From: an uncultured Bacteroidales bacterium
Lineage (GTDB): Bacteria > Bacteroidota > Bacteroidia > Bacteroidales > Bacteroidaceae
Length of the DNA: 64,000 nucleotides
NCBI GenBank assembly: GCA_902779165.1
Contig: CACZAN010000001.1
Coordinates: 62,001 to 126,000, forward strand
Direction: 5' to 3'
In this document: positions 1 through 64,000 of the stretch, in pieces
Numbering within the stretch: position 1 is the first letter of the stretch
Layout: every line of letters begins with the position of its first letter
Translations under genes and position numbers: made by a program
The notes under the pieces: model-generated
Told to the model about the DNA's origin: nothing
Database searches by the model: none
What the model saw: only the letters and a program-made list of their open reading frames with translations

Positions 1-79
1 ATGAGGAAGGGTCGTAAACGAGGAGGAAGCCTACGGCAATGGCGCACAGGGCGCGGAGGATGTAAGTGAATAGACGCAT
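1..79 (-). CDS. N-terminus of a small membrane protein (possibly DUF308/HdeD-like), partial
   Basis: Reading the minus strand from an ATG at 79 gives 26 residues beginning MRLFTYILRALCAIAVGFLL before the window ends. It is a short basic start followed by a hydrophobic segment, so a membrane protein is likely. The pattern of a transmembrane helix containing RALCAIAVGFLL resembles the first helix of DUF308/HdeD-type proteins of Bacteroidales, but 26 residues are too few to be sure. A TACTTTTG box on the same strand 21 nt upstream supports a real gene start here. The rest lies outside the window. Confidence 0.45.
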   Translation of the reverse strand, partial: MRLFTYILRALCAIAVGFLLVYDPSS

Positions 80-99
80 AATCAGTTGCTTTTTCGGCG

Positions 100-107
100 C
101 AAAAGTA
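100..107 (-). promoter_or_regulatory. Bacteroidetes -7 box (TACTTTTG) for the gene at 1-79
   Basis: On the minus strand TACTTTTG fits TAnnTTTG and lies about 20 nt upstream of the ATG at 79. No clear -33 TTTG is visible at the expected distance. Confidence 0.5.
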
Positions 108-223
108 CAAAAAATATTCGAGAGGATATGTTTCTAACCCCATAAAAAGAAGTAAAAAAAGAAAAAAACACGGCAAAATAAAAATTTTTCTCTTTTCTCT
201 TTTCGTTTTTCATTTATTTGTAG

Positions 224-231
224 TACCTTTG
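224..231 (+). promoter_or_regulatory. -7 box (TACCTTTG) for the Nif3-like gene
   Basis: TACCTTTG matches TAnnTTTG exactly and lies 25 nt before the GTG start at 257. The upstream tract is T-rich without a good -33 TTTG. Confidence 0.6.
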
Positions 232-256
232 CAGCCACAAATCAAGCGCACAAGAC

Positions 257-1054
257 GTGAAAATCAAGGAAATCATCGCTGCCCTTGAGCAATTCGCGCC
301 TCTGCCCTTGCAGGAAAGCTACGATAATGCTGGCCTGCAATGTGGACTGACAGAGACGGAGGCTTCAGGGGCATTATTGTGTTTAGACGTGACCGAGGAG
401 GTGCTTCGCGAAGCCATTGACCTCGGTTGTAACCTCGTCATTAGCCACCACCCTCTGCTCTTCCATGGGCTGAAGCAGGTGTGTGATGCCGACCTCGTGC
501 AACGTTCCCTGCGGCTGGCGATACAGAATGATCTCTGTATTTATTCGGCCCACACGAATTTGGACAACGCAGAGGATGGTGTGAACTTCCGCATGGCGGA
601 GAAATTAGGACTCATCGATGTGCAACTGCTCCATCCGAGAACGGTCCAGGTGGGAGCCCGCCAGTTGAAATGCGGAAGCGGAGTTATGGGCTATTTGCCT
701 GAGGGTGAGGATTCCCTTGCTTTCCTGCAGCGTGTGAAGCAGGCTTTCGGCGTTGAGGCACTGCAGCACAACCAGTTGTTGGAGCGCCCTATTCAGAGCG
801 TGGTTATCTGTGGTGGAGCGGGCGACTTCATGCTTGCTGACGCCATGAGTGCTGAGGCTGATGCCTTTCTTACCGGTGAGATGCACTATCACACATGGTT
901 CGGCCATGAGCAGGAAATACAGATTGCTGTCCTCGGTCACTACGAGAGTGAGCAGTACACCCGCGAGATATTCCGTGAGATTATCGAGAGAACAGCGCCC
1001 CAGCTGCCTCTCTATGATACGGAAGTGCGCACGAACCCAATTCATATCCTATAG
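257..1054 (+). CDS. Nif3-like dinuclear metal centre protein (YbgI/YqfO family)
   Basis: The 265-residue product matches the Nif3 family. Visible signatures are YDNAGLQCG (22-30), the metal-binding SHHPLLF (H64/H65), SAHTNLDNA near 97-105, and C-terminal LTGEMHYH and GHYESEQYT. The length is that of the short YbgI form, without the PII-like insert found in many longer homologues. The family forms hexameric rings with a two-metal site; its reaction is uncertain (hydrolase or GTP cyclohydrolase-related roles have been proposed). The start is a GTG placed just behind a good promoter. It is followed after 35 nt by a zinc-ribbon coiled-coil gene, a pairing common in Bacteroidetes, so the two probably form one transcript. 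Confidence 0.9.
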   Translation: MKIKEIIAALEQFAPLPLQESYDNAGLQCGLTETEASGALLCLDVTEEVLREAIDLGCNLVISHHPLLFHGLKQVCDADLVQRSLRLAIQNDLCIYSAHTNLDNAEDGVNFRMAEKLGLIDVQLLHPRTVQVGARQLKCGSGVMGYLPEGEDSLAFLQRVKQAFGVEALQHNQLLERPIQSVVICGGAGDFMLADAMSAEADAFLTGEMHYHTWFGHEQEIQIAVLGHYESEQYTREIFREIIERTAPQLPLYDTEVRTNPIHIL

Positions 1055-1089
1055 GCCCCTAAGCCCTATCATTAATAATTCTATATATT

Positions 1090-1917
1090 ATGGCAAGAGA
1101 AAGAAAAGATCCCTCAGACCTCAGTATTGAGGACAAGCTGAAAAACCTCTATCAGCTGCAGAGTATGCTCTCTGAAATTGACAAAATCAAGACCCTGCGC
1201 GGCGAACTGCCTCTGGAAGTGCAGGATCTGGAAGACGAAATCGAAGGTCTCACTACTCGTATCGAGAAGATTCAGGAGGAGATTGCTGCCATGCAGCGCG
1301 AACTCAGCGGTCGCCGCATCACCATCCAAAACAACCTCGCAAATATCGAGCGTTACACCATACAGCTCGATAATGTTCGTAACAATCGCGAGTACGAGAA
1401 CCTCAGCAAGGAAATTGAATACTTGCAGCTTGACAATCAGCTGAACGAGAAAAAGATCCGTGAGGCTAATGAAGCCATTGAGCGCAAGCAGGAGGAAATC
1501 CGTCGCTGTTCGGATAACGTTACTGAGCGTCGTACCGACCTCGATATCAAGAAGAGCGAACTTGATGAGATTATTTCCGAGACACGAGCTGAAGAAGAAA
1601 AGCTCCGCGAGCGCAGCAAGAGCCTGGAGGCCACAATCGAGCCCCGTTTGCTCTCGGCTTTCAAGCGCATCCGCAAGAACTCCCGCAATGGACTCGGAAT
1701 CGTTTATGTACAGCGTGATGCTTGCGGTGGCTGCTTCAACAAGATTCCGCCTCAGCGCCAGCTGGATATCCGTATGCGCAAGAAGATTATTGTCTGTGAG
1801 TACTGTGGCCGCATCATGATTGACCCTGAACTCGCTGGCGTACAGCTTCAGAGTAAGGCTGAAGAGAAGCCCAAGCGTCGTCGTCGTAAGGCTGCGGAGA
1901 AGAAGGAGGAGAATTGA
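1090..1917 (+). CDS. Coiled-coil protein with C4 zinc ribbon (zf-RING_7/CdsZ-like)
   Basis: The 275-residue protein is a long charged coiled coil (about residues 10-185) followed by a C-terminal zinc ribbon: CGGC near residue 208 and CEYCG near 233 give the four-cysteine set typical of the zf-RING_7 family. A Lys/Arg-rich tail (KPKRRRRK) ends the protein. Family members are small cytoplasmic proteins; some relatives act in secretion or flagellar chaperoning (CdsZ, HP0958), but a role here is not established. It lies directly behind the Nif3-like gene, and no new promoter is seen in the 35-nt gap. Confidence 0.85.
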   Translation: MARERKDPSDLSIEDKLKNLYQLQSMLSEIDKIKTLRGELPLEVQDLEDEIEGLTTRIEKIQEEIAAMQRELSGRRITIQNNLANIERYTIQLDNVRNNREYENLSKEIEYLQLDNQLNEKKIREANEAIERKQEEIRRCSDNVTERRTDLDIKKSELDEIISETRAEEEKLRERSKSLEATIEPRLLSAFKRIRKNSRNGLGIVYVQRDACGGCFNKIPPQRQLDIRMRKKIIVCEYCGRIMIDPELAGVQLQSKAEEKPKRRRRKAAEKKEEN

Positions 1918-1966
1918 ACTCCTTTTTCACATTCAGAAGATACCCCGTAAATATGGTATTATTAGC

Positions 1967-1996
1967 AATTGGCTGCGAAAATATCCGTGGCCAATT
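1967..1996 (+). terminator. Weak hairpin after the zinc-ribbon gene
   Basis: AATTGGC (1967-1973) and GCCAATT (1990-1996) can form a 7-bp stem about 50 nt after the stop. No strong T run follows, so termination is only possible. The remaining gap up to 2091 shows no gene. Confidence 0.3.
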
Positions 1997-2091
1997 GTCA
2001 TTTTATGGCCATTTATGAAGAAAAGTATTAGAAAATGAGTGGGAAAGGCAAAAAACTTTTAACTTTAAGCTCTGATTTCTAACTTTTTTTG

Positions 2092-2126
2092 TACCTTTGC
2101 GCCCGACTTTCACACAACATAAAGTC
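2092..2126 (+). promoter_or_regulatory. rpsA promoter (-7 box TACCTTTG) and leader hairpin
   Basis: TACCTTTG at 2092-2099 fits the Bacteroidetes -7 element, 64 nt before the rpsA ATG. The leader begins with GACTTT (2105-2110) and AAAGTC (2121-2126), which pair as a 6-bp stem with a 10-nt loop close to the predicted 5' end. Ribosomal protein leaders are often autoregulatory, but nothing here proves that. The stretch just before the ATG is AT-rich with no Shine-Dalgarno sequence. Confidence 0.55.
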
Positions 2127-2163
2127 TAACCAGTAAATTATTACTCATTTTTTAATTAACTCT

Positions 2164-3966
2164 ATGTCTAACTTAACAAACATCCAGCCCCTCGAGGACT
2201 TCGATTGGGAAGGTTACGAGAAAGGCTCCGCACAGACTGAACAGAGTCTGGCACAACAGGAAGAGGCTTATGAGAAGAGCCTCACGGGTGTCAATGACCA
2301 CGATGTCGTGGAAGGCACCGTCATCAGCATTAACAAGCGTGAAGTCGTAGTCAACATCGGCTACAAGAGCGACGGCATTATCCCCGTTAGCGAATTCCGC
2401 TACAACCCCGACCTCGCCGTCGGCGACAAAGTTGAGGTTTACATCGAAAATCAGGAAGACAAGAAAGGTCAGCTCATCCTCTCCCACAAGAAGGCTCGTG
2501 CTACTAAGAGCTGGGAGCGCGTCAATGCCGCCCTGGAGAACGAGGAAATCATCAAGGGCTTTGTCAAGTGCCGCACAAAGGGCGGTATGATTGTAGATGT
2601 CTTTGGTATCGAGGCATTCCTGCCCGGTAGCCAGATTGACGTGAAGCCCATTCGCGACTACGACGTATTCGTTGGCAAGACGATGGAGTTCAAGGTCGTG
2701 AAGATCAATCAGGAGTATCGCAACGTTGTTGTCAGCCACAAGGCCCTCATCGAAGCCGAGCTCGAAGCCCAGAAGCGCGAGATCATCTCCAAGCTGGAGA
2801 AGGGTCAGGTGCTGGAGGGTACCGTCAAGAACATCACTTCCTATGGTGTATTCATCGACTTGGGTGGTGTCGACGGTCTCGTACACATCACAGACCTCAG
2901 CTGGGGCCGCGTCAGCGATCCTCACGAGGTCGTGGAGCTCGACCAGAAGCTCAACGTCGTCATCCTCGACTTCGATGAGGAGAAGAAGCGCATCGCCCTC
3001 GGCCTCAAGCAGCTCACTCCCCATCCCTGGGACGCTCTCGATCCCAACCTCAAGGTGGGCGACCACGTCAAGGGCAAGGTCGTCGTCATGGCCGACTATG
3101 GCGCATTCATCGAGATTGCTCCCGGCGTCGAAGGTCTCATCCACGTCAGCGAAATGTCTTGGAGCCAGCACCTGCGCAGTGCTCAGGATTTCATGAAGGT
3201 TGGCGACGAAGTCGAAGCTGTCATCCTGACCCTCGACCGCGAGGAGCGCAAGATGTCTCTCGGCATCAAGCAGCTGAAGGAAGATCCCTGGGAGAACATC
3301 GAACAGCGTTATCCCGTTGGCAGCAAGCACACTGCCCGCGTGCGTAACTTCACCAACTTCGGTGTCTTCGTGGAGATTGAAGAAGGTGTTGATGGTCTCA
3401 TCCACATCAGCGACCTCAGCTGGACGAAGAAGGTCAAGCACCCCAGCGAGTTCACCAAGATTGGCGAAGACATCGAAGTCGTTGTCCTCGAAATCGATAA
3501 GGAGAACCGTCGCCTCAGCTTGGGTCACAAGCAGTTGGAAGAGAATCCTTGGGACGTCTTCGAGACAGTATTCACTGTTGATAGCGTCCATGAAGGAACC
3601 ATCACCGAACTGCTCGACCGCGGTGCCGTGATTCAGCTTGAGTACGGCGTTGAAGGCTTTGCTACTCCCAAGCACCTCGTGAAGGAAGACGGCAGCCAGG
3701 CACAGCTTGGCGAGAAGCTCCCCTTCAAGGTTATTGAATTCAACAAGGACAGCAAGCGCATCATCCTTAGCCACAGCCGCATCTATGAAGACGAGGCTCG
3801 TCGCGAGGCTCGCGAAGCTCGCAAGGCAGAGCGTGCTGCTACCAAGCGTCCCGCTAAGGCTCGCGAGGAACAGCCCGTGATCCAGAACCAGGCCGCCAGC
3901 ACTACTCTTGGCGACATCGACGCTCTGGCTGCATTGAAGGCTAAGATGGAACAGGGTGACGAGTAA
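2164..3966 (+). CDS. rpsA: 30S ribosomal protein S1
   Basis: The 600-residue protein consists of consecutive S1 (OB-fold) RNA-binding domains. Repeated motifs such as GVFIDLGGVDGLVHITDLSW, GAFIEIAPGVEGLIHVSEMSW-type and GVFVEIEEGVDGLIHISDLSW-type blocks mark at least six repeats between about residues 40 and 540, each ending with an LGxKQL-type element. The C-terminus is a basic/acidic tail (EARREAREARKAERA). S1 binds mRNA and helps load it on the 30S subunit, which matters in Bacteroidetes where Shine-Dalgarno sites are scarce. The ATG follows an AT-rich leader. Long open frames on the opposite strand are coding shadows. Confidence 0.97.
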   Translation: MSNLTNIQPLEDFDWEGYEKGSAQTEQSLAQQEEAYEKSLTGVNDHDVVEGTVISINKREVVVNIGYKSDGIIPVSEFRYNPDLAVGDKVEVYIENQEDKKGQLILSHKKARATKSWERVNAALENEEIIKGFVKCRTKGGMIVDVFGIEAFLPGSQIDVKPIRDYDVFVGKTMEFKVVKINQEYRNVVVSHKALIEAELEAQKREIISKLEKGQVLEGTVKNITSYGVFIDLGGVDGLVHITDLSWGRVSDPHEVVELDQKLNVVILDFDEEKKRIALGLKQLTPHPWDALDPNLKVGDHVKGKVVVMADYGAFIEIAPGVEGLIHVSEMSWSQHLRSAQDFMKVGDEVEAVILTLDREERKMSLGIKQLKEDPWENIEQRYPVGSKHTARVRNFTNFGVFVEIEEGVDGLIHISDLSWTKKVKHPSEFTKIGEDIEVVVLEIDKENRRLSLGHKQLEENPWDVFETVFTVDSVHEGTITELLDRGAVIQLEYGVEGFATPKHLVKEDGSQAQLGEKLPFKVIEFNKDSKRIILSHSRIYEDEARREAREARKAERAATKRPAKAREEQPVIQNQAASTTLGDIDALAALKAKMEQGDE

Positions 3967-4025
3967 GTCTCCCTCGCGCGTACCTTATTATAATAATAAA
4001 GGTCCGCTCTGTTCATACACTTTCG

Positions 4026-4057
4026 ATAGAGGATGTTCCATTGGGGACATCCTCTAT
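4026..4057 (+). terminator. Hairpin downstream of rpsA
   Basis: ATAGAGGATGT (4026-4036) and ACATCCTCTAT (4047-4057) form a perfect 11-bp stem with a 10-nt loop, 60 nt after the rpsA stop. The following bases (TGTCCTTT) are only moderately T-rich. Confidence 0.6.
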
Positions 4058-4099
4058 TGTCCTTTAGGGGATTTCCCCTGCTGTTTTCGGGCTTTTTCT

Positions 4100-4130
4100 T
4101 TTGTCATGTCGCAAAAAATGTGTTCCTTTG
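4100..4130 (+). promoter_or_regulatory. Promoter for the 4229 gene
   Basis: TTTG (4100-4103), a 19-nt spacer and TTCCTTTG (4123-4130) match the Bacteroidetes promoter except for one base in the -7 box. It leaves a leader of about 95 nt. Confidence 0.55.
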
Positions 4131-4228
4131 CAGCAGAAAACAAAGAAAAGACACCCAAAAGACCCTAAAACAAGGGCTAAAAGTTCTAAAGAAAACAAGA
4201 AGAATAATCCTTAAAAACCTGAAGTAAT

Positions 4229-4987
4229 ATGAAACGCTTAATGATGTCCCTGGTCTTGATGGTGACGATCGTTGCCTCGGCCGCAGCCATGAGCTTCTCC
4301 AAGGCTCGCAAGGAAGCCCTCTTCCTTTCTGATAAGATGGCCTATGAGCTCAACCTCAGCCTCTCGCAGTACGAGGCTGTCTATGAAATTAACCTCGACT
4401 ATATGCTCGGTCTCAACAACCGTTCTGATCTCGATGGCGTATTCTGGATGCGTCGCAATGCCGACCTCCGCTACGTCCTCAGCCCCTGGCAGTGGGATCG
4501 TTACACTCAGATTGTAGACTTCTATCGTCCCATGTTATGGGTGAGCCGCCACAACTTCTCTCTCTCCCTGCGTACACGTTATGTAGACCACAAATTCTTC
4601 TACTACGAGCGTCCCTCCATCTATGGAAGTTATCGCGGAGGTCATAATTCCGGTCATACCAGCTACTATCAGGGTCGTGATTTCCACCGTCCCGAAACCA
4701 ATGTTGGTCCTCGCCACTACGGCAGCTCGGCTCCTCAGGGCTATGGTTCCGGACGTTCTGGTGGCAAGACCCAGCCGAGTTACACTCCCAATGAGCCTTC
4801 TCGCGGAAGCAATCCCGGAGGTAATCAGAGCGGTAGCGTTCGCGGCCGTGCTTCCAGCGGGAACCCTCAGTCTTCGAGTACGATAGGGACGGGTAGCGGT
4901 TCTTCCACCCGCTCTTCTACGACCACTTCCGGCGGTTCCACCCGTGGTTCCGGTACCTCTCGGGGTGGTGGACGTGGTGGGAGGTAG
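4229..4987 (+). CDS. Secreted protein with Gly/Ser/Arg-rich tail, unknown function
   Basis: The 252-residue product starts with a signal peptide (MKRLMMSLVLMVTIVASAAA). A folded, aromatic-rich region follows at about 22-130 (LSDKMAYELNLSLSQYEAVYEINLDY, split here at residue 20: the motif continues to FWMRRNADLRYVLSPWQW). From about residue 135 the sequence is low-complexity, rich in Gly, Ser, Arg and Thr, ending GTSRGGGRGGR. I do not recognise a named family; the first half looks like a small conserved periplasmic domain that may sense or bind another protein, but no function can be given. It is a single-gene unit between its own promoter and a strong terminator. Confidence 0.75.
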   Translation: MKRLMMSLVLMVTIVASAAAMSFSKARKEALFLSDKMAYELNLSLSQYEAVYEINLDYMLGLNNRSDLDGVFWMRRNADLRYVLSPWQWDRYTQIVDFYRPMLWVSRHNFSLSLRTRYVDHKFFYYERPSIYGSYRGGHNSGHTSYYQGRDFHRPETNVGPRHYGSSAPQGYGSGRSGGKTQPSYTPNEPSRGSNPGGNQSGSVRGRASSGNPQSSSTIGTGSGSSTRSSTTTSGGSTRGSGTSRGGGRGGR

Positions 4988-5010
4988 TTTCCCAGTCCAA
5001 TCCATTCATA

Positions 5011-5042
5011 GTGCCACATCCTTGCGTGTGGCACTTTTTTTT
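5011..5042 (+). terminator. Rho-independent terminator
   Basis: GTGCCACA (5011-5018) pairs perfectly with TGTGGCAC (5027-5034) and is followed by eight T. It ends the transcript of the secreted protein gene. Confidence 0.9.
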
Positions 5043-5094
5043 GTCTTAATAGCAAAAAGTCGAGAAAAATGTAGCGTGAATCTGATATATTTTG

Positions 5095-5102
5095 TATCTT
5101 TG
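5095..5102 (+). promoter_or_regulatory. -7 box (TATCTTTG) for the 5368 gene
   Basis: TATCTTTG fits TAnnTTTG. The leader from here to the ATG at 5368 is about 265 nt long, with no ORF of note and no riboswitch I recognise. Confidence 0.55.
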
Positions 5103-5367
5103 CGCCGAAGAAAGCCATAAAAGGCTCCTTTTGGACTTGATTCAAACCAGATTCTTACATATATTATTTAATTCCAAAACCACGTAACAGCTTAAACAAG
5201 AAACAGCTACAACTAAACCTTATTGCAGTCGGCCTTACCACCAAGACTGGGAGGCAATCCATCGGCTTGCGGCTGCAACATCCATCATTCTTAAACCCTT
5301 ATTCTGAGCTTGACAAGCCGAAGCTCGGAACCGAACTCATAAAGAAAATAAAAAGAAAACAAATTCA

Positions 5368-8300
5368 ATGAAAAAGTTTCTACTTTCTCTTTTAGCTCTT
5401 TTCTCATTCTTTTCCTTAGCGCATTCCGAAGAGGTAATCATGGCGCTTACATTTCCTGCAACTGGAGGTGAAAATATAGGCAGCTATACAGCTACTTGGA
5501 ACGCTACGGTAGATGGAAATACATGGGCTATTGACGGCTTCAATAGTAACAAGTGGCAGAATGATTGGACGTATATCAAGTGTGGACGCAAAAACAATGA
5601 ACACACAGCTTCCATCACGTCTCCGACTGTTGATAATGCCGTAATCACAAAAGTTGTTGTTGCCGTCCAACAGACGTCTAACGTAACAGCTGTTTCTTTA
5701 ACAGTCTTGAATGGCGCAACAGAAGTGAAAACGATTGATGTGACGGAAAACTTTGCTACAGGTAATGTAGAGATTCCCATTGAGGGAGCTGTCGCTGGTT
5801 ATTCCTACAAGTTGACTATCGTAAGTAGTTCGGCCTCTAAGAATGGAACGACCGTAATAGAGGGTGTTACCCTTTATGGTAATCCTACCGTTGCTCCTGC
5901 TGTAGCAAAACCTGAGATTACCCCAGCTACTGGTACGTATTATTCAGAGCAGACGGTGACAATCACCGCAGAGGAAGGTGCCACTATCTACTATTCTCTG
6001 AATGACGGTGAGGCAGCAGAATACACAGAACCCTTCACAGTCAGCGAGACAACAACCATCACGGCTTATGCCAAGAAGGGTGAAGATGTCAGTGGTAACG
6101 TTACCGCTACGCTGACTTTCGCTACGACTTATACGACCTTTGCAGCAGCAAACGAGGCGGCTACAAAGGATAAGGTAGCCGTTCGTCTGACTTTCACCGA
6201 GGCCCTTGTGACCTTTGTCAGCGGTCAGAATGCTTACGTTCAGGACGCTACAGGTGCCATGCTGATTTATGGCACCACGACCCTTAAGGCAGGTGACAAG
6301 ATTTCGGGAAATATCGATGGTCAGCTCTATTCTTATAATGGCCTGCCGGAAGTGGCAAACCCCACTTATAATGTAGAAGTCGTTTCCAGCGAGAACGAGG
6401 TCGTTCCTACGGCTGTCAGTGCCGCTGACCTCGCAGCCAATCCTATGAAGTATATCAGTCAGTATGTGGTTCTCAAGAATGCGGTCTTCGAGTCAGATGC
6501 CGAGGGAGATGCCAAGAACAACTACAACTTCACAGCCGCAGGTTCAAGCTTTGTGCTCCGCAATAATTTCAAAGTAAATCTCTCCATCTCTGCAAGTTCT
6601 GCTTATGCTGTGTCCGGTCTGGTTACAGTCTACAACTCCACAGTTCAGGTTTACCCCACCGCTGCTGAGGATATTGTGGAACTGAAGTATGAGACAGCCA
6701 ACCTCGACTTCGAGGCCACAGAGCCCATCACCGACGGTATCTGTACATACGCTAAGGATATGTCCAAGAATGGTACGGTGCATTTCGGCGCACAGCCCGT
6801 TGATGGCTGGAATGTGCTTAATGTGACGGACAATATCTATGAAGGTTCTGACCGTGGCGTACTTGACCAGAAGGCCGGTGGTGTCTTTGAATATGGTTCT
6901 GATGCTTGGCTGGGTGGTGCTGAATATAAGGCTCCTACAGCAGCTCCCGAGGGTTCTTCCGGCACGAAGGCTCTGGGCCTGGTATCTGTCTGGGGCGGTA
7001 ATAACGCTATTATCCAGTACACGCAAGACATTGTCCTCGAAGAGGGTAGTTATGAACTTGAGGTCGTCGTTATGAACACTGCTGGTACCAATGCGCTGAC
7101 GAAAAACCTCATTGGCTTCATCGCTGAGGATGGCACAGAATACCTGGCCAAGACAACAAAGTATCCTGTTGGTGAATGGACAACCGAGGTTATCGCCTTC
7201 ACCTTAGAGAAGAAGACCTTCGGTCAGCTCTCTCTGGGTATTCAGAACGGTTCTGGTTCCGGCGCAGCTCCCCACCTCTTCATTGATGGTGTGGCCATAA
7301 ATACAATTGCTCCGACCGTTGCACTTCACAAGGAACTTGCCGATGCGCTAATAGATGCCACAGCAACAGTCGAGGCAAAGGCCAACGTGGGTGACCAGCT
7401 GTTCCAGAAGCCTGAGGACGCCTACGACACTTTTGCTGGTGTTGTCTCAACCCAAAAGGAAGTGTCTGAGAATGCTGAGGCCACCGAGCAACAGTTGAGG
7501 GATGCCATTGCTGCCCTGCAGGATGCTGTGGCTACTTATGCTGCTGCCGTGAATGCTCCTGAAGCCGAGCAGGAATACACCCTCCAGCTGAAGGACGGTG
7601 GCATGTATATGTCTCTCAATGAGGGGACAAAGCTGTCCGCAGACCCCGCACCTCTGAAGTTTGTTGCTGTCGAAGGTGGTTATGCCATCACCGATGGAAC
7701 TTACTATGTGGCTAATACGGGTGATAATGCATGGACGATGGGTGTTGCTACCGAGCCTTATGCTTGGATTGTCACCCTTCAGGACGGATACTACCATATT
7801 GCTAAGGCCGGCAATACGGCTCAGCACATCGGTGTTGATAACACGGCAGCAGGTTCTGCTTGCTATGCCGACAAGGGCGTGAGCGACAAGTCCCTATGGA
7901 CGATTGCAGCATACGTCAAGGTTGAGCCCGTGGATGTGACCGACCTCATCAAGAACCCCGCATATCTGGAGAATGGTTATGAAGGCTGGACCTACAGCGA
8001 GAATGGCTTCAAGGCCCGTGAGTATGAGGCTCCCATGAACCTGATCACCTACAGTGGTAATGCTGCCTTCGAGGTCTCGCAGACCATTGAGAATGTTCCC
8101 GCAGGTCTCTACAAGCTCACCGTCAACGCTTTCTACCGTGCTGGTAGCTTAGACGACGAGAAAGCTAAGATTGCTGCTGGCACAGAGCTTGAGAAGGAGC
8201 TGACCATGTATGCTGCTGTTGCCGACGACACTTATTCCCACAAGGTCATGAACCTCTCCGAGGGTGCTACCGACGTGGCTTATGGCGAAGGCACCACGAT

Positions 8301-10023
8301 GCTGGACAACGGCAAGTTCGTGCCCAACAGCGCTGCTGAATCCCGTGCGTGGTATATTGCTGGCGAGTACACCAACGAGGTGCTCTTCAACGTCTTTGAG
8401 GACGGTAGCGTGACTATCGGTCTGTCGAAGAACGAAGGACTTCCCAGTGACTACTGCCCCATCGGTGCCTGGCAGCTCTATCGTCTTGGCGACGCAGATG
8501 CAGAGAAAGCTCAGCCCGACGTGGTTCCCGTGGATCCTGTGCAGCAGGCTTACGAGAAGGCACTCGCAGCGGTCGAAGATGGTGGCAACTACCGTATCTT
8601 CACTGCCGTAGAGGGCAAGAAGTACTATGTGACTGCTGACGGTTTGCTGACAAATGTCGCTGATGATGGTGGCATCTTCACCATCACAAAGGTGACGGGC
8701 GGCAGCTACAAGGAATATGGCTACAGGATTGACAGCGGCTCAAAGCGCTTCACCAATCCTCCGCTCAAGGATAATGTCGCTGACCTGACGACCAAAGTAT
8801 TCGCTACCACCACCAACAACCGCAACGACTGGGAAGCTCAGGTGCTCTTCCTGAACGAAGAAGGTATGTATGCTATCCGTTCCTGTAATACGGCTGATGC
8901 AACTTCCAGCTGGGGCGACGCAGGCAGAACTTACTGGACTTATGTCGTTGAAGAAGCTCCGACTCCACAGTACACCTATGAGCTCACTTATAATTGGATG
9001 CTGGAATCCGTCGTTCCCATCAATGTCACCTATGCTCTCGTAGAGTCTGATGGCACTACGGAGGTTAAATCTGTGACCAAGAAGCAGGTGTCCTACAGCG
9101 CTGTCAGTGTTCCTTCCGACCTGACTTCCAGCTTCGCTTACGACTACGATGTCCAGGGAACCATCGGTGAAGAAGACTGCACCATTACCGTGGTCCGTAC
9201 CTTCAAGGCTGGAGTCGTACATTCACTGGCAGACCTGAGCAACGCCAAAGCCTACACCATCCGTTGCGACCGCGGTGCCTTCTTTACGAAGGACGACTAT
9301 CTGGCTTCTACTGCTCACAGCAGTCTGACTCAGGCTGAGGCCGCCAACTTCGCTGTCATCAACTACGAAGACCACTATTATCTCTATAGTGTGGATGACA
9401 ATAAGTTCGTGACCAATAGCGGTGCTTTGGCAGACGAGCCTGTGAATGGCGTGGAGGATGCTATCATCATGGAGGCTCAGACAGATCCTTACTTCTTCGC
9501 TTACTTCACCATTGACGGTACAAACTGTGGTCTCAACACGAATGGTAACGATCCTTATGGCTATGTCATCAATACGTGGATGACTGTAGATGCAGGTAAT
9601 CAGTACTACCTGATCGAAGCTGCTGACTTCGATGCAACTGCGCCTCTTGCTATCCTCGATGCAATCTTCAATCCCGAGTATGCAATCACCATTGCAACAA
9701 TCGAGAACGGAACGGTCGAGGCAGACAAGGCTAAAGCCAAGGAAGGCGAGACCGTGACCCTGACGATTACTCCTGCTGAGGGCTACATCCTCGATACGGT
9801 GACCGTTATGGCTGGTGAAGAGTCCGTCACAGTTACAGACAACACCTTCGTGATGCCTGCCGCAGACGTGACCATTTCCGCAACCTTCACGATACCTGTT
9901 GGCATCAATGCCCTGTCAGCTGAAGGTAACGCTGAGATCTTCGACCTCAGTGGCCGCAAGGTCAGCAAGGTGCAGCGTGGTGGCATCTATGTCATCAACG
10001 GTAAGCGCGTAGCTGTCAAGTAA
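5368..10023 (+). CDS. Large secreted multidomain protein with T9SS-like C-terminal tail
   Basis: The 1551-residue protein has a signal peptide (MKKFLLSLLALFSFFSLAHS). In order I see: an N-terminal beta domain (about 25-170); a chitobiase/hexosaminidase C-terminal-like domain (about 178-250, PEITPATGTYYSEQTVTITA); an OB-like domain (about 255-440); a galactose-binding-like beta sandwich (about 445-650); a helical FIVAR-like spacer (about 655-745); a trefoil-like domain (about 750-850); a second galactose-binding-like domain (about 855-1065); another trefoil-like unit (about 1085-1195); a MucBP-like segment; and a bacterial-repeat domain near 1440-1505. The tail holds DLSGRKV and GIYVINGKRVAVK, the short sorting motif of type IX secretion. 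No catalytic domain is evident, so a carbohydrate or host-surface binding role is inferred. Domain borders are approximate. Confidence 0.8.
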   Translation: MKKFLLSLLALFSFFSLAHSEEVIMALTFPATGGENIGSYTATWNATVDGNTWAIDGFNSNKWQNDWTYIKCGRKNNEHTASITSPTVDNAVITKVVVAVQQTSNVTAVSLTVLNGATEVKTIDVTENFATGNVEIPIEGAVAGYSYKLTIVSSSASKNGTTVIEGVTLYGNPTVAPAVAKPEITPATGTYYSEQTVTITAEEGATIYYSLNDGEAAEYTEPFTVSETTTITAYAKKGEDVSGNVTATLTFATTYTTFAAANEAATKDKVAVRLTFTEALVTFVSGQNAYVQDATGAMLIYGTTTLKAGDKISGNIDGQLYSYNGLPEVANPTYNVEVVSSENEVVPTAVSAADLAANPMKYISQYVVLKNAVFESDAEGDAKNNYNFTAAGSSFVLRNNFKVNLSISASSAYAVSGLVTVYNSTVQVYPTAAEDIVELKYETANLDFEATEPITDGICTYAKDMSKNGTVHFGAQPVDGWNVLNVTDNIYEGSDRGVLDQKAGGVFEYGSDAWLGGAEYKAPTAAPEGSSGTKALGLVSVWGGNNAIIQYTQDIVLEEGSYELEVVVMNTAGTNALTKNLIGFIAEDGTEYLAKTTKYPVGEWTTEVIAFTLEKKTFGQLSLGIQNGSGSGAAPHLFIDGVAINTIAPTVALHKELADALIDATATVEAKANVGDQLFQKPEDAYDTFAGVVSTQKEVSENAEATEQQLRDAIAALQDAVATYAAAVNAPEAEQEYTLQLKDGGMYMSLNEGTKLSADPAPLKFVAVEGGYAITDGTYYVANTGDNAWTMGVATEPYAWIVTLQDGYYHIAKAGNTAQHIGVDNTAAGSACYADKGVSDKSLWTIAAYVKVEPVDVTDLIKNPAYLENGYEGWTYSENGFKAREYEAPMNLITYSGNAAFEVSQTIENVPAGLYKLTVNAFYRAGSLDDEKAKIAAGTELEKELTMYAAVADDTYSHKVMNLSEGATDVAYGEGTTMLDNGKFVPNSAAESRAWYIAGEYTNEVLFNVFEDGSVTIGLSKNEGLPSDYCPIGAWQLYRLGDADAEKAQPDVVPVDPVQQAYEKALAAVEDGGNYRIFTAVEGKKYYVTADGLLTNVADDGGIFTITKVTGGSYKEYGYRIDSGSKRFTNPPLKDNVADLTTKVFATTTNNRNDWEAQVLFLNEEGMYAIRSCNTADATSSWGDAGRTYWTYVVEEAPTPQYTYELTYNWMLESVVPINVTYALVESDGTTEVKSVTKKQVSYSAVSVPSDLTSSFAYDYDVQGTIGEEDCTITVVRTFKAGVVHSLADLSNAKAYTIRCDRGAFFTKDDYLASTAHSSLTQAEAANFAVINYEDHYYLYSVDDNKFVTNSGALADEPVNGVEDAIIMEAQTDPYFFAYFTIDGTNCGLNTNGNDPYGYVINTWMTVDAGNQYYLIEAADFDATAPLAILDAIFNPEYAITIATIENGTVEADKAKAKEGETVTLTITPAEGYILDTVTVMAGEESVTVTDNTFVMPAADVTISATFTIPVGINALSAEGNAEIFDLSGRKVSKVQRGGIYVINGKRVAVK

Positions 10024-10068
10024 ACGTACCCTCTTTTGCTGCAGCATGTTGCAGTTGAGATAATCCTG

Positions 10069-10098
10069 AGCGGGACGGCCTTTCGTGGTCGCCCCGCT
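10069..10098 (+). terminator. GC-rich hairpin after the 5368 gene
   Basis: AGCGGGACGGCC (10069-10080) pairs with GGTCGCCCCGCT (10087-10098) at 11 of 12 positions, counting one G-T pair. Only a short T run follows. Confidence 0.65.
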
Positions 10099-10184
10099 TT
10101 CCCATTTTCTGCGAAATAGCGGGAAATAAGTACCTTCGCGCAAAATAATAGGGTAATCTTAGTACGTGGAAGAGAAAAAATAGC

Positions 10185-10192
10185 TAACTTTG
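10185..10192 (+). promoter_or_regulatory. -7 box (TAACTTTG) for the hexosaminidase gene
   Basis: TAACTTTG fits TAnnTTTG, 33 nt upstream of the ATG at 10226. The -33 element is weak. Confidence 0.6.
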
Positions 10193-10225
10193 CACCTGAA
10201 ATCCTGATTAAGGCCATTAACTGTC

Positions 10226-13200
10226 ATGAAGAAACTATTTCTTTTCTGCCTTCTGTTCGCAGGCTGTATGGCGCTGCGGGCTGCGGGATTCCCGCAAGTG
10301 AGCACAGATACAGAGGAATACTGGTATTATCTGAAATTCACCCAAGGTACCTTTGTGGTGACTTCAGAGGCCGAAGGCACAGTTTGCAAGGCCTCCATCC
10401 CGGCAGGGCGCAACACCCAGCTTTGGAAAGTGCAAGGCACGGCTGCCGAAGGCTATACCTTCACGAACAAACAGGGCCAGAGTCTCTTCCTCTCCGGCAC
10501 CGCTCAGGGTGCAGAAGTGCGTGCCGCGCTCAATCCAGCTTCCATGCAGAAGTTCAAGATCCAGCCGCGTGGTTCCAACTACATCATCACTCCCTTCTCC
10601 AATACCAACCAGGCTTTTAACGTCTGGGGAGGTATGGGCCTGCGCAACGATATCAAGCTCTACGATTCCAACGATTCCAATGCTCCCATGGTCTTCCTGA
10701 AGGAGGATGAGGTCAATCTCTCTGGCGGCGACGTGAGCGTCATTCCTTATCCCAACTCTGTGCAGATGGGCGAGGGCGTTTATGACCTCCATCAGCTCAA
10801 AGGCATCGAGGTACCTTCTGCAAATGTTGCAGTTCCTTCGGGCTTCCCGCGGGAGATTTCTTCACCGCTACTGCTTCTCGCCAACCGTCTGAAGGAAGAC
10901 CTCTATCGCACCGCAGCCATCGACGTGAATATCAAGACCGATGAAACAGCAGAGTGGGAGGGGTGTGCCCTGATTGTCGACGAGACGCTTGGTGAGGAAG
11001 CTTATCGTCTCACGATAACTGCCGAGGGCATCATGCTCAAGGCATCTGACTACGGCGGTTTCTTCAATGGCCTTCAGACCCTTCGACAGTTGATGCCCGC
11101 TGCCATCTACGGCCGCGATACCAAGCCCGACGCTGCCTGGACGGTGCCGCAACTGGTCATTGAGGATGCTCCCGTCTTGCATCATCGCGGCTACCACCTC
11201 GACATCAGCCGCCACTTCTTCGATAAGGAGGAAGTGAAGAAACTCCTTGACATGGCTTCGGTCTACAAGCTCAACCGCTTCCACTGGCACCTCACCGACG
11301 ACCAGGGCTGGCGTGTGGAGATTCCCGAATATCCGCGTCTGACCACCGTCGGTGCCGTCCGCAGTTCATCGCTGACGGTCTATGACCCCAGCGGAGGCAA
11401 CAGATTCTTCGACGACACGGAATACGGTCACGGCTGTTTCTACACCCTCGACGATCTGCGGGAGGTGGTGGCTTACGCAGCCGAACGCAATATCCAGATT
11501 ATCCCTGAAATAGATATGCCAGGCCACATGACAGCAGCCCTCGTCGCCTATCCGGAGTTCGGTTGCGAACCGTATAAGAGGATTGAGGTGATGTGCGAGG
11601 GAGGCGTCAGCCGCGACATTCTTAACATCGGGCGCGACGAGACCATTGATTTCCTCAAGTGCATCCTTGGCCACGTGGCTGAGGTCTTCCCCTTTGAGTA
11701 CATACATATTGGCGGCGACGAATGTCCCACTACTGCCTGGCAGAGTAACGACGACTGCGCCCGCCGTATTCAGGAAGAGGGGCTCAGCAGTGTCAACGAT
11801 CTCCAGCCCTGGCTCGTAGAGACGCTCGGTAGCTTCCTTCGCGATAAGTACGGCAAGACCGTGGTTGTGTGGGACGAACTGCTGGACCATTGGAACAAGG
11901 ACTACACCGTCCGGCCTGTCTTCATGGCTTGGCACGGAGCAGACTACGCCAAGCAGGCTGCGCAACGAGGCTACAACAGCATCCTTGTGCCCACGCGGCC
12001 CCTCTACCTCGACCTCCTTCAGGTGTCGCCCGATCAACTCGAAGTCAACTCTCCTTATATGGGAGGCTACGGAGATGGAGCCGGTAATATCAATACGGTT
12101 GAGAAAATCTATAACTTCAATCCCCTCGATAACCTCAGCGGACTCACCCAGTACGTTCTCGGCACACAAGGCAACCTATGGACTGAGAGCTGCACCTCCA
12201 ACAAGGAAGCTGAATATCAGTACTATCCACGTCTGCTGGCTGTCAGCGAGATAGCATGGCTGACCAACTCCAAGAAGGATTTCATCAGTTTCTACAGCCG
12301 CCTGCAGCGCCAGGCGTCTGTCCTTCAGGCGAAGGATATCTTCTATGCCCCTCACTTCTTTGAACCTGTGCAACAGTTGCCCGTCGAGGCTGCTTTGGCT
12401 GAGGCGGCAGGCATCCTCGAACAGAGTCTTCCAGGCGAAGTAGGCTACCCGCAGGTTGCCGCGTTCACCGCTTTGCAGCAAGCCTACGAAGCTTGTCTCG
12501 CAGCTCCCGAGAATCCGTCACTTCTTCAGACACTTCAAGATCAGTTAGCTGCTTATAAGACATCGCCCATCGTACTGCCACAGGCTGGGCAGTTCTATCA
12601 GGTGGTCAGCGCTTCCACCTTCTTCCGCAATCGCTTCGACGGTTCCACCCTCTATCCCCAGGGAACCTCGCTCGCGCTGCACTACACTCCGCAGGTCTTG
12701 CCCGAGGAACTGTGGCAGTTCGTTCCCCAGGAAGGCGGTAGTTACCAGATGGTTAGCAAAGCAACGGGCAATGCCCTCACGTTCCCAAAGAGTGCAAATA
12801 GCGCCATCAAGGTCAACAAGCCCACCGGCAGCGACATCGTCATACGTCAGGCCACCAAGCCCGCGACCGGCATCTCTTATATCCCAGGCGTCGTGAACAT
12901 CAAGAGCGGTCGCTATAACCTCTATGCCAAGCTCTCAGGCAGCGACATTTCTTTGGTCTCCGGTACAGACTCTACGCTCTGTTATCCAGGTACTTGGCGC
13001 ATCGTAGCCGTCTGCGATTTCGCTTCGTGGCTCAAACATCTCGTAGCCCGGGCACAACAGATTGTCGGCGAAGCCAGAAATGAGGTGGGGCAGCCTACCC
13101 CCGAAGCGCTTCAGTTCCTGTGTGCAGACCTCATCGCTCCCGCCAGCGAACTCCTGGTTCAGGGCAGAGTCAGCCAGGAAGAATACTTCCGCTTCTATGC

Positions 13201-13795
13201 ACTCTATGAGCAGTACCTCGCGATGCCCACCCTGACGGTCGCAGACCTCGTCGACCCCTCTGTCTACTACCTCATCCGCAATATCTCATTCTCCTCCTAT
13301 TATGCCGCAGCTGATGCAGCCAGCAGTCAGGTTGTTCCCAAGGAACTTGCTGATGACGATTCTTATAAGTGGTTCATCGTCAAGAACTCCGATGGCACCG
13401 TACGTATCTATAATAAGGAGACAGCTTCCCCCGCTTTCGTGGAAAAGAATGGCTCTGGGCAGACAGTTTTCCTCGGCCAAAACTATTCATGGACATTGAA
13501 GGAGGTGAAGACAGAAGGTGGTTACACAGGCGTGGGAATCCTCGATGTTCCTGGCTCCAACAGCTGGTACACCCGCCCCTCTTCCTACGACAATATCGTC
13601 CTCAAGACCAGCAAGTGGGATGCCTGCATCTGGGAGCTTATACCGACCGATGAGGAAGTGCAGCTGCCTGATGGCATTGCCAAAACCGCTGCCGACAGCC
13701 CCACCACCATCTACGACCTCAGCGGACGCAAGGTCTCTACGGTTCGTCAGCGCGGCGTTTACATCATCAATGGAAAATTAGAAGTTATTCAATAA
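10226..13795 (+). CDS. Secreted GH20 beta-N-acetylhexosaminidase with C-terminal binding modules
   Basis: The 1189-residue protein has a signal peptide ([19 protein letters not shown]). After a trefoil-like N-terminal domain (about 30-165) come the GH20 small domain (about 175-310) and the GH20 TIM barrel (about 315-690). The barrel shows [26 protein letters not shown] and [13 protein letters not shown]498 and E499 are the expected catalytic pair for substrate-assisted hydrolysis of terminal GlcNAc/GalNAc. C-terminal parts (about 790-1150) look like further carbohydrate-binding or trefoil-like modules. The tail has YDLSGRKV and RGVYIINGK, a short T9SS sorting motif, so cell-surface export is likely. 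The phosphofructokinase gene starts 16 nt later, suggesting one transcript that links hexosamine release to glycolysis. Confidence 0.93.
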
Positions 13796-13811
13796 ATCAA
13801 ACTCTATCACT

Positions 13812-14789
13812 ATGAGACAGATTAAATGTATCGGTATTCTCACTTCCGGCGGCGACTCGCCCGGAATGAATGCAGCCATCCGCGCCGTGACACGTGCAGG
13901 CATTGCCAATGGCTTCAAAGTCAAAGGTATCTATCGAGGCTACGAAGGCCTCATCCATAAGGAAATCAAGGAGTTCACGACCGAGAGCGTTTCGGGTATC
14001 ATCGGCCGCGGAGGCACCATCCTCAAGACCGCCCGCTCCAAGGACTTCATGACCGAGGAAGGACGCAAGCGCGCCTACGACAGCATGGTAGAAGCTGAAA
14101 TCGATGCCCTCGTCATCATCGGAGGCAATGGGTCGCTCACCGGCGCCCGCCTTTTCGCTGCCGAATACGACGTTCCCTGTATTGGTCTGCCTGGCACCAT
14201 CGACAACGACCTCAATGGAACAGACCTCACCATCGGCTACGACACCTCGCTGAACACCATCATGGGGTGTGTCGATAAGATTCGTGATACTGCCAACTCC
14301 CACGAGCGTATTTTCTTCGTGGAGGTGATGGGGCGTGATGCCGGTTTCCTTGCCCAGAATTCAGCCATTGCAGCAGGCGCCGAGGCCGCAATCATCCCAG
14401 AAGAGCAGACCGAGGTCGACCAGCTCGCACAATTCATCGGGCGGGGAATACGCAAATCGAAGTCCAGCTCCATCGTCATCGTCAGCGAGAGCCCCAAGTG
14501 CGGCGCTATGTACTACGCAGAACGTGTGCGCAACGAGTATCCCCAGTTCGATGTCCGCGTCTCCATCCTTGGACATCTCCAGCGTGGCGGTTCTCCCTCT
14601 GCCCAGGACCGTATCCTTGCCTCCCGCCTCGGAGTAGGAGCCATCAACGCCCTGCTCGACGGTCAGCGCAACGTGATGGTAGGTATCAAGAACGACGAAG
14701 TCGTCTACGTGCCCTTCTCCAGTGCGGTCAAGTCCGACAAGCCCCTCAAGCGCGAACTCATCACAGCCCTCGAGGTCCTCAGTCTTTAA
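13812..14789 (+). CDS. pfkA: ATP-dependent 6-phosphofructokinase
   Basis: The 325-residue protein carries the full PfkA signature: [16 protein letters not shown] near the N-terminus (ATP loop), GGNGSLTGA near residue 100, [12 protein letters not shown] with the catalytic Asp near 125-130, [11 protein letters not shown] near 170 and [14 protein letters not shown] near 255. It phosphorylates fructose 6-phosphate to the 1,6-bisphosphate, the committed step of glycolysis, in the cytoplasm. GGN in the ATP-binding loop (where E. coli PfkA has GGD) is seen in several families, so phosphate-donor specificity (ATP against pyrophosphate) is not settled by sequence alone. The gene has no visible promoter of its own. 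Confidence 0.93.
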
Positions 14790-14824
14790 ACTCAAGTCAG
14801 TCGTTTGGAACCTTACGTCAGGCG

Positions 14825-15110
14825 GCCTACGTATATACCTAAAGCCATTTATGTATATACGTGGAGCCGCCGACGTATATACGTGTAGTCGCCGACGCCT
14901 ATATCTGTCGCCGCCGACGCCTATCTGTCTCTGTCCTTACGGCCTGTTGTCTCATGCTGTCTCACCCGTGAGACACGCGAGTTCCACTACTGGAACTCGT
15001 GAATTCCACTGCTGGAACTCGTGAATTCCACTACTGGAACTCGCGAATTCCATAGGTGGAACTCATGAATACGCCTACAGGAACGTAGGCATTCGACTAC
15101 TGCGGTGTAT
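14825..15110. repeat. Drifting 22-bp-period array, 13 units
   Basis: Thirteen consecutive 22-bp units fit one exact frame (starts 14825, 14847, 14869 and so on to 15089). Neighbouring units resemble each other but the sequence drifts along the array. Units 1-3 share a GTATATAC core and unit 4 a related CTATATCT; units 3-5 begin GCCGACG; unit 7 contains TGTCTCA-N4-TGAGACA; units 8-11 are GARTTCCA-N4-TGGAACTC palindromes with a 2-nt linker. The array lies between convergent genes and codes for nothing evident. Its period is too short, and its units too variable, for a CRISPR. A second array of the same period is at 59318-59559. Confidence 0.85.
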
Positions 15111-15126
15111 TATTGGGTCTTGTGAT

Positions 15127-15272
15127 TTGCAAAAAGTTGACGCAAAAACACTCCGAACACTCCGATACACTCCGAATCTTATGATCAGTTTGCCATCTGA
15201 TGATGACATTTTGAGGTGATAATTCGGAGTGTATCGGAGTGTTCGGAGTGTTTTTGCGTCAACTTTTTGCAA
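15127..15272. repeat. Perfect 51-bp inverted repeat with 44-nt loop
   Basis: The arms 15127-15177 and 15222-15272 are exact reverse complements over 51 bases. Each arm holds three copies of a 9-bp word ACACTCCGA or its complement. The 44-nt loop contains TCAGTTTGCCATCTG at 15185-15199, almost identical to the loop core of the inverted repeat at 59180-59269. It lies between the 3' ends of pfkA and the convergent Ig-like gene, so it could act as a bidirectional terminator. I see no target-site duplication. Confidence 0.9.
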
Positions 15273-15321
15273 GAACTTTGCTATTGAGGCTACTTTCTGA
15301 TCTTTGTCTCACCAGAGCCTC

Positions 15322-18300
15322 TTATTTCACCACGACCCGGCGCCCGCCGCGCACATAGATGCCGCGCGTGGGCTGCTGGCGCGAGTCGATGCGTCGTCCG
15401 CTGAGGTCATAGAGCTCATCGCCACAGGCTTCGCTCTCTGCTCCCTCATCAGGCAAGCCCTTGATATACGTCGTCACACCCCATTCATCCGTGAATGCCG
15501 ACTGCACCTTCACGCCCGCGCTGCTGGCAGGCCCTTCGATATAGGCGGAGAACGCTTTCAGCGTTGCCGTGCTGCCGCCCTTCTTCAGGGCGCCGGCTCC
15601 GTTCACCACGCCATACCTGCCGCTCATGCTCATTTCAGGGTTGAAGTTTGAGGTCATCGACCAGTCTGAGAAGATTCCTGCGGCACCAACGTTATTGCCG
15701 TAGCCCGCTTTCGCCTCCACCGTTGTCTCCTCTGCCTCCTCGACTTCCACATTCGTCCAAGTCGGATTCGTCACAGTGGCACCGAGGTGCAGGATGTAAG
15801 GCTGATTAGCCGTGATGTCGCCGTCCGTCACCTTGTTGAAATGTAACGTATATCCATCAGCCTGACTATACGTCACCGTCTCCAACTGCGCCACCCAGTC
15901 ATCCGCATTGGCTGCACGTCCAGTCAGCGCCGCAACGGTGGTGGAAAAGGGTAGGGCGAGGGACGAGTAGCCGGCGGGTAGGGTGCGGGAGAGGGTGACG
16001 GTGCCGTACTCCGAAAATTCGATAACGGGAGTTTCTGTAGGATTGAGGACAAGTACAGGCTTTACAACCTGGATGGTGTATGTCACATCCAATGCGTAGA
16101 AGTCATCGGTTTGTTCGCGCACCAGTCGGACGGTCGTTGTGCCTTCTTTGAGAGCTGTCAGCGTGAAAGTATTGCTGCTGAAGCTGGCCGAAACGATGGT
16201 TTCGTCGGCAATGGTCAGAGCGCTCTCTGTAATGAGGGCATCGGGGCGGATCGTGATATTGTCCCCTCCGAGTGGGAACAAGTTAGTACCGTCCGTGAGC
16301 GAAGTGTAAACGGTGACGTAGTCTCGCTTGATGACGTTGAAGGAGCGCGTAATGCTGGCAGCGTTATACTTGTAGTTGCCAGCCTGTGTAGCCGTGATTA
16401 TGATGTTGGCGCCACCACCCTTTGCCGTCAGGGCACCTGTCTCTACATCGACCTCCAAGGCCGTCGGGTTGCTGGAAGAATAAGTAACGGCAAGTCCTGT
16501 TGGCGAGCCGGTTGCGGTGTTTGTCGTCAGCACTGGACTAACACCCACTTCCAGCGTTCGGGCAGCCTCATCGAGGTCATAGTCCCATGTCAGTGTCTGA
16601 TCGTACTTATTCACCGTTAACACTACGCTTTTCGTAGCACCATAGTAATAATCAGTAGCCGGCTGCGTAAGGGTAAGTCTTGCCGTACCTGCACCCACTG
16701 CCGTAATCTTGTTGGTAGAGAGATTGTATGTAATCACATTCTCACCTGTTATGTTTTCTATGGTTGGAGTGATTGTAGCATCGCTGTTTTTAGAAGAATA
16801 AACATTTGCGATGACATCATCAACCTTTACACTCTGGTCTTCTATTATAGCCAGCGTGTTAGCGCGCTTAGCTGCCGTGGCTGTCAAGGTAATTGTCTGT
16901 GAGTAGAACAAATCGCCAATTGTGATGGTGGCTGACTCAGGACCTAAATGGTCAGGGTCTGGAGTATAAGTCACTGTAAAGGTCTTCGTGCCGTCTACAC
17001 CACAAATATAAGTTGTTCCTTGACTGCTCGTAGCCGTTTTTTCGCTTTGTACACTAATAGAAGTAATACTCGGTACGAAATGTGAATTATTGGAATTTAT
17101 ACTGATATTTCCACCATTTGTAGAGCTGTAGTTCACCGTAATCGTAGCGGTGGGTTTGGGAGTCACGTCGGTGTATACCGTGCCAAAGGCCGTTCTGTCG
17201 GATGAAGCACGGACGTAGGTCTTGCGAGTTACCTTAACATCCTTGATACAGTGCTTCAGTGTGCTACCCACCCTCAGGAAAAAGCGTATCTTTGTCGCAC
17301 TCTCAGGTATATCGCACGTTATGTCACCTCCATAACTTGTAGATAAACTTTCTGTATACATGGCCGCATTGTCTCCCGTCTGCCAACTCCCATTAACATA
17401 ACACTGAACTTCAAGTTTTGTTACTCCCGCCACTGACCTATGAGCCTTAAATGATAAGATCTCACCTGGACCATTTAATGTATGTTCACTAAAGTATGTT
17501 CCTTGTGTACTAGTAGGCGTATGGCTTTCTTCGGCTTCCTCGTACAGAACATAGCCCTCCTTCTCGTCGGAGTTATTCACTCGTATGGTGAATGAAGCTA
17601 AGCCAGCTTCGTATTTATAGGTTTCAGCCTGACGAATCTCATAGATATCGGTTCCTTGGGTACTACCGGCTGTAATGGTGCCAGACGAATAGGTGGTAAA
17701 CGAACCGCTGGTGCGGGTTACCGTTGGGGCTGCGCCTGTGGTATTGGCATAGGTATAGGAGAGAGAAGCTGTAGCACCGTACTTCAACTTGATATTCGTG
17801 GCACTACCTCCAGCAAGTGTAATCGATATCGGGTTGCTGAGTTTCGTCACCGTGATGTCGTAGGTGGAGCTGGTCCAAGCAGCGTACTTATCGGTGGCTG
17901 CTTGGGTGAAGGTTATCTTGGCAGCACCAGCATTCTTGGCAGTGATAACGCCATCAGCATAGGTGATAACATCGCTGCCGTTGTTGACACTTGATGATAA
18001 TACCTGATTCGTGATGGTGCCCACAATAGCTGTACCGGTGTTGTTCTTACCAGTGAAGGTGACGGCAATCGTGCCGTCAGGGTTCGCCGTCAGCGAAGCA
18101 AGACTTGCGGCAAGGCCGTTGGGAACCTTAGCCACGGTGATATTGTAGGTTGCAGAGGCAGAATAGTGGGTGGTATTACCCGGGTCGTTGAGCGTCACGG
18201 TGGACGAGCCGACCTTCAGAGCCGTCAGCGTGATAACATTGCCCGACTTCGATATGCTCACAACAGTAGGATCCGAAGAAACGTATGTAAAACCGGAAGT

Positions 18301-19371
18301 GGTATTCGCCACCGTGATGGTGGGGGTATCATCTACATAGGATGTGTAATCATTAACACTACTGCTTTGGAAACCAGAAGTATCAAACGTGGGCTGGAAC
18401 TTATTGATGACCGTGAACTGGCGCGTAGCCTCCACAGCATTATATTCGTTGTTACCTGCCTGACGCGCCGTAATCGTGATGGCATCAACTGATGCTTTCA
18501 CGCCCGTAACATCACCGCTGCTATTCACCGTTGCCACACTGGGGCTGTTGCTCGTATAGGTCACTGCCAACCCAGTTGCGGATCCCGAGACAGCAGATTT
18601 TGCAGTAGCCGCTGCCAGGCCTGTATGCGTAATACCCGCTACCACATTCGGGTTGTATGGATCCTGCGTCCACGTCAATGTCTGATTAGCCTTGAACCAG
18701 GCATACAAGGTAAGGCTCGCTTCGGTGCCAACGGATGTATTGTTTATCGTAGGCGTATATTTAGCCGAGGTCGACACCAGAGTGGTGTCTGTACCTACTA
18801 TGCTGAACCATCCTTCGAATGTACAATTAGCATTTGGTGTGGCCGTAAAGGTGGCTGTAGTAGACTTTGATGTATTGCCCACATCACCAAGAATCTTTGA
18901 TGTCACAGTGGCCGTCGTCGTACCATAGCTTCCATTAATTGTATTGGCGGTGGCAGAGAACTTGAAGACAGGTTTGAAAAGGGCGTAGTAAGTTGCAGAA
19001 GTAGGGGAGTTCTCAGTTGTTGATGATGCTGTTATTTCAACAATATACGGTATACTTGTTGATAAAGCGGTGCCAGTACAATTCTGATCATTAAACCAAC
19101 CGACAAATTCATACCCGCTATTGGCCTGTGCATATAGATAGTATTTATGCTTAGGTTCACTTTTTGCTTCTTCAGAATTAGTTGCTGATGATGTAGTATT
19201 ATACGTTGATGGAGTAGCCTGAGTTTTACTTACATAAACCTTACCATTACCTACGGCATTTGCTGTTGCCTTGGAGTAATACGTATTGTTACCGGCCAAT
19301 GCCGACATACTGAACATGGTGAGCATCACCACGAACAAACCTAAAAACCTTAAATGAATCATTCTACTCAT
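15322..19371 (-). CDS. Large secreted Ig-like repeat protein with T9SS-like tail
   Basis: The product (about 1349 residues from the ATG at 19371) has a signal peptide (MSRMIHLRFLGLFVVMLTMF, cut after SALA). The first 220 residues hold InlB-like units with GWF motifs (EFVGWFNDQNC, FEGWFSIVG). Residues about 230-1150 are a train of Big_2-like Ig domains, seen as repeated T.S.P..A.V....V.G....TIT..Q.G...Y......F.V patterns. The tail contains LYDLSGRRI and RGIYVRGGRRVVVK, a short T9SS sorting signal. It is probably a surface adhesin or stalk. The open frame extends to a TTG at 19380, but the ATG at 19371 gives the better start. It follows the DUF4105 gene by a few bases, so the two are probably co-translated. 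Confidence 0.85.
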   Translation of the reverse strand: MSRMIHLRFLGLFVVMLTMFSMSALAGNNTYYSKATANAVGNGKVYVSKTQATPSTYNTTSSATNSEEAKSEPKHKYYLYAQANSGYEFVGWFNDQNCTGTALSTSIPYIVEITASSTTENSPTSATYYALFKPVFKFSATANTINGSYGTTTATVTSKILGDVGNTSKSTTATFTATPNANCTFEGWFSIVGTDTTLVSTSAKYTPTINNTSVGTEASLTLYAWFKANQTLTWTQDPYNPNVVAGITHTGLAAATAKSAVSGSATGLAVTYTSNSPSVATVNSSGDVTGVKASVDAITITARQAGNNEYNAVEATRQFTVINKFQPTFDTSGFQSSSVNDYTSYVDDTPTITVANTTSGFTYVSSDPTVVSISKSGNVITLTALKVGSSTVTLNDPGNTTHYSASATYNITVAKVPNGLAASLASLTANPDGTIAVTFTGKNNTGTAIVGTITNQVLSSSVNNGSDVITYADGVITAKNAGAAKITFTQAATDKYAAWTSSTYDITVTKLSNPISITLAGGSATNIKLKYGATASLSYTYANTTGAAPTVTRTSGSFTTYSSGTITAGSTQGTDIYEIRQAETYKYEAGLASFTIRVNNSDEKEGYVLYEEAEESHTPTSTQGTYFSEHTLNGPGEILSFKAHRSVAGVTKLEVQCYVNGSWQTGDNAAMYTESLSTSYGGDITCDIPESATKIRFFLRVGSTLKHCIKDVKVTRKTYVRASSDRTAFGTVYTDVTPKPTATITVNYSSTNGGNISINSNNSHFVPSITSISVQSEKTATSSQGTTYICGVDGTKTFTVTYTPDPDHLGPESATITIGDLFYSQTITLTATAAKRANTLAIIEDQSVKVDDVIANVYSSKNSDATITPTIENITGENVITYNLSTNKITAVGAGTARLTLTQPATDYYYGATKSVVLTVNKYDQTLTWDYDLDEAARTLEVGVSPVLTTNTATGSPTGLAVTYSSSNPTALEVDVETGALTAKGGGANIIITATQAGNYKYNAASITRSFNVIKRDYVTVYTSLTDGTNLFPLGGDNITIRPDALITESALTIADETIVSASFSSNTFTLTALKEGTTTVRLVREQTDDFYALDVTYTIQVVKPVLVLNPTETPVIEFSEYGTVTLSRTLPAGYSSLALPFSTTVAALTGRAANADDWVAQLETVTYSQADGYTLHFNKVTDGDITANQPYILHLGATVTNPTWTNVEVEEAEETTVEAKAGYGNNVGAAGIFSDWSMTSNFNPEMSMSGRYGVVNGAGALKKGGSTATLKAFSAYIEGPASSAGVKVQSAFTDEWGVTTYIKGLPDEGAESEACGDELYDLSGRRIDSRQQPTRGIYVRGGRRVVVK

Positions 19372-19382
19372 AATCAACAAAT

Positions 19383-20519
19383 TTAAGATATATTGGTTCC
19401 GCTTTTTAATTTGATTTCAACATTACATACTGCCATTGCTGTGGCAAGCACCAAATGAGCATTATCCACAATCTGATGAGGATAAACCAACATGGCTAAT
19501 ACCCATACAATACATACTGCGGCAAATGGCAACGTCCACCATTTTCTCCACTTCCAAAATAGAAATGGCAGGGGGCAGAATGGTATAATAAGCCAGTTCC
19601 ATTGTGTACATGTCAAATTGGAGATTAGTACCAAATATAGTACAAAAAGACCAAGAAGAAAACATGGTATGAGGACAATTGCCCTGAAATATACCTTATG
19701 CAAAAAGAAATTGGCGATTGACAATACCAGTATGACCAGCGACAACAAAAAGGGCGTTACCTTAGCTGGTTCTACGAGCTTGGTTGTCCGCTGCAGTTCG
19801 TTACAATCGTCTTTCAATAGCGGAACACCGAAAGCATGGGCTCCCTGTAACACTTCTAACAAATCGGATGGAATCATAACCTTGCGAGTGTTCGCTACGT
19901 TCAAATCATTAGCTTCGCCACCTATGAAAGTACTTGCAAAGAAAATATCCCATTCATTCACTAAACCTGCCCAAGCCATTTCCTTACGGGAACGACTGTA
20001 CTTCTCAGGCCATGGGGCATACACAAGGGTATCTTTTCCTATCGCTTCTTCCAGCCAGCTGAGCACAGAAACGGCGCAACCATGATTCATATAGTCGTAT
20101 GCTATTGGCGAGTACTCCAGCCGTCTGTCCATCTGTTCCCACAGGCGCTGTTTCACACGGATGGGAAGATTCAGCACATACTCTTTTACACCCCTACCTT
20201 CAGGTTTATACTGAGCCACGTATTCATCTGTTGGCACTGTCCGCACAGCCATCTTCAGCTTGCCAGCAAAGAAACGTAACACATTATGGCTGGCATCTTC
20301 TGCCTCGTAGCTGTAAATATAATCGAGCTCGTGAGTAGGACACTGAAGGCGTATACAAGCATGTCCAAGGGCAGAATATATTTTATCGCCAGGACTCGCC
20401 ATACATACAGAAGCTATCACAAAGTCCTCCGCCGGCTGCTGTACTATAGCAGTATCACCCTGTGCATAACAATGCAAGGGTAACAGCACAAGCAATAATA
20501 TATGACAGAGGCCTTTCAT
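19383..20519 (-). CDS. DUF4105-family membrane protein (Lnb N-terminal periplasmic domain)
   Basis: The 378-residue protein has a signal peptide (MKGLCHILLLVLLPLHCYAQ), a periplasmic domain at about 30-250 and about four to five hydrophobic segments from about 255 to 360 (FLLSLVILVLSIANFFLH, AIVLIPCFLLGLFVLYLVL, LPFAAVCIVWVLAML). GDKIYSALGHACIRLQ with its conserved His and the later DYMNHGCAVSV (His-Gly-Cys) match the DUF4105/NlpC-P60-like fold, whose Cys/His arrangement suggests a peptidase or transpeptidase-type activity; the substrate is unknown. It sits directly upstream of the Ig-like surface protein and downstream of a 10-bp-period array. Confidence 0.8.
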   Translation of the reverse strand: MKGLCHILLLVLLPLHCYAQGDTAIVQQPAEDFVIASVCMASPGDKIYSALGHACIRLQCPTHELDYIYSYEAEDASHNVLRFFAGKLKMAVRTVPTDEYVAQYKPEGRGVKEYVLNLPIRVKQRLWEQMDRRLEYSPIAYDYMNHGCAVSVLSWLEEAIGKDTLVYAPWPEKYSRSRKEMAWAGLVNEWDIFFASTFIGGEANDLNVANTRKVMIPSDLLEVLQGAHAFGVPLLKDDCNELQRTTKLVEPAKVTPFLLSLVILVLSIANFFLHKVYFRAIVLIPCFLLGLFVLYLVLISNLTCTQWNWLIIPFCPLPFLFWKWRKWWTLPFAAVCIVWVLAMLVYPHQIVDNAHLVLATAMAVCNVEIKLKSGTNIS

Positions 20520-20579
20520 TTCCTTCTCTTAAGGTATTTATGTAGTAGCTTTTGCTTTATTAATTCTTTTTTTCTTTTA

Positions 20580-20639
20580 CTAGGTAGGACTAGGTAATCC
20601 TATGTAATCTTAGGGGGAGCTAGGCTATCCTAGGGGACC
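20580..20639. repeat. 10-bp-period array, 6 units, downstream of the four-helix gene
   Basis: Six 10-bp units in exact register start at 20580: CTAGGTAGGA, CTAGGTAATC, CTATGTAATC, TTAGGGGGAG, CTAGGCTATC, CTAGGGGACC. The block TTTCTTTTACTAGGTAG (20571-20587) is identical over 17 bases to 21305-21321 beside the other array. It lies between the four-helix stop and the DUF4105 start. Confidence 0.85.
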
Positions 20640-20647
20640 AAGGTCCT

Positions 20648-21298
20648 TTATAGTTTCCCGGCCTTTTTTTGTTCGGCGTACCAGGTGCGCCATTTGTTTA
20701 CTTCGGCCTCCAGTTCCGCTACGCGGGCTTTAAGGGCCGTTATTTCTTGGTTTTGCGTCTGACGGCGGCCCAGGCGGGCGGCGGTCATGCGCTCTTTTAG
20801 TCCGCCATCCTCAACAAACTTTTTTTCGAGGTGGTGCAGGTAGCCAATCATCATACGGTCTACCTGATGGGTGAGGGTCAGCCCCAGATTGGCCATCTCC
20901 TCATCGGTTCCTTCATCAACAATTTTCTTATATGCTTCCGCTTTATTGTTCTTCCGCGTGAACTCCATCATAGCAGTATAACGTGGATGGTCTTTAGTCC
21001 AACGCAGGTGGCGCGTATCCAAGTAGTCTTCGTAATCCTCACGCAGTTCCTTCAGGCTGGCGCGTGCTACATTTACCAGTTCCAATTCCATACGCGTGCT
21101 GGTCATACTGTCGGCAGAACCTTCCACTATGTTCTGCTTGCCAGAGCGCGCTGCCTGAACCATCTGATCAATAGTGCGGTCGCCCCGATGCAAATAGCGT
21201 TTGGCGAAGGCGTAGGTCAACAGGTAAAGTACCACAGACTTCTGGTAGAAGTAGAGGCCCTCCCAGTTGGGCTCAGGTTTTAGAAATATGAACTTCAT
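20648..21298 (-). CDS. Four-helix-bundle protein (four helix bundle suffix type)
   Basis: The 216-residue, mostly helical protein contains the four-helix-bundle core related to 23S rRNA intervening-sequence proteins: GDRTIDQMVQAARSGKQNIV and EGSADSMTSTRMELELVNVA at about 40-80, then RASLKELREDYEDYLDTRHL at about 79-98. A second helical part (about 105-165) and a C-terminal coiled coil (EITALKARVAELEAEVNKW) follow; the organisation fits the 'four helix bundle suffix domain' group. Molecular function is unknown; relatives include the Avd accessory proteins of diversity-generating retroelements, but no reverse transcriptase is nearby. It is bracketed on both sides by 10-bp-period arrays and separates lipoprotein genes from the DUF4105 gene, which suggests an inserted unit. 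Confidence 0.8.
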   Translation of the reverse strand: MKFIFLKPEPNWEGLYFYQKSVVLYLLTYAFAKRYLHRGDRTIDQMVQAARSGKQNIVEGSADSMTSTRMELELVNVARASLKELREDYEDYLDTRHLRWTKDHPRYTAMMEFTRKNNKAEAYKKIVDEGTDEEMANLGLTLTHQVDRMMIGYLHHLEKKFVEDGGLKERMTAARLGRRQTQNQEITALKARVAELEAEVNKWRTWYAEQKKAGKL

Positions 21299-21313
21299 TT
21301 CTTCTTTCTTTTA

Positions 21314-21393
21314 CTAGGTAGTCCTAGGTTGTCTTAGGAAGTCCTAGGGAATCTTAGGTTATCCTAGGCTGTCCTATGGAATCCTACGTGGTC
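21314..21393. repeat. 10-bp-period array, 8 units, upstream of the four-helix gene
   Basis: Eight 10-bp units in exact register follow YTAGGNNRTC or close to it: CTAGGTAGTC, CTAGGTTGTC, TTAGGAAGTC, CTAGGGAATC, TTAGGTTATC, CTAGGCTGTC, CTATGGAATC, CTACGTGGTC. A ninth partial unit (TTAG) forms the stop codon of the lipoprotein gene at 21394. The array ends 15 nt before the four-helix ATG, so it occupies that gene's promoter/leader region. Confidence 0.88.
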
Positions 21394-22236
21394 TTAGTCG
21401 AATGTTCCCTCATAGTCTTCTCCTCCGATGATGGGAATTACTTCGCCGGTGACGGAGTTGGCGGTGAGGGTGATGACAGTGTGGCGACCGGCAGCTACGG
21501 TGATGGTGCCTGTGGCACCGCGGATGTCGGTGACTTGACTGCCGGATTTTGCGTCGGCAGTGATGGAGTAGGACAGGGTACCGTTGGCCGGGACGTCGAA
21601 GTAGGTGACGGTCGGCAGTCCATAGGTGGACTGACCGATGGTGGCTTCTGCGGCAGTGGCGGCATCCGTGATGGTGACGCTGCGAGTGCCGTTGGTGATG
21701 GTGATGCGTGGCAGCTCGTACTTCGCGGAGAAGGTGTTGTCGAGTGCCACAGTGACCTTAGCATTTGTCGGGGTGCCGAGGTCGATACTGGTAGTGGCGA
21801 CGCCACCTTGTGTGATGGTGAATTGTGTGGAGGTGCCGCTGTAGGCGGGTGCTCCTGCACCGTTTGTGGGTGCTGAGATAGTGGTCTTCGTGGTGGCGGT
21901 GAGTGTATAGGTGCCAGCCTCGAAGATGGCGGCGAAACGGTGATGCCCGTTGCCATCAACGCCGTCGTTGGTGAATGTGAGGGGCAGATTGGCGATGGAT
22001 TCGCCGCTGGTGGTCTGACCCGTAAGGGTGAAATCCAGCGATGAGATGTCCGTGAGCTGTGTGCTGCGCGTCTCGATATATACCTCAGGATCAGAGGATA
22101 ATGAAAGCACGATACGCCCCCTGCTCTCCACCTCAGCCGTAGTGGGGCTGGGGCGGAGGTCATCCTGCTGCTGGCAGCTGACGAGGGTCAGCATTGCCAG
22201 CAACAGAATAGGCATTATGAAACGTATGTGCGTCAT
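21394..22236 (-). CDS. DUF4493-like lipoprotein
   Basis: From the ATG at 22236 the product has about 280 residues: a lipoprotein signal MTHIRFIMPILLLAMLTLVS with lipobox Cys next, then a QQQDDLRPSP linker. The first beta domain starts GRIVLSLSSDPEVYIETRST, the beginning typical of DUF4493-type lipoproteins. A second half (TKYELP-like strands, ITNGTRSVTITDAA) repeats the arrangement of its neighbours. An upstream ATG at 22257 is in frame but lies only 16 nt from the preceding stop and lacks signal-peptide character. Probably a cell-surface lipoprotein; partner unknown. It is the last lipoprotein of the run. Confidence 0.75.
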   Translation of the reverse strand: MTHIRFIMPILLLAMLTLVSCQQQDDLRPSPTTAEVESRGRIVLSLSSDPEVYIETRSTQLTDISSLDFTLTGQTTSGESIANLPLTFTNDGVDGNGHHRFAAIFEAGTYTLTATTKTTISAPTNGAGAPAYSGTSTQFTITQGGVATTSIDLGTPTNAKVTVALDNTFSAKYELPRITITNGTRSVTITDAATAAEATIGQSTYGLPTVTYFDVPANGTLSYSITADAKSGSQVTDIRGATGTITVAAGRHTVITLTANSVTGEVIPIIGGEDYEGTFD

Positions 22237-22273
22237 CGCTGGGTCTGTGAGGGACATTCAGCAGAGCTGATTA

Positions 22274-23098
22274 TTAATTTGTAGCTTGATTACCAGTTGC
22301 ACCGTCGATGGTGATGTCCTTTCCTTCTCCATCTGTGAATCCAACGGTCGTAATGGTTAAGGTCAGTTTACCATTGCTGTTCAACATGATATTGATATTT
22401 TTCTGTGTACCATTGGCTCCTAATGTAATGCTTCCAGTAATAGCTTCTCGATCTGCACCATTGAATTTGTAAGACAAGGAGTAATTAACAGTAGAACCAC
22501 CCTCATAATAAGCATAATTGCCAGATGTTCCTGAATTGAAAGTCAAACTGCGAGCTCCTTGAGTGGCAACAAGTGAGTATGATGCTTGATTCACTCCTTC
22601 GATTGTCTCATAGGCAACGTCTGTGAAAGACTTGTCGAACGAAACGCTAAGGCGTGCATTCTTAGCTTTTCCACATGCAATAGAAACTGGTGTAGATTTA
22701 CCTTTAACAACGTTCACCGTTGTAGAACCCGTATAATAGGGAGCACCCCAGTTGGAGTTCTGGCTCAGTGCTGTTGATAAATCTGCGTAATTGCTGGCGG
22801 TGACGGTATAAGGATTCTTTTCGTCATTTGCTTCGAATGCATGTTCATTGAGTTTATCAGCTTTGCAGGTATATCCACTTGTTGCATCTTTGGCTGTCAC
22901 TGTGACATCCCAAGTAGAAAGGTCACTAACTTGTGTCGGGTCTGGGTCTGCGCGAGATACAAGAATGGCTTCTGTTGTGACTCCATCGAGAGACAGGTAG
23001 CCGTATCCCACTTCGGGATTCATTTCAGAATCAGAGCTGCAAGCCGTGAAGGCGGTGGCGGCGAGGGCCAGAGCAGCGAGGGAAAAATACTTTTTCAT
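22274..23098 (-). CDS. DUF4493-like lipoprotein
   Basis: The 274-residue product begins MKKYFSLAALALAATAFTAC, a lipoprotein signal with TAC as lipobox end. The mature part starts GYLSLDGVTTEAILVSRADP, the DUF4493 opening, followed by VTVTAKDATSGYTC and a YYTGSTTVNVVKGKSTPVSI strand pair, features shared with the neighbouring lipoproteins. A Gly-poor linker before the last 90 residues separates a second beta domain. It is followed after 16-37 nt by the next lipoprotein gene in the same direction. Confidence 0.78.
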   Translation of the reverse strand: MKKYFSLAALALAATAFTACSSDSEMNPEVGYGYLSLDGVTTEAILVSRADPDPTQVSDLSTWDVTVTAKDATSGYTCKADKLNEHAFEANDEKNPYTVTASNYADLSTALSQNSNWGAPYYTGSTTVNVVKGKSTPVSIACGKAKNARLSVSFDKSFTDVAYETIEGVNQASYSLVATQGARSLTFNSGTSGNYAYYEGGSTVNYSLSYKFNGADREAITGSITLGANGTQKNINIMLNSNGKLTLTITTVGFTDGEGKDITIDGATGNQATN

Positions 23099-23151
23099 AA
23101 TGCTTTTTGTTTTTTAGGGGTTATTACTTAATAATTATCTTTATACTTTTA

Positions 23152-23946
23152 TTAGATACTTTCATCAATGACGAGATTTTCATCAGTGTTGGTGAACTCA
23201 GTATCAATGGTGATATTTATCCCCATTGTACCCGTCGGGTCTTCAGCATTGAGTTTGACATAAAGTCGGGTGATCTTGCCGGCCTGCAGGGTGAGAGTGC
23301 GGGTGAGGCGGGCTGTGCCGTCCCAACCAGCGGATGCGGAGATGATGACGGGAAGGGTGTGGGTGCCTGTTGCGGCATCCGTGTTGTAGTAGGCAATGGC
23401 CGTTGTGGCATTAGCGGCATTGAACTTCAGGGCACGACGGTCGTCGGTGGTGACGGCGTATTCGGTGAAGTAATCTGTGAAACTCTGATCGAAGACCACA
23501 CAGAGTCCGGCATTTGCCATAGCACAGGGCACAGTGACATGTTTCGTCTCATTGGACTTGATGGCGAAAGGCTCTGAGTATCCAGCATAACGTCGGGCAC
23601 CGAATCCGCTGTTGTTGCTTTCAGCTTCTTCAGCGGTGATATCTTCTGCCATCACTATATATCCTTCGCCGAGTGGCTGTGTGCGGTCGGCTTGTGTGAT
23701 GGTGCTGTATGCTTTATGACTCCAAACGACCTCTTCATCCTGAGTTAGGGTGACATAGAACCCTGCTGCCTCGTCATCTGTCAGCTGATGCGCTTCGCGG
23801 GTGACGATCTCTGCCGATAGTCCGTCGGTAGCCAGACCGAAATCAAAGGTGCCGCGCGCTGTTGCGGGCTGTTCGGTCTCGGCGGTGCAGGCGGCCAGGA
23901 GCAAGGCTGCAAGGAGAGGGATGATATGTAGAAGTCTGTATCTCAT
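23152..23946 (-). CDS. DUF4493-like lipoprotein
   Basis: The 264-residue product has signal MRYRLLHIIPLLAALLLAAC with the lipobox Cys. The mature protein carries GTFDFGLATDGLSAEIVTRE, then YVTLTQDEEVVWSHKAYSTI and RRYAGYSEPFAIKSNETKHV, the same order of elements as the first domain of the 891-residue neighbour. A second beta domain ends with INITIDTEFTNTDENLVIDE. Its start codon directly follows the stop of the upstream gene with no gap, so translation is probably coupled. Confidence 0.78.
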   Translation of the reverse strand: MRYRLLHIIPLLAALLLAACTAETEQPATARGTFDFGLATDGLSAEIVTREAHQLTDDEAAGFYVTLTQDEEVVWSHKAYSTITQADRTQPLGEGYIVMAEDITAEEAESNNSGFGARRYAGYSEPFAIKSNETKHVTVPCAMANAGLCVVFDQSFTDYFTEYAVTTDDRRALKFNAANATTAIAYYNTDAATGTHTLPVIISASAGWDGTARLTRTLTLQAGKITRLYVKLNAEDPTGTMGINITIDTEFTNTDENLVIDESI

Positions 23947-26622
23947 TTATCTGTATTGGACTTTGACAGTGGTGATGCGGGCCCAGCCGCTAAGTTCTGT
24001 GCGTGCACCAACAGAGAACTGAAGGTAATTGGTGCTACCGCTGAACTGACTGTTAATGGATAGGCTGAAGTTGGCCGCTGTTGTACTTTTCTCGGGACTG
24101 GTTTGTTCCCAGACACTGCTTCCTCCGACGTACATTTTCAGAGTCTCGCGGTAGTAGATTATAACTTGGCGTGTATGCAAAGTTCCAGCTGCGGAAACTG
24201 TGGTGTTGATGTTCGCTGGCAGATAGAAGGATGGCGATTTAATGGTGGGATCTGCACCTGCGGTTCCTCCTTCGCCCAAAGCTACATTCCCGCTGTTCCA
24301 GTCGATCTTTCCACCTCCTTGTACTTCGGACCATGCGTGGTCGCCGGAGTTCCTCGGGGGAGTTGCAGTGTAGGGCAGACCTGTAATCTGTACGGTCTTG
24401 CTTGCCGCCTCTTTCTTGACGCCGTCGAAGGTGAGGGAGGCTGTGAGTGTATAGGCCTTCCAGTCTGTGACAGTGACATCGTTGAAGATGAAGATGCCGT
24501 TGGACTTGGATTTTAGAGAGGTCGAGAAACCTGTCTGACCCGTAGTGAACGTATAGTTGTTGTTATTGAGGATGGCGTTGGAGATACCCGTAACCGTCAG
24601 CGTTGGAGCGTAGATCACGTTGTTGGCGCACTTGTTGGCCTCGGTGGTGCTCTTCGTCACGCCATCACCTATATAATATGAATAGGAGGTGTAGGTGCTG
24701 AAGCTGACGTTGAATCGTGGGCTATCGGTGATGGAGAGCGGAAGGGTGGCAGTCTGCGTGGTGCCGTTGCTGCGGTCGAAGGTGTAGCTGATGGTGTAGT
24801 TGCCTTTGGGGAGGTATGGCCATGAAGCATCTGTCTCTGCAGAGATGAGGTCGCCAGTGCCGGAAAGGGTGCGGACAGTGGTGCCGTTGGCGTTCTTGAT
24901 GGTAGCTGTCCAGTTGCCTCCTTCGATAGGTGCTCCGGTGAGTTGAACCTTAGTGCCTTGAAGAATATCGTTGGAGTAGATGTGTTCGGCACTCACCGAA
25001 GGGGTGTTGATGAGGTCGATGGCACCGATGGAGTAGATGCGCCCCGCCTTTCCAGCAAGGGTTGTTGGAGAGGTCAGCGTGTAGCTCTTGCCGTCGCAGG
25101 CGAAGGTCAGGGTGAAGCCGCTCATCTGTCCTGGAGCTGCTGCAATGTAATACGTCCCGGCGTTGAATGTACTGTTATTCTTTGGCGGTAGTATGGTGAT
25201 AACCTTACTCTCTGTGGACCCGATGGTGGTCGTGGGAAGGTCGCCGCTGTAGTTGATATTGAGCTTGCCGGCAATGGGCGTAGTTGCTGTGAACTGGATG
25301 CTGCTGATCTTTCCTGCGGCGTATGCGGGAACGCTGAAGCGCAGCAGTTGGCAGGTGTTATAGAAGGTGACCTGCGAGGGACTGCCATCGAGGTTGCGTT
25401 CGCCCTTGGCCACAGAGATGTTCAGTGCTGAGGCGATGTTATCTGCTACTGCATACTGGGTAGAGGGCAGAGTGGCAGAGAGTGCAGAGGCGGAAGCAGC
25501 AGACTCGTCGGCGAGGTCATAAGGATAGATAGCTGCAAAGCTCGGTTTGCGGGGTGTCACCTTGCCGGAGAACTTCGTGCGTCCGTCGGCTCCGATTTCT
25601 GCGGTGAAGCTGTGCTTGGTGGCAGTGAAGTCATAGACGGCGATGACATCTGATGCTTCCCAGTTGACGATAGTTCCGTCGTTGCCGAGCACGGCACGTG
25701 TCTCGATAGCTGTGCCGTCGGCAGTATATGGTTCGTGTGAAGCGATGATTTCTGTAGATCCGTCCTCTACGGTGATGTCGTCTTCGGTGAAGTTGGCGAC
25801 ATCGTCAATATACATGACGCTCTCGTCGAGGGTGATGACGAAGTCGAAGTCGCTGCGCTCGTAGTTGAGGGTGATGCGGCTAACCTTGGATTTGCTGAGT
25901 TCCAAGGTTCCGGACTTCTCTATGGTTTTGGGGCCAACGGCTTTGATGGTGTAGCTGATGGTGTGATGCCCCTCCTCGTCGAGGTTGAAGTAGGCCGTTT
26001 TTCCTTCGGTGATGACTCCATCGACTTTCTTTCCGGCGGTGGTCGCATCGAAGACGATGGTGCGGTCGCCATCATGGATGGTGATGTCGTAGGAGGTGGT
26101 GAAGTATTCTGCTACGCTCTCGTCGAAGACAACATCGAAGCCAGCGTTGGCTACGGAGCAGCCAACACTGACGTCGGTGGTCTGTCCTGCCTTGATGGCG
26201 AAGGAGGCAGAGAGGCCTGCAAAACGCTTGCAGCCCCAGCCTTCGTCGAAGGTGATGGCTGTCTCCTCGGAGACGCTTTCTGCAAAGACCTTGTAGCCAT
26301 AACCTGCTGGGAGGCTGGTGTTGATATCCTTCAGCTTTGCGGTCTGACGGACGATATCGGAGCCTTTATAGATGGTGACGAGGAAGTTGTCGGCCTCTTC
26401 CTTGGTGATGACGGTGGAGGTGGAGCGGGTCGCCTTTTCTCCTGTCAGGGTCAGGGTGAAGGTGCCGAGGCTGTCGGTTTCTTCAACAGTTGGCTCCAAA
26501 GGTGTGGGGGTGTCGAGGTCGTTGGCGGAGCAGGCGGCTAACAACAGGAGTATGGAGGCTGTTGCCCAGGTGCTTATGCAACTGAGGAAACCTTTCTTTA
26601 TTATGGAGAGGATGCACTTCAT
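23947..26622 (-). CDS. Large DUF4493/fimbrillin-like lipoprotein
   Basis: The 891-residue lipoprotein has a signal ending ILLLLAAC. Residues about 45-290 are a DUF4493 domain (GTFTLTLTGEKATRSTSTVI; CKRFAGLSASFAIKAGQ; VANAGFDVVFDESV). Residues about 320-570 look like a fimbrillin-like (Mfa_like) domain, with ETRAVLGNDGTIVNWEASDV and later YYIAAAPGQMSGFTLTF. The remaining 320 residues form a module shared with the 608-residue gene at 27366 (WPYLPKGNYTISYTF against WPYLPQGNYKATYSI). Together they suggest a fimbria-like or cell-surface assembly component. The start overlaps the previous gene by 4 nt (ATGA). Confidence 0.8.
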   Translation of the reverse strand: MKCILSIIKKGFLSCISTWATASILLLLAACSANDLDTPTPLEPTVEETDSLGTFTLTLTGEKATRSTSTVITKEEADNFLVTIYKGSDIVRQTAKLKDINTSLPAGYGYKVFAESVSEETAITFDEGWGCKRFAGLSASFAIKAGQTTDVSVGCSVANAGFDVVFDESVAEYFTTSYDITIHDGDRTIVFDATTAGKKVDGVITEGKTAYFNLDEEGHHTISYTIKAVGPKTIEKSGTLELSKSKVSRITLNYERSDFDFVITLDESVMYIDDVANFTEDDITVEDGSTEIIASHEPYTADGTAIETRAVLGNDGTIVNWEASDVIAVYDFTATKHSFTAEIGADGRTKFSGKVTPRKPSFAAIYPYDLADESAASASALSATLPSTQYAVADNIASALNISVAKGERNLDGSPSQVTFYNTCQLLRFSVPAYAAGKISSIQFTATTPIAGKLNINYSGDLPTTTIGSTESKVITILPPKNNSTFNAGTYYIAAAPGQMSGFTLTFACDGKSYTLTSPTTLAGKAGRIYSIGAIDLINTPSVSAEHIYSNDILQGTKVQLTGAPIEGGNWTATIKNANGTTVRTLSGTGDLISAETDASWPYLPKGNYTISYTFDRSNGTTQTATLPLSITDSPRFNVSFSTYTSYSYYIGDGVTKSTTEANKCANNVIYAPTLTVTGISNAILNNNNYTFTTGQTGFSTSLKSKSNGIFIFNDVTVTDWKAYTLTASLTFDGVKKEAASKTVQITGLPYTATPPRNSGDHAWSEVQGGGKIDWNSGNVALGEGGTAGADPTIKSPSFYLPANINTTVSAAGTLHTRQVIIYYRETLKMYVGGSSVWEQTSPEKSTTAANFSLSINSQFSGSTNYLQFSVGARTELSGWARITTVKVQYR

Positions 26623-27362
26623 AGGTTGATGTTGTTGTCGTCGGTGTCCATATCATCGCTGATGATGATGACGACGCCGCCACTGTTGGCGTCCGAGTCG
26701 TAGTTGTAGTGAATGGTGAAACACTTGCCTGTTTCCACCTCGGTATACTCGATAGCGGAATGGGAGTGGGGAGTGTTGTCGTTGTTGGTGACGCTGAGCG
26801 CGTAGGTGAAACCCTTGTCGGCCACATCGAAGAACGCTTTCTCACCTTCCTTGATGGTGGTGGTGCGGGAACCACTGGTGAGGGTGAAGGTGTAGGACTT
26901 GAAGAGGTCGTTGAAGAGTTCCGGCAGCTGTAGGGAGACGGCGTAGTTCGTGGCGGGTACCTGCATGGAGAGATAGACGGTCTCGTCCTGGCCGATGGTG
27001 AAAGTGGTGTCCTTGAGGTAGCAGGCGCTGCCCCGGCCTTCGTTATCTGTCTTCCACGTGTCTTGATTCTCAGTATATGTCACAAGGCGGAAAGTGCCGG
27101 GTTCAAGGACAATCTTGGCGGGTACACTGCCGGCAGCAAACTGACAGGCAACGCCGTCGCCGTTGATATAGGGCGTTCCGTCGTTGCGGTAGATGGCTAC
27201 TGCGAGATCGCTCTCAATGGCACGCGTCTGCAGGCGAGGACGTCCGGCAAGCTGCAAGTCCAGTTCCAGCACGGCTTGGCCGCTTGGCTCTGACTGCTCT
27301 TGCTGGCAGGATGTCGTCAGCAGGGCGATACACATTATTATATATATATAGGGCCGTCTCAT
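26619..27362 (-). CDS. DUF4493-like lipoprotein
   Basis: The 247-residue protein starts MRRPYIYIIMCIALLTTSC, a lipoprotein signal. The mature part opens QAVLELDLQLAGRPRLQTRA and continues with AVAIYRNDGTPYINGDGVAC, ACYLKDTTFTIGQDETVYLS and SVTNNDNTPHSHSAIEYTEV, a DUF4493-type arrangement with one following beta domain. The C-terminus is Asp/Asn-rich. It lies 3 nt behind the 27366 gene and overlaps the next gene by ATGA, a tight translational coupling. Confidence 0.75.
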   Translation of the reverse strand: MRRPYIYIIMCIALLTTSCQQEQSEPSGQAVLELDLQLAGRPRLQTRAIESDLAVAIYRNDGTPYINGDGVACQFAAGSVPAKIVLEPGTFRLVTYTENQDTWKTDNEGRGSACYLKDTTFTIGQDETVYLSMQVPATNYAVSLQLPELFNDLFKSYTFTLTSGSRTTTIKEGEKAFFDVADKGFTYALSVTNNDNTPHSHSAIEYTEVETGKCFTIHYNYDSDANSGGVVIIISDDMDTDDNNINL

Positions 27363-27365
27363 TGT

Positions 27366-29192
27366 TTAGTGATTGGCATATTTTAGGGTGAGGGCGTAGA
27401 TGTATGAACAGGTAAGACTGGCACCATAGCTGTTTTGGCAGACTATGGTTGTGATGTATTGGTTGTTATCGTGGACAATGTTAGATGTTCCGGAGTGATA
27501 ATGGTCATCGTTTCCAAAAGCCCTACCATCTTCGTGTATCGAAATGAGTTCCTGACTACCGCAGGTGATGGAGAGTGTCGTACCAGCAACTCCATTGTGT
27601 ACATTGACATTGTAGTCCGCACAGAAATACGTTCCCATTGGCAGGCAGATGGATGTGGTGTTGGTAATGCTTTGTGATCCAGTGCTTCCACCTCCTAATT
27701 TAACTTCACTTCCGCTCCAATCGACGCCGCTGGAGATGGCCCATTCGTTTTGATTATTTAAATTAAGAGAGTAGGGAAGACCAGTAACGGTGAATTCCTT
27801 CTGTGCCGTTGCAGAGGCCCCGTCGAAGGTGGCGTCAACTCGGAGAATATGGGCGTCAATCTGAGCCTTCTGATTCGTCAAGTTGCTTATTTTTAGAAGA
27901 TTCTTGCCAGCGCTGACGTTGGTCTTCGTACCATCATAGGTGTAGGAGAAGGAGTAGGAGTATTTGTTGTTCTGTAGTAATGACTCACTAACGCCAAGAC
28001 TGACGGTGGGTTTATAGATGGTGTGGCCATCGCATTCGTTTGCTGCATCGATTTCACCCTCAAGGTATTTGGAATAAGAGGTATAGCCGTCAGCTTTGAC
28101 GCTGATGGTCGGAGCGCCAATGGTGAATCCGCGCTGGCTCGCTTCTTTTGCGTTGCCGTCAGAACCGACGATGGAATAGGTGGCTTTATAATTGCCTTGG
28201 GGCAGATAGGGCCAGGTTTCATCGGTGGCTGGGGAGCTGAGAGCACCCGTGCCTTCAACGGTTCGGACAACGGTTCCTGCGGCGTTCGTAACCACGGCTT
28301 TCCAAGACATACCCGGGTAGGAATTGGAGAACGTGAGGTCTGTGCCTGTAAGCACTCCACCTTCGTAATGATGCTTAGCTTCGACCTTAGGCACGGGCAG
28401 CCAAGAAAGGGGAATGGTCTCTTCGAGTGTGGCGGTCTGTAGTTCCACTTTTGCGATATCGACCACGAGTGCGCTCTCAGGATCCGGAAGGGAGAGGGTG
28501 ACGATGATGTGTTCTGCGGCCTTGATGGGAGAGGGGAAACTGGAATTATGTAGTTCGCACGTTACTTCGCGGTCGTTCTGACCACGCAACTTACCCCAGA
28601 AACTGAGTGAGGCTTGAGATCCGGCGGCTACGTAGATACTGGAACCCGTGTTTTCCTTGTTTAGTTCGATAAAGTGGTTGCCGACATGTACGCGCAGAGC
28701 GTAGTCGCTGTAGAACTTATTGAAGCGGGCAATGTTCTCTTCGGTGTCGCCAAATTGTACGGATACCAGAGAATTGGCTACTTTGACAGGAACACTGACG
28801 GGCGTAGCCTCTGTCGTAGAAACGACCGTGGCGGTGACAGTGCCTGAATAATAAGGCGAATCATAGTCGAGAATATTATTCAAGCCATAAGAGCACGTAA
28901 TGGAGTAGTTATCGGGTGCAGCTGTAATCTTCTCGGAAGTGAAGGGACCATCATAGATGGTGACACCATTGCTCATGCGCACTATGGTCACATGGAAGTC
29001 TGCGATGGGCGGCGTCGGCAACTCGGCAGGAGTGCTACGCGTCTCAGAGACCTCGGTGGAGATACCTGGGATGGAAAGCTGGATGCCCCCAGCTGTCTGC
29101 TCATTCCATTCATCATTGTCAGAGCAGCCTCCGATGACGAAGGACACTGCTGCAACAATGAGCAAACTTATTATGGTGCGTATAGTCTTCAA
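27366..29192 (-). CDS. DUF4493-like lipoprotein with shared C-terminal module
   Basis: The 608-residue lipoprotein has signal MKTIRTIISLLIVAAVSFVI then GGC. Residues about 34-270 are the DUF4493 domain (GIQLSIPGISTEVSETRSTP; YYSGTVTATVVSTTEATPVS). From about 275 the protein carries the module also present in the 891-residue gene: LTGTDLTFSNSYPGMSWKAV, WPYLPQGNYKATYSI, TSYSKYLEGEIDAANECDGH and a final domain with GSQSITNTTSICLPMGTYFC. A surface role is inferred from the lipobox and neighbours. Confidence 0.78.
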   Translation of the reverse strand: MKTIRTIISLLIVAAVSFVIGGCSDNDEWNEQTAGGIQLSIPGISTEVSETRSTPAELPTPPIADFHVTIVRMSNGVTIYDGPFTSEKITAAPDNYSITCSYGLNNILDYDSPYYSGTVTATVVSTTEATPVSVPVKVANSLVSVQFGDTEENIARFNKFYSDYALRVHVGNHFIELNKENTGSSIYVAAGSQASLSFWGKLRGQNDREVTCELHNSSFPSPIKAAEHIIVTLSLPDPESALVVDIAKVELQTATLEETIPLSWLPVPKVEAKHHYEGGVLTGTDLTFSNSYPGMSWKAVVTNAAGTVVRTVEGTGALSSPATDETWPYLPQGNYKATYSIVGSDGNAKEASQRGFTIGAPTISVKADGYTSYSKYLEGEIDAANECDGHTIYKPTVSLGVSESLLQNNKYSYSFSYTYDGTKTNVSAGKNLLKISNLTNQKAQIDAHILRVDATFDGASATAQKEFTVTGLPYSLNLNNQNEWAISSGVDWSGSEVKLGGGSTGSQSITNTTSICLPMGTYFCADYNVNVHNGVAGTTLSITCGSQELISIHEDGRAFGNDDHYHSGTSNIVHDNNQYITTIVCQNSYGASLTCSYIYALTLKYANH

Positions 29193-29207
29193 TTATAGAA
29201 TTTTGTA

Positions 29208-30959
29208 TTAATAGATCAGTTGTATATTATCGATTTTTAACAACGACTCTTCTCCACCAGTGAAATAATCGCCATATTTAGAACTGGACGCCACGACAAT
29301 GATGGTAGTCGGTGTGCGATCGTTGAAATATCGGATGTCCAGTGTCTTCTTTGTCCATGTGGTGATATTGTCCCCGCAGGTCATCTGGGCGTAACCAATC
29401 AGATGTGAGTTCTTGAAGTCCATCAGGTGAAGTTCTGAAGTACGTGTGCGAATGAGGTATGGACACAGAGTGCTCCCGTAGCGTTCTGGTTCCCAATCGC
29501 CTAACGCAATGTACACACTGCAAGAATCGGGCTGGCCTTTCAGCCCCTCGTAGAGTGAACGTGTGATATAGCTGCCCCACGCATCTTGCCAATCGCCGCC
29601 AGTGCGAGTGATGGTGGAGGTCTTGTATTGGATTTCGAATTGCATCTGTGCAGGCCGTGAGGTAAAGGGACGTCCGAAACTAAGGATGCCGTTTGTTCCA
29701 TCGGTCTTCAGATAGGACCCTGTGAAGATATTGCCTGCAGCGAACTTGATGACGATATATTTTGATTGGAGGTTAGCATATCGGCGCCCATCTTCGTCCA
29801 CATAGGTGCTGTTACTGGCACCCACGGTGGTGGCACCATGGTTACCGGTATCCCAATAGGGTGCATCGCTGGCTCCCCAAGGAAGATAGAGGGCACTGCG
29901 GCCTTCGCCTTCGATGTGCCATTCATCGAAATTACCATTCTTCAACTGTTCGCCTTCGAAATAGAACGGTTCGCCTTCAAGGGTCTTGCCGTTGAAAGTC
30001 ACTTGACAGTGGTATTTTATGAAGGAGTGGAGATTCTTGAATTCCACCATATAGCTGGTTGAGGTCGGTAACTTCACGTCCTCAGAAGGTACAACTATCC
30101 AATCTGCATCACTCTCGGCACGATATTCCACCACAGGAACAACACCATTGGGGCGCATTCCACTGATGACGGAAGCTCCATTTTCGGAGGTGGTAGAGCT
30201 GACGGTAGGTTCCACTTTCTCATCTGTTTGGTAAACATAGACTTTCCACTTCGTGGAGACCGAAAGGTTCCAGGCGTTGCGTACTTCGTACGTTTGAGCC
30301 ATTGTGAAATCCACAACGTCTTTCTGAGTCGGGTCGGGGGTCACGGTGCCATGTGTCCCTCCCAGGCTCAACTTACGGACTTTGACCTTGGTGAGGTCTG
30401 TGTTCTTGGACACATAGACAACGACAGTATGTGTGTTGGCGTCTACGACGGCATCACCCACCTGTCCTTCCAACTCTACATCACGATTGATAATCTGAGA
30501 TACTTTGACGGTCCATTCATAGTCCTGCCAAGTGCGAAGGAGGATAGGTAGTCCTGCGGAGCAATTAACATGGAATGGGTTTGAACGCTGGATAACGGGT
30601 AATCCATTGGTGGGGAAAGTGTCGGAATTACGGCGGATGATACTATCTATGATGACCAACGCATCGTTCGTTACCTCCAAATTCGTTACCTTCAGATTGG
30701 TGACATCCACCATGTCATTGACAAAGATGTCTATGGTGCGGGTCGTTTTATCGATTGTGGCCGTGCCGGCGTCTTCTCCCGTGGCATCACACATCCCTTC
30801 CACCTCAAAGGCTGTAATCTCTGTGTCAATGATGGGATAGGGGATGTCGTCCACGATGGCACAGCTTGAGAGTGTGAGAAGTAAGAGTGAGAATAGTGAA
30901 AGATACAATAATACGAAGGACTTGCGCTGCGAAGTGGCGCAGTACAAAGTCTTTATCAT
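29208..30959 (-). CDS. PCMD-domain lipoprotein
   Basis: From the ATG at 30959 the product has about 583 residues (an in-frame ATG at 30983 adds eight residues of poor signal character). The signal ends LLLLTLSSC. Residues about 40-270 hold two short beta domains (ITAFEVEGMCDATGEDAGTA; VELEGQVGDAVVDANTHTVV). The C-terminal 260 residues match the 'putative carbohydrate metabolism domain' (PCMD): NGNFDEWHIEGEG, PYWDTGNHGATTVGAS, YIVIKFAAGNIFTGSYLKTD and, at the end, KYGDYFTGGEESLLKIDNIQ. Such lipoproteins often accompany surface glycan systems. Ligand unknown. Confidence 0.8.
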   Translation of the reverse strand: MIKTLYCATSQRKSFVLLYLSLFSLLLLTLSSCAIVDDIPYPIIDTEITAFEVEGMCDATGEDAGTATIDKTTRTIDIFVNDMVDVTNLKVTNLEVTNDALVIIDSIIRRNSDTFPTNGLPVIQRSNPFHVNCSAGLPILLRTWQDYEWTVKVSQIINRDVELEGQVGDAVVDANTHTVVVYVSKNTDLTKVKVRKLSLGGTHGTVTPDPTQKDVVDFTMAQTYEVRNAWNLSVSTKWKVYVYQTDEKVEPTVSSTTSENGASVISGMRPNGVVPVVEYRAESDADWIVVPSEDVKLPTSTSYMVEFKNLHSFIKYHCQVTFNGKTLEGEPFYFEGEQLKNGNFDEWHIEGEGRSALYLPWGASDAPYWDTGNHGATTVGASNSTYVDEDGRRYANLQSKYIVIKFAAGNIFTGSYLKTDGTNGILSFGRPFTSRPAQMQFEIQYKTSTITRTGGDWQDAWGSYITRSLYEGLKGQPDSCSVYIALGDWEPERYGSTLCPYLIRTRTSELHLMDFKNSHLIGYAQMTCGDNITTWTKKTLDIRYFNDRTPTTIIVVASSSKYGDYFTGGEESLLKIDNIQLIY

Positions 30960-31028
30960 CGTATGTGAACTATAGTTCATCATATTAAATCTTCCTATTC
31001 TGTATTCCTAAATCTTGGTTTATCCTAA

Positions 31029-32039
31029 TTATAAGTAGAATGTCATGCCGAGGTTGATGGCGAAGAGGTTTATTTTGAAGTTAGCTCCACCAGAACGGCT
31101 CTTGCCCGTTTCGACTTGATTGGTCTTCTGGTCTTTCCATTTGTATTGCAGACCCATCACGCTCACAGAACATTCTATAGCCATGAAGTCTGTGGCGAAG
31201 GCTGTGAGTCCTGGGCAGAAGCCGATGCCTATACTATTCACATGTTCCATGGTGCCTTCATAATTGTCACCGGAACCGGTACTATTCTTGCCCGTGGAGT
31301 GACCGTAGGTCAGGTCTATCTCACTGAAGAAACCGAAGACTTTGCTCTTGCCCAGCGGCATATAGGTGCGCATGAAGATGCTGGCATCGTAGTTATGTTC
31401 GAGGTAGTAGAGATCAGAGAGACTGATATTGAAGTCTTCACCGAGGTTCAGGTCAAACTGACCGAGGTTAAAGTAATAGCGGGAATAATTGAAACGTGCG
31501 CCAAGACAGATGTTCTTGGCTACGAAATACCCGAAGTATGGACTGATGGAGAAAGTATGACCTTTGATGTCGATATTCTTCAGAACAAGGTAGTTGAGGT
31601 TGTCGCTGTCCCATTCATTGAATCCGATAGAACCACCGAACATCCACTGTCCCTTAGGCACGAAGGTGGCATTTAAATCTTCGCGAGGTACACGCTCGAT
31701 ATGTCGACCTTTTTTCTCCTGACGTTCGAGATAACGTTCGTAGAGGGGTGAGACGCCTGCTGTTTTACCAGAAGGAATGGCCCTTGTGGAGGTGGTGCTG
31801 TCTTGTATACCAAAGGCACGGCGTATGCCGTCCTGTACCGCACGGGCTATTTCTTCATCAGAGAGTTTTCCACGCTGAGCGCTGTCCACACGTACTACGA
31901 TATGCATATCGACATCCATGGCCGAATTACGCAACGAATCCACCGAAGCGGTATCGGTGGGTGTCGTCTGCGCCACCAAAGTCGTGGCGAGAGTGAGGCT
32001 GAGGGCTGTCAGGAAATATCTATAGGAACAATGTTTCAT
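31029..32039 (-). CDS. Outer-membrane beta-barrel protein
   Basis: The 336-residue protein has a signal peptide (MKHCSYRYFLTALSLTLATT). A charged periplasmic stretch (about 25-125, RLKxSDEEIARAVQDGIRRA-like, then YERYLERQEKKGRHIERVPR) precedes a barrel whose strands alternate aromatic and polar residues (QWMFGGSIGFNEWDSDN, TFSISPYFGYFVAKNICLG, SVFGFFSEIDL-type) and ends with FAINLGMTFYL, an outer-membrane terminal strand finishing in Leu. It lies between PCMD lipoprotein genes, so it may anchor or export them. Exact family not recognised. Confidence 0.75.
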   Translation of the reverse strand: MKHCSYRYFLTALSLTLATTLVAQTTPTDTASVDSLRNSAMDVDMHIVVRVDSAQRGKLSDEEIARAVQDGIRRAFGIQDSTTSTRAIPSGKTAGVSPLYERYLERQEKKGRHIERVPREDLNATFVPKGQWMFGGSIGFNEWDSDNLNYLVLKNIDIKGHTFSISPYFGYFVAKNICLGARFNYSRYYFNLGQFDLNLGEDFNISLSDLYYLEHNYDASIFMRTYMPLGKSKVFGFFSEIDLTYGHSTGKNSTGSGDNYEGTMEHVNSIGIGFCPGLTAFATDFMAIECSVSVMGLQYKWKDQKTNQVETGKSRSGGANFKINLFAINLGMTFYL

Positions 32040-32095
32040 TCGTCCGTTTTAATGAACTTAAATCTGGAAGTACAAATCCAGGGGCTTTTTTTGAA

Positions 32096-32129
32096 ACTCT
32101 GCCCCCGCCCGTATTGACGGGGGCAGAGT
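32096..32129 (-). terminator. Perfect 12-bp hairpin inside the lipoprotein run
   Basis: ACTCTGCCCCCG (32096-32107) and CGGGGGCAGAGT (32118-32129) form a perfect stem with a 10-nt loop just after the stop of the 32150 gene. Only three T follow on the minus strand, so partial termination or mRNA 3'-end protection is as likely as full termination. Confidence 0.7.
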
Positions 32130-32149
32130 ATATATAATAAGGTGTAGGT

Positions 32150-33928
32150 TTACTGCATCACTGGATTATCTCCATAGACCAGTTCGAAATCGTCGAGGTA
32201 GAGGACGGAACTGTCAGAGCCATAGAAATAGTCACCGTACTTACAGGTTGCACCCATGACAAGAATATAAGCAGGCTTCTTTGTCATGCTGTGGTATTCA
32301 ATAGGAATATTGAACTCCACCCAATTATTGTCAGAACTGTTGAATTCCAAAATGCCGTAGCCAATGATACGAGGATCTGTCTGCCAGTTCGGGAAAGAAC
32401 TCATATCCTTATTGTTTACATGGAGTTGTTCAGTCAATAGGGCAACGCGGATAACACCGACGTCATTTGAACCACTTGCGGGCGCGCCAACGCCAGAAGG
32501 CTGGACGCCCTGATTAATCTTGCCAGGGATATAACGTTTGAAACCATGCAGGACTGTTGGACGTCCAGTGAAGGGCACACCCCAGTACAGATCTGCCGAG
32601 GTTCCAGATACCTTACCAAATTGTCCAGTGTAGATACTACCGGCTGCCAACTTGATGACAGCATAAGCTGCTGCAAGTTTAGCAGATTTGCTTCCTCCAT
32701 GTACAAAACTTGTTTCTGGTTCTGAAACGATGAAGTTAAAGCTTGCGGAACCTGGATTTGAGGTGTCCCAATACTTAGTACTGGCATCTTTGTTCGGGCT
32801 GTAGTATTTGCCTGCATCATACCAGTCTTCAAAGCCGCCGTTGTAGAGAGCGGGTTGTGATTCCGTAGTAAACGTAACATCCTTGCTGAAGACTTCGCCG
32901 TCGCCATTGATGTCGTAAGCAAAATGATAAACATACTCTGTTTCCGGAGTGAGGTTTGCAATCTTGCAGCTAATGTCGTCGCCACTAATGGTAAGGGCAT
33001 CGTTAGCAACATCTGTCCATACCGTAGCATCTGCGGCTTTGTATTGAAGGGAGAGTTTCGTGGCATCGAAATCGCTCTTCTTGCTGGTGACGGCACCATC
33101 AATGAACGCCATCGTACTCCATGCATTAGCCGCGTATGCAGTCAGGCCTGTACCACTAGTACGTGGAACTTCGAAGGTATAGGTATAAGTACGAGTGCTG
33201 GGATCAACCTTTACCGTGACATTCCCTTGGTTACCACTGGCTGCAACGGTGTAATTGATGATGTAATGGTCGCGCGCCTGTACGTCCTTGATTTCATCCT
33301 GGCGACTATGGCCTTCACCACTCTTGCTGAATACAGAGAGGGTGGCGGTCAGATTGCCAACGGGGAAGTAAGCAGAACCTTTGTTGGAACCCATAGTGAA
33401 AGCCTGTGCACTGATGCCTGCAATGGCAGACTCAATGGTTGACGTGGCACGTGCGAAACTTGCCTGGAATTCTTCAGAGAAGTTCACAGAAACCTTCACG
33501 TTGGCCAGAGTACAAGTAATCTTAGCTGTGCTAAGGGTGCGGCTTTTAACGGCTACTTCTGTCTCACCATAATAATAAGGTGTGTTGAAGCCGGAACCAT
33601 TGCCGTCCCAGTTGTTGGAATGGGCAACAACCGTGTATTTACCTGGTACAAGGGTTATTTGTGCGCCATTTAGCTCCGTATCGTTTTCGAAGTCATCGGT
33701 TTGTGCTACGATTGTACCAGCCTCGTTCTTTACCTCGACATGAAGTTTCTTGGCATCATAGCCAGTGGGGGCTCCTGCGCGGGTGTTTTCTTTCGTCGTG
33801 GTGTTGGTCTCAATGCCGAGCTTGAGGTAGCCTACCTCATTGTTCGACAGCTCTTCTGTATCGCTGGAGCAGGAAATTACAGCCAGCGCAAAGGCGAAGA
33901 CGGATAGAATGGAAGTTATCTTTTTCAT
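32150..33928 (-). CDS. DUF4493 plus PCMD lipoprotein
   Basis: The 592-residue lipoprotein has signal MKKITSILSVFAFALAVISC. Residues about 30-250 form a DUF4493 domain (GYLKLGIETNTTTKENTRAG; YYYGETEVAVKSRTLSTAKI). A linker domain at about 250-355 has TVWTDVANDALTISGDDISC. The C-terminal half is a PCMD domain with NGGFEDWYDAGKYYSP, YWDTSNPGSASFNFIVSEPE, AVIKLAAGSIYTGQFGKVSG and KYGDYFYGSDSSVLYLDDFE. It joins in one chain the two domain families that its neighbours carry separately, supporting a shared function at the cell surface. Confidence 0.82.
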   Translation of the reverse strand: MKKITSILSVFAFALAVISCSSDTEELSNNEVGYLKLGIETNTTTKENTRAGAPTGYDAKKLHVEVKNEAGTIVAQTDDFENDTELNGAQITLVPGKYTVVAHSNNWDGNGSGFNTPYYYGETEVAVKSRTLSTAKITCTLANVKVSVNFSEEFQASFARATSTIESAIAGISAQAFTMGSNKGSAYFPVGNLTATLSVFSKSGEGHSRQDEIKDVQARDHYIINYTVAASGNQGNVTVKVDPSTRTYTYTFEVPRTSGTGLTAYAANAWSTMAFIDGAVTSKKSDFDATKLSLQYKAADATVWTDVANDALTISGDDISCKIANLTPETEYVYHFAYDINGDGEVFSKDVTFTTESQPALYNGGFEDWYDAGKYYSPNKDASTKYWDTSNPGSASFNFIVSEPETSFVHGGSKSAKLAAAYAVIKLAAGSIYTGQFGKVSGTSADLYWGVPFTGRPTVLHGFKRYIPGKINQGVQPSGVGAPASGSNDVGVIRVALLTEQLHVNNKDMSSFPNWQTDPRIIGYGILEFNSSDNNWVEFNIPIEYHSMTKKPAYILVMGATCKYGDYFYGSDSSVLYLDDFELVYGDNPVMQ

Positions 33929-33945
33929 ATCTGTATAATCTAAAC

Positions 33946-35229
33946 TTATTCATTAACCGTAATTACCACATCTCCACTCTTTTTATTTCCTTCCAAGTCG
34001 ATGGCGGTGAGATGGAATGTGTGGGTGCCAGACATTACATCCAAGAGAGTGAAGAAATTGCCAATGGGGAAGTCGTAGGAAGTGTCGCCTTCAGCAGGTA
34101 CGCTGAGATCCTTACCAAGGCCCGAGAAGAATTTAACTAAAGCCGTGTTTCCAACAACTTCTACGCCAGCTTCAACGAAGTCAAGTCCATAACCAGCACC
34201 GACTGCAACCAAGGATGATACCATGTCTGGATTCGTGGATTCTGCGGTTACCATCAGGCTCTTGATACCATTGGTGCATTCAATATGAGTGTCACCTAAG
34301 GATGTATCTAATGAGCTTCCTTCGCCCATCGTAAATGTCAGAGGTGCAGGGAGATTCAGCACAATGGTATTATCATCACCGGGTTGCGGGTTGGGTTCTT
34401 CACCGTCATCCGGCTTCAGCGGACCATTGTCTACGAACTGAATGATAGCAGGGACTTCTTCAGCATCGAGGCCGAAGATGCTTGCAGTAATGCTGATGTT
34501 GACAAGACCAGAGGTTGCGTCAGTCGGAGTTACGTTGACAACTACGGCATCACCACCACCGAAGTTCATGCTCTCACCGTCGTAAGTCTCAGTGGCTTCG
34601 AGCTTGGTCAGGGTGTTAGATGCTGTGACACTACCACCGTCGGCCTTTTTGCCTTTGAAGCCTACGTTGATTTTATCCACATTGTCACTGAGTACCCAGT
34701 ATTTCGTGGCAGGGGCGCTTCCTTCAGCATTGGTGAAACTAATTGCGTTATCAGTGCCATCATCGAAGGTAATGGTCCACTCCGTAAAGAGGTCAAGGAA
34801 GTCTTGACTGAATTTAACAGAGATACTGGTGTTGGCCATCTTACAGGTAATGGTTGACTGTGTAGTGCCGTTCTTGATAATCTCGGAGGTTTCGCGTCCA
34901 ATATAATAAGGAGCATCCATGATGCGTTCCATTATACCAGGAGTGTGTGCTTCGAGCACATAGGTCCCGACTGGCAAAAGGATAGGAGTAGGCATGGTGC
35001 TGGAAGACTCATAACTTTCCACTTTGGTCGTTCCGTCTGCCTCATAAATGGTCACAGGAAAGTTGGTGACAGTGTAGACGTCAGCGCGGGTCTTCATTGG
35101 CTGCAACGTTTCTACTCCAAGTTCGAGACGACCCATATCTTGGGCTTGTCCCTTGGGGAGATCTTCGCTCACGCAGCTTGCCAAAGCCATTGCGGCTGCA
35201 CATCCAAGTAAAATCTTATGTAGTTTCAT
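33946..35229 (-). CDS. DUF4493-like lipoprotein
   Basis: The 427-residue protein has signal MKLHKILLGCAAAMALASC. The DUF4493 part (about 30-275) opens GRLELGVETLQPMKTRADVY and has APYYIGRETSEIIKNGTTQS and NTSISVKFSQDFLDLFTEWT. A proline/acid linker near 283-300 (DDGEEPNPQPGDD) leads to a 130-residue C-terminal beta domain ending DLEGNKKSGDVVITVNE. That second domain recalls DUF4493-associated modules with a signalling-like Ig fold; no family name is assigned. It begins 33 nt after the preceding gene. Confidence 0.78.
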   Translation of the reverse strand: MKLHKILLGCAAAMALASCVSEDLPKGQAQDMGRLELGVETLQPMKTRADVYTVTNFPVTIYEADGTTKVESYESSSTMPTPILLPVGTYVLEAHTPGIMERIMDAPYYIGRETSEIIKNGTTQSTITCKMANTSISVKFSQDFLDLFTEWTITFDDGTDNAISFTNAEGSAPATKYWVLSDNVDKINVGFKGKKADGGSVTASNTLTKLEATETYDGESMNFGGGDAVVVNVTPTDATSGLVNISITASIFGLDAEEVPAIIQFVDNGPLKPDDGEEPNPQPGDDNTIVLNLPAPLTFTMGEGSSLDTSLGDTHIECTNGIKSLMVTAESTNPDMVSSLVAVGAGYGLDFVEAGVEVVGNTALVKFFSGLGKDLSVPAEGDTSYDFPIGNFFTLLDVMSGTHTFHLTAIDLEGNKKSGDVVITVNE

Positions 35230-35262
35230 TGTCTGTTACTTTTTGGTGTTTCGTAATTCGCG

Positions 35263-36120
35263 TTACTTTGTCCAGGTGACAGGCACTTCGATGGTGATGG
35301 GCTTGTCGGAAGTGCCTTCGTCGATGGTGATGGAAATCGTTATGCCACCCTCGGTAGATGGGGTGTAGTTACCCTTGACGGTGAGTTTCTTGGTCTTGTT
35401 ACGTTCAAGTTTGAAACTTCCCGTTGCTGTGGCCTCTGTGACTTTTTCGCCATCCTGACTGGCCGCATATTCAGCCTTGGTGGTGAGGTGGATGGTATAA
35501 GACACGCTTTCTCCTTCTTCCTTCACTGCAAAATACCAAGGTTCTGTGTCAGCTTTGCCCCAGTAGGCAACTTTTTTAGCATTACTGAGTTGTTCTGTGG
35601 TGAAATCTACACTATAATTATCACAATAGGTGGTGATGGAAGAATCAAAAGCAACAACCACTTTACCAGCAGTGGGGGTGCAATTGACGTTCACGGAAGC
35701 AGGATTTGAACTCTGGTTCGAGGACTGGATGGTCACCGTATTAGAACCTTTAGCAAGGAATGTCTCGCGCGAAGCAGCTTCTTCTGTACCATAGCTTGCC
35801 GTGATGTCATAGGAACCGAGTTCCAGTTCCAATGGCAGTCGAGTCTTCAACGTAGCAAAAGAGCCGGAGAATTTGGAGTTGCCTTTCTTGTCCGTAATCT
35901 CGACCTGATAGTTGTCGAAGTCCTGATACGCACTTTCATCAACGGCACGTGTCGTGGCTACGAACTCCACTCCCGACGCAAGGTTCAGCGTCAGCAGACC
36001 CTTTTCGCTGGCGACTTCCTTCGGCTCGTAGGGATTATCGAAGGAGGAGCAGGAAGAGAGGAGTCCTGCAAGACCCAGCGAAAGGCACATGAAAATTGTG
36101 TTCTTTTTCATTCTTGTCAT
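35263..36120 (-). CDS. DUF4493-like lipoprotein, first gene of the run
   Basis: The open frame reaches 36192, but the promoter box at 36190-36197 overlaps that start, so translation must begin later. ATGs at 36120 and 36111 both give a good lipoprotein signal (MKKNTIFMCLSLGLAGLLSS, then Cys). The mature part is DUF4493-like: GLLTLNLASGVEFVATTRAV, YQVEITDKKGNSKFSGSFAT, SYDITASYGTEEAASRETFL and VVVAFDSSITTYCDNYSVDF. The C-terminus ends with a TEGGITISITIDEGTSDKPI strand pair. It is probably the first gene of a long transcript running leftwards. Confidence 0.8.
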   Translation of the reverse strand: MTRMKKNTIFMCLSLGLAGLLSSCSSFDNPYEPKEVASEKGLLTLNLASGVEFVATTRAVDESAYQDFDNYQVEITDKKGNSKFSGSFATLKTRLPLELELGSYDITASYGTEEAASRETFLAKGSNTVTIQSSNQSSNPASVNVNCTPTAGKVVVAFDSSITTYCDNYSVDFTTEQLSNAKKVAYWGKADTEPWYFAVKEEGESVSYTIHLTTKAEYAASQDGEKVTEATATGSFKLERNKTKKLTVKGNYTPSTEGGITISITIDEGTSDKPITIEVPVTWTK

Positions 36121-36189
36121 TCGTTTTTTGGTTATTAATAATTTTGTTTCTTCTTTCGATTTCTTAAATGGTTTCCTGAAAAACCGCGG

Positions 36190-36197
36190 CAAAGGTA
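36190..36197 (-). promoter_or_regulatory. -7 box (TACCTTTG) for the lipoprotein run
   Basis: On the minus strand TACCTTTG fits TAnnTTTG, 70 nt upstream of the ATG at 36120. It is the only good box found for the genes that follow. Confidence 0.65.
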
Positions 36198-36206
36198 CGG
36201 CGAAAA

Positions 36207-36273
36207 TTCGGTATCGCGTACGAATATCGGTAGTATTTGAAAGAAAATATCGGTATTTGGGCCTGTATACCGA
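36207..36273. promoter_or_regulatory. CGGTA-type repeat cluster between divergent promoters
   Basis: Between two divergent TACCTTTG boxes are TTCGGTA (36207-36213), two identical copies of AATATCGGTA (36223-36232 and 36246-36255, 23 bp apart) and an inverted copy, TATACCGA (36266-36273). These look like binding sites for a dimeric or multimeric regulator of one or both promoters. Confidence 0.5.
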
Positions 36274-36314
36274 AATTTTACATCACGCGCGTATATAAAA
36301 TAAGGTATATTTTG

Positions 36315-36322
36315 TACCTTTG
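36315..36322 (+). promoter_or_regulatory. -7 box (TACCTTTG) for the CHU_C gene
   Basis: TACCTTTG fits TAnnTTTG and lies 9 nt before the ATG at 36332, which implies a very short leader. It also rules out the TTG at 36320 as a start codon. Confidence 0.65.
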
Positions 36323-36331
36323 CACCCGAAA

Positions 36332-37111
36332 ATGAAAATGACAACACTTGACATGCGAAAATTATCATTCTTCTTCCGTTGGGCACTTTTGTTGCTTCTT
36401 GGACTGGTACTCATGCTTCCTTCCAGAGCTCAAACAACCCCTCTGACCTTGAATCCGACAGCCACCTTTACGTATCTGGGTGCTGCCAATTCAGAGCCCG
36501 AGGAGGCAGAAAGTTATACGGGTTCAGCACCTGTCAAAGCGGAGTTCAAGGCGAATCCGTCAGATTTAGGAGGGTATTCGGCTCGTTATGAATGGCAGAT
36601 CTTCAACCAGGAAGAGCCGGAGACACCGATTGTTCACCGTTTTGATGAAGACCTCGAATACACATTTGAGAGCAGTGGCTCGTTCGTAATAGAGGTTTCT
36701 GCGACCTTCGTACAAGGCACCGATACCATCATATATCCCGAAGAAGGGGAGCAGGGCGTGAGGTTCACGGTCACCATTCTGGAATCGAAGTTGGAGATGC
36801 CCAATGGTTTTTCACCCAATGGAGACGGTACGAATGATACCTATCGGGCTAAGGACACTCATCAGAGTATTGTCAGTTTCCGGGCCACGATTTTCAACCG
36901 CTGGGGGCAGAAGCTGTATAGCTGGAATGATGTCAACGGGGAGTGGGACGGTAGAGTGAACGGCCGAGTAGTTAAAGATGGCGTTTACTATGTGAATGTC
37001 GTAGCCCGCGGTGCCGATGGCCATGAGTATAGGATACGTAAGGATGTCAATGTGATGACCCGCCTCGTACAGGATAGCAGCGAAGGCACAACGACAGAGG
37101 GAGAGGAATGA
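36332..37111 (+). CDS. Secreted protein with PKD-like domain and CHU_C (type B T9SS) tail
   Basis: From the ATG at 36332 the product has about 259 residues; ATGs at 36338 and 36353 are equally possible. The signal peptide core is [24 protein letters not shown]-like beta domain spans about 35-145 ([39 protein letters not shown]). The C-terminal gliding-motility-associated domain (CHU_C) shows [36 protein letters not shown] and [14 protein letters not shown]. The chain runs about 18 residues past the usual end. The stop overlaps the uvrA start (ATGA), an unexpected coupling between a surface protein and a repair gene. Confidence 0.85.
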
Positions 37112-40050
37112 GCCTGAAGGGTAAGATTGAGGTGTTGGGTGCTCGCGTCCATAATCTGAAAAATGTGGATGTGACGATACCGCGGGGTAGCCTTACGGTT
37201 ATCACTGGACTTTCGGGCTCGGGTAAGAGTTCGCTGGCCTTCGATACTTTGTATGCAGAAGGGCAGCGACGTTACATCGAGACCTTCTCAGCATACGCCC
37301 GCAACTTTCTTGGAGGAATGGAGCGGCCTGATGTAGATAAAATTTCGGGACTCTCACCTGTCATCAGCATAGACCAGAAAACGACGAACAAGAATCCCCG
37401 TTCAACAGTGGGCACGACAACGGAAGTGTATGACTTCCTACGTCTGTTGTATGCCCGCGCAGGCGATGCTTTCTCCTGGCGCACAGGGGAGGAGATGGTG
37501 AAATATACCGAGGAACAAATTGTGGATCTCTTATATAATGATTACGCTGGACGCCGCGTGTTACTTTTAGCACCGCTGGTGCGCAACCGTAAGGGGCACT
37601 ACCGTGAACTCTTCGATAGCGTGCGTCGCAAAGGATTCCTGAGAGTGCGGGTGGACGGAGAGATGATGGAGGTACAGCCAGGAATGAAGCTGGACCGCTA
37701 TGTGAACCACTCCATAGAAGTGGTAGTGGATAGGGTGGTGCTGACAGACCCACCCCCAACTCCACCCGTGAGGGAGGGGGACACCTCCGGGATGCAGGAT
37801 AGCACCAACCGACTCAGAAAGAGTGTGGAGCTTTGTCTGAAGATGGGAGAGGGACTGATGATGGTGCTGGATGCCGATGGGGGCGAACCTCGTCATTATT
37901 CTCGTCGTCTGATGTGTCCGACCACGGGGATGAGTTATGCCGACCCCGCTCCGCATAATTTCTCATTCAACTCTCCGCAGGGCTGGTGTCCACGTTGCAA
38001 AGGACTCGGTTACGTAAACCTTATTGATGTACAGAAAGTAATTCCCGACCGATCGCTTTCTGTTCGTGATGGAGGCATCGCCCCGTTAGGAAAGTACAAG
38101 AATCAGATGATATTCTGGCAGATGCAGGCACTGTTGGAGCGTTACGACAGCACCCTTGATACGCCGTTGTCTCAAGTGCCGGAGGATGCCATTGACGAAA
38201 TCTTGAATGGTTGCCCTGAACGCCTGCGTATTCCAGCCTCTATTACCCATACGACCAATGACTATTACATCGATTATGATGGACTGACGAAATATATCCA
38301 GTTGTTGCAGGATTCCGAGTCGAGCGCTACGGCACAGAAGTGGGCTGAACAGTTCTCGCGTACAGCCATTTGCCCTGAATGTCATGGACAGCGACTGAAC
38401 CGCGAAGCTTTACATTTCCGTATAGGTGGTAAGAACATTGCAGAACTGGCGAATATGGATGTCAAGGATTTGCTGGATTTTATCATAGCAATCTCCGAGT
38501 CATCTGATAAATCAGATTCTTCTATGCCCCGCCTCTCGGCACGTCAGCGCCAGATAGCTCCGGAAATCTTGAAAGAGATTCGTGCGCGTTTACAGTTTCT
38601 GGTGGATGTCGGGTTGGATTATCTCTCGCTCTCGCGTTCCAGTCAAAGCCTGTCTGGAGGCGAGAGTCAGCGTATTCGGTTGGCTACGCAGATCGGTTCC
38701 AAGTTAGTGAACGTCCTTTATATCCTCGACGAACCGTCTATCGGCTTGCACCAGCGCGATAACCGCAGGCTCATCCACTCTCTGAAAGAGTTACGAGATA
38801 CAGGTAATACGGTGATTGTCGTAGAACACGACGAAGAGATGATGCGCGAGTCGGATTATATTATTGATATGGGTCCCCTCGCAGGACGAAAGGGTGGGGA
38901 AGTGATGTTTCAAGGGAGTTATGAGGAGTTGGTGGAAGACACACCCCCGACCCCTTCCAAAAGGGAGGGGAGTCTGACTGCAAAGTATTTGCGGGGGGAG
39001 ATGAAGATTGAAGTGCCTGTAGAACGTAGGACTGGTAATGGAACGTTTCTTGAAATCAAGGGCGCACGGGGAAATAACCTGAAGGATGTGGAGGTGAGGC
39101 TGCCGCTTGGTACGTTCATCTGTGTTACCGGCGTCTCAGGCTCTGGTAAGAGCACCCTGATAAACGATACCCTACAACCCATCCTGTCGCAGCATTTTTA
39201 TCGTTCCCTACGTGACCCGCTGGCTTATGACTCTGTCAGTGGGCTGGAACATTTGGATAAAGTGGTGAGTGTGGACCAGAGTCCTATAGGTCGCACGCCC
39301 CGCTCCAATCCTGCAACTTACACTGGCGTATTTTCTGATATCCGTGATCTTTTCGTTTCATTGCCCGAGGCAAAGATACGAGGCTATAAGCCTGGCCGTT
39401 TCTCTTTTAATGTGAAGGGCGGTCGCTGCGAAACTTGTGGGGGAAATGGCTATAAGACTATAGAAATGAACTTCTTGCCAGATGTCATGGTGCCGTGCGA
39501 GGAATGTCGCGGCAAACGATACAACCGCGAGACACTTGAAGTGCGTTTCAAGGGAAAGAGCATCGCTGACGTTCTGGATATGACCATCAATCAGGCGGTG
39601 GAATTCTTCGAAAACCAACCAACGATTCTTCAGAAGATACGCACCTTGCAGGATGTGGGCTTAGGCTACATCAAATTGGGACAGAGTTCGACGACCCTGT
39701 CAGGAGGTGAGAGTCAACGTGTGAAGCTGGCAACAGAACTGGCCAAACGCGACACTGGCCACACCTTTTATATCCTTGATGAACCCACCACGGGGTTGCA
39801 TTTCGAGGATATCCGCGTACTGCTTGGGGTGTTGCAGCGTTTGGTCGATAAGGGAAACACGGTTCTCGTTATCGAACATAATTTGGATGTCATAAAGTCT
39901 GCAGATTATCTGGTGGATCTGGGTCCTGAAGGTGGCAGAGGTGGAGGCCGCATCCTCTCGACAGGTACTCCCGAACAAGTAGCCAAATCAAATGAAGGCT
40001 ATACACCTCAATTCCTTCGTGAAATATTTAAAGACATGCGTCCACTGTAA
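37108..40050 (+). CDS. uvrA: UvrABC excision nuclease subunit A
   Basis: The 980-residue UvrA contains two ABC ATPase modules: Walker [10 protein letters not shown] near residue 35 and GVSGSGKST near 675-683, two LSGGESQR signatures, and zinc-finger cysteines (CPRCKGLGY near 300; CETCGGNGY and CEECRGKRY near 775-800). UvrA dimers find bulky DNA lesions and load UvrB. Two inserts are unusual: residues about 214-225 ([11 protein letters not shown]) and 612-622 ([11 protein letters not shown]), each encoded by a C-rich/G-rich palindromic sequence and lying at places where other UvrA proteins have shorter surface loops. The frame and all core motifs stay intact. Confidence 0.97.
37750..37787. repeat. 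Palindromic insertion inside uvrA (copy 1)
   Basis: A CACCCCC-AACTCC run followed by GAGGGAGGGGG forms a self-complementary element that translates in frame as [10 protein letters not shown]. Its shape and peptide match copy 2 at 38941-38973. Confidence 0.7.
38941..38973. repeat. Palindromic insertion inside uvrA (copy 2)
   Basis: ACACCCCCGA precedes CCCCTTCC and GGGAGGGG, which pair as an 8-bp stem (one G-T) around an AAAA loop. In frame it gives PPTPSKREG, very like copy 1. Confidence 0.75.
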
Positions 40051-40076
40051 AAAGTCTTTTTTATCCTTTTGCCCTA

Positions 40077-40234
40077 ATAGGGATAAGTGTAACTTGCTAA
40101 TTATGACCCAGGACGATGCCCTTGGCGAAGAGGGCCTTTAGAGGATTGCCCTTGGACCATTCGTGCCTGATGAGGGGAGCTGTAACTCATACGGCGACGG
40201 AGGACATAAGCTAACAGTCCTTTTAGGACTTTTT
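40077..40234 (+). ncRNA. Candidate small RNA downstream of uvrA
   Basis: The 222-nt gap behind uvrA holds no ORF. A TATCCTTTTG sequence at 40062-40071 is one base longer than a normal -7 box, and the stretch that follows is GC-rich and can form several hairpins before ending at an intrinsic terminator (40216-40234). This could be a free small RNA or only the uvrA 3' untranslated region; I do not recognise a known RNA family in it. Confidence 0.3.
40216..40234 (+). terminator. Rho-independent terminator
   Basis: AGTCCT (40216-40221) and AGGACT (40225-40230) form a 6-bp stem with a TTT loop followed by TTTT. It would end uvrA or a small RNA transcript. Confidence 0.6.
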
Positions 40235-40272
40235 AAAGTACACTCAAGACATCAAAAAAGAATGAAAAATGC

Positions 40273-40986
40273 TCATTTTCTCTCTACCCCCTTTGTACGG
40301 ATAAGGTCGAAGAGGTAAGTGGCCTTGATGACGATGGCTCCGTTGGCCGAGCGTCCAAAGGGGTCGCGCTTGGAATTGTGGAAGATGTCTGATAGTCCAT
40401 AGTAGTAGCGTCCTTCGATGAGAAAATGTCCGGCTCTTTTTGCGGAGATTTCCAGTCCCGCTCCTGCTGTGATGCCATATTCGAAGGTGTTCTCTACTTT
40501 CTTACCATACTGCTGCGTAACATTGTTTGGACGGGGTGTGCCAGCCCAGGGGTCACTGTAATGTTCTTTTTCTCCTAAATAGAATCCTACTTGTGGTCCT
40601 ACGAGGAAGAAGAACTGTGCGCCCTTTACTTCGCGTCCCCAACCTAATCGGGCTAATACGGGAATCTGCAAATAGTGGATGTCGCGGTAGTACGTATCTG
40701 TACTGTATTCAGGGTCGATGTCCTCTTTCCATCCGAGATTGATATAATTCACTTCTGCTTGAAGAGCGCAGATTGCAGCAAGGTATTTCTCGCAGGTATA
40801 ACGCAAGGTAAAACCGAAGGTGGTGCCACCTTTATAGGATTTCTTGATGGTGGGGTTGAAACTGACGCGGTTGAGGGCATAGCCTCCGTTGATGCCCAAT
40901 GCGAGGTCTCCACGGTGATCACCCACCTGCGCAGAAACCAACAGGGGCAACAGGACGAAGAGGTATGTCAGAAGCGGACGTCTCAT
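40273..40986 (-). CDS. Outer-membrane beta-barrel protein (PorT/OMP_b-brl-like)
   Basis: From the ATG at 40986 the product has 237 residues with signal MRRPLLTYLFVLLPLLVSAQ. The mature part is a small barrel: LALGINGGYALNRVSFNPTI, TTFGFTLRYTCEKYLAAICA, EVNYINLGWKEDIDPEYSTD, YLQIPVLARLGWG, AQFFFLVGPQVGFYLG and a final GAIVIKATYLFDLIR strand. It resembles the PorT-like/OMP_b-brl families. An upstream in-frame start at 41088 falls inside the preceding gene and lacks a signal. Its ATG overlaps the stop of the binding-protein-like gene (ATGA). Confidence 0.8.
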   Translation of the reverse strand: MRRPLLTYLFVLLPLLVSAQVGDHRGDLALGINGGYALNRVSFNPTIKKSYKGGTTFGFTLRYTCEKYLAAICALQAEVNYINLGWKEDIDPEYSTDTYYRDIHYLQIPVLARLGWGREVKGAQFFFLVGPQVGFYLGEKEHYSDPWAGTPRPNNVTQQYGKKVENTFEYGITAGAGLEISAKRAGHFLIEGRYYYGLSDIFHNSKRDPFGRSANGAIVIKATYLFDLIRTKGVERK

Positions 40987-42143
40987 CTGTCGCGTGTGAT
41001 AAGGTCTATGGTCTGGAAAGTGGTGTAGTGGACAAGTTCCACGAAAGTGTTCACAAAACCATCCTTTTCGCCTTGCTGTTGGAACCAATAAGGATTCTGA
41101 TAGGGTAGGGCGGGCACGCGTTCATGACGCTCTTCGAGGTTGTCGCCGAAGATAGCAAGACCACGAAGGAAGTAGTAGCAGAGGTCAAAACCCACCAGAG
41201 CGTAGCGCGGGAAGGTGTTTTGTGGAGGACGTTGGAACCAACGGACAAAATGTGAATCGAATTCATGGGCGCGCGGTGATAGCGGGTTGCGATAAAAGGT
41301 GGTGTAGACGTAGGTGTCGAAAGTATAGAAGTCTTGCAGAAGCTGTTGGGTGTAGGTCTGCCATGCAGGATAACCGAACAGGGACAACTGTACCTCTGGG
41401 TGTTGGCGGTGATAGTCACGCAACCGTGGCAGGGTGATGTTCAGTGCTTTCATACTGCTGCCATCAAGGATAAGGATATTCTTCCGCTCCGGGTTGATGG
41501 CTGCCTCGAAAGCCATATCATCGCCTGCGGCTGGAAGCTGGCGAACATACGTTCCCTGTTCGGCAACAGCATCTTTTACCGCTTGAATGAAGGTGCGTCC
41601 CTCTTCGTTGGGCTCTTCAGTGCCGACTGCGATGAGGTTTGCATTCGGGAATTGGGTCTTGATATACCAAGCGGCTTCGCGTTGTACAACGGAGCGTGGT
41701 GCTGCTGCCATATAGTATAACGGATGACCGGTGAGTTGTGTGTCTTCAGTGGCGAAGGGTACAACGAGCCGCATCCCGCGCAGGTCGCAATAGTCGGCCA
41801 AAGCAGTCAGTTGTGCCATATCCAAAGGGCCGAACACCACGTCGCAGTTCTCAATCGGACGTTTCAAGAGGAGTTGGTCCATATCGTTGGCAGTACTTCC
41901 GGAATGCACAGCGGTAATTTCTATGGAGAGTCCTTCGTGACGCATGCTGTCTACAGCAAGTAGCAGTCCCTGATAGAATTCCACCATTTTGCTTCCTCGT
42001 GAAGATTTTTCCTTTAACGGTAATATGACTCCTATCCGCACTTGACTCTTTCCCGTCTGCTGTGCAGCAGCGGGAATTCCGGCCAACGTGGGAAACAATA
42101 TCATTGTAGCACACAGGAAACTATAAAAAAGATGCCTGTTCAT
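40983..42143 (-). CDS. Periplasmic ligand-binding (Peripla_BP_6/LivJ-like) protein
   Basis: From the ATG at 42143 the product has 386 residues; the frame extends to 42251 but those residues lack a signal. The signal is MNRHLFYSFLCATMILFPTL through AAAQ. The fold reads as a type I periplasmic binding protein: VRIGVILPLKEKSSRGSKMV, EFYQGLLLAVDSM, NCDVVFGPLDMAQLTALADY, MRLVVPFATEDTQLTGHPLY and LILDGSSMKALNITLP. This is the LppC/Leu-Ile-Val binding-protein pattern found in Bacteroidetes cell-envelope proteins. No transporter genes follow; it is coupled to a beta-barrel gene, which argues for an envelope role. Confidence 0.75.
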   Translation of the reverse strand: MNRHLFYSFLCATMILFPTLAGIPAAAQQTGKSQVRIGVILPLKEKSSRGSKMVEFYQGLLLAVDSMRHEGLSIEITAVHSGSTANDMDQLLLKRPIENCDVVFGPLDMAQLTALADYCDLRGMRLVVPFATEDTQLTGHPLYYMAAAPRSVVQREAAWYIKTQFPNANLIAVGTEEPNEEGRTFIQAVKDAVAEQGTYVRQLPAAGDDMAFEAAINPERKNILILDGSSMKALNITLPRLRDYHRQHPEVQLSLFGYPAWQTYTQQLLQDFYTFDTYVYTTFYRNPLSPRAHEFDSHFVRWFQRPPQNTFPRYALVGFDLCYYFLRGLAIFGDNLEERHERVPALPYQNPYWFQQQGEKDGFVNTFVELVHYTTFQTIDLITRDR

Positions 42144-42167
42144 ATCGTAAATTTCGTTTTCTGGCCG

Positions 42168-42175
42168 CGAAGATA
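42168..42175 (-). promoter_or_regulatory. Possible -7 box (TATCTTCG) for the binding-protein gene
   Basis: TATCTTCG differs from TAnnTTTG at one base and lies 25 nt upstream of the ATG at 42143. No -33 element is clear. Confidence 0.35.
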
Positions 42176-42244
42176 CGCATAATTCTTGGTAGTTTGTCCA
42201 TTTCAGCAAAATAAGTAGCATTGAGAGAGAAAAAAAAGACATTT

Positions 42245-42278
42245 TTTGCATTTCTTTCCATAGTTTTTTGTATATTTG
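42245..42278 (+). promoter_or_regulatory. Promoter of the phospho-signalling cluster
   Basis: TTTG (42245-42248), a 22-nt spacer and TATATTTG (42271-42278) make a good Bacteroidetes promoter. It overlaps the upstream end of the open frame, so the ATG at 42327 must be the start of the first gene. Confidence 0.65.
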
Positions 42279-42326
42279 CCGCCGTTAACAAACATTTTAC
42301 CTGTTATTCATACTTACAAAAGCACT

Positions 42327-43316
42327 ATGCAAGAAGATTCTTTCGGCCACAAACCCGGTAACACCTCTTTTTATAATATGCGCGAGCAGATGCGTGAGCA
42401 AGAGAGTGAACAGCGAGAACATGTCCAAGTGCAGTATCGTCCGCTATTCGGAGGCACTATGAGTTGCCCCAACTGTGGTGAAGAAGTGAGGGCGACCTAT
42501 GAGATATGCCCCTACTGCGGATTCCCTCTTCACACTGGAACCTGCACTTATTGTGGTGCTCCCATGGATGCCGATGATATGTTTTGTGGAGAGTGCGGCG
42601 GATCACGAAAGGGCATCACCTGTCCAGAGTGTGGAACCCTGAACTTCCGTTCGTTTTGTCGTAACTGCAACGCCCCGCTCGATGAGTTAGCGCAACAGGA
42701 AATGGAGAAGGCCAAGAACGATCCCATCTTCGGTCGGATGTTGACACTGGCCAAGCGAATGGCGGAGCTGGAAGAACAGATGGAAGCCGTTGCGAAGGGT
42801 ACATACCAACCTGAAAGTGAGGTAGAAGAAGAGGAAGAAGAGCGCGTGGCAGATTTTACCCAGATGGCTGAGCTGACAGAAGAGGAGAAAGCCCTCGTTG
42901 AGCAGTACAAGCAGATGATGGAACAAATGGGAATGGCAGTGATAGAGCCTCCCAAACCAGAGGCACCGAAGGCTGAAGCACCCAAACCGGCAGCCCCCAA
43001 GACGCGTGCCAAACTTGAAGCACCAGACCTCTCGGCATTGCAGGAGGAATATCGACAAGGTTTGCAGGAGATGTCAGATTTGATGAGTCAGCTTATTCCC
43101 GACCCGGGCACGACACCTCAGATCCAGCGTAACTATTATTCGGCTCGGAAGCTGCCCGTATTCCATACAGAAGTGGTTCGTGAACCAGCCGAATGGGTAT
43201 GTAATTTCTGTGGATGCCATCATCGTCAACCCAGTGAATGTGCAGAGCCACAACTTGGAGGAACTTGGATTTACAACTCCTATACGGTTACGACTAAGAC
43301 CTATGAATATCAATAA
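42327..43316 (+). CDS. Multi-zinc-ribbon protein of the kinase cluster
   Basis: From the ATG at 42327 the product has 329 residues. Paired CxxC zinc ribbons fill residues about 45-125: CPNCGEEVRATYEICPYCG, CTYCGAPMDADDMFCGECG and CPECGTLNFRSFCRNCN. An acidic segment (EVEEEEEERVADF near 185) and a Pro/Ala/Lys linker (KPEAPKAEAPKPAAPKTRAK) follow, then a helical part and a final CNFCGCHHRQPSEC ribbon. No enzyme motif is visible; it looks like a scaffold or adaptor. It opens a same-strand cluster with kinase, AAA+, FHA and PP2C genes, two of which carry similar zinc ribbons. Confidence 0.8.
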   Translation: MQEDSFGHKPGNTSFYNMREQMREQESEQREHVQVQYRPLFGGTMSCPNCGEEVRATYEICPYCGFPLHTGTCTYCGAPMDADDMFCGECGGSRKGITCPECGTLNFRSFCRNCNAPLDELAQQEMEKAKNDPIFGRMLTLAKRMAELEEQMEAVAKGTYQPESEVEEEEEERVADFTQMAELTEEEKALVEQYKQMMEQMGMAVIEPPKPEAPKAEAPKPAAPKTRAKLEAPDLSALQEEYRQGLQEMSDLMSQLIPDPGTTPQIQRNYYSARKLPVFHTEVVREPAEWVCNFCGCHHRQPSECAEPQLGGTWIYNSYTVTTKTYEYQ

Positions 43317-43361
43317 TTTTTTCCTTTCTATTGAAGTCTTTTGTAACAAATAATTCACACT

Positions 43362-46300
43362 ATGAGCGACAGCAATAACAACAATGGTACCATCCGACCA
43401 GATTCCAGTGGTTTCGGAAATAACAATTCTAGTAATAATAATAATAACTCCGGTGGCACCATCCGTCCCGGCAGCGGCGGTGCTCCCGCAGGCAATTCCG
43501 GTGGCACCATCCGTCCTGGCAGCGGCGGTGCTCCCGCAGGCAATTCCGGTGGCACCATCCGTCCTGGCAGCGGCGGTGCTCCCGCAGGCAACTCCGGTGG
43601 CACCATCCGTCCTGGCAGCGGCGGTGCTCCCGCAGGCAATTCCGGTGGCACCATCCGTCCTGGCAGCGGCGGTGCTCCCGCAGGTAATTCCGGTGGCACC
43701 ATCCGTCCTGGCAGCGGCGGTGCTCCCACAGGCAATTCCGGTGGCACCATCCGTCCTGGCAACGGCGCTGCTCCCGCAGGTATTTCTGGTGGCACCATCC
43801 GTCCCGGCAACAGCGGTGCTCCCGCAGGCAAGTCCGATGGCACTCTGCGCCCAAATGGTGGAGCCTCTTTTACTACTGGTGAAGGAAAGTCTATTCATCA
43901 TGAAAACAACGGTACTACCAAAGGCGTGGCTGACGCTGCAGGTGCTGGCGCCAGCATCGCACAAGCTGACAGTAAGGCTGTTGCCGATGTCACCCGTACT
44001 TATGAGGATTCCTATGTTCTCAACGGCATCCGCTACAAAGTCGTCAAGGTTATCAGTGAAGGAACAGGCGAGGCGATTGTGCTTCTCGTGGAGAATGCTG
44101 GCAACCAATATGTCCTGAAACTCTACTACGAAGGTATCAGTCCCAACCATGCAATCTTGGATAAGGTTAAGAGTGTTCGTGCTATGAATTTGTTGGTCGC
44201 CACTGTGGATCATGGTGTCTGGTGCAAGGCCGACAATAAGAACGGTAAGGACGTAACAGATGCAGACCGCAACACGCGTCGTGATTTTGAACTCATGCTT
44301 TATTATCCCTACGGTTCTCTCGAAAAGCTGGATATTAAAGGTGATGAAAAGCGTCTGTGTGAGTTCTTTGCAAAAATGGCTATGGCAATCAACCTTTGCC
44401 ACACCAAAGGTTTCCTCCATCGCGATGTTAAGCCTGGTAACTTCCTCTTTACAGACAAAGACCAGCATTCAGTGGTCCTCGGCGATTTTGGCATTGCTGT
44501 TGAATTAGGTCCTAACGGCGTAGCCACAACGAACCAGGCTCGCACGAAGGTATATGCTGCTCCTGAGAGTTATATCTCCACAGAAGGTGAGGTGGATATT
44601 ACAGCCAAGAGTGACTTTTATTCACTAGGTATGACCCTTATTTGCCTTTGGATGGGTGAAGAACAATTTGCCAAACAGGTGGCTCAGAGCGAACGCGCGC
44701 TGGCAAAGATGAAGACCTACGGCAAGCTGCCCTATCCTACGGGCATGAGCGAACACACGCTCAGCCTCATTATGGCTTTGACAGCTCCAGATCCAGCGTC
44801 GCGCCCAGACTTTGAGGAAATCAAGGAGTGGATTAGTGGCAAAGACCCCTTCCTCAGCTTCCTTGGAAAGAAACAGCAACAGGAAGAGAAAGAACGTGGT
44901 TTCGAAGTCCTATTCAATGGTGCCAAGAACCTTGTGGCTCACTCCCTCGAAGAACTGGCTCAATTTATGTTGGCCGACCCACAACTGGGTATCAAGTACC
45001 TCTATAATGGTCGTGTAAGTAAATGGACAGAAGAGGCAGGCCGCCCCGAAGTCGGAGCGGACATCGAAGTGCTCACAGAGAAGAAATATCCTAAGGATCA
45101 ACAGGCAGGACTCTATGCTGCTTGTCTGACCTTGGATCCCGAAATGCCATATACCGACGTACAAGACCAATATCTGCGTACCTCTACAGACATTGCAGAT
45201 TCATTACTCCGGAACTTCGATACCTACAAGAAACGTCTCGCCAATAGCAACGATGAACTCTATATCTATATGTCGATGTCCGGACAGGAGGTGTTGGCAA
45301 AGAAAGCCGCCATGGAGTTCAAGAGTTCAAGTGTAAGCGAGAACGAAGCCCTGCGCCGACTCATCTATCAACTCGATCCCTCGCGCCCATTCATTATTTT
45401 AGATAAGGCAGGCAAAAAGCATTACTGCAATACCCCCGACGACATCATCCGCCTCTCGAATGCAGTAAATTTTGATCAGGAGAGCATGAAGGCGCTGTAT
45501 GACGATGCGTTCTATAATTGGCTCGGCGCTCGTAACAAGGGACTACTTGCTAAGGTGAAGAAGGCTGTGGCCGAGTTGCCCTCGAACAGTACCATTCGTT
45601 TCGTCACTGTGCTGTATAATCTGAACCCGAAGGTCAGTTACTACATGGAACTTGACCCGTCATCTTCGGACTACATCTTTACAATCACCCAGCTGGCAGA
45701 ACTCTTCAATCATAAACTTGACGAATACCAGCACGAGCCCAAGGACACTCCACGCTGGACGCGAGCTGATGAGATGCTGACCGACATAAACAACATCGAT
45801 GACACGCTGCTTTACGCATACCTCAAGTCAAAAGATGGACGCTACGACCAGTGGATCGACTGGATTCGTCATTGCACCAATGTCAAGACGAAGGAAAACC
45901 TGCAAAAGGCAGGTCCCTATAACTGGAGACTTGGTACCTACAAAGCTATCCGTGGTATGGGGGTTGATCCGTACTATCGCTTCCCGAAGTCTAACAAGAA
46001 GATTACTGATCCCTCAGAACTTAGTTCCATACCCTCTGATGAGATTCGCGATGAGATGCAGAATGGCATGCTGGCCGACTGGTTGGCAGTCTTCTATCAG
46101 GAAGATCCCAATATCCGTTATGACCAACTGCCTAAGTACTCCTTCGAGCAGAAGTGCGAAGAATATACTCGGAAGTTGGGTGAACTCGATAGGGATAACC
46201 AGAAGTATCAGGACTTCACCGATGCCCAAGGTCAGGTGATGCATATGGCAGGTCAGCTCAAGAGTACCCGTGCCCAACTCATCACCCTTCGTGCTATCGT

Positions 46301-47546
46301 TGCCGTATTCTGCTTCCTGCCCATTGCTGGCCTCATAATTATGCTGCTCATCAATGGCCTACCGTGGACAGAAAACCCAATGCCGGGCTGGAGTTCCGGT
46401 GCTATGACGTGGATGACGCTAATCTTCGGTGTATTTGTTTGCTTCACGGGTGATGTTTTCGATGAAGGCTGTATTACGGGTCTTATAGCTGGGGCCATCG
46501 GAGGCTTCATTTGTGCACTGATAGTCTATTATGCGCTCTATTTGGCATTGGCGTTCATTATGCCTTTCGCTACCTATATCATTGTAGCACTTCTACTACT
46601 CTTGGCGTGGTTCATTTATAATTCTTGCTATCGCAAACCCTCGTTGAATATCAGCCAGAACAAGGGCCTCTTCAATCCAGGATTTGAGGAAACGGTACTC
46701 GAACCTTTGGACTATGCTTATAACAGCAGCGATAAAGATTTTGACTCAAGTATCCTCGATACCAGCACGACCTACCTCAATACCTTGAAGGAAGGACGTA
46801 AGTCTCTCTTCATGCGTGCTATTCCTACCAGTATTGTCACAGCCCTGCTCCTTTTCTTCTTTATCCAGTACATCTATGGCGGTGCCAGCTTCGGTCTCGG
46901 TAAGGAGCAAGACCATTCTGAACAATATCAGAAGTATATGGGACAGTGGAACGGGACCTTTGATGGACGAGCTGCTACCATTGATGTATATGGTTTCGAC
47001 AGCAATGGTGGCCTCTCTGCCGTCATTCACGTGAAGTATCGCAGCCTCCTGCAAGAAATGATTGATGGCAATGTAAATCTCGAGACCCATGAGATATTCT
47101 TCGATGATAAGGTGTCTAATGATCGTCTTGATGGTACTTACAATGGTACGGTAGACGACAGCTCCGACCTTATGATGATTTCTGGAACCTACACTAATAA
47201 GAAGTCAGGCAAGCAGGTAGCCTTCGAATTCCAAAAGCAGAAGGATGCTCAGGAGAACGCTCCTGGGACAAAAGAAGTTGTGGACCGCTATATCCAGCAG
47301 CAGGAGAAAGCCACTTCAGCTGGTTCTTCCAGTCGTTCCAGTCGTTCCGGCCGCTCTGGTTCATCCAGTTCTTCGAGTGCATCTCGTGAATCCAGTTCAT
47401 CGAGTTCCTCGAGTGTTGCCACAACCGTGAGCGAGGAGCCTGTTTCAACCAGCGAACCAGCAGTAGAACAAACAGAAACCAGTGGTGGCGGAGGATATAC
47501 ACTCGAAGAGGTGAATCCTGAAGACGTACCTGTAGATATTGAATAA
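43362..47546 (+). CDS. Membrane Ser/Thr protein kinase with TIRP repeat tail
   Basis: The 1394-residue protein starts with eight 16-residue repeats (NSGGTIRPGSGGAPAG type) plus one related motif on each side, giving ten GTIRP/GTLRP sites in the first 170 residues. The kinase domain spans about 225-490: glycine loop SEGTGEAIV, Lys253 in YVLKLYY, HRDVKPGN (H353-N360), DFG (D375-G377) and APE (A400-E402). A helical cytoplasmic region follows to about 970, then several membrane helices (about 975-1095 and 1150-1172), a beta-rich segment (about 1180-1290) and a Ser-rich tail. The HRD, DFG and Lys are intact, so activity is expected. The Thr in each TIRP is a good candidate for autophosphorylation read by the FHA protein downstream. 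Confidence 0.92.
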   Translation: MSDSNNNNGTIRPDSSGFGNNNSSNNNNNSGGTIRPGSGGAPAGNSGGTIRPGSGGAPAGNSGGTIRPGSGGAPAGNSGGTIRPGSGGAPAGNSGGTIRPGSGGAPAGNSGGTIRPGSGGAPTGNSGGTIRPGNGAAPAGISGGTIRPGNSGAPAGKSDGTLRPNGGASFTTGEGKSIHHENNGTTKGVADAAGAGASIAQADSKAVADVTRTYEDSYVLNGIRYKVVKVISEGTGEAIVLLVENAGNQYVLKLYYEGISPNHAILDKVKSVRAMNLLVATVDHGVWCKADNKNGKDVTDADRNTRRDFELMLYYPYGSLEKLDIKGDEKRLCEFFAKMAMAINLCHTKGFLHRDVKPGNFLFTDKDQHSVVLGDFGIAVELGPNGVATTNQARTKVYAAPESYISTEGEVDITAKSDFYSLGMTLICLWMGEEQFAKQVAQSERALAKMKTYGKLPYPTGMSEHTLSLIMALTAPDPASRPDFEEIKEWISGKDPFLSFLGKKQQQEEKERGFEVLFNGAKNLVAHSLEELAQFMLADPQLGIKYLYNGRVSKWTEEAGRPEVGADIEVLTEKKYPKDQQAGLYAACLTLDPEMPYTDVQDQYLRTSTDIADSLLRNFDTYKKRLANSNDELYIYMSMSGQEVLAKKAAMEFKSSSVSENEALRRLIYQLDPSRPFIILDKAGKKHYCNTPDDIIRLSNAVNFDQESMKALYDDAFYNWLGARNKGLLAKVKKAVAELPSNSTIRFVTVLYNLNPKVSYYMELDPSSSDYIFTITQLAELFNHKLDEYQHEPKDTPRWTRADEMLTDINNIDDTLLYAYLKSKDGRYDQWIDWIRHCTNVKTKENLQKAGPYNWRLGTYKAIRGMGVDPYYRFPKSNKKITDPSELSSIPSDEIRDEMQNGMLADWLAVFYQEDPNIRYDQLPKYSFEQKCEEYTRKLGELDRDNQKYQDFTDAQGQVMHMAGQLKSTRAQLITLRAIVAVFCFLPIAGLIIMLLINGLPWTENPMPGWSSGAMTWMTLIFGVFVCFTGDVFDEGCITGLIAGAIGGFICALIVYYALYLALAFIMPFATYIIVALLLLLAWFIYNSCYRKPSLNISQNKGLFNPGFEETVLEPLDYAYNSSDKDFDSSILDTSTTYLNTLKEGRKSLFMRAIPTSIVTALLLFFFIQYIYGGASFGLGKEQDHSEQYQKYMGQWNGTFDGRAATIDVYGFDSNGGLSAVIHVKYRSLLQEMIDGNVNLETHEIFFDDKVSNDRLDGTYNGTVDDSSDLMMISGTYTNKKSGKQVAFEFQKQKDAQENAPGTKEVVDRYIQQQEKATSAGSSSRSSRSGRSGSSSSSSASRESSSSSSSSVATTVSEEPVSTSEPAVEQTETSGGGGYTLEEVNPEDVPVDIE
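43446..43829 (+). repeat. Eight 48-bp coding repeats (TIRP repeats)
   Basis: Eight near-identical 48-bp units in register (43446, 43494, 43542, 43590, 43638, 43686, 43734, 43782) encode NSGGTIRPGSGGAPAG and close variants. The last three units drift (APTG, NGAAPAG, ISGG...NSGAP). Multiples of 48 bp keep frame, so copy number could vary between strains. Confidence 0.95.
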
Positions 47547-47550
47547 TCCT

Positions 47551-50500
47551 ATGAATTGTAAGAACTGTAACAGACCCAACCGTGAGACCGCGCGTTTCTG
47601 CAAGTGGTGTGGAACGCCCATGGAGGTGGCTACCAGCAATATCCTGCCCGAAATCATCGGTCACAACCACATCAAGGACAAACTGGCTGAGATAATAGCT
47701 CTCCAGCAAGTGCTCGTCAAGCGGGCAAACGCCAGTGGCGTGAAGAGTCATTTCAATAACGACACCATCATCATTGGCCCGACAGGTACGGGTAAGAAGA
47801 CATTGGTGGAGGCGATGGCTAAAGTCTTCTTTGCCAATGGCATCATCCGTCAGGCACAGCCCCTTATCGTTGATGCTGTGGAGTATCGTTCCTTCTGCGA
47901 AGACCTTGTGAAGAACCTTCAGCAAGCAACAGGAGGCATCCTATGCATATATGATGTTCATAAACTCGTTTCGGCCAACGATGCCAATACGGTCAGCAGT
48001 CTCGATGTCATCCTCAATGCCAAGAAAAGCATGAACCTTGATTTCATTCTTATTCTGGCAGGCTGTCCCTCGGACTTTAAGGATTATCTCGATGCCAATG
48101 TGAATGTCAAGAACCAATTTGCCAACTACTTCCAGTTGGAAGACTATGGATTGGCAGAACTCCTCCGTATAGCTGAGCAGATGTTACATGGGGCTTGGGG
48201 ACTCAACATCACACCCGATGCCCTTGGCAAACTGGAACGAGTGCTGAAGAAGAAGCTGCGCGATGGCGATGAAGAGGTTCATGGCAACGGTCATTACCTC
48301 GAACGACTGGCACAGCAGATAGCACAGAATACCTACAAACGCGATGACCAAAAGGTGGAACCCGATGATATCCCTGGTGAGGAATATGTGCAGAAAACCA
48401 CAGAGGAGGTGATGGCCAGCCTCGATAAGTACGTAGGTATTGATGAAATCCGTTCTACCATTCAAGATCTGGTGGATAGTATTAAGATGGAACGCGAGAA
48501 TGGCCACGAGTATGAACTCAAGGATCACTACCTCTTCCTCGGTAATCCAGGAACGGGCAAGACCACCATTGCCCGCATCTTCGCAGACATCTTCTGTTCC
48601 TTAGAGTTGTTGCCGATGGGACAGATTGTGGAGGTCTCACGTGCGGAACTTGTGTCACAATGGAAGGGGCAGACTCCGAAGGAAGTCAAACGTTACGTGG
48701 AGAAAGCCATGGGGGGAATCCTCTTTGTCGATGAGGCATACACGCTCATCAAGGACGAGAACGACGACGTTGGTAAGGAAGCTGTGGACACGCTACTGAA
48801 ACTCATGGAGGATGAGCGCGGTAAGTTTGTATGCATTGCTGCAGGCTACACCAACGACATGCGTCGGTTCCTGGATTCCAATCCGGGCATGCGTTCACGC
48901 TTCAACGTCACCGTGAACTTCCGAGACTACAAGCCTGCTGAATTAGAGGAAATCTTCCGCCGCATGATTAGTGGCGGAAAGACATCCTACACCCTAACTC
49001 CCGATGCCGATGAACACCTGTCCGTCTTCTTTAAGATGATGTACAATATGAGGCAGAAGGACTTCGCCAACGCTCGATCAGTACGTAATGTCTATGAGGA
49101 AGCCAAGAAGCGTCATAACAGCCGACTGCAGCAGGAACGGGCTGAAGGAAAGGATATTACATCCGAAAAGACCGTTCTTTCCAGACAAGACATAGAGGGC
49201 GAGGATGCAAACCGTCAGCAGACCCTCGATGAAGTGCTGGAGGAACTCGATGCACTCATCGGTATGAACAACGTCAAGGAGACGGTGCGCAAGATGGCTC
49301 GCCGCGTTGAGATGGATAAGATACGAATGGAGCGCGGACTCATAGATCCCAAGAATGCTGCTAACCACATCGTCCTAACAGGTAATCCCGGCACGGGAAA
49401 GACGACAGTGGCTCAGATGCTCGGCAAGATATTCAAGGCCATTGGACTCCTGCCTACCGACAAGGTGGTGGAGAAGGAGGCCAAGAACCTGAAGAGCAGT
49501 TATATGAACGATACTGGAAAGGAAGTGGATAAAGCCTGCGACGAAGCAATGGGCGGTGTGCTTTTCATTGATGAGGCCTACATGCTCATGAAAATCGATG
49601 ATGGCGGCAGCAACGACCAGACGGGTGAGGAGGCTGTTGGAGCTCTCATGACTCGCATGGTTAAGGATGCAGGTAAGTTCATCGTTGTCATGGCGGGTTA
49701 CCGAAAGGAGATGGATGAGTTCATCGACCGTGCCAATCCGGGTTTCCGTCGTCGTTTCAAAACTTTCATTCACATTGAGGATTATTCTGCATCGGAACTT
49801 GTGGATATCTTCAAGATGCAAGTCAAGCGCAGCCGTATGAAGTTAACCGAGCAGGCTGAGAAGTTGCTCACAAAGATGGTCACTGACATGGTGAACGCCA
49901 AGAGTGAGAACTTCGGCAATGCCGGTGAGATGACCAACCTGCTCGAAAAGGTGAAGGACCTGCAGAGTGAACGCCTGAATGAGGAGGCGATGGAGGAGGT
50001 TGAGCATACCGATGAGCAGCTCGTGACCATCGAAGCCTGTGATATACCCTATTCTTGCCCTGAGCCGCCAGATCCCGACGAGGTGCTTGCAAAGCTTGAC
50101 GATCTCATCGGTTTACAGAGTGTTAAACAGGAAATTCGCGAACTGGCCAACACCCTCAATGCCAATATCCTGCGTGCCCAACGTCAAGGTGTAGAGACCA
50201 AGATTCAGCTCGATCACTACCTCTTCCTTGGCAATCCGGGTACAGGTAAGACAACCGTGGCCCAGATGATGGCCGACATCTTCTATGCCCTCGGTATGCT
50301 GCCCACGAATAAACTCGTGGAGGTCACCCGCAAGGATTTGGTCATGGGCTTTTCTGGTCAGACCGCCAAGAATGTCGGCCGCGTGGTGAAGAGCGCCATA
50401 GGGGGCGTCCTCTTCATCGATGAAGCCTACTCGCTGAAGAATTCGGAACATGATGACTTCGGACAGGAGGCCATCGACACCCTGCTGCCCATGTTGCTGA

Positions 50501-50895
50501 CTTATAAGAATAAGTTTATCTGTATTGCTGCAGGCTATACCCGTGAGATGAAACAGTGGCTGGCCACCAACAGCGGTCTCACCAGCCGCTTTACAGAAAC
50601 CATAGAGTTCCCGGACTATCAGCCTGATGAACTGGCTGACATCTTCCTCATGAAGGCACGCAAGGAGAAGTTTGTTCTGGAACCACAGGCGGAACAAATT
50701 ATGCGCCAGCATTTCACGGATATCTTCAACCATCGCTCCAGCAACTTCGGCAACGCCCGTGTCGTGGGCAATTACTTCAATAAGGTGAAGAAACGCCAGT
50801 CCACACGCATCGCAAAAATGGATGTCCTTGCTCCAGACTTCGATGATGCAATGCTGTCAACGCTTATCGCGGACGATATGAATGTCGATGATTAA
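47551..50895 (+). CDS. Zinc-ribbon protein with one degenerate and three CbbX-type AAA+ domains
   Basis: From the ATG at 47551 (4 nt after the kinase stop) the product has 1114 residues. An N-terminal zinc ribbon is CKNCNRPNRETARFCKWCG. Four P-loops follow: GPTGTGKK (76-83), GNPGTGKTT (331-339), GNPGTGKTT (611-619) and GNPGTGKTT (894-902). Walker B is LFVDEA (D394/E395), LFIDEA (D674/E675) and LFIDEA (D957/E958) in the last three, but only IYDVHK near 133-138 in the first, so that domain probably cannot hydrolyse ATP. The three good domains resemble the CbbX/CfxQ/SpoVK group, ATPases that remodel partner proteins. A frame extension with a TTG start at 47539 is less likely. Confidence 0.92.
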   Translation: MNCKNCNRPNRETARFCKWCGTPMEVATSNILPEIIGHNHIKDKLAEIIALQQVLVKRANASGVKSHFNNDTIIIGPTGTGKKTLVEAMAKVFFANGIIRQAQPLIVDAVEYRSFCEDLVKNLQQATGGILCIYDVHKLVSANDANTVSSLDVILNAKKSMNLDFILILAGCPSDFKDYLDANVNVKNQFANYFQLEDYGLAELLRIAEQMLHGAWGLNITPDALGKLERVLKKKLRDGDEEVHGNGHYLERLAQQIAQNTYKRDDQKVEPDDIPGEEYVQKTTEEVMASLDKYVGIDEIRSTIQDLVDSIKMERENGHEYELKDHYLFLGNPGTGKTTIARIFADIFCSLELLPMGQIVEVSRAELVSQWKGQTPKEVKRYVEKAMGGILFVDEAYTLIKDENDDVGKEAVDTLLKLMEDERGKFVCIAAGYTNDMRRFLDSNPGMRSRFNVTVNFRDYKPAELEEIFRRMISGGKTSYTLTPDADEHLSVFFKMMYNMRQKDFANARSVRNVYEEAKKRHNSRLQQERAEGKDITSEKTVLSRQDIEGEDANRQQTLDEVLEELDALIGMNNVKETVRKMARRVEMDKIRMERGLIDPKNAANHIVLTGNPGTGKTTVAQMLGKIFKAIGLLPTDKVVEKEAKNLKSSYMNDTGKEVDKACDEAMGGVLFIDEAYMLMKIDDGGSNDQTGEEAVGALMTRMVKDAGKFIVVMAGYRKEMDEFIDRANPGFRRRFKTFIHIEDYSASELVDIFKMQVKRSRMKLTEQAEKLLTKMVTDMVNAKSENFGNAGEMTNLLEKVKDLQSERLNEEAMEEVEHTDEQLVTIEACDIPYSCPEPPDPDEVLAKLDDLIGLQSVKQEIRELANTLNANILRAQRQGVETKIQLDHYLFLGNPGTGKTTVAQMMADIFYALGMLPTNKLVEVTRKDLVMGFSGQTAKNVGRVVKSAIGGVLFIDEAYSLKNSEHDDFGQEAIDTLLPMLLTYKNKFICIAAGYTREMKQWLATNSGLTSRFTETIEFPDYQPDELADIFLMKARKEKFVLEPQAEQIMRQHFTDIFNHRSSNFGNARVVGNYFNKVKKRQSTRIAKMDVLAPDFDDAMLSTLIADDMNVDD

Positions 50896-50933
50896 CCCTC
50901 TTAATATTCCAACCAATCTCATAGCATACTTCT

Positions 50934-51671
50934 ATGAACTACATAAGATGCCCCAAATGCCAGGCCGAGATAGAGGCCGATAGTTACTTCTGTGACCAAT
51001 GTGGTGCGGAACTCTTCGTGTGTCCTAAGTGCGGAACCTACGGCAAGGGTAAACGCTGCACACGCTGTGGCGAGCCATTGGTTTCTGCCAAGGAACTCGG
51101 CACGGGAACAGCGGCTGCTGCTCCAGTACAACCCGCTGGTCAGCAGCCTGTTCAGCCCTCGGCTCAACCTGCTTCTCATCCTGTTGTCCCCCCGCCTTCT
51201 CCCCAGCCGTTTGCATCGTCAGCTCCTTCTTCGGCCAAGCCGCAGAACAACTCCATCACATCTGATATCGACCGAGTGCTGGGTGGTGCGCAACCCGTGG
51301 CACCATCGCAGCCAGCTGCTGGCGCTACCGTTCGTCCAAGTTCGCCACAACCTGCAGCTCAGCCAGCGGCCCAGCGTCAGGTGCCAGGCCATCTCGTCTG
51401 TCAGAATCCCCAGTTGCGCCTATATATTGACAATGTTATCATCGGCCGTCGGGAGGGAGGCTACGTCAGTGTCTTTGCTTCCTTTGGTATGGTGTCGGGG
51501 CGACATGCAGAGATCAGCCGCACATCATCGGGAGGTTGGCAGGTTACCGACCTTGGTTCCACTAATGGCACTCGCTTGAATGGTACGCCTTTGATGCCTA
51601 ATGTGCCTACACCTTTCTGGGTGGGCGACACTGTCAGTTTTGCCAATATCGACTTCCAGGCTGTGCCTTAA
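50934..51671 (+). CDS. Zinc-ribbon and FHA-domain protein
   Basis: The 245-residue protein has an N-terminal double zinc ribbon (CPKCQAEIEADSYFCDQCG and CPKCGTYGKGKRCTRCG), a long Pro/Ala/Gln linker (about 55-150) and a C-terminal FHA domain (about 160-245). FHA signatures are GRREGG (G171-R172), SGRH (S188-H191) and STNGT (S209-T213), the residues that hold phosphothreonine. The linker contains GATVRPSS, similar to the TIRP repeats of the kinase, so it may itself be phosphorylated. The family role is phospho-dependent docking. It lies between the AAA+ and PP2C genes. Confidence 0.9.
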   Translation: MNYIRCPKCQAEIEADSYFCDQCGAELFVCPKCGTYGKGKRCTRCGEPLVSAKELGTGTAAAAPVQPAGQQPVQPSAQPASHPVVPPPSPQPFASSAPSSAKPQNNSITSDIDRVLGGAQPVAPSQPAAGATVRPSSPQPAAQPAAQRQVPGHLVCQNPQLRLYIDNVIIGRREGGYVSVFASFGMVSGRHAEISRTSSGGWQVTDLGSTNGTRLNGTPLMPNVPTPFWVGDTVSFANIDFQAVP

Positions 51672-51710
51672 AGCTAAAGCCTATCTCATTTAGTCTTATT
51701 CTTTTATCCT

Positions 51711-52502
51711 ATGAATATCGAAATGAAATGCCGCCTCATTACGGATGTGGGCTGTGTACGAACCAATAACGAGGACATGATACTCCTCAACGGCGAATAC
51801 TATCGTGACCAGGAAGCAGAGCAGAGCTTCACCCTCTCGGGCGATGCGCGCTTCATCACCCTCGTGGCCGATGGCATGGGTGGCACCAATGGTGGTGAGT
51901 TCGCCAGCGAACTGGCCTTGCAGTACTTCGATCAGTTCCTTTCGCGGGTGCCTGAGGGCTATGGTGAGGCAGAATTCCGTGATCTCATCAATCGTTGGGC
52001 AAAGCAGACACATCAGGGTATTGTCAGCCGAGGGGTCGACAAGCCTGAGTATAGCGATATGGGCACCACGCTCACAGGTCTCTTTGGTTACGGCGGACGT
52101 ATATACCTTATTAATATAGGAGACAGCCGTACCTATCGCTATCGTAGCGGTATCCTCAAACAGATGTCGCGAGACCACTCCATGCAGGAGAAGTACCACG
52201 ACTACTCTCTTCCCAGCAATATGATTTACAATTGCTTGGGAGGAGGCTCTCCTGTGGAGGAGGTTTTTGCCGACCTCACGGATATTACGGATCAGGTAAT
52301 GGACGACGATCGTTACATTATCTGCAGCGACGGTTTGAGCGATATGGTGGCTGACGATGATATCGAAGCCATCATCAACCGGACCCTTAGTCCTAATACC
52401 ACCTCCACAGACACCGTCCGCGAACTCGTGGAGGCCGCAAAAAAAGCGGGCGGAAAGGATAACATCAGTATCCTTCTCGTCCACTTTATATCTGTGGGGT
52501 AG
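51711..52502 (+). CDS. PP2C-family Ser/Thr protein phosphatase
   Basis: The 263-residue protein has all PPM/PP2C metal-site motifs: TDVGCVRTNNED (D12, E21-D22), VADGMGG (D54), GTTLTGLF near 120, NIGDSRTYRYR near 135, SDGLSDMV near 205 and GKDNISIL at the end. It removes phosphate from Ser/Thr and would oppose the cluster kinase. It starts 39 nt after the FHA gene and ends 4 nt before the convergent DUF4293 gene, closing the cassette. Confidence 0.92.
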   Translation: MNIEMKCRLITDVGCVRTNNEDMILLNGEYYRDQEAEQSFTLSGDARFITLVADGMGGTNGGEFASELALQYFDQFLSRVPEGYGEAEFRDLINRWAKQTHQGIVSRGVDKPEYSDMGTTLTGLFGYGGRIYLINIGDSRTYRYRSGILKQMSRDHSMQEKYHDYSLPSNMIYNCLGGGSPVEEVFADLTDITDQVMDDDRYIICSDGLSDMVADDDIEAIINRTLSPNTTSTDTVRELVEAAKKAGGKDNISILLVHFISVG

Positions 52503-52506
52503 GGGA

Positions 52507-53037
52507 TTATCTCAGCCTGTCGAGTGAGCGTACCAGAGCCTCGTCTTTCAGTATGGCGCGGAAGGCAAGGAATGCAAAGATACAGGCTACGGCCGGAAAT
52601 CCAGCCCACGGTTCCGGGTGGAATTCGGCATGATACTTTTCGCTTAACAGGAACCAGAAGGCGGCATAGATGCAGTACCATCCTACCATCAGGATACAGC
52701 CTAACATAGCTACGCGGCTCTGGACGAGACGGGTGCGATAGAGGAAGATGTCGAGAATCAAACCCGTAGACGTCAGCAGCAACAGGGCGAACAGTGCCCA
52801 AGGGGTGAACGTATGGGTTCCTTCGGCGACTTCTGCCAATACTGGTTCGGAGTTGCTCACACCATTGAAGGTGGGCTGTCCTATGGTCTCCTGATAAGGC
52901 ACATGCACCCACAGGTTATACACTGTGCCGATGATTTCGCCTTCGCTGTCCACCAGTCGTCCGATGGGCAAGCTCATGCACGCCACGCACAGTACTGCGG
53001 CTGCCAAAAGATATAGCGTCTGGATCCGTTGTATCAT
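52507..53037 (-). CDS. DUF4293 membrane protein
   Basis: The 176-residue protein begins MIQRIQTLYLLAAAVLCVAC, the conserved start of DUF4293, and has four transmembrane helices (about 5-25, 75-95, 108-130 and 140-162). Family members are uncharacterised inner-membrane proteins that sit beside rpoZ and bamD throughout Bacteroidetes, as here. It is the last gene of that transcript. Confidence 0.88.
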   Translation of the reverse strand: MIQRIQTLYLLAAAVLCVACMSLPIGRLVDSEGEIIGTVYNLWVHVPYQETIGQPTFNGVSNSEPVLAEVAEGTHTFTPWALFALLLLTSTGLILDIFLYRTRLVQSRVAMLGCILMVGWYCIYAAFWFLLSEKYHAEFHPEPWAGFPAVACIFAFLAFRAILKDEALVRSLDRLR

Positions 53038-53040
53038 GAC

Positions 53041-53087
53041 CTTTCAACTATCAACCTTTCAACGTTTCAACGTTTCAACCTTTCAAC
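53041..53087. repeat. About 8-bp TTTCAAC array in the DUF4293/rpoZ spacer
   Basis: Units CTTTCAAC, TATCAAC, CTTTCAAC, GTTTCAAC, GTTTCAAC, CTTTCAAC follow each other, one 7 bp and the others 8 bp long. This fills the gap between the two genes. Confidence 0.75.
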
Positions 53088-53090
53088 AGG

Positions 53091-53432
53091 TCAATAATCC
53101 TCCTCATCCATCGAATCCTTGGCAGGATTGCGATAGTAGATCTTTCCGTCGCGGAATTCCTGCGTAGCGATGAGGCTGGGTTTCGGCAGTTTCTCGTAGA
53201 AACGGCTGATTTCAATCTGCTCGCGGTTCTCAAAGACCTCGTCCAAATTGTCGCTCGATGAAGCGAACTCCTGCAGTTTCTTAGAGAGCTCATTCTTGAT
53301 ATCGACGCTGATTTGGTTGGCTCGCTTGGCGATAATCGCCACGCTCTCATAGATGTTGCCCGTATCCTCACACAATTCAAGGATGTTCTGGGTGACCGTA
53401 GTGGTCGGTGCGTTTGTCTTCTTGTAATCCAT
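53091..53432 (-). CDS. rpoZ: RNA polymerase subunit omega (Rpb6-like)
   Basis: The 113-residue protein resembles the Bacteroidetes omega subunit: NIYESVAIIAKRANQISVD near 27-45 carries the A.RANQI core of the Rpb6/omega family that binds the beta-prime subunit, and the C-terminus is extended (KPSLIATQEFRDGKIYYRNP). It assists assembly of RNA polymerase. Gene order bamD-rpoZ-DUF4293 supports the call. Confidence 0.85.
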   Translation of the reverse strand: MDYKKTNAPTTTVTQNILELCEDTGNIYESVAIIAKRANQISVDIKNELSKKLQEFASSSDNLDEVFENREQIEISRFYEKLPKPSLIATQEFRDGKIYYRNPAKDSMDEEDY

Positions 53433-53440
53433 ATATTTTG

Positions 53441-53486
53441 TATTTCAATTTCCAATTCTCAATTTTTCAATTGTCAACTTTTCAAC
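53441..53486. repeat. 7-8-bp TTTCAA array in the rpoZ/bamD spacer
   Basis: TATTTCAA, TTTCCAA, TTCTCAA, TTTTTCAA, TTGTCAA and CTTTTCAA succeed one another. It is the same kind of drifting array as in the next spacer at 53041. Confidence 0.65.
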
Positions 53487-53492
53487 TTTATC

Positions 53493-54344
53493 TCACTCGT
53501 CCTCCAACGGTTGTCCCTTCAACGCTTTCTGGCTCTTTGCCAGATATGTCTGTGCCTCTTTGAGATAGGTGGATTCTGGGAATTCGTTGGCGAATCCGTA
53601 GTATTCATCAACGGTCTGGCGGAAACGTTCCAGACGCTTGGTCTCAACACTCTGGCGGGCGAGATGATAGCGCGAGCGCAGGATGAGCATCATGAACTCT
53701 TCGCGACGCTCGGGTTGTGCATAGGGGTAGTCGCGCAGAGCATTCTCCGAGGTGACGATGCAAGCTTCGTAGTTCGAACCGCCGTTAAGACAGTTGATCA
53801 TATAGCCGCCGAGGTCGTAGTACAGTCTGGCTGTCAGCAACTCCTTCTCCACCAGGTGGTCTTGCAACTTCTGAATCATATCCTGCGTCTGGGTCTTCAG
53901 ACGGGTGTAGGGATAGACATCCAGGAAACTCTGCAACTCTGCGATAGCCTGTGTTGTTGCAGACTGGTCCAGACGTGGGTCGGGGACACTTTCGTAGAGT
54001 GCCCGACCCGAATAGTAGCGTGACTCCTCCACATAGATACCCTGAGGGAAACTCTGGTAATATCTCTTGAAGGCAGCAGAAGCTGTTTCCAGGTCGCCAT
54101 TCATATAGGCACTCATGGCCATCATATACAGACATTCTTCGGCATAGCCCGTACCCTTCATCGCCACTATCAGGTTGCTGAAGAGATCCTGGGCGTGGCT
54201 ATACTGACCTTTGACGTAGCAGGATTTGGCCACTTCGTATTTGTATTCCGCATCGCCGTACTTGAAAGCGGTATTGAATTCCCCACATCCGATGAGGAGA
54301 GTCGAGCTCAGGGCGAGCAGAAAGATAGAAATCTGTTTCATCAT
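53493..54344 (-). CDS. bamD: Outer-membrane assembly lipoprotein BamD
   Basis: From the ATG at 54344 (a second ATG at 54341 is equivalent) the product has 283 residues with signal MKQISIFLLALSSTLLIG and lipobox Cys. The rest is TPR-like helical repeats: EYKYEVAKSCYVKGQYSHAQ, AEECLYMMAMSAYMNGDLET, YYQSFPQGIYVEESRYYSG and PYTRLKTQTQDMIQKLQDHL. BamD helps BamA fold outer-membrane barrels. The open frame reaches 54446 but the promoter at 54362-54393 lies inside that extension. Confidence 0.92.
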   Translation of the reverse strand: MMKQISIFLLALSSTLLIGCGEFNTAFKYGDAEYKYEVAKSCYVKGQYSHAQDLFSNLIVAMKGTGYAEECLYMMAMSAYMNGDLETASAAFKRYYQSFPQGIYVEESRYYSGRALYESVPDPRLDQSATTQAIAELQSFLDVYPYTRLKTQTQDMIQKLQDHLVEKELLTARLYYDLGGYMINCLNGGSNYEACIVTSENALRDYPYAQPERREEFMMLILRSRYHLARQSVETKRLERFRQTVDEYYGFANEFPESTYLKEAQTYLAKSQKALKGQPLEDE

Positions 54345-54361
54345 TGCGCGATAAGTGGCCG

Positions 54362-54393
54362 CAAAAGTACTGCTTTCTTGTGAAATATCCAAA
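54362..54393 (-). promoter_or_regulatory. bamD promoter
   Basis: On the minus strand TTTG (54393-54390), a 20-nt spacer and TACTTTTG (54369-54362) match the Bacteroidetes promoter exactly. The leader is only about 13 nt. Confidence 0.85.
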
Positions 54394-54461
54394 CCAAAAG
54401 CGCCTTTTTCCTTAAAAATAACGTGCGCATGTATATTTCTTATCATTTTTTGGCTCTATTC

Positions 54462-54493
54462 CTTGGTCATTTCAACACTTTTTTATAGTTTTG
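54462..54493 (+). promoter_or_regulatory. uvrB promoter
   Basis: CTTG (54462-54465), a 20-nt spacer and TAGTTTTG (54486-54493) fit the consensus with one mismatch in the -33 box. The ATG at 54502 is only 8 nt beyond the box, so the mRNA is almost leaderless. Confidence 0.75.
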
Positions 54494-54501
54494 CACTACT
54501 T

Positions 54502-56538
54502 ATGCCAAACTTCCAACTTATATCTAAGTACGAACCGACGGGAGATCAGCCCGAGGCCATCGAGCAACTGACGCAGGGCATCGAAGACGGTGTGCCGGCG
54601 CAGACGCTGTTGGGCGTTACAGGATCCGGTAAGACATTTACGATAGCAAATGTCATTAAAAATATCAATAAACCCACGCTCATTCTCTCCCACAACAAGA
54701 CGCTTGCAGCTCAGCTGTATGGCGAGATGAAGAGTTTCTTTCCGAACAATGCCGTAGAATACTACGTCAGCTATTATGACTACTATCAGCCCGAGGCTTA
54801 TATTCCTTCGACAGACACGTATATAGAGAAGGATCTTGCCATCAACGACGAAATCGATAAGCTGCGTCTGGCGGCGACGTCGGCTTTGTTGTCCGGGCGC
54901 CGCGATGTTGTCGTCGTCAGCAGCGTCTCGTGTATTTATGGCATGGGGAATCCTGCCGCTTTCTATCAGAATGTCATAGAGTTGTCAAAGGGCAGTGTCC
55001 TCGACCGCAACCAGTTGCTGCGCCGCCTGAACGACTCGCTCTACACACGCAACGACGTCAGCCTCGGGCGAGGGGAGTATCGTGTCAAAGGCGACACCGT
55101 AGACATCTTCCTTGCTTATTCCGATAACCTCCTGCGCATCACCTTTTGGGACGACGAAATCGATGCCATAGAGGAGATCGATGCGCTCTCGGGCACCCGT
55201 CTAGGAGAGTTCCAAGACTACAAGATTTATCCGGCAAACCTCTTTATGACGACCAAGGAACAGACGCTGGCCGCTATTCATCAGATCGAAGATGACCTTG
55301 CCGAACATGTCAAGTATTTTGAGGAAATTGGTAAGACGCTCGAAGCCAAGCGACTCTACGAACGTGTCACTTATGACATGGAGATGATTCGCGAACTCGG
55401 CCATTGCTCGGGCATCGAGAACTACAGCCGTTACTTCGATGGCCGGCCTGCTGGCACACGCCCCTTTTGTCTGCTGGATTTCTTCCCAGAGGATTTCCTG
55501 CTTGTTATCGACGAGAGCCACGTCAGTGTGCCGCAGATCTCGGCGATGTATGGTGGTGACCGTGCGCGTAAGACGAACCTGGTGCAGTACGGCTTCCGGC
55601 TGCCTGCAGCCCTGGACAACCGTCCGCTGAAGTTTGAAGAATTCCAGGCACTTACGCATCAAGTCATCTATGTCAGTGCCACCCCTGCAGACTATGAGTT
55701 GGAGCAGTCCGAGGGAATCATCGTCGAGCAGGTTATCCGTCCTACAGGACTGCTGGACCCTGTCATCGAGGTGCGTCCGTCGATGAATCAGGTCGACGAC
55801 CTCATGGAAGAGATACAGCAGCGCATAGAGGCCGACGAACGTACGCTCGTCACCACCCTTACCAAGCGAATGGCCGAGGAACTGGCGGAGTATCTGCTGA
55901 ACAACGGAATAAAAACCAACTACATACACAGTGATGTCGATACTCTGGAGCGAGTGCAGATTATGGATGCCTTGCGCGCGGGCACGTACGATGTATTAGT
56001 AGGTGTAAACCTGCTGCGCGAAGGGTTGGACCTGCCCGAGGTGTCGCTCGTGGCTATCCTCGACGCAGATAAGGAGGGATTCCTCCGCTCACATCGCTCG
56101 CTGACGCAGACCGTAGGCAGGGCGGCCCGTAACGTCCACGGCAAAGCCATCATGTATGCCGACACCATCACGCAGTCTATGCAGCAGACCATCGATGAGA
56201 CCAACCGCCGTCGCGAGAAGCAGCTGCGCTACAACGAACTCCACGATATTACGCCCACCCAGATCCGTAAGGACCGTACGATGAACGACCTCCTTTCTGC
56301 CGGCCAGGAACAGACGGCCTCTCGCGACCACCGCGCCTATATAGAGCCTGAGCCTCCCGTTCTTATGGCGGCAGAGGCCGAGGCTGAGTATATGACACGA
56401 GACGATATGCGCAAGGCTGTGGAGAACCTGCGCAAGCAGATGCAGGAGGCGGCCAAACGCCTCGACTTCATTACTGCGGCCCAGCTGCGCGACCAGATGC
56501 TGCAGCTTATGGCGAAGCTCGATGAGGCACCTTCGTGA
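54502..56538 (+). CDS. uvrB: UvrABC excision nuclease subunit B
   Basis: From the ATG at 54502 the product has 678 residues, the normal UvrB length; the 49-residue upstream extension overlaps the promoter. Motifs are [16 protein letters not shown] (Walker A), the beta-hairpin [29 protein letters not shown] (DEAD-like box), [29 protein letters not shown] and a C-terminal UVR motif ([20 protein letters not shown]). UvrB verifies the damage found by UvrA and recruits UvrC. It is divergent from bamD. Confidence 0.97.
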
Positions 56539-56610
56539 CCGCGATATTCCCGCTTTGGGCGATTCAAAACCACTTTTTTTATGGTCAAAGTGAAAAAAGT
56601 TGCAAAAACA

Positions 56611-56642
56611 TTTGGCAGTTTCGAAAAAAGGACGTACCTTTG
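56611..56642 (+). promoter_or_regulatory. tRNA operon promoter
   Basis: TTTG (56611-56614), a 20-nt spacer and TACCTTTG (56635-56642) are a textbook Bacteroidetes promoter, 57 nt before the first tRNA. Confidence 0.88.
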
Positions 56643-56699
56643 CACCCGCTTTCGAGAAAGAAACACCGCAAGAGCGATTGCAACAGGTGAATCTCGACA

Positions 56700-56774
56700 G
56701 GGCGCTTAGCTCAGCTGGTTTAGAGCATCTGCCTTACAAGCAGAGGGTCGGCGGTTCGAATCCGTCAGCGCCCA
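56700..56774 (+). tRNA. tRNA-Val (UAC)
   Basis: The acceptor stem GGGCGCT/AGCGCCC, the D-loop, the anticodon loop CTTACAA (anticodon TAC) and the TTCGAAT T-loop are all present. CCA is not encoded. Confidence 0.95.
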
Positions 56775-56780
56775 CATAAT

Positions 56781-56854
56781 GGCTCCGTAGCTCAACTGAA
56801 TAGAGCATCTGACTACGGATCAGAAGGTTGTGGGTTTGAATCCCGCCGGAGTCA
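56781..56854 (+). tRNA. tRNA-Arg (ACG)
   Basis: The acceptor stem GGCTCCG/CGGAGTC (one G-T pair) and anticodon loop CTACGGA give anticodon ACG, which would be edited to ICG. It follows tRNA-Val after 6 nt. Confidence 0.93.
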
Positions 56855-56876
56855 CTTCTTTGAAACATTGTTTTCT

Positions 56877-56959
56877 GGGCGGATACCAGAGTGGCCAAAT
56901 GGGGCAGACTGTAAATCTGCTGGTTGTTACCTTCGGTGGTTCGAATCCATCTCCGCCCA
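56877..56959 (+). tRNA. tRNA-Tyr (GUA)
   Basis: The acceptor stem GGGCGGA/TCCGCCC, anticodon loop CTGTAAA (GTA) and a long variable arm typical of class II tRNAs are present. Confidence 0.93.
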
Positions 56960-56981
56960 CTTGTGCAATTTCAAAGAAATT

Positions 56982-57054
<73 letters not shown>

Positions 57055-57068
57055 CATTGTCACAATCC

Positions 57069-57108
57069 GATGAATCGTGAGATCGTGAAATCGTAACATC
57101 GTCTAATC
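57069..57108. repeat. 8-bp array in the tRNA-Gly/tRNA-Asp spacer
   Basis: GATGAATC, GTGAGATC, GTGAAATC, GTAACATC and GTCTAATC follow in exact 8-bp register. Confidence 0.75.
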
Positions 57109-57112
57109 TCTT

Positions 57113-57187
57113 GGTGCGTTAGTTCAGTCTGGTTAGAATACATGCCTGTCACGCATGGGGTCACGGGTTCGAGCCCCGTACGCACCG
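57113..57187 (+). tRNA. tRNA-Asp (GUC), copy 1
   Basis: The acceptor stem GGTGCGT/ACGCACC and anticodon loop CTGTCAC (GTC) are present. The T-arm is ACGGG-TTCGAGC-CCCGT. Confidence 0.94.
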
Positions 57188-57215
57188 CCACCCCAATAAA
57201 AGATGGAAGCAATCC

Positions 57216-57263
57216 GATCAATCGTGAAATCGTAAAATTGTGAAATCATAAATCTTCTAATCA
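57216..57263. repeat. 8-bp array in the spacer between the two tRNA-Asp genes
   Basis: GATCAATC, GTGAAATC, GTAAAATT, GTGAAATC, ATAAATCT and TCTAATCA follow in 8-bp steps. It is a diverged copy of the array at 57069. Confidence 0.72.
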
Positions 57264-57266
57264 TTT

Positions 57267-57341
57267 GGTGCGTTAGTTCAGTCTGGTTAGAATACATGCC
57301 TGTCACGCATGGGGTCACGAGTTCGAGCCTCGTACGCACCG
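57267..57341 (+). tRNA. tRNA-Asp (GUC), copy 2
   Basis: It is identical to copy 1 except for a paired change in the T-arm (ACGAG-TTCGAGC-CTCGT), where a G-C pair has become A-T. Confidence 0.94.
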
Positions 57342-57354
57342 CAAGAATTATAAG

Positions 57355-57382
57355 AAGCCTCTCCCAACCGAGAGGCTTTTTT
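57355..57382 (+). terminator. Rho-independent terminator of the tRNA operon
   Basis: AAGCCTCTC (57355-57363) and GAGAGGCTT (57370-57378) pair perfectly, with a T run to 57382. Confidence 0.9.
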
Positions 57383-57402
57383 GATAAAGCTACAATCGGT
57401 GT

Positions 57403-59166
57403 ATGATTATTTGTAGACGACCACTCCTGGCATTAGCCCTGTTGCTGTCACTGCACGTTTCTGTGGTGGCGGCAGAGCAGGCGGCTGTGGAGTCGTCATG
57501 TCCCATGATCAAGATTGAGGCAGAACGCTTGCCGGACTTGAATGTGCCGCGAGGATGTCATTCACTCTTCCTCGCTGGCGGAGAGGTGGTTGCGGCAGGC
57601 GGACACACCAGCGGCTTCGTGCTCACGGAGACTGCTGAATACTTCGCCGACGGCGAGTGGCACCTCATGGACATGGTCTACACCGCTGACTTCTCCCTCT
57701 GCCAGGTGCTCCCATCCGGCGAGGTGCTGCTGGCTGGAGGCATGAAGGAAAACCTGGGAATCGGACAGCAATGGACCATGCAGACCTACAATCCCGCCAC
57801 GCATACCTTCACCGGCTTCGGCTGTCTCGACAAGAAGCGAGCCTGGCCGTCGGGAGGTGTTGTGGACAGCGGACGTGTGGTCATCTCCGGCAACTGGTAT
57901 GCCAGCGATGCCATCGGATGTTTCCATGGAGGGTGGGCGGTCGATTCCGTGAAGCCCGTGACGCAGGAGCGCGTGAATCCTTTTATCGTGCGTACTGCGT
58001 CGGATAATGCCATCATCTTCGGATGGGCCAATCCCAAAGGCGTCCAATACGATTCCATCTGGGCCGACCGCTTCCGTGGTGAGCCGTTCCGCGTTCCGCT
58101 TCTGGACGAATGGAGGCAACTGTTGGCCGTAGGCACGGACCACCGTATGTTGGATTGCTGCGTAGGCGACACCGCCACCGGCGACTTCACCTACCTGCTG
58201 CCTGTGCAGAATCGGGCAGGGGAGGTGGCAATCATAAAGATCTGTGGCGAGGACTTCTCGCTGCTGCCCACGGCGCAGCCAGTGCCTGCGCAGGGTATCA
58301 ATGGCATCATTCATTATTTCGATTGCGTGGTGGTGGACCGCCGCCTGCAATGTGCTTATCTTGCGGGTTTGGATGTGAAGCATGTGCTCTATATCCTGCG
58401 GATCGACAAACCCGCCTCTGGATGGAATGACGGCGAAGCGCAACTGACCCTGTTCTACACCGATCCGCTGCCCGACCCCGTACAGTGCATCCCTGTGCTG
58501 ACGGACGATGGTGACCTGGTATTTGCCGGAGGTGCCATGGAGGCGAGTGATACGGCGTTCCACACCACCAACTTCAACCCCAACAAAGCCGCCTACATCC
58601 TGCATTTAGGCAGTCTCGCCGCCCCGGCAGCTGCAGACTCCTACTGGTGGTGGATTGTCGGAATCCTCGTATTGGTGGTGTTGGGGGGCTATGTGATCTT
58701 CAGGATAAGGAGGACTAATGAGGCTAATGAGGCTAATGAGGCTAATGGGGCTCATGGGGCCAATGAGGCTGATGAGGCTAATGGGGCCAATGAGGCTAAT
58801 GAGGCTAATGAGGCTGATGGGACCGATGAGGCTAATGAGCTGATAGCCCGCATACGCGCCTTGATGGAAGAGCGGAAACTCTTCCTCAGCAGCGACTTGA
58901 AACTTTCTGACGTTGCCGGAGAACTCGGTACCTCGCGCTCCGCTGTCACCAACAGCATCCGAGCGGCCTGCGGCTGCACCTTCCCCAATTTTGTCAACGC
59001 CTACCGCGTGGACTATGTGAAACAGCTGATGCAGGCCAATCCAGAGGCCAAGATCAGCACCCTCTACCTCGAGGCTGGATTCGCCAACGAGACTTCTTTC
59101 TTCCGCACCTTCAAGGAAATCTCAGGTATGACTCCTACTGAGTGGCGCACGGCAAACCAAAAATAA
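57403..59166 (+). CDS. Membrane-spanning beta-propeller/AraC-type regulator
   Basis: The 587-residue protein has a signal or anchor (MIICRRPLLALALLLSLHVS), an extracytoplasmic domain of Kelch-like blades (about 45-400; GGEVVAAGGHTSGF, SGEVLLAGGMKEN, DGDLVFAGGAMEAS), one membrane helix (about 414-435, YWWWIVGILVLVVLGGYVIF), a cytoplasmic linker of (N-E-A) repeats at 438-479, and a C-terminal AraC helix-turn-helix domain (about 480-587; LKLSDVAGELGTSRSAVTNS and YLEAGFANETSFFRTFKEIS). It joins ligand sensing and DNA binding in one chain without a kinase. The next surface gene, whose promoter has a 14-bp direct repeat, is a likely target. No promoter was seen in the 20 nt after the tRNA terminator. 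Confidence 0.88.
   Translation: MIICRRPLLALALLLSLHVSVVAAEQAAVESSCPMIKIEAERLPDLNVPRGCHSLFLAGGEVVAAGGHTSGFVLTETAEYFADGEWHLMDMVYTADFSLCQVLPSGEVLLAGGMKENLGIGQQWTMQTYNPATHTFTGFGCLDKKRAWPSGGVVDSGRVVISGNWYASDAIGCFHGGWAVDSVKPVTQERVNPFIVRTASDNAIIFGWANPKGVQYDSIWADRFRGEPFRVPLLDEWRQLLAVGTDHRMLDCCVGDTATGDFTYLLPVQNRAGEVAIIKICGEDFSLLPTAQPVPAQGINGIIHYFDCVVVDRRLQCAYLAGLDVKHVLYILRIDKPASGWNDGEAQLTLFYTDPLPDPVQCIPVLTDDGDLVFAGGAMEASDTAFHTTNFNPNKAAYILHLGSLAAPAAADSYWWWIVGILVLVVLGGYVIFRIRRTNEANEANEANGAHGANEADEANGANEANEANEADGTDEANELIARIRALMEERKLFLSSDLKLSDVAGELGTSRSAVTNSIRAACGCTFPNFVNAYRVDYVKQLMQANPEAKISTLYLEAGFANETSFFRTFKEISGMTPTEWRTANQK
58714..58839 (+). repeat. 9-bp coding microsatellite in the AraC regulator
   Basis: Fourteen 9-bp units, mainly AATGAGGCT, encode (NEA)n with drifted units (NGA, HGA, DEA, GTD). 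Length changes would keep the frame and alter the linker between membrane helix and DNA-binding domain. Confidence 0.9.
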
Positions 59167-59179
59167 AAACTTTTTCTCG

Positions 59180-59269
59180 AAAATCCCCCGCATCCACCGA
59201 TTCACCCCTTCTGTTTGCTATCTGTGCATTGCAAAGTTGGGGCAACAATCGGTGGATGCGGGGGATTTT
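59180..59269. repeat. Perfect 23-bp inverted repeat with 44-nt loop
   Basis: Arms 59180-59202 and 59247-59269 are exact reverse complements, and A/T-rich flanks extend the pairing imperfectly. The 44-nt loop holds TCTGTTTGCTATCTG (59210-59224), matching the loop core at 15185-15199 at 13 of 15 bases and at the same offset. It begins 14 nt after the AraC regulator stop, so it probably ends that transcript. Confidence 0.9.
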
Positions 59270-59317
59270 TGAAGAAAAAAAATAATTTGATGGTGGAGGA
59301 GCAGGCCTCTTCCACGA

Positions 59318-59559
59318 TAGGACGTATCGTCTTCCGCCGTAGGACGTATGGTCTTCCGCCGTAGGACGTATGGTCTTTCGCGACAGGACGTGACGGCTTT
59401 TATGTATATACATCTCGGCCTCCACGTATATACGTCTCGGCCTCCATGTATATACGTCTCGTTCCTCCCGTGCAGTCCTTGCGCGAGGTAAGTATAGTCT
59501 CTTCGCGCAGTAACTATACTTCCAGCGCGAAGAGACTATAGTTACTTCACACACGGGGG
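59318..59559. repeat. Second drifting 22-bp-period array, 11 units
   Basis: Eleven 22-bp units in exact register (59318, 59340, 59362 and on to 59538) drift along the array: three begin YAGGACGTATSGTCT-like, the middle ones begin ATATACGTCTCGG, and the last ones (ATAGTCTCTTCGCGC, ATACTTCCAGCGCG, ATAGTTACTTC) are partly inverted copies of one another, for example AGTCTCTTCGCGC against GCGCGAAGAGACT. A less clear unit may start at 59296. No coding function is seen. The remainder to 59629 shows nothing further. Confidence 0.85.
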
Positions 59560-59629
59560 TGCTGTTCATTATTTGGGGGATAATTCATGGAGAACCGAGC
59601 GAAAAATGACATAAATCAACTTACAAAAT

Positions 59630-59663
59630 CATTTTTGTTAGTCGTTTTGCATTTTTGTTAGTC
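59630..59663 (+). promoter_or_regulatory. 14-bp direct repeat upstream of the surface gene promoter
   Basis: CATTTTTGTTAGTC occurs at 59630-59643 and again at 59650-59663, 20 bp apart, with the second copy 20 nt before the -7 box. Two same-orientation sites about two helix turns apart are the usual arrangement for AraC-type activators. Confidence 0.7.
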
Positions 59664-59683
59664 CCTGTTCGCACCCTTTTCCC

Positions 59684-59691
59684 TATCTTTG
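59684..59691 (+). promoter_or_regulatory. -7 box (TATCTTTG) for the BspA-like gene
   Basis: TATCTTTG fits TAnnTTTG, 42 nt before the ATG at 59734. A good -33 TTTG is missing at the right distance, as expected for an activator-dependent promoter. Confidence 0.65.
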
Positions 59692-59733
59692 CCCCCAAAT
59701 AAATCAATTTATAACCCCAAAATCTTTTTTATT

Positions 59734-62700
59734 ATGAGAAAAATCTACAAACAACTGCTCATAGCACTGCTGACGATGATGCCAGTGGGAGCGTGGGCGC
59801 AGACTCAATTCACACAAGGTGAATTCACCTACACAGTAACGGACGAAGTCAACAAGACCGTGTCGGTTGAGCAGAAGGACGGCGAAGTAAGTGGTGACCT
59901 TGTCATTCCTGCACAAGTGGAGAATGAATCTGTCACTTATACTGTGACATCGATTGCAGCCAGTGGATTTTATAATAACGACCACATCACATCGGTCGTA
60001 TTCCCTGCAACGATGCGCTCGACAGGTGCCAGTGCCTTTGAAGAATGCTCACAGATTCAGACTCTTACCTTGAACGAAGGATTGGAGACAATCGGTGAAT
60101 ATCTGATCTGGTGTACCAACGACGATGAAAACGCTAATTATGGCTTGACTGAGATTACAATTCCATCAACGGTAACTAGCTTGGGTAGAGGTTCTTTCTA
60201 TGGTTGTCGTTGTATGGCGACTGTCAACTTCCCCGGAAGTAATACGTCATCTAACCTTGACATAAACACTATCGGATATGGATTGTTTTATGGAGCTGGT
60301 GGGTATACACTTAATCTGGACCGCAACATAACATTTAACGATGGATTTTCCATCGCTCCCTTTAGGAACGTAAACATTGTTAATATTGGGTCACATGTAA
60401 CAAACCTCCCGGAAAAGCTTTTTTATGAAAGCACGAATCTTACCCAGATCAAGATGTCGAATACTGTGACCACGATGGGCGACTATTGCTTCTATGGTTG
60501 TACAAGTCTTGTGGATATTTCAAGTTGCCTTTCAACAGGTATGACCGAGATTCCAGAACACGCTTTCGATCATTGTACTTCTTTGGCTAGTGTAACCATT
60601 CCTTCCTATATCACAACACTTCATGCCTCTGCTTTTTGGTATCTTAAGATCGAAGGCAATTATACTCAAATGGCTCTCACCATTGAGGACAGCCCGAACC
60701 CACTGACAATCTATGATAGTGGCTCAAGTGGTAATAATGATATGCCCTTTTACGATGTTGATGTCATAGGCGCTTACATTGGACGTGATATCATTCGTAC
60801 AGCCAAAGAGGGCAACACCGCTTTTGCTACAGCATGCTTGTTCAACATGAAACTTACGTCAGTTACTTTTGGTCCTCAGGTAACGACCATTGGAGATCAT
60901 ATGTTTGATGGTTCAACCTCTCTAAATCAGATTCTTTTTGAAGAAGGTTCCCGCTTGACGACCATCGGTGAGGGAGCTTTCAAGAACATCGAGGCTAATT
61001 TCGCTTTTGCGATGCCCAACACTGTAGTCACCCTTGGGGATCAAGCTTTCCAGAATTCGGGAATAACGGAGCTTCAACTTTCTGACCATCTTACTACTAT
61101 TGGTGAATACGCGTTTGAAAACTGTAAAGCGTTGTACAGCGTAACCATTCCTGCCAGTGTGACGAAGATAGGTCATTATGCCTTTACTAATTGTAACGCA
61201 AGTTTTGGGAATGGAGACTTTTCATTAACCATCGAGGATAGTGACGATCCCATTGAATTCGTATGTAACAACAGCTGGCCGCAGTTCTGCGATTTTCCTA
61301 ATCTTTTTGTTTATCTGGGTCGTAACATCACCGTGACGGGAACTGGCGGCATCACTACTCCTTTTCTCAATAACGTCAAGTCCTTGGAAATAGGCCCGAA
61401 GGTAACTTCCTTGCCGAATGTGCAGAATCTGAATAATCTTACATCGGTCAAGACACATATCGTAACGCCTTTGGCTATTGCTGACGATGCATTCCATTCT
61501 GATACTTATGCTGGCAATCTTTATATTCCGGGTGGAACTAAGGGAGATTATCAGGCTGCTGACGGATGGAAAAACTTCGCGAATGTTGAAACCTGGTCTT
61601 ACGTCGTTGACTTCGCAGCAGTGGGTCACGGAACGATTGCCATTGACGACGAGTTGGCTGGCAATGGTGAGAATAAGAGAACTCGTAAGCCGAATGGTGG
61701 CTATCAAGACTTTTCGAACTATACGGTGACGCTGACTCCTGAGACGGGTTATGAATTGACGAGTCTAACCCATGAAGATAAGACAGAAGGTACAGACCCT
61801 GAAGAGAGGTTCGTTGGTAATTCTGAGTTTACGAATCCTTTCGTTATGGAAATTGCCATTAATCACGATGTTGCTTGGGTCGCCACCTTCACCCCCATCA
61901 CCTACAACATCACGTACGATCTCGCAGGCGGCACCATCACAGCAGAGGCCAATCCTGCTACCTACAATATCGAGACTGCAACCTTTACCTTAGTTAATCC
62001 TACGCGCGTTGGCTACAACTTCGCTGGTTGGAAACTAAACGGCGAAGGCGAGGCTCAGATGAAGGTGACGATTGCTACGGGTAGCACGGGCCACAAGGCT
62101 TACACAGCTACCTGGACGCCGATTGTCTATACGCTCACTTATGATCTTGCAGGCGGCAGTGTGGCTACTGCCAACCCCGCCAACTACACCATCGAGAGTG
62201 CTACCTTTACCTTAGTTAATCCTACGCGTGAGGGTTACAACTTCGCTGGATGGACAGGTACAGGACTGACCGAGGCCACAACGACGGTGAAAATCGCCAA
62301 TGGCAGCACGGAGAACCGCAGCTACACCGCTACCTGGACTCCCATAACCTACAACATCAGCTACGACTTGGCTAAAGGTACTGTGGCAAGTGCTAACCCT
62401 GCTACCTACACCATCGAGACAGCTACCTTCACCTTAAATAATCCTACGCGCGAGGGCTACGACTTCGCAGGTTGGACAGGTACAGGACTGACGGAAGCCA
62501 CCACGACGGTGACGATTGCCAAGGGTAGCATAGGCGAGCGCAGCTATACTGCCACTTGGACGCCGATTGAATATGCCATCACTTACAATCTCGACGGCGG
62601 CACGGCTGAGAATCCGGCTAAGTACACCATAGAGAGTGCTGACATCACCCTGAACAACCCGACCAAGACGGGCTACACCTTCAAGGGCTGGAAGCTGAAC

Positions 62701-64000
62701 GGCGAGGGCGATGCCATGATGAGCGTGACCATTGCTAACGGTAGCACGGGTGCAAAGTCATTCACCGCTACTTGGCAGATCAATCAATACACCATCACCT
62801 TCAACAGCAATGGAGGTTCTGACGTAGATCCCATCAAGCAGGATTACAACACCGCCGTGACAGCTCCCGCTGCTCCGACCAAGACGGGATACACCTTCAC
62901 GGGATGGACGCCTGAAGTGCCGGCAACTATTCCCGCTGAGGATATGACCGTGACTGCTCAGTGGCAGATCAACCAATACACCATCACCTTCGACAGCAAT
63001 GGAGGCTCTGACGTAGATCCTATCAAGCAGGACTACAACACCGCCGTGACGGCTCCCGCCGCTCCGACGAAGAAGGGTTACACCTTCGGAGGCTGGACGC
63101 CCGCCGTTCCCACGACAATGCCCGCCGAGAACAAAACCCTCACCGCTACCTGGAATCTGGTGACCTACAACATCACCTATAATCTTGCCGGAGGCACCGT
63201 GGCAACAGCAAATCCCACGAGCTACAACGTCGAGAGTGCTGCCATCACCCTGAATAACCCGACGAAGACCGGATTCGACTTCGCAGGCTGGACAGGCACT
63301 GGACTGGAGGCTGCTACGAAGAACGTGGTCATCGCTACGGGTAGCACGGACGACCGCTCGTACACCGCTACTTGGACCAAGCAGAAGTTCACGGTCAACA
63401 TCACGGGCGGCAACGTAACAGCCGACAACCTGAATCCTGAGTATGGTGACAATGTGGTACTGACTATCCTCGAAGACGAAGACGCTGAACTGCTGAAGCT
63501 GACGGTGGATGGAACGGATGTGACCGCAAGTGTCTCTGCCGGCAAGTACACCATCACGAACGTAACCGCCAACGTAGAGGTGGTTGCTACTTGGAACAAG
63601 ACCAAGGAATTCATCATCATGGCTCACTCGCAGGCTACCTTCAGCTGCACGCAGGATCTTGACTTCACGGGCGTTGAAGGCCTGAAGGTCTATGTCGCCA
63701 GCGGCTACAACAAGTCGTCAGGCAAGGTGCTGATGACCCAGATTGAAGGCAAGGTGCCTGCTGGAACGGGTCTGTTCCTCGAAGGTACGGAAGGCGTGAC
63801 CTATAAGGTGCCTTATGCCACCACCTGCGACGCTTACTACGTGAGCCTGCTGAAGCCAGTTGTTTCCGCTCAGGTGGTTCCGATGACCGAGGGCGACGGT
63901 GCCTACACTAACTTCCTCTATGGTGAGAAGGATGGCGTGAAGGGCTTCTACAAGAGCTCTGGCTCCGGCACCGTGGCTGCCGGCAAGGCATATCTGCAGT
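59734..64000 (+). CDS. BspA-like LRR and InlB-repeat surface protein, C-terminus outside window
   Basis: The frame is open from the ATG at 59734 to the window end (over 1420 codons). A signal peptide (MRKIYKQLLIALLTMMPVGA, cut near WAQ) is followed by BspA-type leucine-rich repeats to about residue 610 (ITSVVFPATMRSTGASAFEE, TLTLNEGLETIGEYLIWC). From about 725 to 1220 come roughly eight InlB-type repeats of about 65-70 residues (ITYDLAGGT, GYNFAGW, YTATW), then a C-terminal beta domain with VPAGTGLFLEG. Such proteins bind host or bacterial surfaces. A T9SS tail is expected beyond the window. Minus-strand open frames here are shadows. Confidence 0.9.
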   Translation, partial: MRKIYKQLLIALLTMMPVGAWAQTQFTQGEFTYTVTDEVNKTVSVEQKDGEVSGDLVIPAQVENESVTYTVTSIAASGFYNNDHITSVVFPATMRSTGASAFEECSQIQTLTLNEGLETIGEYLIWCTNDDENANYGLTEITIPSTVTSLGRGSFYGCRCMATVNFPGSNTSSNLDINTIGYGLFYGAGGYTLNLDRNITFNDGFSIAPFRNVNIVNIGSHVTNLPEKLFYESTNLTQIKMSNTVTTMGDYCFYGCTSLVDISSCLSTGMTEIPEHAFDHCTSLASVTIPSYITTLHASAFWYLKIEGNYTQMALTIEDSPNPLTIYDSGSSGNNDMPFYDVDVIGAYIGRDIIRTAKEGNTAFATACLFNMKLTSVTFGPQVTTIGDHMFDGSTSLNQILFEEGSRLTTIGEGAFKNIEANFAFAMPNTVVTLGDQAFQNSGITELQLSDHLTTIGEYAFENCKALYSVTIPASVTKIGHYAFTNCNASFGNGDFSLTIEDSDDPIEFVCNNSWPQFCDFPNLFVYLGRNITVTGTGGITTPFLNNVKSLEIGPKVTSLPNVQNLNNLTSVKTHIVTPLAIADDAFHSDTYAGNLYIPGGTKGDYQAADGWKNFANVETWSYVVDFAAVGHGTIAIDDELAGNGENKRTRKPNGGYQDFSNYTVTLTPETGYELTSLTHEDKTEGTDPEERFVGNSEFTNPFVMEIAINHDVAWVATFTPITYNITYDLAGGTITAEANPATYNIETATFTLVNPTRVGYNFAGWKLNGEGEAQMKVTIATGSTGHKAYTATWTPIVYTLTYDLAGGSVATANPANYTIESATFTLVNPTREGYNFAGWTGTGLTEATTTVKIANGSTENRSYTATWTPITYNISYDLAKGTVASANPATYTIETATFTLNNPTREGYDFAGWTGTGLTEATTTVTIAKGSIGERSYTATWTPIEYAITYNLDGGTAENPAKYTIESADITLNNPTKTGYTFKGWKLNGEGDAMMSVTIANGSTGAKSFTATWQINQYTITFNSNGGSDVDPIKQDYNTAVTAPAAPTKTGYTFTGWTPEVPATIPAEDMTVTAQWQINQYTITFDSNGGSDVDPIKQDYNTAVTAPAAPTKKGYTFGGWTPAVPTTMPAENKTLTATWNLVTYNITYNLAGGTVATANPTSYNVESAAITLNNPTKTGFDFAGWTGTGLEAATKNVVIATGSTDDRSYTATWTKQKFTVNITGGNVTADNLNPEYGDNVVLTILEDEDAELLKLTVDGTDVTASVSAGKYTITNVTANVEVVATWNKTKEFIIMAHSQATFSCTQDLDFTGVEGLKVYVASGYNKSSGKVLMTQIEGKVPAGTGLFLEGTEGVTYKVPYATTCDAYYVSLLKPVVSAQVVPMTEGDGAYTNFLYGEKDGVKGFYKSSGSGTVAAGKAYLQ

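What the first reader, a model, noticed from the sequence alone, without database searches (positions are those of the whole stretch)
14825..15110. Drifting 22-bp-period array between convergent genes
Thirteen 22-bp units sit in one exact register although the sequence changes from GTATATAC-type units to GARTTCCA-N4-TGGAACTC palindromes along the array. Constant period with changing sequence argues for duplication plus unit-by-unit divergence, or for a protein that counts helical turns (two turns per unit) and tolerates changing bases. Neither a CRISPR nor a simple satellite behaves like this.
Basis: seen in the sequence. Interest (0 to 1): 0.9.

Follow-up and report, generated by a model that had tools for sequence, protein, structure and literature searches.

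The report
Genome-wide 22-bp palindrome lattices
Certain Bacteroidales bacteria carry many small DNA arrays whose symmetric sites sit exactly 22 letters apart, in some species at fixed places in the chromosome, while each lineage writes the sites in its own sequence; they are probably read by a poorly studied histone-like protein family.

Summary
The array is real: lag-22 identity 0.644 against 0.252±0.026 in shuffles, and centres of three unrelated palindromes share one 22-bp phase. It is one of many: 25 such arrays were called in 463 kb sampled from this genome, and 105 of 105 GTATATAC pair distances up to 120 bp there are multiples of 22. Other genus members carry 22-bp arrays of other palindromes. 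Motifs read from single arrays predicted genome-specific families: CCGCACGCGG pairs gave 603 and 482 hits in two genomes and at most 5 in 59 others (a third motif predicted little). In a 20-kb collinear block of five species (about 80% DNA identity) all four array positions are occupied in every species, in four motif dialects. In two dense genomes arrays are spaced more evenly than random gaps allow. HU-HIG (PF18291) histone-like genes lie within about 210 bp of the array in 10 of 38 array-bearing genomes. Best reading: a lattice bound cooperatively by HU-HIG-type dimers, two helical turns per dimer, whose sequence is rewritten while pitch, and in one clade position, are kept. Binding is inferred, not shown. 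Closest published relative: the 23-nt BrickBuilt repeat of Porphyromonas gingivalis. Not a CRISPR, not RAYT-dependent, not a plain satellite.

The parts
14807..15110 (.). 22-bp lattice array (about 13 rows; drifting palindromes) between convergent genes
14829..14928 (.). block A: three GTATATAC-type palindromes (14829-14840, 14851-14862, 14873-14884) and two degenerate ones (14895, 14917)
14959..14974 (.). block C: GTCTCA-N4-TGAGAC palindrome, centre 14966|14967, same phase as block A
14979..15064 (.). block B: four GARTTCCA-N4-TGGAACTC palindromes (14979, 15001, 15023, 15045) on the same lattice
15067..15110 (.). degenerate tail of block B
15127..15272 (.). 51-bp perfect inverted repeat with 44-nt loop beside the array; the same hairpin family lies near arrays at 3 other loci of the sampled genome stretches
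59314..59555 (.). second 22-bp array: GACGTATGG-type rows, three GTATATAC units (rows from 59402, 59424, 59446), CTATAG-type rows
59180..59269 (.). 23-nt inverted repeat arms (59180-59202, 59247-59269) beside the second array
   Evidence: (arms read from the sequence)
13812..14789 (+). pfk-like gene (325 aa) whose 3' end abuts the array
   Evidence: name recalled from the sequence
15322..19380 (-). 1352-aa ORF, convergent neighbour

Best explanation
The array is one site of a genome-wide cis-acting lattice. Each unit is a palindrome for one protein dimer; neighbouring dimers touch, so dyads must be 22 bp (two helical turns) apart, while the base sequence that is read can change. The likely reader is a member of the HU-HIG branch of the HU/IHF family. 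Each lineage uses its own motif (dialect), set by its HU-HIG paralogue(s). In one clade the sites keep their chromosomal position while the motif is rewritten, and are spaced about 5 kb apart, which suggests nucleoid or domain organisation; in other genomes an array lies beside the HU-HIG gene itself, which suggests autoregulation. SHOWN by computation: pitch, dyad phase, lineage-specific motifs, conserved positions in one five-species block, even spacing in two genomes, adjacency to HU-HIG genes. INFERRED: binding by HU-HIG, cooperativity, and the chromosomal role.
For: Period: in 120 orthologous loci (421,324 bases) 25 of 38 called arrays have period 22 (21: three, 23: one, 24: three; 4 of the 25 are G000's own arrays that chose the loci); G068 100 kb gave 14 of 14; G043 380,605 bases gave 57 at 22 plus 2 at 44 out of 79. 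Phase: dyads of unrelated palindromes coincide modulo 22. Dialects: CCGCACGCGG-N12 pairs 603 in G043, 482 in G068, 0-5 in the other 59 genomes (reversed-pattern control 0 in those two, at most 6 elsewhere); TAACACGTTA-N12 442 in G008, 126 in G068, 41 or fewer elsewhere. Position: four of four arrays of a 20-kb block are matched in G068, G008, G005 and G052 (16 of 16; 14 anchored on both sides, 2 on one side); no other array was called in the block. Coding site: arrays in frame inside the M16 peptidase linker, same 141-nt length, different palindromes. Spacing: 5.4% of 56 spacings under 2.5 kb against 24-30% for random gap placement, 0 of 1000 simulations as low under each of four gap rules. 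Trans factor: 12 HU-HIG genes in the 112 GTATATAC loci, 10 within 200 bp of the array core (P about 4e-8); Pfam names 9 of the 12, and G064 L207, as HU-HIG (the other 3 rest on my own model). They come from 10 of 38 genomes (hand tally over, counting L077 at 212 bp); no other neighbour family recurred in more than 2. HU-HIG 5' flanks have their best palindrome pair at exactly 22 bp in 5 of 15, controls 12 of 456 (P 8e-5); the one G070 gene looked at carries that genome's own motif CAACRYGTTG.
Against: No binding data. The PF18291 model also rings in 9 of 14 control genomes, E. coli among them, so the 1-19 matches per genus genome include ordinary HU and do not discriminate. Of the 5 positive HU-HIG flanks one (L465) is weak and one (L207) was known beforehand to have an array; without both it is 3 of 14 against 4 of 408 (P 9e-4). 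By a plainer test (best lag in 500 bp upstream) 22 wins in 6 of 14 HU-HIG flanks and in 78 of 374 control genes. No called array lay beside the three HU-HIG genes of G043/G008 that were fetched whole. Outside the G043 clade positions are much less conserved: directly behind pfk only G000 and G064 of 30 have a clear array, G014 a weak one; behind the HIT gene 5 of 30. The order-level sample (271,870 bases, 10 genomes) held no 22-bp array and one of 23. The motif of G020 (AAGAGCACGCTCTT) proved rare even in G020 (4 hits). The CV of the spacing differs little from two of the four nulls.
Confidence: 0.5

Rival explanations
1. REP/BIME- or MITE-like non-autonomous mobile repeats, amplified separately in each lineage and homogenised by transposition or ectopic gene conversion; the 22-bp pitch is set by the mobilising enzyme, the even spacing by target immunity.
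For: In G043/G068 the CCGCACGCGG family is a uniform 88-bp element with terminal inverted repeats AAAACGCCGC...GCGGCGTTTT; 33 of 48 runs of two or more units have exactly four. High copy number and genome specificity.
Against: Orthologous positions stay occupied at about 80% DNA identity while the motif differs; flanks show no conserved block beyond the 88 bp and no direct target duplication that I could see by eye; strong Y1/RAYT matches (E below 1e-15) in only 7 of 61 genomes and no match in G068 (G000 and G043 do have one); in-frame arrays of constant length in the M16 linker.
Confidence: 0.24
2. Lattice sites for a different DNA-binding protein; HU-HIG genes are merely frequent targets.
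For: Arrays adjoin many unrelated genes; HU-HIG adjacency could be regulation by another factor.
Against: HU-HIG was the only neighbour family seen in more than 2 of 38 genomes, by a crude ORF choice that could also have missed others, and several HU-HIG promoters carry 22-bp pairs of differing motifs.
Confidence: 0.14
3. RNA-level function: bidirectional intrinsic terminators or 3'-UTR hairpins, so that pairing, not sequence, is conserved.
For: Convergent gaps enriched in G000 (14 of 25 arrays, 9 tandem, 1 divergent, 1 undetermined) and 16 of 33 convergent gaps occupied in G043/G068; G043 ends are GC stem plus T-run, and 4 of 23 terminator-like sites of L365 (17.4 expected by shuffling) fall on its arrays; all arrays folded are more stable than shuffles, z -1.6 to -14.5.
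Against: 11 of 35 divergent gaps are occupied too; in-frame arrays inside a coding sequence; single units TAACACGTTA, CAACACGTTG, ATCACGTGGGT, CGACGCGTCG form no hairpin in the folding test; uncompensated C-A pairs on the sense strand in L136 (read).
Confidence: 0.08
4. Neutral minisatellites made by slippage and drift.
For: 44-bp duplications and variable unit numbers in G000 and P. pasteri arrays.
Against: One period across many species and motifs, shared dyad phase, genome-wide dialects, conserved positions.
Confidence: 0.03

Closest known systems
BrickBuilt element of Porphyromonas gingivalis (PMC4596501; abstract, section 5, first part of section 7 and search passages seen)
   Same: Dispersed intergenic tandem repeats of near-22 (23) nt, 19 loci per genome, species-restricted sequence; the paper's table lists one element (BrickBuilt_14) beside a PF00216 DNA-binding protein (that PF00216 is the HU family); it also cites 22-nt repeats seen in W83 without locations.
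   Different: Described there as a MITE with IS5-like terminal repeats and leader/tail. In the parts seen no palindromic lattice, dialects at conserved positions or HU-HIG link are described. Its repeat (up to 3 mismatches) is not in our window and its terminal repeat is not beside the arrays.
REP/BIME palindromes with RAYT transposases (PMC3733652, passages seen)
   Same: Intergenic palindromes, mosaic arrays, genome-specific families.
   Different: No strict 22-bp lattice is described in the passages seen; Y1/RAYT is missing from genomes rich in our arrays; here the motif is replaced at fixed positions.
HU/IHF nucleoid proteins and their sites (recalled)
   Same: Candidate reader is of this family: the PDB matches of one array-adjacent protein are HU proteins.
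   Different: Known HU is largely sequence-neutral and IHF has one conserved motif (recalled); lineage-specific palindromes at 22-bp pitch did not turn up in the searches made.
Cooperative operator arrays such as phage repressor operators (recalled)
   Same: Dyads about two turns apart with dimer-dimer contacts.
   Different: Here many sites per genome, with changing motif, in one clade at fixed places.

Membership tests
BrickBuilt MITE | 23-nt unit AGAYCATARTATCCTCTCRTRTG | tested here: not met
   0 matches in the window with up to 3 mismatches; period is 22
BrickBuilt MITE | Terminal repeat GAGACCTTTGCA flanking the array | tested here: not met
   One chance-level match at 37996, far from the arrays
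REP/BIME with RAYT | Y1 transposase in the same genome | tested here: inconclusive
   Strong PF01797 match in 7 of 61 genomes, G000 and G043 among them; none in G068 and in many other array-bearing genomes, so not required
CRISPR | Conserved repeat with unrelated spacers of set length | tested here: not met
   The palindromes themselves change along the array and the rows between them are near-repeats; cas genes were not searched
Intrinsic terminator | Stable RNA stem plus T-run at a gene 3' end | tested here: inconclusive
   Met in G043 elements, not by single units of other dialects; arrays also occur inside a gene and in divergent gaps
HU-HIG binding lattice | HU-HIG gene present in array-bearing genomes | tested here: inconclusive
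   61 of 61 genus genomes match PF18291, 60 over the cut-off, but the model also rings in 9 of 14 control genomes including E. coli
HU-HIG binding lattice | Array or 22-bp operator at HU-HIG genes more often than chance | tested here: met
   10 of 12 within 200 bp in array loci; best palindrome pair at 22 in 5 of 15 flanks against 12 of 456; 10 of 15 flanks show none
HU-HIG binding lattice | Direct sequence-specific binding at 22-bp pitch | not testable with these tools
   needs biochemistry
Known RNA family | Rfam match at the array | tested here: not met
   Window: tRNAs only. Four array-bearing loci by E-value: only microRNA-precursor models far below their gathering scores, some lying on arrays

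The most novel reading that the evidence does not exclude
A bacterial chromatin-like system with dialects: sequence-specific HU-HIG proteins coat palindromic lattices of two-turn pitch at fixed chromosomal positions about 5 kb apart, and protein and sites co-evolve so fast that each lineage rewrites all sites in place, as centromere or PRDM9 systems do in animals.
Probability: 0.35. Interest if true: 0.95.

Novelty: categorically new. Interest (0 to 1): 0.9.

Why it matters
A cis element that keeps its pitch, and in one clade its place, but not its sequence escapes ordinary homology searches. If HU-HIG proteins read it, a histone-like family of unknown role in Bacteroidota gets a function, a code and a test system, with natural dialect replacements for studying how a DNA-binding protein and hundreds of its sites change together.

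Tried and rejected
Conserved array position at pfk: clear only in G000 and G064 of 30, weak in G014, and 1.3 kb further on in G072. RAYT mobilisation: not required. Rfam: nothing at threshold. RNA hairpin function: not general. HU-HIG copy number: not discriminating, and its control rings in 9 of 14 other genomes. The AAGAGCACGCTCTT motif of G020 gave only 4 hits there and 4 in G057, so not every array motif is abundant. Palindrome excess by column shuffles was clear in only 20 of 48 arrays at 22 (2 of 26 at other periods). In one search one G059 locus was counted twice; one search repeats the test without it (mean within-genome similarity 0.527 against 0.473, sd 0.011; 0 of 500). The HU-HIG model was built with spurious antisense ORFs in its seed; one search repeats the count with a clean model. 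The neighbour clustering used a crude ORF choice that recovered only 5 of the adjacent HU-HIG genes; the 10-of-38 figure adds those by hand. My array caller misses some arrays: the fourth G068 site of the block scored 0.576 against its threshold 0.58 and was seen by a separate lag test.

Full report
Observation. The window array is real and exactly phased. Lag-22 identity over 14825-15110 is 0.644 against 0.252 (sd 0.026) in shuffles. Dyads of GTATATAC-, GTCTCA- and TTCCA-type palindromes lie at 14834, 14856, 14878, 14966, 14988 and 15032, all in one phase modulo 22; three other weak centres (14816, 14912, 15043) are off that phase, the last by exactly half a unit. A second array of the same kind lies at about 59314-59555. 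A lag scan without motif of the window and 20 further stretches (463,428 bases; the 20 were chosen because they hold GTATATAC pairs) gave 30 runs at lag 22, 20 at its multiple 44 and at most 14 at any other lag; in intergenic DNA 22, 15 and at most 7. The array caller finds 25 arrays of period 22 or 44 there. All 105 distances up to 120 bp between GTATATAC copies in these stretches are multiples of 22. In the whole genome GTATATAC-N14-GTATATAC has 96 forward matches with up to 2 mismatches against 7 for the reversed pattern.

Grammar. Arrays in this genome mostly have a GTATATAC core, often with GATAAGACGT-type rows on one side and TTCCA-, GTCTCA- or CTATAG-type rows on the other (L129 is an exception in orientation). 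The TTCCA and GTCTCA rows are in phase with the core where they touch it; the CTATAG rows keep 22 bp among themselves but not always the core's phase (read). Long hairpins of two families lie 12-406 bp from an array at all seven places found, in stretches that were chosen for arrays.

Distribution. By record title 110 of the 112 are Bacteroidota, among them Porphyromonas pasteri, catoniae and gingivicanis, Segatella maculosa, Prevotella vespertina, Capnocytophaga and many uncultured Bacteroidales; the two others are a Spiroplasma and an alphaproteobacterial MAG. Within the window's own genus the motif is abundant in only 2 of 25 genomes (78 and 37 matches, others 0-2). Several other genus members instead have 22-bp arrays of other palindromes, found without any motif; the G004, G010 and G071 samples had none. 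Ten genomes of the same order sampled at 271,870 bases gave none at 22 and one at 23, although one of those stretches had been chosen for a GTATATAC pair. Two 50-kb stretches of E. coli K-12 gave no 22.

Period without motif. At 120 orthologous loci of four genes (30 each; 421,324 bases) the called periods were 22 in 25 cases and 21, 23 and 24 in 3, 1 and 3, of 38 arrays; 4 of the 25 are the G000 arrays by which the genes were chosen. Array positions at these genes are only partly shared: pfk clear in 2 of 30, HIT gene in 5 of 30, lacZ upstream in 5 of 30 at period 22 plus one at 21, and G001.

Dialects. The M16 peptidase of several species carries an array in frame in its interdomain linker. 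Linker length is 141 nt in eight species (G052, G008, G020, G051, G043, G069, G005, G068); the palindromes differ (TAACACGTTA in G008, CCGCACGCGG type in G043 and G068, AAGAGCACGCTCTT in G020) while the spacer TTGCCAACG recurs in G008, G043 and G068; G005 has no array there, and G051 and G069 have a different hairpin with only 0.62-0.65 identity at lag 22. In 23 of 50 M16 sequences the script could not locate the linker, G012 and G024 among them, whose arrays show. Three motifs were then searched in 61 genus genomes. CCGCACGCGG-N12: 603 in G043, 482 in G068, 0-5 elsewhere; reversed control 0 in those two, up to 6 elsewhere. TAACACGTTA-N12: 442 in G008, 126 in G068, 41 in G005, 25 in G052, 17 and 15 in G012 and G024, at most 8 elsewhere. 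AAGAGCACGCTCTT: only 4 in G020, 4 in G057 and 1 in G069. Within-genome similarity of array consensus exceeds label-permuted values (0 of 500).

Position. A 20-kb block of G043 is collinear with G068, G008, G005 and G052 at about 80% DNA identity. G043 has four arrays in it. Every other genome has an array at each of the four places, and no other was called in the block: CCGC-type in G068, TTAACGTGTTAA in G008, CCCCTATAGGGG or CGACG-type in G005, CACGTGGG type in G052, with period 22 or near its double (44, 43). Two of the 16 are anchored on one side only (G068 place 4, seen by a lag test just under the caller's threshold; G052 place 2 at a contig break). Earlier chance overlaps pointed the same way.

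Density and spacing. G043 has 59 arrays in 380,605 bases and G068 14 in 100,000; contigs with known hits were chosen, so these densities may be high. After merging arrays under 700 bp apart, 5.4% of 56 spacings are below 2.5 kb, against 24-30% in four random-gap nulls (0 of 1000 each); 52% fall in 3-6 kb against 29-36%; the CV is 0.72 against 0.73-0.82. Occupancy is 16 of 33 convergent, 11 of 35 divergent and 40 of 206 tandem gaps. The gene calls come from a script of my own.

Element form. In G043/G068 33 of 48 runs of two or more units have exactly four, in an 88-bp block bounded by AAAACG and CGTTTT, with no conserved flank beyond weak C-run/G-run hairpins. This looks REP- or MITE-like, but strong Y1 transposase matches occur in only 7 of 61 genomes and none in G068.

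Reader. PF18291 (HU-HIG) matches all 61 genus genomes, 1-19 times each, but also 9 of 14 control genomes including E. coli, so these counts include ordinary HU. In the 112 GTATATAC loci (782,144 bases) there are 12 HU-HIG genes by a clean local model: 10 lie within 200 bp of the array core (at most 61), one at 212 and one at 742; chance for a 400-bp gene is 0.12, so P is about 4e-8. Pfam names 9 of the 12 and G064 L207 as HU-HIG, far above the ordinary HU model. Counting L077 at 212 bp, the adjacent genes come from 10 of 38 genomes (hand tally over); no other neighbour family was seen in more than 2, by a crude ORF choice. In 15 HU-HIG 5' flanks the best palindrome pair is at exactly 22 bp in 5, against 12 of 456 control genes (P 8e-5); without the weak L465 and the non-blind L207 it is 3 of 14 against 4 of 408 (P 9e-4). 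A plainer best-lag test gives 22 in 6 of 14 against 78 of 374. The G070 flank carries CAACAAGTTG and CAACACGTTG 22 bp apart, the motif of that genome's two sampled arrays; a G043 flank carries TTCGCACGCGAA, sharing the core CGCACGCG of its genome-wide element. PDB matches of one such protein are HU proteins. The published BrickBuilt table also lists one element beside a PF00216 gene.

Mechanism. Unrelated palindromes in one phase, with a pitch of two helical turns, are what cooperative dimers on one face of DNA would require (inference). Replacement of the motif at fixed sites is what a change of reader specificity, or gene conversion among copies, would produce; the data do not separate these two.

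Literature. Searches in the held open-access library listed no description of such lattices or of an HU-HIG target; subscription papers are not covered. The HU-HIG family paper by Burroughs and colleagues is recalled, not seen.

Noticed in passing
window 21310-21400: A 10-bp-period array (CCTAGG about every 10 bp), one helical turn per unit; lag 10, 20, 30 identity about 0.6.
   Followed up: partly
window 15127-15272; L126, L129, L141: Long hairpins (TGCAAAAAGTTGACGC family) repeated in the genome, each 16-406 bp from a 22-bp array.
   Followed up: partly
L330, L335, L315, L314, L319: 22-bp palindromic arrays encoded in frame inside the interdomain linker of an M16 peptidase.
   Followed up: yes
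window 43449-43843: 48-bp tandem repeat of 8 copies, 94% matches.
   Followed up: no
window 58702-58839: 9-bp repeat AGGCTAATG, 15 copies, inside the ORF 57403-59166 that precedes the second array.
   Followed up: no
L042, L072, L113, L120 (Porphyromonas pasteri): Arrays of about a dozen units whose palindromes drift between AGGTATATACCT, AGGAATATACCT, AGGTATATTCCT and AGTTATATTACT in one register.
   Followed up: partly
L110 5567-5752: A second array of period 23 in Porphyromonas catoniae, about 3 kb from the 22-bp array; BrickBuilt also has 23.
   Followed up: no
L435, L439, L444 (G052): 44-bp repeats in which a CCCCCTTTAGGGGG hairpin alternates with CACGTG units.
   Followed up: no
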